DNA of 38,053 nt from positions 1-38,053 of the IMG/VR virus record IMGVR_UViG_3300012920_000099; one strand, written 5' to 3'. The notes under the pieces were generated by a model, which saw only the letters and a list, made by a program, of their open reading frames with translations, searched no databases and had not been told where the DNA came from. Both the position numbers and the translations under genes were made by a program. Each line of letters begins with the position of its first letter. Position 1 is the first letter of the stretch. Shown here piece by piece: positions 1 to 38,053 of this stretch. The DNA comes from a virus.

Positions 1-1284
1 ATTTACAGCATCTTGAATTGTAATACCTGCTCCATCTGCAGAACCAGATGTATCACCTGAACCTGCATTAAGAGTAATGTTTTTATCTTCTACATCTAAT
101 GTTGCTGTATTTAAAGTTGTTGTGGTTCCTGAAACTGTAAGGTTACCAGTAACTGTAGCATTACCCGCAATACTTATATTTGTAGATGTAATATCATCTG
201 ATGTTAATGTTCCATCAACCTGTACATTATTAAATTGTACATTATCCGATGTACCTACTGCTTGGCCAATAGAAATAACTCCACTAGATAAACCAACACC
301 GGTTCCAGCAGAGAAATGTGCTCTTACTTCTGCAGCACTTGGCCCTGTATATGTTATAACACCTGTGCTATTATTATATGCTAAAGAACCATCACCGCCA
401 GCATCTGTTACACTAATATCACTTAATAGTGCTAATGTACCAGATGAGTTAGGTAATATTACATCAGGGTTGCCACTAAAGTTTGAATGTGCTGGAGCTT
501 TTAACCTAACTCTGTGAGCATTATTTGATTCACAATAAAAATCTACTGAAGCAACTGAACCTGTGCCTGTTTTAATTTGTACATTACCATCTGATATTGT
601 TACTCCACCCGATGAACCGTTACCATCTATTGTATGGTCAGTAGCTTCTAATCTTGCATCTACTCTGGCATTTGTAAAATATAAATTATTTGAGCCTTCG
701 GTTAAAGTATCGGTAGTTAATCCTGTCCTAGTCCTAGTATCAAAAGAAACTTGGTTACCCATATATCCATGAGCTGAACATTGGTAGTGTAATATTTCTG
801 GAGTTGAATCTGTAGCAAGTATCTGTGTATATGCACCTGAACTACCAGGAGTTCCACTTGTCGTTACTCCAGTAGTGTAAGCAGTAGTCTTATCTGCCTC
901 GTAATAGAATCTTAATGGGTGACCTGAGTTTGAACTATCTGATTGGTCAAACTTATATGTAATGCCTGGAACTAGTTTAAAGTATGGAGAAAAGATCCCG
1001 TTGATTTTATAACCAAGACTACTTCCTTGTCCCTGATATCTATGAGATGAATCTTTAGAAGCTACAGTAACTGTAAAAGTTTGAACATCGTCTGTATGAT
1101 AGTTATATGAATATGATGAACTGCCAACCTGTAGGATATCATCTTGGCTACCGTTATCTCTTCTGACATATAATTTACCGTCATAGGTGTTTATTGCTAA
1201 CTCACCTAAGTCTAAATTACTAGTTGTTGGAATGGAACCCTGTGTCGCAGAGCGCCTTAATTTAATATTCGTCTGTCTTGCCAA
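1..1284 (-). CDS. Tail fibre protein with cupredoxin-like domain (partial, 3' end off window)
   Basis: The first 428 codons of a fibre gene run off the left edge. The start is a TTG at 1284 preceded by AGGAG eight bases upstream; no ATG lies nearby. The N-terminus (ARQTNIKLRRSATQGSIPTT...LGELAIN) is the usual opening of marine T4-like fibre proteins. Residues about 55-180 look like a cupredoxin domain. They contain GHPLRF (H122) and CSAHGYMGN (C169, H172, M175), the ligand set of a type-1 copper site. H122 to C169 is 47 residues, the same as H37 to C84 in plastocyanin. From about residue 190 the protein becomes low-complexity beta repeat, then a 'GNLTVSGTTTTLNT..VEDK' module that is also found in the two downstream fibre genes. 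The fibre role is secure by context. Copper binding is inferred from ligand spacing only. Confidence 0.85.
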   Translation of the reverse strand, partial: MARQTNIKLRRSATQGSIPTTSNLDLGELAINTYDGKLYVRRDNGSQDDILQVGSSSYSYNYHTDDVQTFTVTVASKDSSHRYQGQGSSLGYKINGIFSPYFKLVPGITYKFDQSDSSNSGHPLRFYYEADKTTAYTTGVTTSGTPGSSGAYTQILATDSTPEILHYQCSAHGYMGNQVSFDTRTRTGLTTDTLTEGSNNLYFTNARVDARLEATDHTIDGNGSSGGVTISDGNVQIKTGTGSVASVDFYCESNNAHRVRLKAPAHSNFSGNPDVILPNSSGTLALLSDISVTDAGGDGSLAYNNSTGVITYTGPSAAEVRAHFSAGTGVGLSSGVISIGQAVGTSDNVQFNNVQVDGTLTSDDITSTNISIAGNATVTGNLTVSGTTTTLNTATLDVEDKNITLNAGSGDTSGSADGAGITIQDAVN

Positions 1285-1304
1285 TTTTGGCTCCTATGTT
1301 CAAT

Positions 1305-1316
1305 CCCTATATAGGG
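1305..1316. repeat. 12-bp perfect palindrome in fibre leader
   Basis: CCCTATATAGGG is a perfect 12-bp palindrome. It lies between the fibre start at 1284 and the promoters at 1330-1367, so it would be in the 5' leader of the late fibre mRNA and about 14 bp upstream of the plus-strand -35 box. It could be an operator or an mRNA hairpin. No function can be assigned from sequence. Confidence 0.5.
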
Positions 1317-1329
1317 TTAATAAAAACTA

Positions 1330-1358
1330 TTTACATTCACGTATATACGTGGTATAAT
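1330..1358 (+). promoter_or_regulatory. Host-type (sigma70-like) promoter pointing antisense to fibre genes
   Basis: TTTACA at 1330-1335, a 17-bp spacer, and TATAAT at 1353-1358 with an extended TGG. The flanking AACTATTTACATT and ACGTGGTATAAT match the minus-strand promoters at 32.5, 35.07 and 35.80 kb almost base for base, so this is a real family member. The spacer contains the 14-bp palindrome CACGTATATACGTG (1338-1351). The promoter points rightward, where only minus-strand fibre genes lie. Confidence 0.7.
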
Positions 1359-1359
1359 A

Positions 1360-1367
1360 TATTTATA
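1360..1367 (-). promoter_or_regulatory. T4-type late promoter box
   Basis: Exact TATAAATA on the minus strand, directly after the 490-aa fibre stop and 76 bases before the TTG of the next fibre gene. The -10 box of the opposing plus-strand promoter lies two bases away, so the two polymerase sites overlap. Confidence 0.65.
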
Positions 1368-2840
1368 CTAGTATGTACCACCATCAATAATAACAGAAGC
1401 AACAGGAACACCAGAAGAATTAAATTGCATGATTGCACCAGTATCTGAGCTGGTTACAAAACTTATTGCGGTTCCAGCTGAATTTGATGTAAATACACCT
1501 TTTCCAGTAAATGATGATAAACCTGTACCACCGTGTGTTACAGCTAAGTCAGTACCTAGTGATACAGCACCTGTGACATCCAAGTCATCAGTAACTTGTA
1601 CAGTTCCACCCTGTGAATCAAGTATTAAATTACCTGATGATGTATCTATTTCATTATCTGCAGTAATACCTACCTGGACATTACCTGCAAATACACCACC
1701 AAACTGAGCATCGTGGAAAGGAGTAGAAGCATTTTCTCCACCTGAGAAATCTTCATCTTTAGTAAATATAAATCTTTCTGTTTGTATATCTAAACCAAAG
1801 AATCCATCTTTAACTGCTGTACCGTTATGATACTTGAATCTTACCCCTCTATCTAGACCATCAGCAGAAGAAGTATCTTTTGCCAATTCTATCATTGGGT
1901 CAGTTAATGTTGTTTCTGTTGAATTAACTGATGTGGTTGTACCTTGAACAGTTAAGTTTCCACCAACTGTTAGGTTACCTTGAGTTTGAACTGTATCTGA
2001 TGAAGCATTACCTAAGGTAACATTTCCATTTACTTGTAATGTACCACCTACGACAGTATTACCAGTAGCTTGAGCAACCTGGAAGTTTGCACCACCAATC
2101 TGGAATGTTGTACCATCGAAAGTAAAGTTAGCGTCATCTTCTAGTTCCCCACCAGTACCTGCGATAACTATTCTATTGTTTGTTAAATCTTCAATCTTAG
2201 CTGAAGCAATCTCTGCGGATGTTCCAACATCTAAAGTAGCAACATCTAAGTCACCAGCAATATCTACATCATCAGGTAAACCAATAGTTAATGTATTACC
2301 TGATGCTGATGTTTCTATCTCATTTGCTGTACCAGCAATAGTAAGTGTTTCCTCTGCTGATGCTCCACCAGTAAAGATATCAATGGCTATGGAACCACTG
2401 TCACCAGCAACTCCTAAATCTAAACCATCTATAAATTCTTTAACACCTTGTGCTGTTATAAGTTGAGAATCACTCGGTGAACCTGGCATAGATGTTTCGA
2501 TACTTGTTACTATCTGCCCTGAACCTCCTGAAGATTCTAGTGCTAAGCTACCGATATTTAATTCTGTGATATGTTTATTAGCATCTACAATTAAAGCACT
2601 GCTTGCTGTTGTAGTACCATGTACATGGTCCAATAAGTCGGCAAAATACTTACCACCAATTAAATCTACTGAAGCAGCGACTCCACCACTCTCTGTTCCA
2701 GTACCGATATATAATCTATCACCGTTATTTGCCTGAGTACCTGATACATAAGAGTATGCTAACTCACCTGTTTTTAAATTACTAGGAGCAGTGGTGGTTG
2801 ACCCCGTAGTTAAAATCTTTATTCTTGTTAAATTTGACAT
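1368..2840 (-). CDS. Tail fibre protein, 490 aa
   Basis: Structural fibre. The N-terminus (MSNLTRIKILTTGSTTTAPSNLKTGELAY) is the attachment-type N-terminus found in marine T4-like fibres. The body is Gly/Thr/Ser-rich beta repeat (for example 'GGTLQVNGNVTLGNASSDTV'). At about residues 290-390 lies the 'GNLTVQGTTTSVNSTETTLTDPMIEL...FIFTKDEDF' module shared with neighbouring fibres. The C-terminus ends IDGGTY, matching ITGGTY at the end of the 71-aa protein just upstream. The start ATG follows that gene's TAG by one base, and the GGAGG that encodes the neighbour's Gly-Gly can serve as its ribosome site. There is no S74 chaperone, enzymatic domain or signal peptide. Receptor specificity cannot be read. 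Confidence 0.85.
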   Translation of the reverse strand: MSNLTRIKILTTGSTTTAPSNLKTGELAYSYVSGTQANNGDRLYIGTGTESGGVAASVDLIGGKYFADLLDHVHGTTTASSALIVDANKHITELNIGSLALESSGGSGQIVTSIETSMPGSPSDSQLITAQGVKEFIDGLDLGVAGDSGSIAIDIFTGGASAEETLTIAGTANEIETSASGNTLTIGLPDDVDIAGDLDVATLDVGTSAEIASAKIEDLTNNRIVIAGTGGELEDDANFTFDGTTFQIGGANFQVAQATGNTVVGGTLQVNGNVTLGNASSDTVQTQGNLTVGGNLTVQGTTTSVNSTETTLTDPMIELAKDTSSADGLDRGVRFKYHNGTAVKDGFFGLDIQTERFIFTKDEDFSGGENASTPFHDAQFGGVFAGNVQVGITADNEIDTSSGNLILDSQGGTVQVTDDLDVTGAVSLGTDLAVTHGGTGLSSFTGKGVFTSNSAGTAISFVTSSDTGAIMQFNSSGVPVASVIIDGGTY

Positions 2841-2841
2841 A

Positions 2842-3057
2842 CTAGTATGTGCCTCCAGTTATTTGTAAATTCTGATTACTGATGTTATTTGAAACTGTAT
2901 ACTTAGATGTGGTTGCATTAAATATAATCATGCCTCCATCAGATTGTGCAGATGCATCTACATCAGTTAAATCGGCAAATGCTATGTTACCAACTCTCAG
3001 TGTTTGTGCTACAACTTTTTGAGGATTCTTTCTAACTTTCGCTTTTATATTTGCCAT
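2842..3057 (-). CDS. Small virion protein with fibre-like C-terminus, 71 aa
   Basis: A basic N-terminus (MANIKAKVRKNPQK) is followed by 'RVGNIAFADLTDVDAS' and a Gly/Asn-rich tail ending ITGGTY. The C-terminal 30 residues resemble the C-terminus of the 490-aa fibre next door (G..I.FN......I.GGTY), so the two probably share a packing or attachment tip. No Shine-Dalgarno sequence is visible. The start lies a few bases after the stop of the 112-aa gene, which suggests translational coupling. It is likely a small structural protein; the function is unknown. Confidence 0.7.
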   Translation of the reverse strand: MANIKAKVRKNPQKVVAQTLRVGNIAFADLTDVDASAQSDGGMIIFNATTSKYTVSNNISNQNLQITGGTY

Positions 3058-3061
3058 GTTT

Positions 3062-3400
3062 TTATATTTGTGTTACGCCAGGCATAACTTCTATTTGTCC
3101 TTCTAATACTCTGTCCTTAACCCCACCAGAACTAGTTATTTCTACATCATACACATACCTTCCCGCTTTCATAGCATTTGTTTGTGCATTAGTCAAACTA
3201 ATATCTAGTATACCATCTGTGGCTGGAGCTCTTACTGTGCATGTTATATCTACAGCCGTTGAAGAATTAAACGATCTTCTTATCTGACCTTTAGCTGTGA
3301 AACCTGTTAAATCAAGTACAGTACCACTTGAGTCAGTTACATCAATAGCTATACTAAAGTCAGTTCCTTGGTCTACTGTTAAATTTGAGTAAACAGCCAT
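3062..3400 (-). CDS. Small virion protein, beta-sandwich type, 112 aa
   Basis: The sequence opens with 'NLTVDQGTDFSIAIDVTDSSGTVLDLTGFTAKGQIRRS', the pattern of a small immunoglobulin-like beta sandwich seen in phage baseplate or fibre accessory proteins (BppU N-terminal type). No cleavage or enzymatic motif is seen. A late box TATAAATA lies 16 bases upstream inside the end of the S74 fibre gene, so it may have its own late transcript. AAAGG gives a weak ribosome site. The family assignment is by pattern only. Confidence 0.65.
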   Translation of the reverse strand: MAVYSNLTVDQGTDFSIAIDVTDSSGTVLDLTGFTAKGQIRRSFNSSTAVDITCTVRAPATDGILDISLTNAQTNAMKAGRYVYDVEITSSGGVKDRVLEGQIEVMPGVTQI

Positions 3401-3401
3401 T

Positions 3402-6400
3402 TTATTCTATACCTTTATTTATACTTTTAAGCTCTTCAATCTCAGACTTAAGTTCTTTAATTGATTCTATTAATAATGGAACAAGTTTTTCATATTGTAC
3501 TGTTTTATATTCACTATCAGCTGGAGCATCGAGCACTGCTTCAGGTAATACTTTCTCTACTTCCTGAGCACTTACACCGACCATATTTCTATTACTGTCA
3601 TAGCTTGGTCCCCATTCTGCTGTCTTATCGTTCCAGTTAAAATGGAATCCATTTAATTGTCCAACCTTTTCGAGTGCATTCTCAATGTTTCCTTTCTTAT
3701 CCTTGAGTCTATCATCAGATGCGTATGCAACGATATCACCAACGGCCCTAACTTCTCCAGTTGAAGCTGCAGTTCCAGCACCTACACCACCAAATCTAAC
3801 ATTACTACCTGTGCCTAAACCTAATGAACTTGCTGAATAAGTAGTATTATTATCAGTAAAGGTGACAATACCTCCACCCTGATTTATAAGTGTTAATTGA
3901 TTTCCACTTACAGTTGCACCTGTGAGTACACTGCTTGGTAGTGAAAAGTTATTAGCATTTGGAGCTATATCATCGAGTTTATTATGATGAGCAACTGACA
4001 TTACACCAGCTCTTGATCCTGATGCCTCACTTATAGTTGCATTTGTTCCATCAGATGAATTAATCGTAACACTAGTTGTTGATGTTGATGTTGACAGGTT
4101 TGTAGTTACATTAGGTGAAGTATTAGAAACTGAAAATGTACCATTACTCTGATTTACACTTATTCCAGTGGATCCACTAAATGTAATAGTATCATCTTTA
4201 TTAATTGTATGATTACCATGGCCTGAGCCATTACCTGCTCCAGTTACTTTTAATGAAGTTACATTAGCACCTGCTTCTATTCCATCGAGTTTTGCCTTGA
4301 GTGCATTCGTAAAGTTATTCTGAGTTAATCCACCATCACCAACCGTATACTCTGTATTGACTGATGATATATCAATTGTATTACCACTTCTTGTAACTGT
4401 TGTTGCACCGCTATCTGTGAATGTAATCGTTTCACCGGAACCTATAGCTTCGGTAGCTCCTGTATTTACTTTAATATTAAATGAACCATAGGCATCAGCA
4501 TTCGTTGCTCCAGAGTATCCTAGAGCTGATAAAGAAATTGCTGTATTATTTGAAGCTGAAGTAATTCTACCTTGTGCATTTACAGTGATTGATGGAACTA
4601 CAAGCTGTGAACCATAACTACCAGCACTAACACCAGAGTTTGAATCTAATATTGTAAGTTCATCACCACCAGCACTTGTTGTAACTGATATACCAGTACC
4701 ACCTACAACTGTAAGAGTATCTGATGTACCATCAGCTTCTATGTTTGACTGACCACTTACAGCTATGATTCCAAATGCATTCGCTCCAAGAGATGTATTT
4801 GTAATAGTAACATCAATATCACTACCACTTTCGGATGCTGCAACATTTATTCCTGCACCAGCATTAAAGTGTAATCTTTTACTTCCTGTGAGTGATAAGT
4901 TACTTCCACTTGCTGCAGCAACATCTGGGCTACCTACTGTGGCCTCAGATAATAAAGGTGAACCATCAGCTTCCCATCTATCCTGACCAAAGTTATATAC
5001 TAGAGAGTGAGCACCGGTTACATTAGCTGCTGCATTGCTATGGACTCCACCAAACACTGCTGTTTCTATACCAAATCCACCTGTTGATGGTTCAGTACTA
5101 CTTGATGATGGTCCTAGTAAGACGAGTGTATCTTCTACCTCGAGCTTAGTAGTATTTAGAATTGTTTCTGTTCCATTGACTGTTAAGTTACCTGTGACTA
5201 TTAGATTATTTCCTATAGTAACATTGTTTGGTAATCCTACTGTTAATGTACCTGAGCTTTCAGCAACCTCAACCTCTCCTGATGTACCTTGTACAGTTAA
5301 TGTACCCCCAAGAGCAACAGCTGAACTGTTTGAGCCGTCAGTTACTGTAATACTTGAATTAGATAATTTACTATTTCCTATTGAACCTGCTAATTTAGAA
5401 GCAGCTATAGAACCTGCCAGCATACTATTTTCAACAGACCCTGCTGCTATTGTTGCTGTTAATGTTCCACTTGTAAGATTAGTTAATGTTACTGAACCTG
5501 TTAAGTCTCCACCGAGTGTAATTGTTGGGTCAGCACTTAAAGCAAAATCAAAGTTTTGATTTGTTGAATCCCAAGTAACATCTATACCTGTCTCTGTGTT
5601 ACTAGATATTAAATCTTCAGCATTATAGAATGTTACTATATCAGCTGTTTCTGTAGTAGATGAATCATTAAGACCTACGAGTTGGAATGCTCTAGCAGGT
5701 TTACTTGCAACTACAGCTTGGTTAAACTGAAATGCTACATCTGGTCCATCACCATGGTCACTTCTCTCAAACCTTAAACCTCTTTGGTTTGTATCTGCAT
5801 TCATAGCAAGGAAAGCAGTATCAAAAGTAAACTCTGTACCTGCACCACCACCTACTAGGAAGTTTCCTTGTCTTACATCTATTGTTGCACCATTAGGTAC
5901 AAGTAATGTATTACCAGATGTAAATGTTAAATTTGAATTTACAGTTTGTGTAGAACCACTTGTCAGTTTAATACTTGCATCTGCATTAGCATCTACTTCA
6001 TTTATTGCAGCAACTAGGTTGGCTGTAGTTGAAGTGGTTAAACTACCTTTGGTTCCAATATGACTCTGTACTTCTACTATACCAGCTGAAGCACTTACAG
6101 CAGAGAATCCTGTTGCATCATTTATTGTTGCAACATCTCCTATGTCAGTCTCATGCTCATTTATTGCACTCACTAAATCATTAGCAGTTGTATTTAATCC
6201 TGCTGATACTAAACTGCCAGAAGTACCTCTGATGCCTGTTTCTAATTCATTTATAGAATTAACTATACTTGTTTTATTATTTGTACCTAGTGATTGGATT
6301 TCACCAATGTCATCTTGTACTTCATTAATAGCTTCTACTAAACTTGTAGAGATTATCTTAACAACATCATTTGCTGTAGCACCAGTATTTAATTGAATAA

Positions 6401-6992
6401 TATTACCAAAAGAAGTATCGGGTGAAATTTGAGAAGATAAGTTAGTAGCAAGAACTCTCTTAGAGGAATCACCACTTAACTGAACTAATGTTGAAGTATT
6501 AAAAGCTGTAGCATTAACTGATTTAAATAGTAATTCAGTAGTACTTGCATGTAGAAGTACACCAGAGAATCCACCAGTCTGTGTAAGTGTTGCACCTTCA
6601 ATAAATTCAGTTGGTATAGTAGGAGAACCTGACAATACAACCTTAAGTACAAAGTTAGGTACTTTAAATCCTGCTGCAGCTGTCCCTTGTACTAATTCTA
6701 CAAAGTTACCATCCCCAGCATTATCTTGTAATACTCTTAAATTACCAACACGTAGCGACTCAGCTGTTGGTGATGTTACATCAATTGATTCTTCTGGTAA
6801 TATCTCAAATCTTATACTATCTGATTGGAAAATCTTTTGACTTGCAGAAGCTGTTATTGAAACTTCTTTGTCTGTAATTCGAGAATCCAGTAAGGCATCA
6901 TCACCCTGTGTTAAGGATATCTCGTTAACGTTCTGTCTGAATCCTTCGAGGGTACTTGATTTAAATGTTCTTACTTCGTTTCTTATGGCCAT
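3402..6992 (-). CDS. Long tail fibre with C-terminal peptidase S74 intramolecular chaperone, 1196 aa
   Basis: Residues 1-125 form the N-terminal part, and about 130-178 carry a 'GATLTQTGGFSG' beta module also seen in other baseplate proteins here. Residues 200-340 are a heptad-like region with repeated 'LVSAINEHETDIGD'-type units, probably a trimeric coiled stalk. A long Gly/Thr/Ser beta repeat follows, including 'GNLTVNGTETILNTTKLEVED'. Residues 1092-1196 are a peptidase S74 domain. It contains SDDRLKD (cleavage is expected just before S1092), GFHFNWN, VGVSAQEVEKVLPEAV and YEKLVPLLIESIKEL, and ends in a coiled coil. In this family the chaperone trimerises the fibre and then cuts itself off. 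The start overlaps the stop of the 69-aa gene (TAATG). Confidence 0.93.
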   Translation of the reverse strand: MAIRNEVRTFKSSTLEGFRQNVNEISLTQGDDALLDSRITDKEVSITASASQKIFQSDSIRFEILPEESIDVTSPTAESLRVGNLRVLQDNAGDGNFVELVQGTAAAGFKVPNFVLKVVLSGSPTIPTEFIEGATLTQTGGFSGVLLHASTTELLFKSVNATAFNTSTLVQLSGDSSKRVLATNLSSQISPDTSFGNIIQLNTGATANDVVKIISTSLVEAINEVQDDIGEIQSLGTNNKTSIVNSINELETGIRGTSGSLVSAGLNTTANDLVSAINEHETDIGDVATINDATGFSAVSASAGIVEVQSHIGTKGSLTTSTTANLVAAINEVDANADASIKLTSGSTQTVNSNLTFTSGNTLLVPNGATIDVRQGNFLVGGGAGTEFTFDTAFLAMNADTNQRGLRFERSDHGDGPDVAFQFNQAVVASKPARAFQLVGLNDSSTTETADIVTFYNAEDLISSNTETGIDVTWDSTNQNFDFALSADPTITLGGDLTGSVTLTNLTSGTLTATIAAGSVENSMLAGSIAASKLAGSIGNSKLSNSSITVTDGSNSSAVALGGTLTVQGTSGEVEVAESSGTLTVGLPNNVTIGNNLIVTGNLTVNGTETILNTTKLEVEDTLVLLGPSSSSTEPSTGGFGIETAVFGGVHSNAAANVTGAHSLVYNFGQDRWEADGSPLLSEATVGSPDVAAASGSNLSLTGSKRLHFNAGAGINVAASESGSDIDVTITNTSLGANAFGIIAVSGQSNIEADGTSDTLTVVGGTGISVTTSAGGDELTILDSNSGVSAGSYGSQLVVPSITVNAQGRITSASNNTAISLSALGYSGATNADAYGSFNIKVNTGATEAIGSGETITFTDSGATTVTRSGNTIDISSVNTEYTVGDGGLTQNNFTNALKAKLDGIEAGANVTSLKVTGAGNGSGHGNHTINKDDTITFSGSTGISVNQSNGTFSVSNTSPNVTTNLSTSTSTTSVTINSSDGTNATISEASGSRAGVMSVAHHNKLDDIAPNANNFSLPSSVLTGATVSGNQLTLINQGGGIVTFTDNNTTYSASSLGLGTGSNVRFGGVGAGTAASTGEVRAVGDIVAYASDDRLKDKKGNIENALEKVGQLNGFHFNWNDKTAEWGPSYDSNRNMVGVSAQEVEKVLPEAVLDAPADSEYKTVQYEKLVPLLIESIKELKSEIEELKSINKGIE
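3416..3423 (-). promoter_or_regulatory. T4-type late promoter box inside the S74 fibre 3' end
   Basis: Exact TATAAATA on the minus strand, encoded by the final codons of the 1196-aa fibre gene (Ile-Asn-Lys). The ATG at 3400 is 16 bases away, giving a leader of about ten bases with AAGG. Confidence 0.5.
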
Positions 6993-7201
6993 TATTTCTT
7001 ACTCTTACTTAGTCCTTTTAATAACTTTTTAATCTCAGCTATGTCATCTTTCATCTGTTGCATTTCTGCGTCTTTTGCCATGACCTTAGCCTGTTGTTCT
7101 TTTCTGTTTGCAAAGTCGCTACTATTAGTATTTATAATAGCTTGCGTACTTGTATCTTTTTCAAAATTTTGTAGTTCTTCTACTTTTTTTCTCTTTGCCA
7201 T
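6992..7201 (-). CDS. Small coiled-coil protein, 69 aa
   Basis: A highly charged, cysteine-free protein with a basic start (MAKRKKVEEL) and a C-terminal amphipathic helix (MQQMKDDIAEIKKLLKGLSK) that should form a coiled coil. AGGATAAGTT precedes the ATG. It overlaps the S74 fibre start by TAATG and lies just after the DUF4815 gene, so it is co-translated with structural genes. It could be a fibre-attachment linker or a chaperone; nothing identifies the function. A TATAAATA inside it at 7129-7136 may be a chance match. Confidence 0.7.
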   Translation of the reverse strand: MAKRKKVEELQNFEKDTSTQAIINTNSSDFANRKEQQAKVMAKDAEMQQMKDDIAEIKKLLKGLSKSKK

Positions 7202-7209
7202 AACTTATC

Positions 7210-10200
7210 CTATGTTGCACAAATTGCTCTAAAATCTTTTACCCTAGGAGGAGTAGATGATATGGTAGACCTCAGTACAATCTTAAACTGTATACTACCA
7301 AAACTACCAGCTGGGTCAATATTATATCTTACTTCAGAGAATGATGATTCATTCACTGGTATGGAATCAGCTGGACTTGCTTCAGCAAATGGTACATCAT
7401 CTAAGTTTTCCGATGAACCACCTGGAAGAGACCTGAAGAATAGTCTTACATCAGATGAACCAGGTTTATTTACATCCATGAATACTGTAGCTGTGTCAGC
7501 TTCTTCATTCAGCTCTACCTTTTTAGTTATATACCTAGCCAATTCAGAACCACCTTTTGAAACTTCCTCTGATATACTACCAGATGAACCTACAATATTT
7601 TGTATTGTATGGACTGATGTTCTATTCATATCTATGACTGGTGATAATGCTTCATTGGTCGTTGATAATACACATCTTAGTTGATATGATTTATCACCAC
7701 TCATATTAGCGCTTTCTTGAATGGCAGAGCCAATCATTTTAGGTGAATCAAAAATAAAGTTTCTATTCGGTAGTATCTCAAACTCTGTACTTGCTTGGTG
7801 AGCAGCCTCAGCACCATCAATACTCTGTGAGCTTCTCACTGTTGCAAAAACTCTAAGTGAAGTACCAGGTACCTGTATATTTTCTATAACCGGGTACATA
7901 ACATCTATATGTCTGTTCTCTGTTGCTGTGACACTTGAGCCACCACCAGGTCCTGTAGCTGATGCATTACTTCCTCCAGTTAAAGTAATGGTATAACTAT
8001 CATGAGTTATAGTACCAATAGTGTGTGTACCATTAATATTACTAGCAAGCAACCCGTTAAAATCTTCTGCACCTGCTATCACTACCTGTGAACCAGAGGC
8101 ATGCATTCCATGATTCTTATGTGTAACTGTTATAACTTTGTTACCACTTGTACTCTTTAAAGGATTTCCTGTAAGTTTTCTTACTGGGACTACATCATTT
8201 ACTAATGTTATCTCGGAAGACGAGCCAGTAAATGAAGCTCTATTTAACTTAAACTTAAGGTCTTTACTTTGTTCTGGAGTCCATGTGGAAGCATTCTGTG
8301 AACTAAAGAATACACCGTTATATGGTTGTTTTGATATTCTAAACGTTGTATTTGTTAAATCAAACCCACCCATCTCTGCAACATAAACTTCATAATTATC
8401 ACTCATTGAAGTTAATACAATTGCATATTCTGTATCCTGAGCTAAATACACTGGATAATCAAAAGCAAAATTTGTTGCTGTAGCAGCATTTGCAGATACT
8501 TGAATATTATCTAGGCTAGCTGCTGGATATAATATCTTATCGGCACCAGGTACTATTCTTTGTGTAGGTATACCATTTTGTGTTGTTCTTATAGTTAACC
8601 TTATAGGTATTGATGGGTCAACTGATTTAAAGAATATATCGACACTCTTAGCAAATATACCACCTTCTTTATCAATAAGAATAGTTTCTGCTATAGGGTC
8701 AACCCATTCGGTAATTTCAGATACATTAGTTTCTACTACTGTTCTTTCATCATTTAATTCTGACTGAACCAATCTTGGTACTTTAGTTGAAACTACTCTA
8801 CTTTCTACAGACTCAAGTAATCCTTGAGCATGGTATTGAGCTTCAGCATATGAAGTTTCCAAGTTAACATTGTTTGCACTGTTGTCTGATAATCTAAATT
8901 CTCTTACACCAGTTAAAAACTGTAATGATGAGTTTCTAGGAATAATAAATGAACCTTCTATCTTACCGGTTGAATCTGATATCAGATTCCCTGCACCTGA
9001 TGGGTGAGCCGTTAAACCTTCAAAAGTATCTACTCCTGTTTGTGAAGCAAACTCTGTGTATGATTCTTCTCTTACAAAATTAGAAACGTCGACACCATCA
9101 AAGAATGCAAAGAACTTAGTGTTTGGTTTTAATAACTGAGCTCTAAAGAATATTTTTCTTGACCTAACGAATGGTACAAAGTTAACTTCTACAACTCTCT
9201 GACCATCACTTCTTGTGACTGTATCAAATGCTAAATCGGTACGTAAACCACTACGTGATTGATTTGATGTTGTGGTAGTTGTAATAGTACTCGTTACCGT
9301 TTGTATTCCACCTTGTCCACGACCAAGTTCACGCTCAAAGAAAAAGTCATTACCTGGACCGAATGCTCTTTCAGTCTCAAACTCAAATCCTTGCCAGTTA
9401 GTTTCCCATTCATTCCACTGAGTTCCTAATATACCAGTTTCTTCAGCCATTTGAGCAAAAGCATCAAACGCTCCAGTATCATCAATAACAATATCTGGTC
9501 TTACATCAACTTCTTTCCATTCATCTGACTCAGGAGATAAATCCATCATACCTGCCCATGTAAATACATTGTATGGATTAACATTAGAGAATGTTGATGC
9601 ATAAGGTTGGTCAATATAGCTAGTAGTTGTATGAGGCATAGTTACTATAGAACCACCTAGGACAGCATTACCAGAATCGGCAGCTTTACGTACTAGGTTA
9701 ACGTTTCTCTCATCAAACATAGGTCTTAAATGACCATTTGCTTTATCTATTGAAACTTTATAGTCTACGTTATTAACATCACCAACATTATGATTTCTAA
9801 ATCCATCAACTATAAATCCATTTTTAAACCTAGAGAATCCACTGCCATCAAATAATTCTATATCTGCAGCACTTTGTTCTAGTAAAGATAATGATGTGTA
9901 GTACTCTAGATTTTTTACTCTCTTGTCGATATCACCAATGTCTCTCATTGTGTATCTACGATTGTCAATAATCTCTGGTTTTAAGTCTTCTTTCTTATAT
10001 ACAAAGGGATTTAAGTTAAGGTTATATATAGCCATTGAGTCATTAGGCGTTTCTGGCGCACGTGGTGAGGTGTCTGGAACACCACTTTCAATTTTAAATT
10101 CTCCACGTCTTGTTAAGTATAGTTTATCTATCCTTGGCATAAAGTGTGTAACTTCAGCGGTTAGAGCATGACCTGGTTTTGGAGGTTGTGGATTACTAGA

Positions 10201-12537
10201 ACCTGTACCTGTGAAATCATCAGACCCTCCATTTGCTGCATCTTCTTTACGAGGTCTAAAATCTATACAATCTCTAAGCTCAAACTTACCACCTATTCCA
10301 TTGAATGTTGGTATAGAATCGTAGTCAGCTGCAGGATAAGAGTCTACAGTAAAGTAATCTCCTGTGCCATGTGTATAGAAATCAAATGTAACTGTAATAC
10401 TACCTTCTGGAGCAGATGCACCAGGCTTAAGTATTATTTTACCTACTTCATAGAAGTTATCACGCTGACCGTTGTCTAAAGTAAATCTATCAGTAACATT
10501 AATGCTACCTGATGCTTGTACAACGGATACTATACGTATAATATCTGCTTTATTTAAACTAAGTTCTTCATTAGATAATGTTCCTGAGACTGTTGCATTA
10601 TTTTGTCTTGTTTTTGTTTTATGTAGTAAGTTCTTTTGTACATCTGCCATTACCTTCAGTTTGGCTGAACCTGGTGTCACACCACCTACATCACTAAATG
10701 TTAGTGTGCTAGCACCATCTGCTCCTGAACTGATTGTTGGTGTAGTATCAATAACACCTGTACCTAGTGATGCTGTAATTGATGAAGTGTTTATAAATGT
10801 ACCTTGGCCAGATGCTAAACTAATCGATGCACTATCAACTTCAAACCTTTGCTTAGTGACATACGCTGTATCTACTACAGATGGATTTCCTGCAGAGAAT
10901 AGAGTCTTAACAGCAGTTTGTGGTAATCTAAATACTAATCCATTATTACCAACATCAAACAACTGAGCTCTATTTGCACTATCTAATATTAAGTTACCTA
11001 TAAAGTTTTGTGTTACTCCTGTTTGGTCTACACTTTTAACCTGACTAAAGTTAGAACCTGAATTCATTTTGATATCAAAAAGGAATAGTCTTAATTCACT
11101 GCTAGTAAACTCTAATGAACGTGCTCTTGCCGTACCTATAACACTACCACCTTGGCTAGCAGCATCATGTAGATTCATTGTGGTAAAACTATCAACATCA
11201 GGCATACCTTTTACAGTCGATGCGTTCAGCTTAACGAAGTTACCAACCTGTATACTGGTAGTTGAAAGGTTTATATTATTTTCAGCATCAGTACCTCTAG
11301 GTTTTTCTAATACAATATTCCTTGTGGATGTATTCTCTACTCTGAATCCTTTTACATATGCAACAGAAGGCTCAACACCTATTGATAATCTGTTCTTACC
11401 AAAAGTAGTAGCATTTGCAAGTTCTGCTGATGTAGGATTACTTTTATCTACAGCTGATACTAACTCATCGTTTATAATCTCTGTTGCTGTTTTAAATCCA
11501 AACTTATACCTTTCATCAGGTGATGCTGAGTCATCTTTAAAGAACTCCTTGACATTTAACTGGTAAGGCTCTACGGTATAATCGCCTGACTCTTCAAAAG
11601 TTCTTCTTGCTAATCTTTCTGTTAATTCGGTATCTTGGTTCTTATCAGTTTTATCAACTGAAGCTTTACCATCTTCAATAACAATAAGAGTGATATAACT
11701 TGCTTCAGTTCTACTTGCTAGTGCAAGAGGTTCTTTGATGAGAGATGTCGTAACTCTATATCTATGAGCACCTGGTGCTGCAGTGTTAGGAACACCCTGT
11801 GCGTTATCTAATAAAGATGTATCAGTTGAGGAATCGACAATATCTTCGATTACTTTTAGACCTACTATGTAGTTTGGTGTATTTGTATACTTATCTAATA
11901 TAATAGAACCACCAGGAACAAATACAAATGTACCTGATATAAAGTATACACCTTCTTCGATATTTACTGTGGAACCAAACCCTGTAGGTGTTGATATTGA
12001 TGAGGCAGTGTTACTTCCGTCGATGTTGGAACCACCACCAACCATACCATGTCTTACTGGACTACCATTAGAACTAAACTCTTCTCCAGCAGCAAATGTT
12101 TTTGTAGTGTTATTTGTACCAGAAGTTATGTACTTAATATATAATGTATTAGGGTCTGAACCTGTAGAACTTACAGCTTCTAATACTTCAGCTTTTATTC
12201 CACTTGTTGCACCTGTGATTTCTTTACCTACAAACTCTGATAGGTAGGAGTCACTGTTGAGAGAACCAGCCGTGGAATGAGTAAATGCTGACTCAACCTT
12301 TATAAAATCATACTCAACGTTAAGTGTTACCTTACCATCAACAACTCTTGAGCCATCTTTAAAAGCAAACTGGCCATATCTATCGAGTTGAGCTTGGAGC
12401 GAGGATTGTAATTGAGTTAGTTCTCTTGCTTGTACTGAGAACCCTGGTCTGAATAGTATTCGATGAAAGTTTTTTGATTCATCGAAGTCATCATAATAAG
12501 GTGCTACATTGTAATGTTTAATTCTTGTTGTTGCCAT
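7210..12537 (-). CDS. Large baseplate/fibre-attachment virion protein, DUF4815 type, 1775 aa
   Basis: The N-terminus 'YNVAPYYDDFDESKNFHRIL' then 'FRPGFSVQARELTQLQSSLQ' is the hallmark of the DUF4815 family, found as a major structural protein in nearly all marine T4-like phages. Residues 100-160 contain a 'VGKEITGATSG' beta module. The central part (about 800-1000) has conserved-looking 'RIDKLYLTRRGEFKI' and 'YTMRDIGDIDKRVKNLEYYTSLSLLEQ', and the C-terminal third is beta-rich. The length fits a long baseplate-peripheral protein occupying the place of T4 gp9-gp10/gp34 in fibre attachment; that role is inferred from position between gp8 and the fibres. The start has AGGAAG upstream. No enzymatic motif is seen. 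Confidence 0.85.
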   Translation of the reverse strand: MATTRIKHYNVAPYYDDFDESKNFHRILFRPGFSVQARELTQLQSSLQAQLDRYGQFAFKDGSRVVDGKVTLNVEYDFIKVESAFTHSTAGSLNSDSYLSEFVGKEITGATSGIKAEVLEAVSSTGSDPNTLYIKYITSGTNNTTKTFAAGEEFSSNGSPVRHGMVGGGSNIDGSNTASSISTPTGFGSTVNIEEGVYFISGTFVFVPGGSIILDKYTNTPNYIVGLKVIEDIVDSSTDTSLLDNAQGVPNTAAPGAHRYRVTTSLIKEPLALASRTEASYITLIVIEDGKASVDKTDKNQDTELTERLARRTFEESGDYTVEPYQLNVKEFFKDDSASPDERYKFGFKTATEIINDELVSAVDKSNPTSAELANATTFGKNRLSIGVEPSVAYVKGFRVENTSTRNIVLEKPRGTDAENNINLSTTSIQVGNFVKLNASTVKGMPDVDSFTTMNLHDAASQGGSVIGTARARSLEFTSSELRLFLFDIKMNSGSNFSQVKSVDQTGVTQNFIGNLILDSANRAQLFDVGNNGLVFRLPQTAVKTLFSAGNPSVVDTAYVTKQRFEVDSASISLASGQGTFINTSSITASLGTGVIDTTPTISSGADGASTLTFSDVGGVTPGSAKLKVMADVQKNLLHKTKTRQNNATVSGTLSNEELSLNKADIIRIVSVVQASGSINVTDRFTLDNGQRDNFYEVGKIILKPGASAPEGSITVTFDFYTHGTGDYFTVDSYPAADYDSIPTFNGIGGKFELRDCIDFRPRKEDAANGGSDDFTGTGSSNPQPPKPGHALTAEVTHFMPRIDKLYLTRRGEFKIESGVPDTSPRAPETPNDSMAIYNLNLNPFVYKKEDLKPEIIDNRRYTMRDIGDIDKRVKNLEYYTSLSLLEQSAADIELFDGSGFSRFKNGFIVDGFRNHNVGDVNNVDYKVSIDKANGHLRPMFDERNVNLVRKAADSGNAVLGGSIVTMPHTTTSYIDQPYASTFSNVNPYNVFTWAGMMDLSPESDEWKEVDVRPDIVIDDTGAFDAFAQMAEETGILGTQWNEWETNWQGFEFETERAFGPGNDFFFERELGRGQGGIQTVTSTITTTTTSNQSRSGLRTDLAFDTVTRSDGQRVVEVNFVPFVRSRKIFFRAQLLKPNTKFFAFFDGVDVSNFVREESYTEFASQTGVDTFEGLTAHPSGAGNLISDSTGKIEGSFIIPRNSSLQFLTGVREFRLSDNSANNVNLETSYAEAQYHAQGLLESVESRVVSTKVPRLVQSELNDERTVVETNVSEITEWVDPIAETILIDKEGGIFAKSVDIFFKSVDPSIPIRLTIRTTQNGIPTQRIVPGADKILYPAASLDNIQVSANAATATNFAFDYPVYLAQDTEYAIVLTSMSDNYEVYVAEMGGFDLTNTTFRISKQPYNGVFFSSQNASTWTPEQSKDLKFKLNRASFTGSSSEITLVNDVVPVRKLTGNPLKSTSGNKVITVTHKNHGMHASGSQVVIAGAEDFNGLLASNINGTHTIGTITHDSYTITLTGGSNASATGPGGGSSVTATENRHIDVMYPVIENIQVPGTSLRVFATVRSSQSIDGAEAAHQASTEFEILPNRNFIFDSPKMIGSAIQESANMSGDKSYQLRCVLSTTNEALSPVIDMNRTSVHTIQNIVGSSGSISEEVSKGGSELARYITKKVELNEEADTATVFMDVNKPGSSDVRLFFRSLPGGSSENLDDVPFAEASPADSIPVNESSFSEVRYNIDPAGSFGSIQFKIVLRSTISSTPPRVKDFRAICAT

Positions 12538-12564
12538 AAATTTTACTTCCTAATAGTATCTATA

Positions 12565-14154
12565 TTAGAATTCTACTATAACTTTAATATCTTCAATCTG
12601 TGTAGTACTTCTACTAATTGGGTTTCTATTCTCTAAGAATAGTATCTCACCAGAACTTCTATCAACCTCTGGGTCAACTAAAGCAGTTGAACCATGTAGG
12701 GCAGCACTCTTAGTACTTGTTTGACCTATTACAGTTTCTCCATTCTCAAACTTTTCGAATCCTGTTTTTTGGTTCTGATGATATCTTAATAAGCCATTTC
12801 CAGCATCTATCTCTAGGATATATGCCTGAGGTGCATTTGCTGATTGACCAACAATAAGTTCATCAACCTGAAAATCAGTAGCATCAGAAGCTGTAGCTAG
12901 TTTTAATGCCTTTGAGCCTTTCAGTGTAGATGCTGTAGCAATAGAACCTGCACCAGGTGTTGCGTTAAAGTTTCTAGGTTCATTAATTACCATAACCTGT
13001 CTAAAATCATTACCTACAGTTAAGTCAGTACCATCGTTACCACTCAACTTAGAGTTAAGTGATATAAAGAAAGCTCCTAGCTCTGCCACTGGGTCAACTC
13101 CGTGACCACCCTGTGGAGATATCACAGCTCTTGCTGTGGCATCAGAACCACCACCGCCGGATATAACAACCTTAGCTACTGTATAATCAGTACCTTTATT
13201 ACCTACTGTAATAGCTGTAACGTTTCCACCACTTACTGTTGCTGTGGCTGTAGCTCCAGTACCGTCTCCTGAGATAGTTACTGTAGGTGCAGAGGTATAT
13301 CCTGTTCCACCAGAGGTAACCTCGTATCTTTCGATACCTGCCGCTGTAGCTGAATCTCTGGATGCTTTTTGATTTAAGAACTGAGCAAAGTCAGTCTCTG
13401 ATAAGTTAGCAGATGCTGCATTATTGTCAGCAAATTCAAATGTTAGTATAACATTAGCTGATATAGTCTGTGCAGCTGATAGTGTGAGTGTTGAACCACT
13501 GATTGCTGATACAGTAGGAGTACCGGATATACCAGTACCAGAAACAGTTTGACCTACAGAAATATCATCGTTTACATCAGTAAGAATCACAGTCGCAGAG
13601 CTTGAGACAGCTGCAGCAACTTCACTACTTGTCTTAAGTGCTACAGTCTTAACCGGCATATAGCTATTCGTTAAGAACTTATCGGCATCTGCAACACCTG
13701 TTGTAAACATAAACTTCCAAACGTAACCATCTGACTCAGCCTGTGGGTCAGTCAATGTTTGAGTTGGCTGTATATTCGAAACACCACCACCAGCTTTGAT
13801 GCATTTATATACTTTAAACTCTGAGGTTAGTATGTAGAAGTCTCTATCGAATAAAGACCCATCGTCTGAATCGTAAGCGACGTATGTACGCCCTGCGGTC
13901 CATGTTTTCCTTGGTACTACGTGTGATATATCTGACGCAACAATCTTTTTAAGACCGTACATTTGCGCCCTTGCTTCTCCTAAGTCATCTAGTCTATCTA
14001 CTGGTGTGGTAGGTGTACCGTCAGTAGTATCCGACGTGGAGTTTGACCATACGTCTGGCTTACCGATAGATACATAGACACTTGACTTAGCTACGTTATC
14101 TTTAAAGTTCTCTGCGTTCTGAACTCTAAATTTGTTTGTTACTATTGCTGGCAT
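12565..14154 (-). CDS. 8: Baseplate wedge subunit gp8, enlarged (529 aa)
   Basis: The N-terminal 150 residues match gp8 of marine T4-like phages: '[18 protein letters not shown]', '[11 protein letters not shown]', a '[12 protein letters not shown]' stretch, '[17 protein letters not shown]' and '[14 protein letters not shown]'. T4 gp8 is 334 aa. The extra length comes from insertions: a short Thr/Ser repeat (about 185-240), a '[20 protein letters not shown]' beta repeat (about 280-345), and a '[12 protein letters not shown]...[10 protein letters not shown]' module (428-482). gp8 forms part of the baseplate wedge with gp6, gp7 and gp10. The first about 100 codons (13.85-14.15 kb) are CG-rich like the adjacent gene, whereas the rest is AT-rich. 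AGGA precedes the ATG. Confidence 0.87.
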
Positions 14155-14170
14155 AATTAATTTCCTGTTT

Positions 14171-16729
14171 CTATTCTATGTGTACAAATGTACTTGTGTT
14201 ATATTTATTTATATCAGTTGAATCGATAGTTTGTAACTGATTACTACCTAAAAAGGCTAAAGTATGATTCGAATTGAATAGCCTCGGACTCGTGAAGAAG
14301 TTACTTGGACCTCTGTTCTGTCTATAGCTATTGTTCTCAATCGTTCTAAAGTTGACGTTTGCGACCTCTACATCGTGCTCGGGAAGTATCTTATCGGCTA
14401 CTCCGTCGTTCTGCAGACTTCCGCTGCTCTGACGAGGATTGGTAAACACTGTAAAGATTGGTTCACCCACTGCCAGAGGCTTATGATTGAGGCTCAGATG
14501 TATGACTTCCGATATATCCTTGACACGCTGCTCGTTATGTACCGCACTCTCCAGCGTCACGATTGGGTCGATTACGTAGCCGTTTCCTGCGTTCGTAATG
14601 TTGACACCAGTGATTTCTCCCTCGGAATCCAACGTAAAGTTAGCCACGGCAGTGACGTTAGACGATAGTAAGGTACCATCAGCATCCTTCGCCGTAGGTT
14701 CGGGAAACACGATACTCGGTGCGGTAGTATATATCTTGTCGGCACGCCCTATCGCCGTCACTGTCGCAATCTTACCGGCATTCGCGTTACCCGCTACTAT
14801 ACCGAATAGATTGGACCAGTTCTGACCACGACTGCTGATTGTAATGTTATCGATATCGAGTTTACCCTCCGATGTAATGCCGATACTGACGACCGGCGCC
14901 ACTCCGGATAGACCATCGAGAGCCACACCATTGAAACTAATAGCTGGCGCGCTACTATATCCGAATCCTTCCTCTACTACAGAGAGAGTATCCAGTGAAC
15001 CGTCTATCTTCGCTGCGGTAGCTGTTGCAGTTGTACCAGTCAGTGTATGAGCACTACCGGTAGTAGCAGGAGTCAGTTGAATGACCGAACCGCCGCTAGA
15101 ACTACTTAATTTGATCTTATTACCGCTACTAAACACTACGTGAAAAGTATTTCCAGACGTTAATCCACCTATAGTAGAGCCTCCACCATTGGTATAAGTC
15201 AGTTGACTACCAACCGGAAAAGCTGCCTGCTGAGCGGAACTGAGTGTAATCGTATCATCTGCAGCTGAAACAATGCTTGAAGAGGACCCGTCGAATACAA
15301 TAGCTGCAGGAGCGGCAATTTCGAGTGTCGGAACGTTATGGTCCTTTCCTCCGTCCACAATGGTAATAGCTGAGACTGCACCAGCACTGATACTAGCGGT
15401 CAAAGTTGCAGCTACACGGCCCGGTGGCGTACCGCTGTCAGAACTAGTGATTGTGGGCGCATTGACATACCCTGACCCACCTGCTGTTATTGTGGTTGAA
15501 CTAATTACTCCATTCTTGAGCGTCAGTGATAGTGTACCTGACTTATGTATCTTAGCCTCTGTGGTAGGTAGGAACTCGGAAACAAATATCTCTACGAGTA
15601 ATGGTATATCCTCTGGCCCTACTAAACCAGGTTGCGCACCAGGCATCGATGCTTTATTCAGAGCGGCTCCGAGTACATCGTCTATTAGCTCAAGGAATAT
15701 AAGTATCTCTGCGAAGTATATAAACCCTGCTGGATGCACGAGTTTGTTGAACGCCATACGCCAGTCCTCTAGATTCTGACCGGTCTTTACGAGATACGAG
15801 AACTTCTGGAACCTGAGACTATCCTGTATCTTGATATCGTAGGATAGAAACCCCTTATTATCTAGATACCTGCCACCGTTTGGAAGCGAACTATCCACCT
15901 CCCAGTTGCCGCTAGAAGGAATGAGAGTCTTATCGAAGGGAAACTCTACCTCTACGTTATCGTTAAACAATAGTCTAAAGAATATCTCTATGCTATCGGA
16001 GCTACCGCGCACCTTATAGAAATCAGTTATCTGTTTATATAGATTACGTTTGTTTACGCTAACGTTACGCGGGACCGTGGCCGCAATCTCTTTCTGCATC
16101 AGCTCGAGGAAGTTTGACTCGTTCTGGTCTATATCCATGGCTTCCTCGATAGTGTTCATTACGTAGGACGGTCCGGGCCCGACCCAGTACTTTACGATTG
16201 TAGTGAGCTTTGCCGTATGGTTGTTAAAAGACGCGAGATTCACCTGATTCTGAGAAGGATTGCTATTAACCGTGAATGTTTTTCCAATCTCACTGGAGGA
16301 GGCTGCTAAGCTTCCAGGCAGCTCGTTTCCGTTAGTGATCGAAACGTTTGCTGCGGATAGTGGTATAGTGGTAGTAGTACCGTTCGGCGCTGTTAATACG
16401 AGAGTACTATTGTCGCCGGTCTCGTCCGTAAAGAACTCGTTATTATCGTTGTTTGGATCTTCTATTCTAAAGGATACCTTACCATCTAGTACCACCTCGT
16501 TGAATGTTTCAGTCTCCTGGTATATAAACTCGTCCATATTCATGAACGTATAGTATGCCTTTAGAAACTCTTCGAGCTTGGCTCTATCTGATATAATCTC
16601 TTGTGGTATTAACTGGTCTAAACGTAGATGCTCCTTGGTAGCGTCGAGTGTAGATGTATCGTTATCGATAGCACCAGGAGTCAGAGTGGTTTTACATCTG
16701 GCAGCGGCATCGTGGAATACTTCAGACAT
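14171..16729 (-). CDS. Baseplate wedge protein at the gp7 position, 852 aa
   Basis: It lies between gp6 and gp8, where T4 has gp7, and starts one base after the gp6 stop. The conserved-looking core is residues 30-75 ('[20 protein letters not shown]', '[20 protein letters not shown]') and about 190-350 ('[20 protein letters not shown]', '[20 protein letters not shown]', '[19 protein letters not shown]'). This pattern is common in marine T4-like wedge proteins. The second half is a chain of '[14 protein letters not shown]' / '[12 protein letters not shown]' / '[10 protein letters not shown]' beta units, probably surface decoration. T4 gp7 is 1032 aa, and sequence similarity cannot be judged here. 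Base composition is distinctly richer in CG than the genes outside 13.85-18.58 kb. Confidence 0.65.
14206..14213 (-). promoter_or_regulatory. T4-type late promoter box upstream of gp8
   Basis: Exact TATAAATA on the minus strand within the last codons of the preceding wedge gene, about 50 bases before the gp8 ATG. It would give a leader that includes the AGGA ribosome site. Confidence 0.5.
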
Positions 16730-16730
16730 A

Positions 16731-18575
16731 CTACTTTAACCTCGATGTAGTGGTATATGTTATGGCACCACTGCTACCACCCGTTGCGATAGTATCTATC
16801 TCAGGAGTTATCGAAACTAGGCTATTAAAAATGGATAAAAGTTGCTCACGTTTTGGGGCTATATCTAGACTGTTAGGAACAATTGTGATTCTAACGCTTG
16901 TGTCTGAGTCGGGTCGGAAGTTATTTAATGTTATCTTTCCTTTGTCTACCTCTACCAAACCAGCGTCGTTGATAACAGTAACGTTCTTGCTATCTACTAC
17001 CTTGAATACGATTACTCTTCTATTATTACTACCAGAGATTGGTATATCTCCGAAGAAGTGTTCTACATTGTTAATTTTAAACGCCGTAGATGTGATAATA
17101 AATTTGGTAGAATCACCGCTCTGGAAAAAGGGGGCTGCAAACGTAAGCTCAAAATTATTGTCTATAGATGCCTTGCTTTCTATATTCTGAAACATGCGTG
17201 GCCTGATTATACTGTTGAGTATCGCAGGGTCGCTGTTGTCTATAAGTTTCGTAAGCTGTGAGTGTCTGAATACACCATCGAACTTGTTAAGGTTATTAAA
17301 GTTAAAGTCTGATATAGTATCTCTGACTACAGACTGTAGTTCAACAGAGCTTCTATCTGTAAGGTTTGGATTAAACTTAAAGAATACGTCGAGCTCTAGG
17401 AACGTAAAGTTAGGGTCTACAATAGTCGGTGTTATACTCACTACGTTCTTACCCTTTAAAATTGAGCCGGTGATTTCTGTTTTTTCCGCCTCTGTAAGTG
17501 CGTCGGCTAGTAATGGTTTAATAGCAACGTATACTCTACCGAAGTCTGGGGGATCCTGGTCCTCGCCACCCCATGTCGCTATACTATCGATATTAGAGAA
17601 GTTCTTCTTAATGATAGCTCCATAGTCGTCGGCTGTCACTGCTCTGTTTTGCGATATAAAAGTTAGCGGTGCGTTAAATCGAATGGATTCGAGTGTCTCT
17701 ACATCTGCACCACCAGATGAGTTCGAGGCCGTAGCTATCGTTATATTTGTAAACCCGCCGATGTTATCTACCATGGAAAATGTGCTGGCTCCGTTTGAGT
17801 CCTTACCCTTTGTGCTGACATAATCGATAGTAACGATATTATTATTAGTTGGTTTGAATCCAGTTACGCCGTCGCCGAAGTGTACCTCATAGAATCCAGC
17901 TGGGTTCTCTTGCAGGAAGAATACTTTAGAGGACGAGTCGACTCCCTTTAACGTTTCGAACTTAGTGTATATATCAAAGGCCGAGGATTCCTGGTTAGTC
18001 TGTACTCTGACTCGCAGTGTAGATGTGTCGCCGTCTACGTCTGATAACTGAAACCTTTGGTTCTCTATATCGTTATCGACTCTATACTTGAGCTCTCTGA
18101 TACTACCTTCTACGATAGTCACGTTATTAAAGGTAAAGTTATTACCAACGAGAGTAGCCTGCTGGTTATTAAGAACTACATATTGAAACTCTTCGCCATC
18201 TACAATCGTTTTCAGTTTGGTACCACGACTCAGAGTAAGAACGGATGGTATAGTACCAGATACGCCCGCGACATTCACTGTTAAATTTACGGAGGCACGC
18301 GGTGATAGTATCGACCGCGGTATATACCCAAGTAGTTTTGCACGCGTTACAACGTTCCCTCTTATTTGAGCCGAGTCTAGGAATGCCTCGTTTAAACTAA
18401 AGTGAGCATTCATCGCGTTATAGTGAGTATTATATGCAAGGACGTCGAGTAGTACGTTTAGTCCTGAACCATCGAAATCGTAATCAGTAAACTCGCTCTG
18501 TCTCTTTAAAAAGTTTTTTAGATTTCGTTTAATATCATCAAAATCTAGTTCCGTGACGTTTAAATTAGTAGCCAT
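16731..18575 (-). CDS. 6: Baseplate wedge subunit gp6 (baseplate J-like), 614 aa
   Basis: gp6 dimers form the inner ring of the baseplate and join the wedges. The N-terminus 'LDFDDIKRNLKNFLKRQSEF', 'DFDGSGLNVLLDVLAYNTHY', 'NAHFSLNEAFLDSAQ' and 'RAKLLGYIPRSILSPRASV' is the diagnostic opening of gp6 in T4-like phages. The middle contains the baseplate-J-type stretch 'VDNIGGFTNITIATASNSSG' followed by 'ETLESIRFNAPLTFISQNRAVTADDY' motifs. Length matches the family (T4 gp6 is 660 aa). The gene follows the gp25 stop directly and is followed by the gp7-position gene with one base between. Its DNA is CG-rich relative to gp25. Confidence 0.95.
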   Translation of the reverse strand: MATNLNVTELDFDDIKRNLKNFLKRQSEFTDYDFDGSGLNVLLDVLAYNTHYNAMNAHFSLNEAFLDSAQIRGNVVTRAKLLGYIPRSILSPRASVNLTVNVAGVSGTIPSVLTLSRGTKLKTIVDGEEFQYVVLNNQQATLVGNNFTFNNVTIVEGSIRELKYRVDNDIENQRFQLSDVDGDTSTLRVRVQTNQESSAFDIYTKFETLKGVDSSSKVFFLQENPAGFYEVHFGDGVTGFKPTNNNIVTIDYVSTKGKDSNGASTFSMVDNIGGFTNITIATASNSSGGADVETLESIRFNAPLTFISQNRAVTADDYGAIIKKNFSNIDSIATWGGEDQDPPDFGRVYVAIKPLLADALTEAEKTEITGSILKGKNVVSITPTIVDPNFTFLELDVFFKFNPNLTDRSSVELQSVVRDTISDFNFNNLNKFDGVFRHSQLTKLIDNSDPAILNSIIRPRMFQNIESKASIDNNFELTFAAPFFQSGDSTKFIITSTAFKINNVEHFFGDIPISGSNNRRVIVFKVVDSKNVTVINDAGLVEVDKGKITLNNFRPDSDTSVRITIVPNSLDIAPKREQLLSIFNSLVSITPEIDTIATGGSSGAITYTTTSRLK

Positions 18576-18576
18576 A

Positions 18577-19026
18577 TTATCTTAACCTTCTTAGTATTAT
18601 TTCTACATTATCTGCTTGGTCAAATTCCTTTATTAAAAATCTAACAATAATTCTGTAAGCGTTTTGGTCCGCTTTATTCTGTACTGTTATCTTTATTAGT
18701 TTAACTCTAGGTTCATACTTTGCGATAACTTTTCTTATATTTTGTTTGATAGCAACTGTAGTTATTACATCAGCTGGTTCAAATAGTAATGCTCTGAGAT
18801 TTGCTCCCTTGTCTCGCTGAAAGGGTCTATCACTAAAGTTACTTACTAATAAATTTCGGATAGCATTCTTAATAGCATTATCGTCCTTTAGTGGAATGAT
18901 ATCTTTTCTTATTGGATGTATCTTAAGCGATAGGTCTAAGTCCCTGTGGCCAACTTGTCTAGCCACTACTTTAGCTTTTCGTATATCTCCGATTACACTT
19001 TTATCTGATTGGATTGTTGTTGCCAT
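18577..19026 (-). CDS. 25: Baseplate wedge protein gp25 (GPW/gp25 family), 149 aa
   Basis: A small wedge protein that nucleates sheath assembly. It carries the family's EPR motif (E105-P106-R107 in 'AKYEPRVKLIKI'), the 'AIKNAIRNLLVSNFSDRPFQ' helix and 'LRALLFEP'. Length is typical. There is no Shine-Dalgarno sequence before the ATG. Instead an exact late box TATAAATA ends six bases upstream (TATAAATA-ATACT-ATG), which would start the mRNA on or next to the ATG. It is followed directly by gp6. Confidence 0.95.
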   Translation of the reverse strand: MATTIQSDKSVIGDIRKAKVVARQVGHRDLDLSLKIHPIRKDIIPLKDDNAIKNAIRNLLVSNFSDRPFQRDKGANLRALLFEPADVITTVAIKQNIRKVIAKYEPRVKLIKITVQNKADQNAYRIIVRFLIKEFDQADNVEIILRRLR

Positions 19027-19031
19027 AGTAT

Positions 19032-19039
19032 TATTTATA
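19032..19039 (-). promoter_or_regulatory. T4-type late promoter box giving a leaderless gp25 mRNA
   Basis: Exact TATAAATA on the minus strand, in the 17-base gap between the gp5 stop and the gp25 ATG. In T4, late transcription starts about 5-7 bases after the box, which here is the ATG itself. Confidence 0.7.
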
Positions 19040-19043
19040 CATA

Positions 19044-19715
19044 TTACTCAGGAGTTCCGGTTTTACCTCCACTATCTCCTGTATGAACATGAGTATCTAG
19101 AGTTATTTCTTTACCTGTTATACTGTCAGTAGCAACAATAGTCGAATCATTTGTTTGAGCTCCAGTAACATGTAGTGTTCCCGTAATTGTTGTATTACCA
19201 TCAATATTTACAATATCATTTACAGCATTTATTTCTACTGTTCCATCATTATTGATATTAATTGTTGTACCAGAAGCATGTTGAATATTAATTCTTTTTG
19301 AACCATCAGTGTTATCATATTCAATTAAATGTCCACCTTCTGTTTTATGTACTTTATTTGTAGGCGGATTTAATTGAGCTTCTGTTGGTATATCAATTAC
19401 TGATTCTGTTTGAGTTGCAACTGAACCCATTATGATTGGGTCTTGAGCAGAGTTACCATCTCTAAAGAATCCTACTACAGTAGAACCAATCTCTAACTCA
19501 TGGTTAGAACCAACACCTTTTAAAGATGCAGATGTATTTGGCATCATCACTGTAGCCATAGGTAACTTTTCTGTAGGTAGTATACCAGTATCCTGAGTGT
19601 GGTATCCAAAGCATCTCACCTTAACACGGTTTAAAAATTTCGGATCGTTCACACTTTCTACAACCCCTATAAACCAAGAGAAGGTTCCCTTTCCTATAAA
19701 CTGGTCATCATACAT
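19044..19715 (-). CDS. 5: Baseplate central spike gp5 without lysozyme domain, 223 aa
   Basis: Residues 10-105 form the OB-fold domain ('FSWFIGVVESVNDPKFLNRV', 'VKVRCFGYHTQDTGILPTEK', 'IGSTVVGFFRDGNSAQDPII'). Residues 125-200 are a short triple-beta-helix needle of octad-like repeats ('TTININNDGTVEINAVNDIV'). The C-terminus has H209-V-H211, similar to the His-x-His metal site at the tip of P2 gpV spikes. T4 gp5 is 575 aa and has a lysozyme domain between OB fold and helix. It is absent here, so peptidoglycan degradation must be supplied elsewhere. The start overlaps the stop of the hub gene, with AGAGGA upstream. Confidence 0.9.
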   Translation of the reverse strand: MYDDQFIGKGTFSWFIGVVESVNDPKFLNRVKVRCFGYHTQDTGILPTEKLPMATVMMPNTSASLKGVGSNHELEIGSTVVGFFRDGNSAQDPIIMGSVATQTESVIDIPTEAQLNPPTNKVHKTEGGHLIEYDNTDGSKRINIQHASGTTININNDGTVEINAVNDIVNIDGNTTITGTLHVTGAQTNDSTIVATDSITGKEITLDTHVHTGDSGGKTGTPE

Positions 19716-21055
19716 TATGACGCTTCCTCCTCTGGTGTTATCTTAACGATATCTTCCATACTTTCAATAAAAGAATCCTTCTTAACTTTTACATTCATAT
19801 TATAATCTTCCTTAAAGATATGTGTAATAGACGCTACTAAATATTTACCTGATAGATATACATCCTGTGGTACTTCCTTATCATCTGCTCCAGCTCTAGT
19901 AATATCCAATTCTATTGTATTACCTAACTTAAAATCAAAGTCTCCATTTAACTGAAGGTCTAATGTTATACTATTTAAATTATGTAAAACTGATTGTGAC
20001 GATAATAAAGTTGGTGATGTAGACTGATGGTAATTATCCTGCTCGTATGCTTCGCTATTTAATGATATAAAATAGTTCTTACCTTCTGTATGTTGGTCAA
20101 ATGTTCTATCTAAAAACTTTGTCTTCTCTGAGAATGGAACATTATCATTGAGCTTTTTATCGCCTTTATAGTTAAAGAATAATTTATCATCAAATGTTTT
20201 TGTTGCTATATCATAAGTATGCATGGTAGCACCAAATGAACCTTCAGCCCCTGCTCTTAGTTTTGATACATTAAAGTCTGATGATAGGCCTTTAATTTTT
20301 AGTCGTTCTTCTCTGTAATTTTCTACTGGTTTATCTTCAGCGCCAATATCTGATAGAAAGAAAGGTTCATACTTATATGTATCATACACTTCTTTATCCA
20401 TCATTGTACTTAAAGCTTCAAACTTAACATCACCCGATGCAGTCTCAAAAAAGAAGTATGGAGTTTTATCTAAGAATGCATTCCTAGCTAACCATTCTAT
20501 ACAACTTAATGGTTTCATACGAGGATATATACCTGTAGCCAATCCACCAGCTTCATCAATATCTAATAACTTTGCATCTATTTTTAAATCACTAGTACAT
20601 ATATCTTTAATGTTCTTTCCTATAGCTCCTTCAAATGGTCTAACTAAAGTTCTGAATTGATTATTATATACAAACTCAGATACACATCTGAATGTCATAT
20701 TAGTTACACTAGGTTTAATCCTAGAGAAGTTTTTAATTTCTGCTATACGTAAATTTAGTAAGAACTCTTTTCTTTCTTTTGTTTCAACATCTTTTCTAAA
20801 AAGATTAATCTCTACCTTTTCGCCGGTACCAATCTTTAAAGATTCTAATATACTAAGAGCATCAGCTATTGTAAACTCTACTTCTATATGTTTTCTAAAT
20901 AAGCTTTCTGTAATTTTTATTTCAAGAACTTGATTCCTAACTTCTATATGTTGTTCTGGTCCATCAGTTTCTGCAAGATTAGAAAATATCTTTAGTGTTT
21001 CTAAACCGTATCCATTAGCCTTAAAGCTATTATCAAAGTTTGATGTATTAGGCAT
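19715..21055 (-). CDS. 27: Baseplate hub protein, gp27-like, 446 aa
   Basis: It sits directly before the gp5 spike gene, with which gp27 trimers form the cell-puncturing complex. Visible features are an N-terminal beta domain ('IEVRNQVLEIKITESLFRKH', 'IEVEFTIADALSILESLKIG'), a 'GKNIKDICTSDLKID' helix, and 'LSCIEWLARNAFLDKTPYFF', the helix-strand pattern of the gpD/gp27 hub fold. A C-terminal beta domain ends 'VYLSGKYLVASITHIFKEDY'. T4 gp27 is 391 aa. It overlaps the 3' end of gp53 by eight bases. Assignment rests on fold-like motifs and position. Confidence 0.8.
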   Translation of the reverse strand: MPNTSNFDNSFKANGYGLETLKIFSNLAETDGPEQHIEVRNQVLEIKITESLFRKHIEVEFTIADALSILESLKIGTGEKVEINLFRKDVETKERKEFLLNLRIAEIKNFSRIKPSVTNMTFRCVSEFVYNNQFRTLVRPFEGAIGKNIKDICTSDLKIDAKLLDIDEAGGLATGIYPRMKPLSCIEWLARNAFLDKTPYFFFETASGDVKFEALSTMMDKEVYDTYKYEPFFLSDIGAEDKPVENYREERLKIKGLSSDFNVSKLRAGAEGSFGATMHTYDIATKTFDDKLFFNYKGDKKLNDNVPFSEKTKFLDRTFDQHTEGKNYFISLNSEAYEQDNYHQSTSPTLLSSQSVLHNLNSITLDLQLNGDFDFKLGNTIELDITRAGADDKEVPQDVYLSGKYLVASITHIFKEDYNMNVKVKKDSFIESMEDIVKITPEEEAS

Positions 21056-21905
21056 TTAATAGTCTCTTGAATTTGTCAGCAAATTGTCCAACATAATTAG
21101 GGTCCACATATCTCATTCTTGATCTTTGCTCATTCTTTTCAAATTCATGAGTTCTATTTGATACAAATGTTAAGTCAGCATCAGGTACTCCGCCTGAAAC
21201 AGTTTCACCGGTTAATGCTCCTAGGTCATTCCTTGCCGGTACATTAGTAGGTATATGTGTACTATTAGTTACTGGTCTTCTGCTTACGTCTGTTTTCTTA
21301 TGATAAAAGTAAGGTGCATCGGCATATCTATAGACTCTGAAAGAAGATACAGAGTCTGTTGATGTACTACCTATTACCAACTCTGGAGCAACAAATGTAC
21401 CAGTGGTATTCTGTACTATAAGTTGACTTAAGTCGGTAATCTTTCTAGTTAAAGTTCCTGTAGCTCCTGTAGTTCCACCTGTGATAGTCTCGCCTACTTT
21501 AAATCTACCAGCTAAACTATTTCTATGAGAAGTAATTGGACTTTCTATTAATCCGTCACTTGTTCTGTCTATGGTGCTAGGATTTGTTTCTATCGCAAAT
21601 CCATTATATTCTACCTCCATAAATTTAAGCAAGGCTTCTTGAGATACTGGCCATGAACGATATCCATCGTGTAAGTATTCATTTATAACAAAGAACGTCC
21701 AATAAAAATCTTGGTTACCATATAATCTACTCGATACTATATCTGGTCTTTCACCATTTATAATATTATAAAAACGATAACCCGAAAAGTTATCTACAAA
21801 ATCTTGTAATGGTTTAACGTGTCTGAATATGTCAACCATATTTTGTACAATACCATTTCTTTCAAAATCATATTCAACCTTTGGGAATTGTTTAAAGTAT
21901 GCCAT
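21048..21905 (-). CDS. 53: Baseplate wedge protein gp53 with an inserted beta module, 285 aa
   Basis: The first 100 residues match gp53 ('MAYFKQFPKVEYDFERNG', 'ERPDIVSSRLYGNQDFYWTF', 'FVINEYLHDGYRSWPVS'), a protein that helps close six wedges round the hub. The family is about 200 aa. The excess is an insertion at residues about 134-185 with 'VGETITGGTTGATG' and 'APELVIGSTS', a unit also seen in other structural proteins in this window. The C-terminus 'RMRYVDPNYVGQFADKFKRL' resembles the family end. A strong GGAGG ribosome site lies within the end of gp48, and stop and start overlap. Confidence 0.88.
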   Translation of the reverse strand: MAYFKQFPKVEYDFERNGIVQNMVDIFRHVKPLQDFVDNFSGYRFYNIINGERPDIVSSRLYGNQDFYWTFFVINEYLHDGYRSWPVSQEALLKFMEVEYNGFAIETNPSTIDRTSDGLIESPITSHRNSLAGRFKVGETITGGTTGATGTLTRKITDLSQLIVQNTTGTFVAPELVIGSTSTDSVSSFRVYRYADAPYFYHKKTDVSRRPVTNSTHIPTNVPARNDLGALTGETVSGGVPDADLTFVSNRTHEFEKNEQRSRMRYVDPNYVGQFADKFKRLLNA

Positions 21906-22828
21906 TATCCTTCACCTCCTGATTGACCAGATGTAGTATCATCTGACTCTGCCGGTGCTTCCTCATTCTTTACCGGTGTTGTTGGACCTAGTGCATCAGA
22001 GCCTGGGAATCCATCAGCTTCATTATATAAGTCTTGTCTTACCATTGCTCTTGTTTCCTGGAAGGTTAAACTTAAATCTAATTCACTAGGAGAACCATCA
22101 GCATGCGAAGAGTTAGTAGATGGATTAAATGTTGTGGTCATATTAGTTAAGAATGAATTTAGTATTGTTGGTAAGTATGGGTTTCTATCTTCTTTTAGCA
22201 TAAAGCTAATTTTAAATTCTGCAGGATACTGTAAGGATAGAGCTCCTGTTTTATCTGGGTACATATAGTTTCTAAATATATTAATTATTTGTTTTGCTGT
22301 ATCAGACTCAGCTTTACTTTCAGATATAAATTTAAAATCTAATTGAAACGTTCTAACTGATGTACCTTCAAAGGCTACTTTAGTATTTGGATTGACAGCA
22401 ACACCACCTTCAATAGCAGCTAATCTTGTACCTTTAGCTATTGTATCTATACCTGGTATACCAGAAAACATATCAGCATTTAATAAAGCACCTGCTGTTA
22501 AATCAGCTTGAGTCAATCCAGTTGATTCTCCAGACCTTACACCTATACTAGTAAGTAAAGCATTTAATCCACCACCTACCATTCCTGCATCAAAGTTAGC
22601 ATAGTTAGCACTATCAGCAAGATTCATACCTATAGGTTGATACATGAATATCTTATATGGTTCTATTGTTGCATCGCCTTCGCGTTCAAATACCTGTATG
22701 CATATATATGGATTACCTAATTCAATAAACCTTGATAGCTGAGCAGGAAATATAACGATTTCAGATTCGTTACCTTTTTCTTCCGTACTCTCCTGGGTAC
22801 TTTCCTGTTCTTGTTCTGTTTCTGCCAT
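21905..22828 (-). CDS. 48: Baseplate tail-tube cap gp48, 307 aa
   Basis: gp48 sits on the baseplate hub and starts tail-tube polymerisation together with gp54. The N-terminal 30 residues are an acidic Glu/Ser/Thr tail. Then come 'VIFPAQLSRFIELGNPYICI' and 'IEPYKIFMYQPIGMN'. The C-terminal half has the tube-family pattern 'VRTFQLDFKFISESKAESDT', 'IINIFRNYMYPD', 'YPAEFKISFMLKE' and 'LDLSLTFQETRAMVRQDLY'. The last 30 residues are disordered and acidic. AAGGG precedes the ATG. A minus-strand late box at 22865-22872 gives a leader of about 30 bases. Distinction from gp54 is by position and length. Confidence 0.8.
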   Translation of the reverse strand: MAETEQEQESTQESTEEKGNESEIVIFPAQLSRFIELGNPYICIQVFEREGDATIEPYKIFMYQPIGMNLADSANYANFDAGMVGGGLNALLTSIGVRSGESTGLTQADLTAGALLNADMFSGIPGIDTIAKGTRLAAIEGGVAVNPNTKVAFEGTSVRTFQLDFKFISESKAESDTAKQIINIFRNYMYPDKTGALSLQYPAEFKISFMLKEDRNPYLPTILNSFLTNMTTTFNPSTNSSHADGSPSELDLSLTFQETRAMVRQDLYNEADGFPGSDALGPTTPVKNEEAPAESDDTTSGQSGGEG

Positions 22829-22837
22829 ATTAACCCT

Positions 22838-22845
22838 TATAAATA
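22838..22845 (+). promoter_or_regulatory. T4-type late promoter box for gp4
   Basis: Exact TATAAATA on the plus strand, 26 bases before the gp4 ATG. The predicted leader of about 21 bases contains no Shine-Dalgarno sequence. Only two exact plus-strand TATAAATA boxes were found in the window, both immediately before plus-strand late genes. Confidence 0.75.
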
Positions 22846-22864
22846 AAAAATAAACTAATACAAT

Positions 22865-22872
22865 TATTTATA
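22865..22872 (-). promoter_or_regulatory. T4-type late promoter box for gp48-gp53-hub operon
   Basis: Exact TATAAATA on the minus strand, overlapping the first base of the gp4 start codon. It faces away from the plus-strand box 20 bases off, so both late operons are served from a 43-base gap. Confidence 0.75.
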
Positions 22873-23312
22873 TGAGTTACAAAGGTAGATACAAATTAAA
22901 GAATCCAAAGAAATATGCGGGTGATCCGAATAAGATTACCTATAGGTCATTATGGGAAAGGAATACATTTAGGTGGTGTGAGAACAATCCAAAGGTAAAA
23001 CTATGGAACTCTGAAGAAGTTGTCGTTCCATATAAATCTTCTGTAGATGGTAGAATCCATAGATACTTTGTTGATTTACTTATTCAGATGGAAGATAAAA
23101 AGACATATCTGGTAGAAATTAAACCAAAGAGTCAGACATTACCACCAAAGAAAAAGTCACGAAGAACTAAAAAATATATTAAGGAGATAGCCACTTTTGC
23201 GGTAAATAACGATAAGTGGAATGCTGCTAATAAATTTGCTGAACATAACGGTTGGCAGTTTCAGGTATGGACAGAAGAAACTTTAAAAAATCTAAACATC
23301 AAAGTACTGTGA
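22872..23312 (+). CDS. 4: Head completion protein gp4 (gp50), nuclease-like fold, 146 aa
   Basis: The sequence matches the T4 gp4 head-completion family in length (150 aa in T4) and motifs: 'KGRYKLKNPKKYAGDP', 'YRSLWERNTFRWCENNPKVK', 'SEEVVVPYKSSVDGRIHRYF', and a C-terminal 'WQFQVWTEETL'. It has PD-(D/E)xK nuclease-like residues: E29 in the first helix, D68 in HRYFVDL, and E82-x-K84 in LVEIKPK. gp4 acts after DNA packaging, before tail joining. First gene of the plus-strand late operon, with no ribosome site in its short leader. Confidence 0.93.
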   Translation: MSYKGRYKLKNPKKYAGDPNKITYRSLWERNTFRWCENNPKVKLWNSEEVVVPYKSSVDGRIHRYFVDLLIQMEDKKTYLVEIKPKSQTLPPKKKSRRTKKYIKEIATFAVNNDKWNAANKFAEHNGWQFQVWTEETLKNLNIKVL

Positions 23313-23318
23313 TAACTT

Positions 23319-23326
23319 TATAAATA
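23319..23326 (+). promoter_or_regulatory. T4-type late promoter box giving a leaderless mRNA
   Basis: Exact TATAAATA on the plus strand followed by five bases (GTATT) and the ATG of the next gene, the same spacing as at gp25. No Shine-Dalgarno sequence is present. Confidence 0.7.
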
Positions 23327-23331
23327 GTATT

Positions 23332-23922
23332 ATGGCTAGTTTATTTGATACACTACAGGCACAGGCATTTCGAGCTGGTATTGAGGGTCGGACAAAAGAA
23401 TCACAGAAGTGGTTCAAAAAGAAAGTCCAGGAACTATCAATTCCTAGTAGACAAAAGATACTCAGAGATAGTGCCTTGAAGAGAACCGGTACAGAGATAC
23501 GTGGAAACATGTACATGTACTTCTATGACCCTAAGCTAAAGAAAGAATTACCATACTATGATAGGTTTCCTTTGTCTATTATAGTTGACCCAGCTCCTGG
23601 TGGATTCTATGGATTAAATCTACATTACTTAAACTATAATGTTAGAGCAAGATTCTTAGATGACCTAATGGGATTAGGACCAGCCAATCCTAGAGAAAAC
23701 TCTAGATTAAGAAAGATTAGATATAATCTATTAAAAGGAACTAGAAAATACAAAGAGTTTAAACCATGTTTTAAACACTATCTCGGTAAACATGTTAAAT
23801 CACAGTTTGCTTTAGTACCGATGACTGAATGGGAAATAGCAATCTTTTTACCAATAGAACAATTTAAGAAGAAGAGTAAGACTGCCGTCTGGCAAGAAAG
23901 TCTTAAAATAGCGAGAAGATAA
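23332..23922 (+). CDS. Virion/head-completion protein, possibly DNA end protector gp2, 196 aa
   Basis: A basic protein with family-typical blocks 'SLFDTLQAQAFRAGIEGRTK', 'GNMYMYFYDPKLKKELPYYD', 'RFPLSIIVDPAPGGFYGLNL' and 'HYLNYNVRARFLDDLMGL', which I recognise as conserved across T4-like marine phages. T4 places gene 2 (DNA end protector) next to gene 4, and this gene is next to gp4, so gp2 is my best suggestion. T4 gp2 is longer (274 aa), and I cannot confirm homology without a search. It is preceded by a late box five bases from the ATG and has no ribosome site. Confidence 0.6.
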   Translation: MASLFDTLQAQAFRAGIEGRTKESQKWFKKKVQELSIPSRQKILRDSALKRTGTEIRGNMYMYFYDPKLKKELPYYDRFPLSIIVDPAPGGFYGLNLHYLNYNVRARFLDDLMGLGPANPRENSRLRKIRYNLLKGTRKYKEFKPCFKHYLGKHVKSQFALVPMTEWEIAIFLPIEQFKKKSKTAVWQESLKIARR

Positions 23923-23925
23923 TAA

Positions 23926-24576
23926 ATGGCAAATAGTGTAGATGATATAAAATCATTAATTGGAAAAAAAGGTGGAGTATCGAGACCTAATAGATTCCAG
24001 GTAATATTTACACCACCTTCAGTTTCATTACTGAATTTAAATCCAGAAGTACTAGTTGGTTCACTAGTCTCTGGAAGTTTTAAAGTTAAGAATTTAATAA
24101 ATGATCCTCGAGATATATCTTTGCTCTGTATGAGTGCTCAGCTTCCTGGTAGACAAATAACTACCGCTGATTACATTGCTGAAAAACAAGCAGTGCCTCA
24201 AGTACAGAGTATTATAGATGAAGATGTCACATTAAAGTTTATGTTAACAAATGATTACTATATGAAGATACTGTTTGATAACTGGGTAAGTGGTATTGTA
24301 GACTTAGATAGTTATCGCGTTGGATATAAAAAAGATTTTGCGGTTGATGTTGTTATACAGCAACTCAATCAAAAAAATATACCAGTGTACGGAGTAAGGT
24401 TAGAGAATGCTTTCCCTACAACCGTCTCTGCTATAGAATTGGATAATAGTGCGGAGAACTCTATCCAAGAATTATCAGTAACTTTTAGTTACGATAAGTA
24501 TGAACCCGAAGGACCTGTAAGTAGTACATTAAGTGCCTTAAGGTCAGCGGCTGATTTGGTTACCAATTTGGGTTAA
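23926..24576 (+). CDS. 54: Tail-tube-fold protein, baseplate tube initiator gp54-like, 216 aa
   Basis: 'KGGVSRPNRFQVIFTPP' followed by 'ISLLCMSAQLPGRQITTADY', 'VTLKFMLTNDYYMKILFDNW' and 'IQELSVTFSYDKYEP' is the pattern of the T4 gp19/gp54 tail-tube family. The bulk tube protein gp19 normally sits with the sheath gene gp18, which is not here. This copy lies among hub genes, just before the gp26 and tape-measure genes, so it is more likely gp54, the first tube ring on the baseplate. T4 gp54 is 320 aa, so this one is short. It begins four bases after the preceding stop. Confidence 0.7.
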   Translation: MANSVDDIKSLIGKKGGVSRPNRFQVIFTPPSVSLLNLNPEVLVGSLVSGSFKVKNLINDPRDISLLCMSAQLPGRQITTADYIAEKQAVPQVQSIIDEDVTLKFMLTNDYYMKILFDNWVSGIVDLDSYRVGYKKDFAVDVVIQQLNQKNIPVYGVRLENAFPTTVSAIELDNSAENSIQELSVTFSYDKYEPEGPVSSTLSALRSAADLVTNLG

Positions 24577-24603
24577 TAATTTATAATGTTATAGGAGTAT
24601 ATA

Positions 24604-25317
24604 ATGGCTTTACCAAAAATGAATGTTCCTCAGTATAAGATTGAATTACCTTCAACTGGAGAACAGATTAATATGAGACCTTATCTTGTTAAGGAAGAAA
24701 AGGTACTTATGATTGCATTGGAATCTAACGACCCGGTGCAAATATCAGAAGCAGTTAGAAATATTATAATGTCATGTTATAGTATTAATAGTTTAGATGA
24801 CCTGACTGTATTTGATATCGAGTATCTATTCTTAATGTTAAGGGCTAAGTCTGTAGGAGAAAAAATGAACCTACAGATTAAATGCGTTGAGGAAGGTTGT
24901 GGTGGATTATCACCAATAACGATTGATGTTGCTGATGTAGAAATCATTAACAAAAATCAAGATAGAAACATCATGTTAGATAAAAAATCTGGCATAGGAG
25001 TTGTTTTAAATTATCCATCTTTAGAGATGATAGCTAACTTAGATGCAGAAAAGCTAAATTCATCTGAAGGAATGATGGATGTAATAGTAGAATCTATAGA
25101 TTCAATTTTTGATAATGATAATGTATATGATGCATCGGTTGAAACTAAAGAAGAATTAAATTCTTTTATTGATAATCTTAACGGAGAGCAATACAGAAAG
25201 ATTATAGAATTCTTTAGAGAAGTACCAGCCGTGTATTATAAATCTGATTACGATTGTATTAAGTGTGGTAAGAATAATGATGTAGAGTTGAGAGGACTGA
25301 ATAGTTTTTTTACATAA
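24604..25317 (+). CDS. 26: Baseplate hub/tail assembly chaperone gp26-like, zero-frame product, 237 aa
   Basis: The family is T4_baseplate (gp26). Visible blocks are 'LPKMNVPQYKIELPSTGEQI', 'EEKVLMIALESNDPVQISEA', 'VRNIIMSCYSINSLDDLTVF' and 'DIEYLFLMLRAKSVGEK'. Two cysteine pairs, C94/C99 and C218/C221 (CIKCGKNND), form a likely zinc ribbon. The good ribosome site AGGAG lies six bases before the ATG. The gene ends in seven T's directly before the stop, from which a -1 shift opens a 65-codon extension. It stands just before the tape measure, the classic place of the frameshifted tail assembly chaperone pair (lambda gpG/gpGT). Confidence 0.88.
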   Translation: MALPKMNVPQYKIELPSTGEQINMRPYLVKEEKVLMIALESNDPVQISEAVRNIIMSCYSINSLDDLTVFDIEYLFLMLRAKSVGEKMNLQIKCVEEGCGGLSPITIDVADVEIINKNQDRNIMLDKKSGIGVVLNYPSLEMIANLDAEKLNSSEGMMDVIVESIDSIFDNDNVYDASVETKEELNSFIDNLNGEQYRKIIEFFREVPAVYYKSDYDCIKCGKNNDVELRGLNSFFT

Positions 25318-25508
25318 GCCTCTCGCACGATAGTTTAAGTAATCACTATCAAACAAACTTTGCATTAATGCAACATCATAAGTACAGTCTAACAGAGATT
25401 GATAATATGATGCCGTGGGAGAGGGAAATTTATTTATCTCTACTCAAGGACCATATACAACAAGAAAATCAGAAGATAGAATCTATGAATAAGAGAAGGA
25501 GAAGATAA
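24604..25508 (+). CDS. gp26-gp51-like fusion made by -1 frameshift, 301 aa (predicted)
   Basis: The minus-one frame is open from the T run at 25305-25311 to TAA at 25506-25508. It encodes 'YISLSHDSLSNHYQTNFALM', 'QHHKYSLTEIDNMMPWEREI' and 'YLSLLKDHIQQENQKI', then a basic RRRR end. The block HHKYSL..I..MMPWEREIY is typical of chaperone extensions in T4-like phages. Sequence upstream of the first in-frame ATG (25368) looks family-like too, which favours frameshifting over a separate start. The alternative is a 46-aa protein starting at 25368. The fusion stop overlaps the next ATG (TAATG). Frameshift efficiency is unknown. Confidence 0.75.
25305..25311 (+). promoter_or_regulatory. Slippery heptamer T-TTT-TTT for -1 frameshift
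   Basis: Seven T's read as AGT TTT TTT in the gp26 frame, with the stop two codons later. Both tRNAs can re-pair perfectly in the -1 frame. I did not find an obvious strong pseudoknot directly downstream. Confidence 0.7.
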
Positions 25509-25894
25509 TGTCTAATGACAGAGAAAGATTCAGCGGTGATATGAGTCGTAACGAAGTTGAAATAGATTTAAGTAAATTTATGGAAATGGTTACGGAGAAT
25601 AACCAACTGAAACAACAAATCTGGGAAATGGAACATGATGATAAAAAGAATCCATGGCAGAAGTGGATTTTTATGGCGAAAGCGGTTGATGCATGGAGGA
25701 TATGGCCAAGAGCATTCTTAAGTGTTTATATATTTTTAATTTATTTTGTAGTAATGTGGTTCCTAGATTTAGAAGCACCAACGATGGAACAGAGTGGTTT
25801 AATATCAATCTTAGTTGGAGCAGGAGCAGCTTGGTTTGGACTATATGTAAATAGTGCTGCAAAAGAACACGATTCAGATAACCAAAAAAAGTAA
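25508..25894 (+). CDS. Membrane protein next to tape measure, holin-like candidate, 128 aa
   Basis: The N-terminal 55 residues are charged with a coiled stretch ('FMEMVTENNQLKQQIWEMEH'). Then come 'DAWRIWPRAFLSVYIFLIYF' with a transmembrane helix at about 70-90 and a second helix 'GLISILVGAGAAWFGLYV' at about 100-118. The C-terminus is charged. Similar two-helix proteins occur at this spot in marine T4-like phages. The Gly/Ala-rich second helix is reminiscent of small holins, but no lysin gene is nearby, so holin is only a guess. A strong AAGGAG lies before the ATG, which overlaps the frameshift product's stop. Confidence 0.6.
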   Translation: MSNDRERFSGDMSRNEVEIDLSKFMEMVTENNQLKQQIWEMEHDDKKNPWQKWIFMAKAVDAWRIWPRAFLSVYIFLIYFVVMWFLDLEAPTMEQSGLISILVGAGAAWFGLYVNSAAKEHDSDNQKK

Positions 25895-25902
25895 AATAAA
25901 AA

Positions 25903-27795
25903 ATGGAAGAAGATAACAAAGGCAACGGTAAAGAACCTTTAGGTAAGAAAGGTATATCGGATTTAATCGCTTTAATGGAAGCGAATAATAAATCAACTCA
26001 AAAGATAGAAGTTGACGGTCGTAATACACGTAGGCATTTACTTGAATCTAAAAAGACTCAAGAACAATTACTACAATTACAAAAGCGTGTTGCCTTTGGG
26101 TTTGATAATTTCAGTGATGTAATGAACCAAGGTAGTCTTCAAGAGAAAGAAGATTCCATGGACCGTGCTACAATCTTTGAAGAAATCAGAGATGCTATTA
26201 GAGATTTACCACAAGCAACTGGTAAAGCCACAGTAGAAGCAGACAATAAAGGTGGACCACTAGGTAAGTTTGGTGGTATACTTGCTGGAGCAGGTATTGC
26301 TGCTGCAGGTCTAGGCGTTGGTATTGGTCTGATATTTATGTCAGCACCAAAACTAATTAAAGCCTTTGAGGATATGGATGTAGAAAAGATAAAAACAAAT
26401 GTCACTACATTATTATCCATTAATGATGAAGTCGAAAAGACTGGTGGAAATATGTTTGCTGAAGGTGGAAAATTCTTCGTAACCATGGCTGCACTTGGAG
26501 CAGGTTTAGGTATATTTGCTGTAGGTGGAGCTGCTGCAGCAGCCGCACAAAAATTCCAAGGGGATGATTTTGCCTCAGATATTAAAAAGAATGTTGCAAC
26601 ACTATTATCCATTGCTGAATTAAATACAGAAGATAGTACAGCAGTTATGGGTACCCTATCGAAAATAGGTGGGGGTTTAGTTGCTTTTGGTATAGGTTCA
26701 TTTTTTGCAAATGCTTCATCAGATGAGCAGGCTCAAGAAGTTAAAAAGTCTGTAGGAACATACTTATCAATAGCTAACATAGAAGACGCATCAATATCTT
26801 CTGCTGATACGGTTATGGGAATGTTAGCCAGGATTGGCGGAGGCTTAGTTGCTTTTGGTATTGGTTCACTCTTTGCAAATGCTGCTAGTGCTGAACAAGC
26901 CTTAGCTGTAAAAACAAGTGTAGGTCATTATTTATCTATATCTGAGGACCCTAATTCTGACCCTGCAAAGATGGAGAATACTGTCAATGCTTTAAAATCA
27001 TTAGGTGGTGGATTAGTTGGATTCGGAGTAGGTTCATTTTTCGCAAATGCTTCAGGTGAAGGCCAAGGATTAGCTATTAAAAACACTGTCACTGAATTAC
27101 TTTCAATTGGTGGCTCTGGTGATATAGATAAGATTGACGAAACTGTTCTTGCTCTATCAGCATTAGGTGCAGGGCTTGCTGCATTTGGTACAGGTTCATT
27201 TGTAGGAGCATTAACAGGTGCGGCTTCAGATGCTATAAACTTTTTAAGAGGAAAGAAATCACCAATCGAAGCAGCTATTAATCTTGGTGAGAATGCTGAT
27301 ACAGTTAAAGCAGGTACAGAAGCCTTTACTGAATTTGGTGAGGCACTAGATAGTTTTGGTAATATATCTGTAGACTTTGATGCTGAAGAATTTGCTAAAA
27401 GTTTACAAGCAGCTACATCAACACTAGAGGCTGCAATTATTGGTGGTGAAGTTGGTGGGTTCTTAGGAATTGGTGATACAGAATTTGTAGGACTCAAAAA
27501 TATAGAAAGTGATATAAACCAATCGGTTGCTGTAATACAAAGATTAAGAGATGTGTTAGCTTTAGAGTCAGATGGTGGTGGTACTATGACACCAGGTACA
27601 CCAGGTGGTAATGTTGATGGAATGATGGTACAAAATCTATCAGCTGAAAATGCAATATTAAGAATACCTAATCAAGGTGGTGGCGGAGGTACATCTGTAG
27701 TCACTGGTGGTAACACTTCAAGTAGTACATCTAATGTGGTAATCAATCAGGCTAACCCTGATATGGCTTCTGGTTCAGAAGCATCCCCAAGATAA
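25903..27795 (+). CDS. 29: Tape measure-like protein (gp29 position), 630 aa
   Basis: Last gene of the plus-strand operon, after the chaperone pair, as T4 gp29 (590 aa) relates to gp26/gp51. The N-terminal 110 residues are charged and coiled. From about 125 on there are six tandem units of about 50-75 residues, each with a Gly-rich hydrophobic helix and a 'VKxxVxxLLSI' ending, for example 'IGGGLVAFGIGSFFANASS', 'IGGGLVAFGIGSLFANAAS' and 'LGGGLVGFGVGSFFANASG'. The tail is Gly/Ser-rich. Hydrophobic repeats suit a protein stored in the tube and released into the host membrane. Length would predict a tail near T4 length. No ribosome site is visible. Confidence 0.78.
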   Translation: MEEDNKGNGKEPLGKKGISDLIALMEANNKSTQKIEVDGRNTRRHLLESKKTQEQLLQLQKRVAFGFDNFSDVMNQGSLQEKEDSMDRATIFEEIRDAIRDLPQATGKATVEADNKGGPLGKFGGILAGAGIAAAGLGVGIGLIFMSAPKLIKAFEDMDVEKIKTNVTTLLSINDEVEKTGGNMFAEGGKFFVTMAALGAGLGIFAVGGAAAAAAQKFQGDDFASDIKKNVATLLSIAELNTEDSTAVMGTLSKIGGGLVAFGIGSFFANASSDEQAQEVKKSVGTYLSIANIEDASISSADTVMGMLARIGGGLVAFGIGSLFANAASAEQALAVKTSVGHYLSISEDPNSDPAKMENTVNALKSLGGGLVGFGVGSFFANASGEGQGLAIKNTVTELLSIGGSGDIDKIDETVLALSALGAGLAAFGTGSFVGALTGAASDAINFLRGKKSPIEAAINLGENADTVKAGTEAFTEFGEALDSFGNISVDFDAEEFAKSLQAATSTLEAAIIGGEVGGFLGIGDTEFVGLKNIESDINQSVAVIQRLRDVLALESDGGGTMTPGTPGGNVDGMMVQNLSAENAILRIPNQGGGGGTSVVTGGNTSSSTSNVVINQANPDMASGSEASPR

Positions 27796-27818
27796 AAAAA
27801 AGGAGGGTTTCCCCTCCT
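27794..27818 (-). terminator. Rho-independent terminator between converging operons
   Basis: A perfect 7-bp stem AGGAGGG/CCCTCCT with loop TTTC. On the minus strand it is followed by about seven T's, giving a canonical terminator for the gp32 transcript. On the plus strand it is followed only by CTTTCC, so it may also slow the tape-measure transcript. Confidence 0.85.
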
Positions 27819-27871
27819 CTTTCCGACCCTCGCTCTAAGCGTATCATGCAGGTCTTGCCCTCGTCAGGACT
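27819..27871 (-). other. GC-rich structured 3' leader between gp32 stop and terminator
   Basis: About 50 bases, much richer in G+C than surroundings. It includes the hairpin CGCT-CTA-AGCG (27831-27841) flanked by GACC/GGTC complementarity on the minus strand. It contains CTGACGAG, which resembles part of a hammerhead core, but the required GAAA segment is not in place. Probably a stable 3' end of the gp32 mRNA. Confidence 0.4.
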
Positions 27872-28771
27872 CTAGCTTTCTTGAGCTAACTTAGCAAAAT
27901 AACTGAGCGTATCTTCTTCCTCTCTTTCCGAGGACGCCTCAGATACGGGTTCAGCCGTCGCTATATCAGGAGCAGGTGAAGTTGGTGCAGTTTCTACAAA
28001 GGAACTTTCCATTGCATCACCACCATCAATACCTAATACTCTATTTAACTTAGCTTTAAGCTCATCATAAGATTTGTAGTTCTCTGGTTTAGTGAACTCT
28101 GATAGAGAATATAGTTTTTCATATACCTCTGTCAGTCTTGTTTCATCAGAATCAAATAATGCAGAGGGTTTAGCAAACTCTGATTTATCATAGTTAACCC
28201 AGCCTTCTACTTTTCTGATTTTAATTTTAAAGTCGGCACCTTCCCAAAAATCAAATGGATTTACTGGTTCTTCATCTTGGAATTGTGGTTGCATAACATC
28301 CATAATTTTATCGAAGATTTTTTTACCAAATTGATATAGGAATACCTTTCCTTCATTTTGTGGATTGTCAGGGTCAGATATAACAAGAACATTACTTACA
28401 TAATGTAGTCTTCTTTTTCTATCCCTAGCAGTTGCTTTATCCTCATCTCTACCAGTATTCCATAGTACAGAGTTAGACTCTGATACAGGGTCAGGTTGTC
28501 CAATGGACGTTAATGAGTTTTCTATATACCATAGACCAGTAGGACCCTTGAACCCATGGTCCCAATACCTTACCCAAGGAAGGTCCTCACCTTCTTTTGC
28601 TGGCAAGAATCGAACCACGGCATAACCGTTTCCTGCTTTATCTCTAGTAGGTTTCCAAAAACGATCATCTACATAAGATGTTGTTTCTGCTTTTGTGGAT
28701 ACAGCTTCTGCTGCTTTTACGAGTTGGTCGATTGACGAGCCTCGCATACTCTTTAGATTTTCTAATGACAT
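27872..28771 (-). CDS. 32: Single-stranded DNA-binding protein gp32 lacking the zinc site, 299 aa
   Basis: gp32 coats ssDNA in replication, recombination and repair. The N-terminal basic helix for cooperativity (MSLENLKSMRGSSIDQLVKA) and core 'FWKPTRDKAGNGYAVVRFLP', 'DLPWVRYWDHGFKGPTGLWY', 'NVLVISDPDNPQNEGKVFLY' and 'EPVNPFDFWEGADFKIKI' are present. The acidic C-terminal tail (EREEEDTLSYFAKLAQES) is the partner-binding end. T4 gp32 holds zinc with one His and three Cys. This protein has no cysteine at all, so the zinc finger is lost. It lies beside gp59 and gp33 as in T4. CGGAG precedes the ATG and a host-type promoter lies at 28837-28865. Confidence 0.95.
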   Translation of the reverse strand: MSLENLKSMRGSSIDQLVKAAEAVSTKAETTSYVDDRFWKPTRDKAGNGYAVVRFLPAKEGEDLPWVRYWDHGFKGPTGLWYIENSLTSIGQPDPVSESNSVLWNTGRDEDKATARDRKRRLHYVSNVLVISDPDNPQNEGKVFLYQFGKKIFDKIMDVMQPQFQDEEPVNPFDFWEGADFKIKIRKVEGWVNYDKSEFAKPSALFDSDETRLTEVYEKLYSLSEFTKPENYKSYDELKAKLNRVLGIDGGDAMESSFVETAPTSPAPDIATAEPVSEASSEREEEDTLSYFAKLAQES

Positions 28772-28836
28772 TTTATTCTCCGTATGTACATTGTGTTTAC
28801 TGAATTATCCACTTTATTCATAATATAATATACTAT

Positions 28837-28865
28837 ATTATACCATAGTATTAGGTATTTGTAAA
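28837..28865 (-). promoter_or_regulatory. Host-type promoter for gp32
   Basis: Minus strand TTTACA, 17-bp spacer, TATAAT preceded by TGG (extended -10). The -35 lies inside the end of gp59, so gp32 can be made independently of the upstream operon. Confidence 0.75.
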
Positions 28866-29441
28866 GGTCTTTTTTAATAAATTTATACATTTACTTTTAT
28901 CGAACTTTACGAAAGGTTTATATTTTATAATCTTTCTATAGATATCAGGCCAAATAATTGTCTCTGTTATCTTAGAGTTCTCACGTTCCATAAACCCAGT
29001 TATTGAGTCCAAGATTACAATTGTTTCTAACTCAATCTCATCTTGTAACCAAAACTTTATAACGAAAGGATGTTCATTATCTTTCGCTTCTAATAAAGAA
29101 TCAAAATCAGAATTACTTTCGTATAGTTTATTTATATCATTCTGAAATTGATAAGTTATAGATTCCATTATCTTCTTATGTTTCTGATAGTGTCTATCGC
29201 CTTCATCATTGACCATATCACCAACATACTTCATATCATTCTTAAAGTTTGAAACATAAAACTCAAGAATATCTTTTTCATAAGTCTTTGCTATCTTTGC
29301 AAAAAAGTATTTATCTTTTCTTTTAAAAAAGGATTGTGGTTTTACTGTAGTCTTAAAGTTATATTTAATGGCATCATAGTTACTTTCAAAATGTAACTTT
29401 AAAGCATTATATAATTTATAAGAATCATAAGGGTCCATCAT
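28851..29441 (-). CDS. 59: Helicase loader gp59, 196 aa
   Basis: gp59 loads the replicative helicase gp41 onto gp32-coated forks. Residues 8-50 match the T4 protein closely in pattern: 'YKLYNALKLHFESNYDAIKY' then 'KRKDKYFFAKIAKTYEKDIL' (T4 has YKLYLMIKQHMNGKYDVIKYN and RRDKYFFQKLSEKY). 'FQNDINKLYE' and 'LETIVILDSITGF' continue the alignment. Length is close to T4 (217 aa). It lies directly upstream of gp32, as in T4. The start overlaps the stop of the small membrane gene. Confidence 0.93.
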   Translation of the reverse strand: MMDPYDSYKLYNALKLHFESNYDAIKYNFKTTVKPQSFFKRKDKYFFAKIAKTYEKDILEFYVSNFKNDMKYVGDMVNDEGDRHYQKHKKIMESITYQFQNDINKLYESNSDFDSLLEAKDNEHPFVIKFWLQDEIELETIVILDSITGFMERENSKITETIIWPDIYRKIIKYKPFVKFDKSKCINLLKKTFTNT

Positions 29442-29650
29442 AACTTAATAGCCAACAATAAAAATATTGCCATAAGTGTTATGTTTGCAAATAACATTAA
29501 TAATCCTAAGATAGTATGGTACCATATCCATCTAGTCTTGTAAGCATTATTAATAGTTAAGTCATCTGGATCCGGGTCTTTCCAAACATCTTGGTCTGGA
29601 TTTTGGTCCCACAAAACTTTTCTAATTTTTTTAACTAAATTTTGTGCCAC
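29438..29650 (-). CDS. Small membrane protein, 70 aa, GTG start
   Basis: A basic N-terminus (AQNLVKKIRKVLWDQNPDQD) rich in Asp/Pro, then one or two transmembrane segments in 'RWIWYHTILGLLMLFANITL' and 'MAIFLLLAIKL'. The start codon is GTG, with AAGGAG somewhat far upstream. It sits between gp33 and gp59 and overlaps the gp59 start (ATGA). Function not recognised. Confidence 0.65.
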   Translation of the reverse strand: MAQNLVKKIRKVLWDQNPDQDVWKDPDPDDLTINNAYKTRWIWYHTILGLLMLFANITLMAIFLLLAIKL

Positions 29651-29667
29651 TATTTTCTTTCTTCTCC

Positions 29668-29907
29668 TTAGAGTGGTAATTTATTTCCTTTCTTTGCTCT
29701 AATTAAATTTAGATTAGAAGCTTCTTCCTCAATCTTTTGTTTCAAAGAATCAGTTAAAAGCTTTTTCATATTACGATAATCTACACCACGTTCAGCAACC
29801 ACATAAGTTGCTGCATCAATGTAAGACATCTTTTCTTTTGCGACAAGATTCTCTACAGCAGTAGAGAACCTTTTCTTTGTCATAATTTTTTCTTTAATTG
29901 TTTCCAT
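29668..29907 (-). CDS. 33: Late transcription coactivator gp33-like, 79 aa
   Basis: gp33 bridges the host RNA polymerase beta flap and the sliding clamp for late transcription at TATAAATA promoters. Short marine versions have 'MSYIDAATYVVAERGVD' and an 'EEEASNLNLIRAKKG' helix with the hydrophobic end LPL, as here. Position next to gp59/gp32 matches T4 (33-59-32). The first ATG (29907) overlaps the peroxiredoxin stop. A second ATG at 29883 (MTKKRFSTAVENL) gives 71 aa and may be the true start. T4 gp33 is 112 aa. Confidence 0.78.
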   Translation of the reverse strand: METIKEKIMTKKRFSTAVENLVAKEKMSYIDAATYVVAERGVDYRNMKKLLTDSLKQKIEEEASNLNLIRAKKGNKLPL

Positions 29908-30382
29908 CTGGATTTTTTAAATAATTTAATACTTTAGCTGGTGATGAGTTTTCATAGGGATCTATTTCGCAATCATCTTGGAATCCATCTTCAGCCATTA
30001 TAGTTTCTACATTGCCATCATCAATAACAGCAGCATATCTCCATGACCTCATACCGAATCCTAAGTTATCTTTTTTGACAAGCATACCCATTCTACGTGT
30101 AAACTCTCCTGAACCATCAGCTAGGTATTTTACTTTCTCTACATTTAATCCATCAAACCATGCTTTCATAACAAAGCCATCATTTACTGATACACAATAT
30201 ATTTCATGTATCTGATGACTAAGTATCTCATCATAGTATTCATCAAAAGATGGTACTTGCTTAGTACTACATGTTGGTGTAAAAGCACCAGGTAGTCCAA
30301 ACACTACAACTCTTTTTCCTGTAAAGATTTCATCACCAGTAATAGATTCCTCTGGTAAATTTTTAAATAATATATCTTTCAT
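29894..30382 (-). CDS. Peroxiredoxin, Prx5/glutaredoxin-dependent type, 162 aa
   Basis: It reduces peroxides through the peroxidatic cysteine C38 in 'GLPGAFTPTCSTKQVPSF', with T35 and R115 (SWRYAAVIDDG) completing the active-site triad. C63 and C138 are candidate resolving cysteines; if neither serves, it is a one-Cys enzyme reduced by glutaredoxin. Length and the C-terminal 'GFQDDCEIDPYENSSPAKVL' fit the Prx5 class. It has no signal peptide, so it acts in the cytoplasm. It is an auxiliary metabolic gene between gp33 and a phage core gene, with TAATG overlap to the upstream gene. Likely role: protection of the infected cell from oxidative stress (inference). Confidence 0.9.
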   Translation of the reverse strand: MKDILFKNLPEESITGDEIFTGKRVVVFGLPGAFTPTCSTKQVPSFDEYYDEILSHQIHEIYCVSVNDGFVMKAWFDGLNVEKVKYLADGSGEFTRRMGMLVKKDNLGFGMRSWRYAAVIDDGNVETIMAEDGFQDDCEIDPYENSSPAKVLNYLKNPDGNN

Positions 30383-31521
30383 TACATTACCCTCATTATA
30401 ATACAGTCCTTGTTAATTCGTCCTGTAGGTTTAGTTATTTTTGTCGTAAAGCTATTCCATATCTTATCAATCTGAAGTTCCGTTCTATTAAGAATATCTG
30501 GAAGTACTTCATCAGGTTTCCTGACTGTAGCTTGACGACTTGCCTCATCAAAGTTTTTAATCGATGTCCCTGATATTTCAATACCATCAATAGAGGAACA
30601 TACATACTCAATAAGCTTTCTAGTTTTACGATTATATATGTACACTTTATTTTTTCCTGGTACAAGGATAGGATTAATTGACGTAAGTTTAGATTCAATA
30701 TCTTCTTGACAATATTGAAGCTTCGAAACTTGCGCATCTGATGTTCTTCTTTTTCTAAGTCTTGGTGTTCTTTGGGATTTAAACGAATCTCTTAATCTAT
30801 CTAGGTCAGCAAATACATCATCAAATTGTTTTATCATTTTACGTTTTTCTGGTTTTGACATATGTGAATATGCTTCCACACATTGTTCACATGTTTTGTT
30901 ATATGCTTCAGTTATATTCTTGTAATCCATCATGAGCATATCTTTAAATATTTTGATGGAATTACTCTTTAGTCCATGTAACTTAAATCTATTATAAGCT
31001 CCAAACTTTTGAGTATAGTTACCATCAAACCAGCCTTCAACGATTACTTCGTCCCAGTCAGCATATATAGTATCCATGACTTTAGCTTTAGTTCTTTCTT
31101 GTGGACTAATTACTGGAGGTTTCGGTTTCTGTGATTCTTCTTTTTTAATTAATGAACCTTGCCTTTCAAACTCTCTAAGCTTTTCTTCTAGTTCATTCCA
31201 TCTATAAGTACCTGTTCCAACAGGCCAACCAGAAAATACCATTGATACAATTTTATGTAAAGGTCTTAACCTCCACTTTTCTATTTTCTTAATATTAGCT
31301 AATTCTTTTTTAGAAAAATTTAGATGTAATGTACAATACTTAAGTACTGACTCTTCAGCCTTTTTATTATTTTGATTATAATAATACCAATATGTACCTC
31401 TTCTCCATTCAGTTTCCATTTCCTTAGGGTCAGTAGGTATTGGATTATGTTCTCCATAACTTGGTTTAGGTCCAAGAAACTTATCATCTAAAGTTGGTCC
31501 TCTTTTTTTTCTTTTAGCCAT
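30382..31521 (-). CDS. Conserved T4-like phage hypothetical protein, 379 aa
   Basis: I chose the ATG at 31521 (MAKRKKRGPTLDDKF) because AAGGAG lies just before it; the ATG at 31536 has no ribosome site. The protein is basic and helical. 'YYNQNNKKAEESVLKYCTLH' and 'LRPLHKIVSMVFSGWPVGTG' are followed by a DNA/RNA-binding-like basic stretch 'RTPRLRKRRTSDAQVSKLQY' and a C-terminal 'NKVYIYNRKTRKLIEYVCSS' beta part. It looks like a conserved replication-region protein in marine T4-like phages, but I cannot name a function. Its ribosome site is exactly complementary over ten bases to the loop of the hairpin directly upstream, so translation may be controlled by it. Confidence 0.75.
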   Translation of the reverse strand: MAKRKKRGPTLDDKFLGPKPSYGEHNPIPTDPKEMETEWRRGTYWYYYNQNNKKAEESVLKYCTLHLNFSKKELANIKKIEKWRLRPLHKIVSMVFSGWPVGTGTYRWNELEEKLREFERQGSLIKKEESQKPKPPVISPQERTKAKVMDTIYADWDEVIVEGWFDGNYTQKFGAYNRFKLHGLKSNSIKIFKDMLMMDYKNITEAYNKTCEQCVEAYSHMSKPEKRKMIKQFDDVFADLDRLRDSFKSQRTPRLRKRRTSDAQVSKLQYCQEDIESKLTSINPILVPGKNKVYIYNRKTRKLIEYVCSSIDGIEISGTSIKNFDEASRQATVRKPDEVLPDILNRTELQIDKIWNSFTTKITKPTGRINKDCIIMRVM

Positions 31522-31544
31522 ATTTCTCCTTATCATTTAAAAGC

Positions 31545-31597
31545 GTGGCCAGGGCCGTCTGAGATTGATAAGGAGTTCGACGACGGACCCTAACCAC
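31545..31597 (-). ncRNA. GC-rich hairpin with anti-Shine-Dalgarno loop (candidate regulatory RNA)
   Basis: On the minus strand, 31594-31597/31545-31548 (GTGG/CCAC), UU/GG wobbles, AGGG/CCCU and CCGUC/GACGG form a 15-bp stem with one bulge and a 22-base loop. The two wobble positions pair only in the minus-strand RNA (C/A mismatches on the plus strand). The loop contains AACTCCTTATCAAT. TGATAAGGAG recurs 10 bases past the stem as the ribosome site of the 379-aa gene, which is the exact complement. The stem is followed by GCTTTTAA, so it could also terminate transcription. Confidence 0.6.
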
Positions 31598-31601
31598 TAA
31601 A

Positions 31602-31796
31602 CTAATTTTTAACTCCTGATACAAAATTCTCTGCTGCACTCTCTGCGTATGCTTCACTATGTCCTTCATAAAATTCTCTTTTTATGAACTGACTATTTTC
31701 ATACATATCAATTCCCCAAACATTTCCATCACTGTTTAGTATTACATCTGCTCTACGATTTCCATCTACAAAAGTATGGTAGTTTTCTATGCTCAC
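31602..31796 (-). CDS. Hypothetical protein, 64 aa, GTG start
   Basis: A small soluble protein with 'DGNRRADVILNSDGNVWGID', a short beta-hairpin-like pattern, and a C-terminal acidic helix. GTG start at 31796 with GGAG eight bases upstream; it overlaps the preceding stop (GTGA). The stop lies four bases before the regulatory hairpin. Function unknown. Confidence 0.65.
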   Translation of the reverse strand: MSIENYHTFVDGNRRADVILNSDGNVWGIDMYENSQFIKREFYEGHSEAYAESAAENFVSGVKN

Positions 31797-31981
31797 GTAT
31801 TATCTCCATCTTTATATTCTAAATCTGATTTATCAAAAATCTTTCTCTTTTCTTTTCTTTCCCAAAACATTCTATGTGGTTTACCTGTTCTCATTTCTTG
31901 ATTCATAACTAAACCTACATATGCAAATAAAGCTGCACCAATTGTTAATCCTATTGCCAGTATTGTATTAAATATATCCAT
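31793..31981 (-). CDS. Small single-pass membrane protein, 62 aa
   Basis: The start is taken at ATG 31981 (MDIFNTILAIGLTIG), because the longer reading from 32044 overlaps another small gene in a different frame and adds an unlikely N-terminus. One transmembrane helix spans about residues 5-25 and is followed by a strongly basic cytoplasmic tail 'MFWERKEKRKIFDKSDLE'. TAATG overlap with the upstream 41-aa membrane peptide suggests that both are translated together. Confidence 0.6.
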   Translation of the reverse strand: MDIFNTILAIGLTIGAALFAYVGLVMNQEMRTGKPHRMFWERKEKRKIFDKSDLEYKDGDNT

Positions 31982-32106
31982 TACCCTAAATTCCCTTGCA
32001 TTACTAAAAGTAAAGCTATACCTAGTAAAAAAATTACAAGCCATTTAAATAAAACTCCTACTAAATTAAATAACCCTTTAAAGAAACTCGTTAAAAAATC
32101 CATCAT
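31981..32106 (-). CDS. Membrane peptide, 41 aa
   Basis: A short open frame beginning MMDFLTSFFKGLFNLVGVL and ending VMQGNLG. It is almost wholly hydrophobic with one or two helices and two lysines. It overlaps the upstream stop (ATGATG on TGA) and the downstream start (TAATG), so it fits the tightly packed operon without gaps. No ribosome site of its own. Function unknown; small phage inner-membrane peptides can be spanins, holins or signalling inhibitors, none supported here. Confidence 0.5.
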   Translation of the reverse strand: MMDFLTSFFKGLFNLVGVLFKWLVIFLLGIALLLVMQGNLG

Positions 32107-32477
32107 CTTCGCATTCTTGCTATATCTTTAGCGTGTTCTTTATCATCTTCAAATATTGGCACAGCATTTGATTTGTGCATAGTAGCAATACCAACTAGCT
32201 TTCTCTCACCAGTATATTGCATGGGTTCTTTTTTACCCATATGACTATTGCCTTTAGAAAAAGTACCATTCTTAATTTGTTGTTCCATCATAGATGGATA
32301 CTTTTCCTTAAACTCTCTTGCAGCCTTTAGCCTATCTAACTCTGCTTGGCTTGGCTTTATATTACCAGTACTTATAGGTGGCCTTTTCTTGGCAACTCTA
32401 TTAGCACAATGATTTTTTCTTTTTCTTCCTGTGTGGTCGTATCTCAACGAACCTGTGTAAAAACTTGTCATACCCAT
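32103..32477 (-). CDS. Conserved marine T4-like phage hypothetical, 124 aa
   Basis: A basic protein with an N-terminal 'FYTGSLRYDHTGRKRKNHCA' and a C-terminal 'GERKLVGIATMHKSNAVPIF' and 'HAKDIARMRR'. I recognise this as a recurrent protein of cyanophage-like myoviruses without assigned function. The start is either 32477 or 32471 (MTSFYTG). The -10 box of the promoter ends nine bases before the first ATG, so the message is essentially leaderless, and no Shine-Dalgarno sequence is seen. Confidence 0.7.
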   Translation of the reverse strand: MGMTSFYTGSLRYDHTGRKRKNHCANRVAKKRPPISTGNIKPSQAELDRLKAAREFKEKYPSMMEQQIKNGTFSKGNSHMGKKEPMQYTGERKLVGIATMHKSNAVPIFEDDKEHAKDIARMRR

Positions 32478-32485
32478 AATTATTT

Positions 32486-32514
32486 ATTATACCATAGTTA
32501 TTTGTAAATGTAAA
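32486..32514 (-). promoter_or_regulatory. Host-type promoter for the 32.5-27.9 kb operon
   Basis: Minus strand AACTATTTACA, 17-bp spacer, TGG-TATAAT. It lies in the only gap of this region (32477-32524). A TTTCA...TGAAA inverted repeat (32522-32541) overlaps the end of the upstream gene. Confidence 0.75.
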
Positions 32515-32523
32515 TAGTTAATT

Positions 32524-32790
32524 TCATAATTGTGAAATTTTTATTAATAACCTATCAACCTCTGGATCATTCAAATGACCAATTACATCATCAGTAATTT
32601 CAGTATCATAACAAATAGAACCTTCTGAATCTAACACAGCCAATTCCCAGAAGTTAGGTCCATTCTTTTTATAAGGACCACCATATGAACCATCATGGCA
32701 TATAACACTTGCACCATATCCATTTGGAAAATTATATACTTTTTGAATTCCACCATGATATCTATTTCTTTCTACTAAATATTTTTTCAT
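32524..32790 (-). CDS. Hypothetical protein, 88 aa
   Basis: Opens MKKYLVERNRYHGGIQKVYN, then 'FPNGYGASVICHDGSYGGPY' and an acidic C-terminus. Gly/Tyr-rich and probably beta. It overlaps the upstream gene by four bases (ATGA). It is related in style to the neighbouring small phage proteins that begin with a short beta region. Function unknown. Confidence 0.65.
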   Translation of the reverse strand: MKKYLVERNRYHGGIQKVYNFPNGYGASVICHDGSYGGPYKKNGPNFWELAVLDSEGSICYDTEITDDVIGHLNDPEVDRLLIKISQL

Positions 32791-33068
32791 TGACCACTCG
32801 CTTTACAATACGCATCTATTAAATCGTCACCCGATTTTGCAACTCCAAATGTACATACAGGTTTACCTTTTCTTTCTCTTGTAATAAGTCCACTGTTATA
32901 TTCTGTATCTGTGACTGTTCCATTCTTTATAATATCTTCTTTTGATTCATCAGTCTCATACCACATTGATGTTAGAGAATGTGAGTGAAGAGCTTTAATT
33001 CCTACTGCCCATTCTTCTGCTTCAAGCAAAAGCCTTTGCTTTGCTACCTTATTATCATACTGCCCCAT
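32787..33068 (-). CDS. Hypothetical protein, 93 aa
   Basis: A charged soluble protein with an N-terminal helix 'VAKQRLLLEAEEWAVGIKAL' followed by beta-like 'VCTFGVAKSGDDLIDAYCKA'. A strong ribosome site GGAGG lies within the end of the upstream gene, 10 bases before the ATG. Function unknown. Confidence 0.65.
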   Translation of the reverse strand: MGQYDNKVAKQRLLLEAEEWAVGIKALHSHSLTSMWYETDESKEDIIKNGTVTDTEYNSGLITRERKGKPVCTFGVAKSGDDLIDAYCKASGQ

Positions 33069-33231
33069 TTAAGTTATCCTCCACTATTTCTCTAACAGTT
33101 TTTTCATTGTACCATATTCCATGATATATCTGATGTGAACCATCATTCCATACAACATGGTATCTTTTATATCCAAAGGGTCTATCATAGAATATTCTAA
33201 CATCACCATAATTTTCTACTAATACTCTCAT
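33055..33231 (-). CDS. Hypothetical protein, 58 aa
   Basis: The start is taken at ATG 33231, six bases after GAGGA, rather than the in-frame TTG at 33237, which is too close to that site. Tyr/Trp-rich: 'VENYGDVRIFYDRPFGYKRY' and 'VVWNDGSHQIYHGIWYNEKT', a small beta-sheet-like protein. It overlaps both neighbours. Function unknown. Confidence 0.6.
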   Translation of the reverse strand: MRVLVENYGDVRIFYDRPFGYKRYHVVWNDGSHQIYHGIWYNEKTVREIVEDNLNGAV

Positions 33232-33320
33232 GACCAATCCTCAAATATTAGTAACCATATGCCATAACAAAATAATCCTGTAAATATAGCTCCACCGAGT
33301 ATGGTTAGTATTTCTAACAT
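33228..33320 (-). CDS. Membrane peptide, 30 aa
   Basis: A short frame beginning MLEILTILGGAIFTGLFCYG and ending FEDWS: a single transmembrane helix that fills the 85-base gap between two genes, with its stop overlapping the next ATG (ATGA). The upstream ribosome site is weak (GGAATT). Supported by operon packing and hydrophobicity only. Confidence 0.5.
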   Translation of the reverse strand: MLEILTILGGAIFTGLFCYGIWLLIFEDWS

Positions 33321-33322
33321 CT

Positions 33323-33601
33323 TTAATTCCATTCGTCTTGCTCCTTCATGGCATTATAGGTTTCCATGTATGATGTGCCTGATAGCCATCTTTCTGTATT
33401 CTCTTTTGAATGAACTCGATTCTCTTCTTTAAAACAATCCAATCCACCAGGTGCCTGGTGTGCTGCTTTTTTTACAGTCTCTGTAAGCTTTGGTCTAGAA
33501 TAGACAGCTTTAACAGCTTTTTGAAATTCTTGCTCTTCATCGTATTTTTTCTTTTCCTTCCTAAGGAAATCCATTACTTGTTCATGTGTTAATTTTGACA
33601 T
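33323..33601 (-). CDS. Hypothetical protein, 92 aa
   Basis: Highly charged and helical: 'SKLTHEQVMDFLRKEKKKYD', then 'LTETVKKAAHQAPGGLDCFK' and 'WLSGTSYMETYNAMKEQDEW'. AGGAG lies seven bases before the ATG. Function unknown. Confidence 0.65.
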   Translation of the reverse strand: MSKLTHEQVMDFLRKEKKKYDEEQEFQKAVKAVYSRPKLTETVKKAAHQAPGGLDCFKEENRVHSKENTERWLSGTSYMETYNAMKEQDEWN

Positions 33602-33609
33602 CTTAACTC

Positions 33610-33993
33610 CTAGTCATTATAATTGTAATCAGGCTCTAGTTGCCCATTTAATATTTCTTGTACAAATTCAACTGCATCATATGAATCTCCGCCAATGTGC
33701 CATCCATATTCCTCAGTAGGAGTACCACCAGTTTTCCAATTGTAAACTGTAGCTTTGATATACTCCCAATCTTTTTCTCCCCATTCGTTAGTAAAAAATA
33801 CTTTACCGTCTATAATCCATTCTGTGTTTACCTTATCATAAGGGTCACCACTTGAATAAGATGGTTTACCAAATAGAGTTTCTAATCTATCATAAGTGGT
33901 CATGATTTCACCTTTATATGAAGTTCCACTTGCACCACTATCTGCAATATCGTATTCGATATTTTCTTTAATTATGTCAGCTTCTAAAAGCAT
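33610..33993 (-). CDS. Conserved phage hypothetical, 127 aa
   Basis: The core from residue 31 ('MTTYDRLETLFGKPSYSSGD', 'VNTEWIIDGKVFFTNEWGEK', 'YIKATVYNWKTG', 'YGWHIGGDSYDAVEFVQEIL') matches a small family common in marine myophages. The long form from 33993 has GGAGGAG upstream. A second start at 33903 with AGGTG gives 97 aa and is a real alternative. Function unknown. Confidence 0.65.
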   Translation of the reverse strand: MLLEADIIKENIEYDIADSGASGTSYKGEIMTTYDRLETLFGKPSYSSGDPYDKVNTEWIIDGKVFFTNEWGEKDWEYIKATVYNWKTGGTPTEEYGWHIGGDSYDAVEFVQEILNGQLEPDYNYND

Positions 33994-34169
33994 ATTCTAA
34001 CTCCTCCATAATAATAATTATTTAATAAATCTAAATCTAATCTGTTTCCTAAACGCTCTAGCATAAAGGAAGAATTGACCTTACCTTGTAAATATTCAAG
34101 GAAAGATATCTTAACAATAAAAGGTCTCTTTTCAGTACCAGGACCTGTCAAAAAGTCTGCATAAAACAT
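33984..34169 (-). CDS. Hypothetical protein, 61 aa
   Basis: A small protein starting MFYADFLTGPGTEKRPFIVK, then 'FLEYLQGKVNSSFMLERLGN'. A strong AAGGAGG precedes the ATG, inside the end of the upstream gene. Function unknown. Confidence 0.6.
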   Translation of the reverse strand: MFYADFLTGPGTEKRPFIVKISFLEYLQGKVNSSFMLERLGNRLDLDLLNNYYYGGVRICF

Positions 34170-34678
34170 TAAGCTGCCTCCTTGTTATCAAACCAAGCTC
34201 TAAGCTCATCTTCGCCTTCACAGCTATCACCATCTTCCATAAGATACTCAGCTTTATAATCTTTTCGATTATCAGCATTATCACAAGTCCATGTTTCAGT
34301 TTTTTCTAATATCTCTTTACGCATCCAACCGCCATAGCCATCACCGTCCGGACGATTATCAGTAATCTGCATAGCTTTCCAAACGCCCTTATCGTTGTAT
34401 AACTCAACAGGGCTTTCCCAGCTCTCACAGATTTTAGTACCATGTGAACAATAGTCATGACTCGAAATATAAGATTCACAACCACCGTTAGTATCTTCTA
34501 AAGTATAAGTAACAAAAGGTCTTACTTGAGCAAGCAAAGTTGCTATCTCATTTCTAGTGAGGTCATCACCTACACTTTTAATAACGTAAGTGGTACCACC
34601 TTTAAATTTAAGGTATGGCTTCTTCGGATCATCCGAATAGTTTTCCATATACTGTGTGTTAATAACTAATTGCATCAT
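34169..34678 (-). CDS. Conserved phage hypothetical, 169 aa
   Basis: Begins MMQLVINTQYMENYSDDPKK, then 'GGTTYVIKSVGDDLTRNEIA' and a Cys-containing middle (SSHDYCSHGTKICESWESP), then 'GWMRKEILEKTETW' and an acidic tail. It recurs in marine T4-like phages as far as I recall. Five cysteines could bind a metal but no clear finger is visible. GGGAG lies before the ATG, which overlaps the upstream stop (ATGA). Function unknown. Confidence 0.65.
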   Translation of the reverse strand: MMQLVINTQYMENYSDDPKKPYLKFKGGTTYVIKSVGDDLTRNEIATLLAQVRPFVTYTLEDTNGGCESYISSHDYCSHGTKICESWESPVELYNDKGVWKAMQITDNRPDGDGYGGWMRKEILEKTETWTCDNADNRKDYKAEYLMEDGDSCEGEDELRAWFDNKEAA

Positions 34679-35043
34679 ACAAAACTCCCATCTCTTTTAG
34701 TCCCTGCTATGACACCTGAGCAATACCCAGGACCATAAACTGTTCTTCTGTTAATTTTAAAACCATCATAAAGGTTTCCTCTAGCAACATTTAAAGCAGG
34801 AGCTGCCCAGCCCGCTGATTTAAGAATATCACCTTCATTAAATTTTTCATGTGTTAAATTAATGAAACCCCAAACACTTTGGTGTGGGTTATTAATAATT
34901 ATTTTACAAAACTTACGACCTGCTTTAAAAGTAACACTGTAATCTGTAAGGTTTGGAAAATCCTCAAAGTGTTGTCTTTCAATATCTTTACAAAGTTCTG
35001 TGATTTTGTTTTCTAGTTCTTTTTTCATTTGACTCCTTATCAT
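34675..35043 (-). CDS. Hypothetical protein, 122 aa
   Basis: An N-terminal helix (MKKELENKITELCKDIERQH in the form starting at 35028; the first ATG at 35043 lies too close to the promoter and ribosome site). 'VTFKAGRKFCKIIINNPHQS', 'GFINLTHEKFNEGDILKSAG' and 'NRRTVYGPGYCSGVIAGTKR' follow; it looks like a small alpha/beta domain. The ATG at 35028 has GATAAGGAG four bases upstream, so 35028 is my preferred start (117 aa). Directly driven by the promoter at 35058-35086. Function unknown. Confidence 0.65.
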   Translation of the reverse strand: MIRSQMKKELENKITELCKDIERQHFEDFPNLTDYSVTFKAGRKFCKIIINNPHQSVWGFINLTHEKFNEGDILKSAGWAAPALNVARGNLYDGFKINRRTVYGPGYCSGVIAGTKRDGSFV

Positions 35044-35057
35044 TAATTTATATAGCT

Positions 35058-35086
35058 ATTATACCACGTTATATTGCAAATGTAAA
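35058..35086 (-). promoter_or_regulatory. Host-type promoter
   Basis: Minus strand AAACTATTTACATT, 17-bp spacer, ACGTGG-TATAAT. The transcribed leader TAGCTATATAAATT then TGATAAGGAG is nearly identical to that of the promoter at 35.80 kb. A TGTTAC/GTAACA inverted repeat lies just upstream (35100-35117). Confidence 0.8.
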
Positions 35087-35118
35087 TAGTTTTTTTCATT
35101 TGTTACACAATTGTAACA

Positions 35119-35307
35119 TTAGTGAACCGGTCTCCCGTTTAAAGAAATTAAATCTGTATTACCTATGATTTGAATACCTAATCGTGCATGTATTGAATTA
35201 GCCATTAATTTCCAATCTTCCTCTGTGCCCCAGAAGAGATTCAATTCTTTTGGAGTTAGTTCTATACTAACTATTTGATTTGAATCTCTTAAACGCACTT
35301 TAAACAT
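35119..35307 (-). CDS. Hypothetical protein, 62 aa
   Basis: A small protein: 'FKVRLRDSNQIVSIELTPKE' and 'MANSIHARLGIQIIGNTDLI'. AGAGGAT lies before the ATG. Nine bases after the HAD phosphatase gene, so co-transcribed with it. Function unknown. Confidence 0.65.
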   Translation of the reverse strand: MFKVRLRDSNQIVSIELTPKELNLFWGTEEDWKLMANSIHARLGIQIIGNTDLISLNGRPVH

Positions 35308-35316
35308 CTTATCCTC

Positions 35317-35763
35317 TTAGAAGTCTCCTTCAGCAACCTGGAAGCAGTTGATTTTATTTCTTCTCCACATATCAACAACGGAGTTCCTATCATCAAATAC
35401 TAAATCTGGTTTCCATCCAGCATCTAATAATGAATCTAATACATCTTGTTTAAATTCAACATCAGACCTGAAGTCATCATCTTCTCTTAAAAATAAATGA
35501 GCAAACTCTACACCAGCAGTTTTTAACTGTAATTCAGTTACTTCTCTGTGTCTTTCGTTTCTTGCTGAAACTATTACTATTTCTACGCCTGCTTTTTTTA
35601 ATGCTATAGCTATATCTCTAACAGGCCAATTAGGAGTATCACCTTGCATGATTTTTGGGTCTAAGAAAGTTTTCCAATCTTTTTTCTGAGAACCATCAAC
35701 GAATTTCCTTCTATGGGTTATATCCATCAAGGTTCCATCTACGTCAAATATTACTCTATCCAT
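35317..35763 (-). CDS. HAD-family phosphatase, polynucleotide 3'-phosphatase-like, 148 aa
   Basis: Motif I is 'VIFDVDGTLMDITHRRKF' with nucleophile D7 and acid/base D9. Motif II is S66 in VSARNE, motif III K105, and motif IV D124-D125 in LVFDDRN. The arrangement resembles the phosphatase half of T4 polynucleotide kinase (IFDVDGTL...SGR...DDR), but there is no kinase P-loop half. It would hydrolyse phosphate from a nucleic-acid 3' end or a nucleotide; the substrate is uncertain. The cytoplasmic protein is first in a short operon under the promoter at 35791-35819, with the leader ATTGATAAGGAGTT. Confidence 0.82.
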   Translation of the reverse strand: MDRVIFDVDGTLMDITHRRKFVDGSQKKDWKTFLDPKIMQGDTPNWPVRDIAIALKKAGVEIVIVSARNERHREVTELQLKTAGVEFAHLFLREDDDFRSDVEFKQDVLDSLLDAGWKPDLVFDDRNSVVDMWRRNKINCFQVAEGDF

Positions 35764-35790
35764 ATAAACTCCTTATCAATTTATATAGCT

Positions 35791-35819
35791 ATTATACCAC
35801 GTTGTTTAGTAAATGTAAA
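35791..35819 (-). promoter_or_regulatory. Host-type promoter for the HAD phosphatase operon
   Basis: Minus strand AAACTATTTACATT, 17-bp spacer ending ACGTGG, TATAAT. The leader TAGCTATATAAATT plus ribosome site is repeated from the 35.07 kb promoter. Confidence 0.8.
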
Positions 35820-35827
35820 TAGTTTTT

Positions 35828-36184
35828 TTAAGTTTTTTCACAATTTTTTTTAGCACTATTAGTTACATACAAATTATTCATTATAATCATAAGCATAAAA
35901 GCATTTATCTCATTCATATCTTTTTGAGTAAGACTTTGTCTATTTAAGTCAGCTTTGATAGCTGGAGCAAGTATGGCTGATTTCGTAATCAACATTTTTT
36001 GTACTGATGGGTCTTTACCAAACAAAGGATTTGTCTCTGTTACACAATCATATTTGAGGCCACGGTGTGTAGTGTATATATCTAATATTTGTAGACCAAC
36101 GAATGTGGCCCAGGAAATTTGTTCAGGATAGTGGTGTATATATAGTGACAGACTCTGACTTTCCTTTAACCTTGATTCTATCAA
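35828..36184 (-). CDS. Conserved marine phage hypothetical, start uncertain, about 118 aa
   Basis: The family-like part is 'EQISWATFVGLQILDIYTTH', 'RGLKYDCVTETNPLFGKDPS' and 'MLITKSAILAPAIKA', a pattern I have seen in marine phages (DUF5658-like, tentative). The frame has no ATG, GTG or TTG between the cyclase stop (36123) and the conserved part. The start must therefore overlap the cyclase: TTG 36184 is the nearest, ATG 36253 the next. The longer reading from 36523 produces a signal-peptide-like stretch in antiphase with the cyclase catalytic domain and is probably chance. A +1 frameshift from the cyclase is an alternative. Function unknown. Confidence 0.55.
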   Translation of the reverse strand: MIESRLKESQSLSLYIHHYPEQISWATFVGLQILDIYTTHRGLKYDCVTETNPLFGKDPSVQKMLITKSAILAPAIKADLNRQSLTQKDMNEINAFMLMIIMNNLYVTNSAKKNCEKT

Positions 36185-37958
36185 CTTCAGAGAATGCTCT
36201 CTCCGTACAGCTTCTATATGTTTCTGGTCCCAGCAACACTCGAATCCTATCATAATTTCTAGTTTGGCTTTCGAGTCTAGCACCGAGGTTGACGGCATCT
36301 CCAATGACGGAATAATCAAATCGTTCTTCAGAGCCCATGTTTCCAACGATGCATGTGCCTGTGTTGATACCAATACCAATATCAATCCTAGGTAGACCTT
36401 TATCTTCAAGTTCTTGTATAAGTTCATCTGCTGCCTCACATATTTCAATGGATGTTTGTACAGCTTTATCAGCATGGTCTTTACAAGGCAATGGAGCGTT
36501 CCAAAATGCCATGATACAATCACCCATAAATTTATCTATAGTACCACCATTCTTTAAAATAATTTTAGTCATGGTGTCCAAATAATTATTTATAAGGTTT
36601 ACTAAACCTTCAGGGTCGTCATTATTTTTATAGTGTTCTGATATAGGAGTGAAACCACATATATCCATAAACATAAATGTCATCTCTTTTCTTTCACCAC
36701 CTAGCTTCATTTTGTCTGGGTCTTTTACTAATATGTTAACCATATCTGGAGATAAGTATGTAGAGAACTGACCTTTTATCTGTTGTCTAAGTTTATATTG
36801 TTTATAAAAATTATTGAATGCGCTTGAGAGAAAGGAAAGTATATATAATATTAGTGAATAACTGAGGTCGAGGAGTATATAAAATTTGGTCCAGGCATAA
36901 TAAGCAGCTCCGGCTGATACGAAACAGAAGGCGACAAAGCCGATACCTGAAACCCAAACAGGTAAACGATACACCATTAACACAAGAACAAGAGCAAGAA
37001 TTCCACTTACAAGAATTTCTAAAGGAGTTGCGTAAAGAGGCCGAGAGATGGGATTATCAGAAATAATAGTTTGTAAAGCATTTGCTTGTAAGTGATGAGG
37101 ATAATATATACCACCAGGAGTTGATATTTGTTGTGATAGTCCTTTTCCTGATACACCAATGATTACTGTTCTTCCACCAAGATTAGGCATCTTATATCTA
37201 ACATAATCATACTCTATAAATTTAGTATTATGTTTTAACCATATACTTCCATCTGGGTCAGTAGGTATATTAAAAGGTCTTAGTACTATACTTTCTATAC
37301 CAGCTTCGTTTGTTTTTATTGTATAGCTTTTTTTATCTTGCATTACTCTAACAGTTTCAAGAGCTAATGATGGATAAACTTCTCCATTTATTTGTGATAG
37401 TAATGGTATCCTTCTAGTAATATTATCTACTTCCGGTGCAGCATTTACTAATCCAATACCCCATGCTTTATCTTCTAGTATATCAATATTAGTAATTAAT
37501 CCTTTATACTTATATAAAAAATCTAAGGGTTCACCAGGTCCAAATGTAGCATAACCTACATAAGGAGCCTTCTTATCTCTACCAAATGCATCTGCATCCT
37601 GAGATAATATAATACCATTTTCTTCCATCCATTCTGCAAATCTTTGGTCTCCTCCCCACCTATCTTCCTCAGGAAACATTATTGTAAATATAATTAAACC
37701 AGCATTTGCCTTTCTCAGAGTATCTATCATCTGAGCATATTCTTGGCGAGGCCATGGGAACTGACCGTATAATCCTAGAGACTTTTCTCCAATGTCGACT
37801 ATTACTATATCATCTGACTTTTGTTCAGGTATAGTTTTGATGTATAGGTCAAATGTGTTTAAACGTATTTGCTCTATTAAATGAGGGTCTGATATTCGGA
37901 CTATTGTAAGTAAAACAATAAGCGCAATACTTGTCCAAATAGAAGTAATATATTTCAT
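36123..37958 (-). CDS. CHASE2-three-TM class III adenylate cyclase, 611 aa
   Basis: A membrane receptor that should convert ATP to cAMP. Residues 5-22 are an N-terminal anchor. About 30-308 form an extracytoplasmic CHASE2 sensor ('DIVIVDIGEKSLGLYGQFPW' then PRQEYAQMIDTLRKA, and GRTVIIGVSGKG). Three helices follow at about 312-332, 334-355 and 361-382. The cyclase catalytic domain spans about 425-611. All class III residues are present: metal aspartates D432 (FMDICGFT) and D480 (DKFMGD), adenine lysine K476 with S550 (FDYSVIGDAVN) in the place of the usual Thr/Asp, and transition-state N557 and R561. The start overlaps the preceding stop (TAATG). Active on sequence; a lysogenic or host origin cannot be excluded, but its base use matches the neighbours. 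Confidence 0.93.
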   Translation of the reverse strand: MKYITSIWTSIALIVLLTIVRISDPHLIEQIRLNTFDLYIKTIPEQKSDDIVIVDIGEKSLGLYGQFPWPRQEYAQMIDTLRKANAGLIIFTIMFPEEDRWGGDQRFAEWMEENGIILSQDADAFGRDKKAPYVGYATFGPGEPLDFLYKYKGLITNIDILEDKAWGIGLVNAAPEVDNITRRIPLLSQINGEVYPSLALETVRVMQDKKSYTIKTNEAGIESIVLRPFNIPTDPDGSIWLKHNTKFIEYDYVRYKMPNLGGRTVIIGVSGKGLSQQISTPGGIYYPHHLQANALQTIISDNPISRPLYATPLEILVSGILALVLVLMVYRLPVWVSGIGFVAFCFVSAGAAYYAWTKFYILLDLSYSLILYILSFLSSAFNNFYKQYKLRQQIKGQFSTYLSPDMVNILVKDPDKMKLGGERKEMTFMFMDICGFTPISEHYKNNDDPEGLVNLINNYLDTMTKIILKNGGTIDKFMGDCIMAFWNAPLPCKDHADKAVQTSIEICEAADELIQELEDKGLPRIDIGIGINTGTCIVGNMGSEERFDYSVIGDAVNLGARLESQTRNYDRIRVLLGPETYRSCTERAFSEVDRIKVKGKSESVTIYTPLS

Positions 37959-38053
37959 TAACTAAATTTTTTTTGGATATATTTAAATATGGCGTAGATT
38001 GATAAGCCGTAAAAGGCTAAGACACCCATAGGTATAGAGATATATGCTAACTC
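37958..38053 (-). CDS. C-terminal end of a membrane protein (partial)
   Basis: Thirty-one codons enter from the right edge: ELAYISIPMGVLAFYGLSIY, then AIFKYIQKKFS and TAA. A single transmembrane helix with a basic end. The stop overlaps the cyclase ATG (TAATG), so this gene is in the same operon. Identity unknown. Confidence 0.55.
   Translation of the reverse strand, partial: ELAYISIPMGVLAFYGLSIYAIFKYIQKKFS

Follow-up and report, generated by a model that had tools for sequence, protein, structure and literature searches.

A CHASE2-type adenylate cyclase, predicted to be active, as candidate signalling output of a curli-type export module in T4-like phages

The question raised by this locus is why a T4-like phage would carry a complete membrane-bound sensory adenylate cyclase. 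The window, i.e. the whole 38,053-nt stretch analyzed here (IMG/VR record IMGVR_UViG_3300012920_000099), encodes gp32, gp6 and further baseplate genes, which bears out the T4-like setting given in a preliminary description of this DNA; its bases 1-25000 had no close megablast match to any sequenced phage, and neither tRNA nor Rfam RNA was found in the window. The answer we favor, and hold on balance to be probable, is that this membrane adenylate cyclase, predicted to be active, is the signalling output of a curli-type outer-membrane export module made by the phage. Features and coordinates are listed in Table 1.

Table 1. Features of the window and of two bacterial loci used for comparison (window positions unless a locus is named).
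Feature	Coordinates	Strand	Details	Basis
Membrane CHASE2 class III adenylate cyclase, 611 aa	36123..37958	-	TM helix 7-23; periplasmic CHASE2 ~26-300; TM helices 310-331, 334-359, 365-398; catalytic ~420-609	ORF, Pfam, AlphaFold2, Foldseek
Catalytic domain (PF00211)	36144..36689	-	D432, K476, D480, S550, N557, R561	Pfam, alignment, Foldseek
Overprinted DUF5658-like gene, 199 aa	35828..36427	-	ATG at 36427; +1 frame relative to the cyclase; 305-nt overlap with the cyclase 3' end	
GAGG Shine-Dalgarno-like element	36434..36437	-	Upstream of the overprinted ATG; present in most homologues	
PNKP-like HAD phosphatase	35317..35763	-	Next gene downstream of the cyclase/overprinted-gene end; recurs in relatives	
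gp32 ssDNA-binding protein	27872..28771	-	Downstream of the cyclase; anchors the T4-like neighbourhood	
Small acidic single-TM protein gene, 3' end	37954..38053	-	Upstream of the cyclase; cut by the contig end	
Alphaproteobacterial FecR-CHASE2-cyclase loci	L099:3317-10166; L108:4992-10232		FecR heading a giant VCBS/RTX adhesin, or after a Slam-like TPR protein	

Pfam identifies CHASE2 (PF05226) over residues 14-326 (E=6e-41) and Guanylate_cyc (PF00211) over residues 424-605 (E=2e-21) of the cyclase and, together with the AlphaFold2 model (mean pLDDT 84), places an extracytoplasmic CHASE2 between an N-terminal TM helix and later TM helices, as in a CHASE2 receptor. The model consists of an N-terminal helix, a mixed alpha/beta CHASE2 part, three helices and a catalytic fold; the TM helices thus number one plus three, against the total of three in the preliminary description. 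Foldseek returned CyaB (3r5g) as the best whole-domain match of the catalytic domain (TMt 0.84-0.85), with target-normalized TM of about 0.8 against the CyaB and CyaC crystal structures. The active site is intact as first described, every named residue being at its position, and the metal residues (D432, D480), the pair for the base (K476/S550) and the transition-state residues (N557, R561) are invariant in 74 of 74 aligned phage homologues; the phage ORF has class III cyclase residues and cyclase fold alike. A Lys/Ser pair in class III cyclases points to ATP as substrate, and this suggests that ATP is the substrate here too. Between close phage relatives, dN/dS of the CHASE2 part is ~0.03-0.16, i.e. 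strong purifying selection. Judged from its sequence, the phage cyclase is probably active.

Since class III homology is shared, PADLOC models of the Pycsar cyclase PycC also match the catalytic domain (best E=1e-24), which raises the possibility of a Pycsar-like counter-defence or inter-phage weapon, whose cyclic nucleotide would trigger or jam an immune effector. We regard this as very improbable: the best solved-structure matches are adenylate and guanylate cyclases, the gene is paired with secretion genes, and no cNMP-binding effector, as would lie beside the cyclase in Pycsar, was found in the phage records searched. The defence-silencing role proposed at first found no support.

The TAATG junction to an upstream membrane gene is present as described, the stop codon of the small TM gene overlapping the cyclase start. 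In locus L002, the closest relative (85%), that gene is complete and encodes an acidic TM protein of 85 aa, the final residues of which are identical to those at the edge of the window; the window therefore stops inside an operon. A scan of viral contigs for the cyclase yielded 223 confirmed stretches, the best 80 of the 223 having 49-85% identity. At least 80 viral contigs carry a homologue and gp32 lies downstream of it in about 30, so the recurrence on the gp32 side anticipated earlier is real. Full-length homologues also occur in isolates, namely Pelagibacter phage HTVC008M (45%) and the Methylophilales phages Melnitz (36%).

The order shared by the phage loci is two small TM proteins, CsgF, CsgG, a curlin-like protein, FecR, a second curlin-like protein, (a small TM protein) and the cyclase, the bracketed member being the 85-aa protein in L002. 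Profile searches found the full operon in 31/31 loci with ~5.3 kb or more of upstream DNA, a count that leaves out loci (e.g. L064, L068) in which additional genes make the cluster so long that it runs past the contig end. The cyclase closes this csg/FecR operon, in agreement with its original placement in a phage operon; from these relatives we infer that the phage of the window has its csg genes beyond the contig end. In HTVC008M and Melnitz the cyclase is likewise last, after csgF, csgG, a curlin-like gene, FecR and a second repeat gene. HTVC008M (cyclase AGE60353.1) resembles the window in being T4-like and in operon order, but its cluster is found on the opposite flank of gp32, adjoining the tail tape-measure gene. 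The Melnitz operon (PMC9004378) has the same gene set, including FecR and cyclase, although its cyclase is C-terminally extended to 683 aa.

A cyclase within the curli operon of phages of SAR11 and OM43 bacteria is already known. A curli cluster was described in pelagimyophages without mention of a cyclase (PMC7029224); a text search of the report on the curli operon of Methylophilales phage Melnitz returned no mention of a cyclase either (PMC9004378); a pelagiphage T8SS/curli cluster with FecR and adenylate cyclase, arranged as here, was reported and assigned an alphaproteobacterial origin (PMC9599517). Because it is the last gene of this published phage cluster with FecR, the cyclase is not an isolated host regulator. 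CHASE2 was found mentioned in none of the three papers. What is new here is the CHASE2 domain of the phage cyclase, together with the observation, set out below, that bacteria have FecR-CHASE2-cyclase pairs next to outer-membrane barrels or adhesins.

The genes that open the operon deserve a separate remark. Two tandem proteins of ~90-100 aa, with TM and coiled-coil-like segments, always precede csgF (L002:375-945 and the equivalent in 30 other loci). PMC9599517 names a preceding gene histidine kinase; this label was set aside for the genes seen here, since ~90-100 aa is too short and no kinase domain was found in the small L002 proteins, their identity with the gene of that paper not being certain.

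What CHASE2 may sense can be approached through its bacterial relatives. Compared with 80 bacterial homologues, mostly from Alphaproteobacteria, the phage cyclase has 33-38% identity, and in the resulting tree the 20 sampled phage cyclases form a single group (SH-aLRT 100). An ORF for FecR lies directly upstream of the cyclase in 24 of the 80 bacterial loci (gap of 209 nt or less). In Thalassospira the order is Slam-like TPR protein, FecR, cyclase; in Bradyrhizobium FecR heads a 1,517-aa VCBS/RTX adhesin that the cyclase follows. CsgF, CsgG and curlin had no match among the neighbours of the bacterial homologues. These alphaproteobacterial cyclases, S. meliloti CyaD1/CyaD2/CyaK included, share the architecture of the phage protein and often sit directly downstream of a FecR gene, but they are longer at the C-terminus and have adhesin or barrel-type partners. 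In S. meliloti the outer-membrane barrel NsrA mediates activation of the CHASE2 cyclases (PMC13001267), and the Burkholderia BiofilmReg operon likewise sets a FecR protein beside a CHASE2 sensor, although its output is a histidine kinase (PMC5192318).

Taken with the NsrA and Burkholderia parallels, the bacterial FecR-cyclase pairs suggest that the phage CHASE2 reads envelope machinery, here the state of the CsgG/FecR/curlin apparatus. On these grounds, the phage may have joined a pre-existing FecR-CHASE2-cyclase signalling pair to a CsgG/CsgF pore. More generally, the recurrence of FecR and CHASE2 beside outer-membrane barrels and adhesins gives a concrete hypothesis for CHASE2 sensing.

Under the export-module reading, the phage would make a CsgG/CsgF outer-membrane pore, curlin-like repeat proteins and a secreted FecR-domain protein; the periplasmic CHASE2 would read the state of this machinery, be it pore or fibre assembled or FecR bound; the cytoplasmic domain would then make cAMP during infection, and the signal might be used late, for fibre production or the timing of lysis. 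If the enzyme is active, it offers a way to test what the puzzling curli cluster of these phages does. No clumping was seen in OM43 cultures upon Melnitz infection (PMC9004378), so the function of the fibre is uncertain.

A lysis role for the CsgGF pore has been proposed in that same paper, and a variant has to be weighed in which the pore, together with the paired small TM proteins, disturbs the envelope late in infection and the cyclase reports or triggers the event. Putative late-promoter-like TATAAATA sites lie 18 nt or less from the first ORF of the operon in 12/31 loci (at -18 in L002, for example) and ~300 nt upstream in 12 more. The small TM proteins before csgF resemble holin family phrog_4898, a similarity that is weak and non-significant (E 0.03-0.05). 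No direct lysis gene was identified, and we consider this variant unlikely.

Who would receive the signal is the next question. The preliminary description had suggested redirection of CRP-controlled metabolism, that is, a phage that raises cAMP to reprogram host metabolism or defence independently of the curli genes. The intact active site is compatible with this, and cNMP-binding proteins occur in 141 of 190 other sampled alphaproteobacteria. The cyclase is, however, fixed inside the csg/FecR operon. Moreover, the cNMP-binding domain PF00027 was found in none of 10 phage records (HTVC008M, Melnitz, the window and seven others, some of them partial), i.e. no phage-encoded receptor was found in the records searched. 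For the best-documented host group, 60 genomes were drawn from the family of genomes with an exact match to what we take to be the SAR11 FISH-probe site. In this probable SAR11 family, 58 of 60 genomes are devoid of PF00027 and two have it; the one CRP/FNR-type match read (in genome G435) has an FNR-like Cys-rich N-terminus. With 58/60 genomes devoid of PF00027, CRP redirection is unlikely in SAR11-type hosts, a CRP-type protein is unlikely to be the cAMP receptor there, and to the CRP explanation as a whole we assign a low probability, about that given to lysis timing.

The same 60 genomes bear on a further possibility, namely that the cyclase is a decaying passenger gene or comes from an assembly chimera with host DNA, as the contig end just upstream of it could suggest. 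Against this, 58 of the 60 have no class III cyclase and the other two hold theirs in the phage gene order, with CsgG; the active site is invariant and dN/dS is low. Dozens of independently assembled viral contigs, and isolates too, repeat the neighbourhood, by which a chimera is ruled out. We thus give this explanation almost no weight. As to the two cyclase-bearing genomes, the curli-cyclase operon is located in G404:C1 and G440:C11 (loci L167-L170) and probably represents phage contigs sorted into the host bin, or infected cells.

Returning to the cyclase as output of the export module, a signalling role needs some undescribed target, given that a cAMP receptor domain is absent from the phage records searched and from 58/60 genomes of the probable SAR11 family. 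If the enzyme is active, a widespread marine phage group brings cAMP signalling into cells apparently devoid of class III cyclase and CRP-type receptor. A more far-reaching version, which we put forward tentatively and with less than even confidence, is that the virus gives a cAMP synthase to hosts with no known cAMP receptor, as a readout of a viral outer-membrane secretion pore, the cAMP working through an undescribed target, while the same DNA encodes a secreted DUF5658-like protein with its signal peptide overprinted on the conserved GIGINTG motif of the cyclase.

This predicted second protein would be read from the same strand, in the +1 frame, starting within the 3' part of the cyclase gene. 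The only start codons of the DUF5658-like gene lie inside the cyclase, and the predicted N-terminus, MNLYKNLKIKVYLGLILVLVSTQAHA, is signal-peptide-like and falls over GIGINTG; beyond the overlap the protein continues into a non-overlapping helical domain. In its AlphaFold2 model, a low-confidence linker joins an N-terminal helix to a helical C-terminal part that is modelled with confidence. DUF5658 (PF18902) scores 20.6-24.4 bits, below the Pfam gathering cut-off of 25.2, and the protein is therefore named DUF5658-like only. A query that began one codon after the ATG had no match in the annotated phage collection, and the overlapping protein appears not to have been described previously. Stand-alone DUF5658-like homologues elsewhere in the operon have a signal-peptide-like start of their own.

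Evidence for coding in this frame comes from comparison of cyclases with and without the gene. Leading up to the cyclase stop, the +1 frame stays open over 308 nt or more in 40 homologues with the gene downstream, and over no more than 101 nt in 36 without it. Stops in this frame number 0 in carriers and 3-13 (mean 9) in non-carriers across the final 300 nt, while the other frame has 6-15 stops in carriers and non-carriers alike. When synonymous codons were shuffled in eight genes, an open frame of 300 nt arose no more than once in 3,000 shuffles. Within the overlap, synonymous divergence drops by 0.20 in carriers (column permutation p=5e-5), with no fall in non-carriers (p=0.21), and the start region of the overprinted gene is conserved among homologues. 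In several clades (window/L002, L029/L049, L036/L046) non-carriers are interspersed with carriers, and HTVC008M, the +1 frame of which is closed, has no such gene. An alternative frame free of stops and a damping of synonymous change, both expected of overlapping genes, make a same-strand gene running across the catalytic domain well supported by the alignments, and such a gene accounts for why synonymous sites vary less toward the 3' end of the cyclase gene. Among the overlap-group cyclases, synonymous divergence dips a second time at codons 351-375 (window ~36834-36908), in the TM region.
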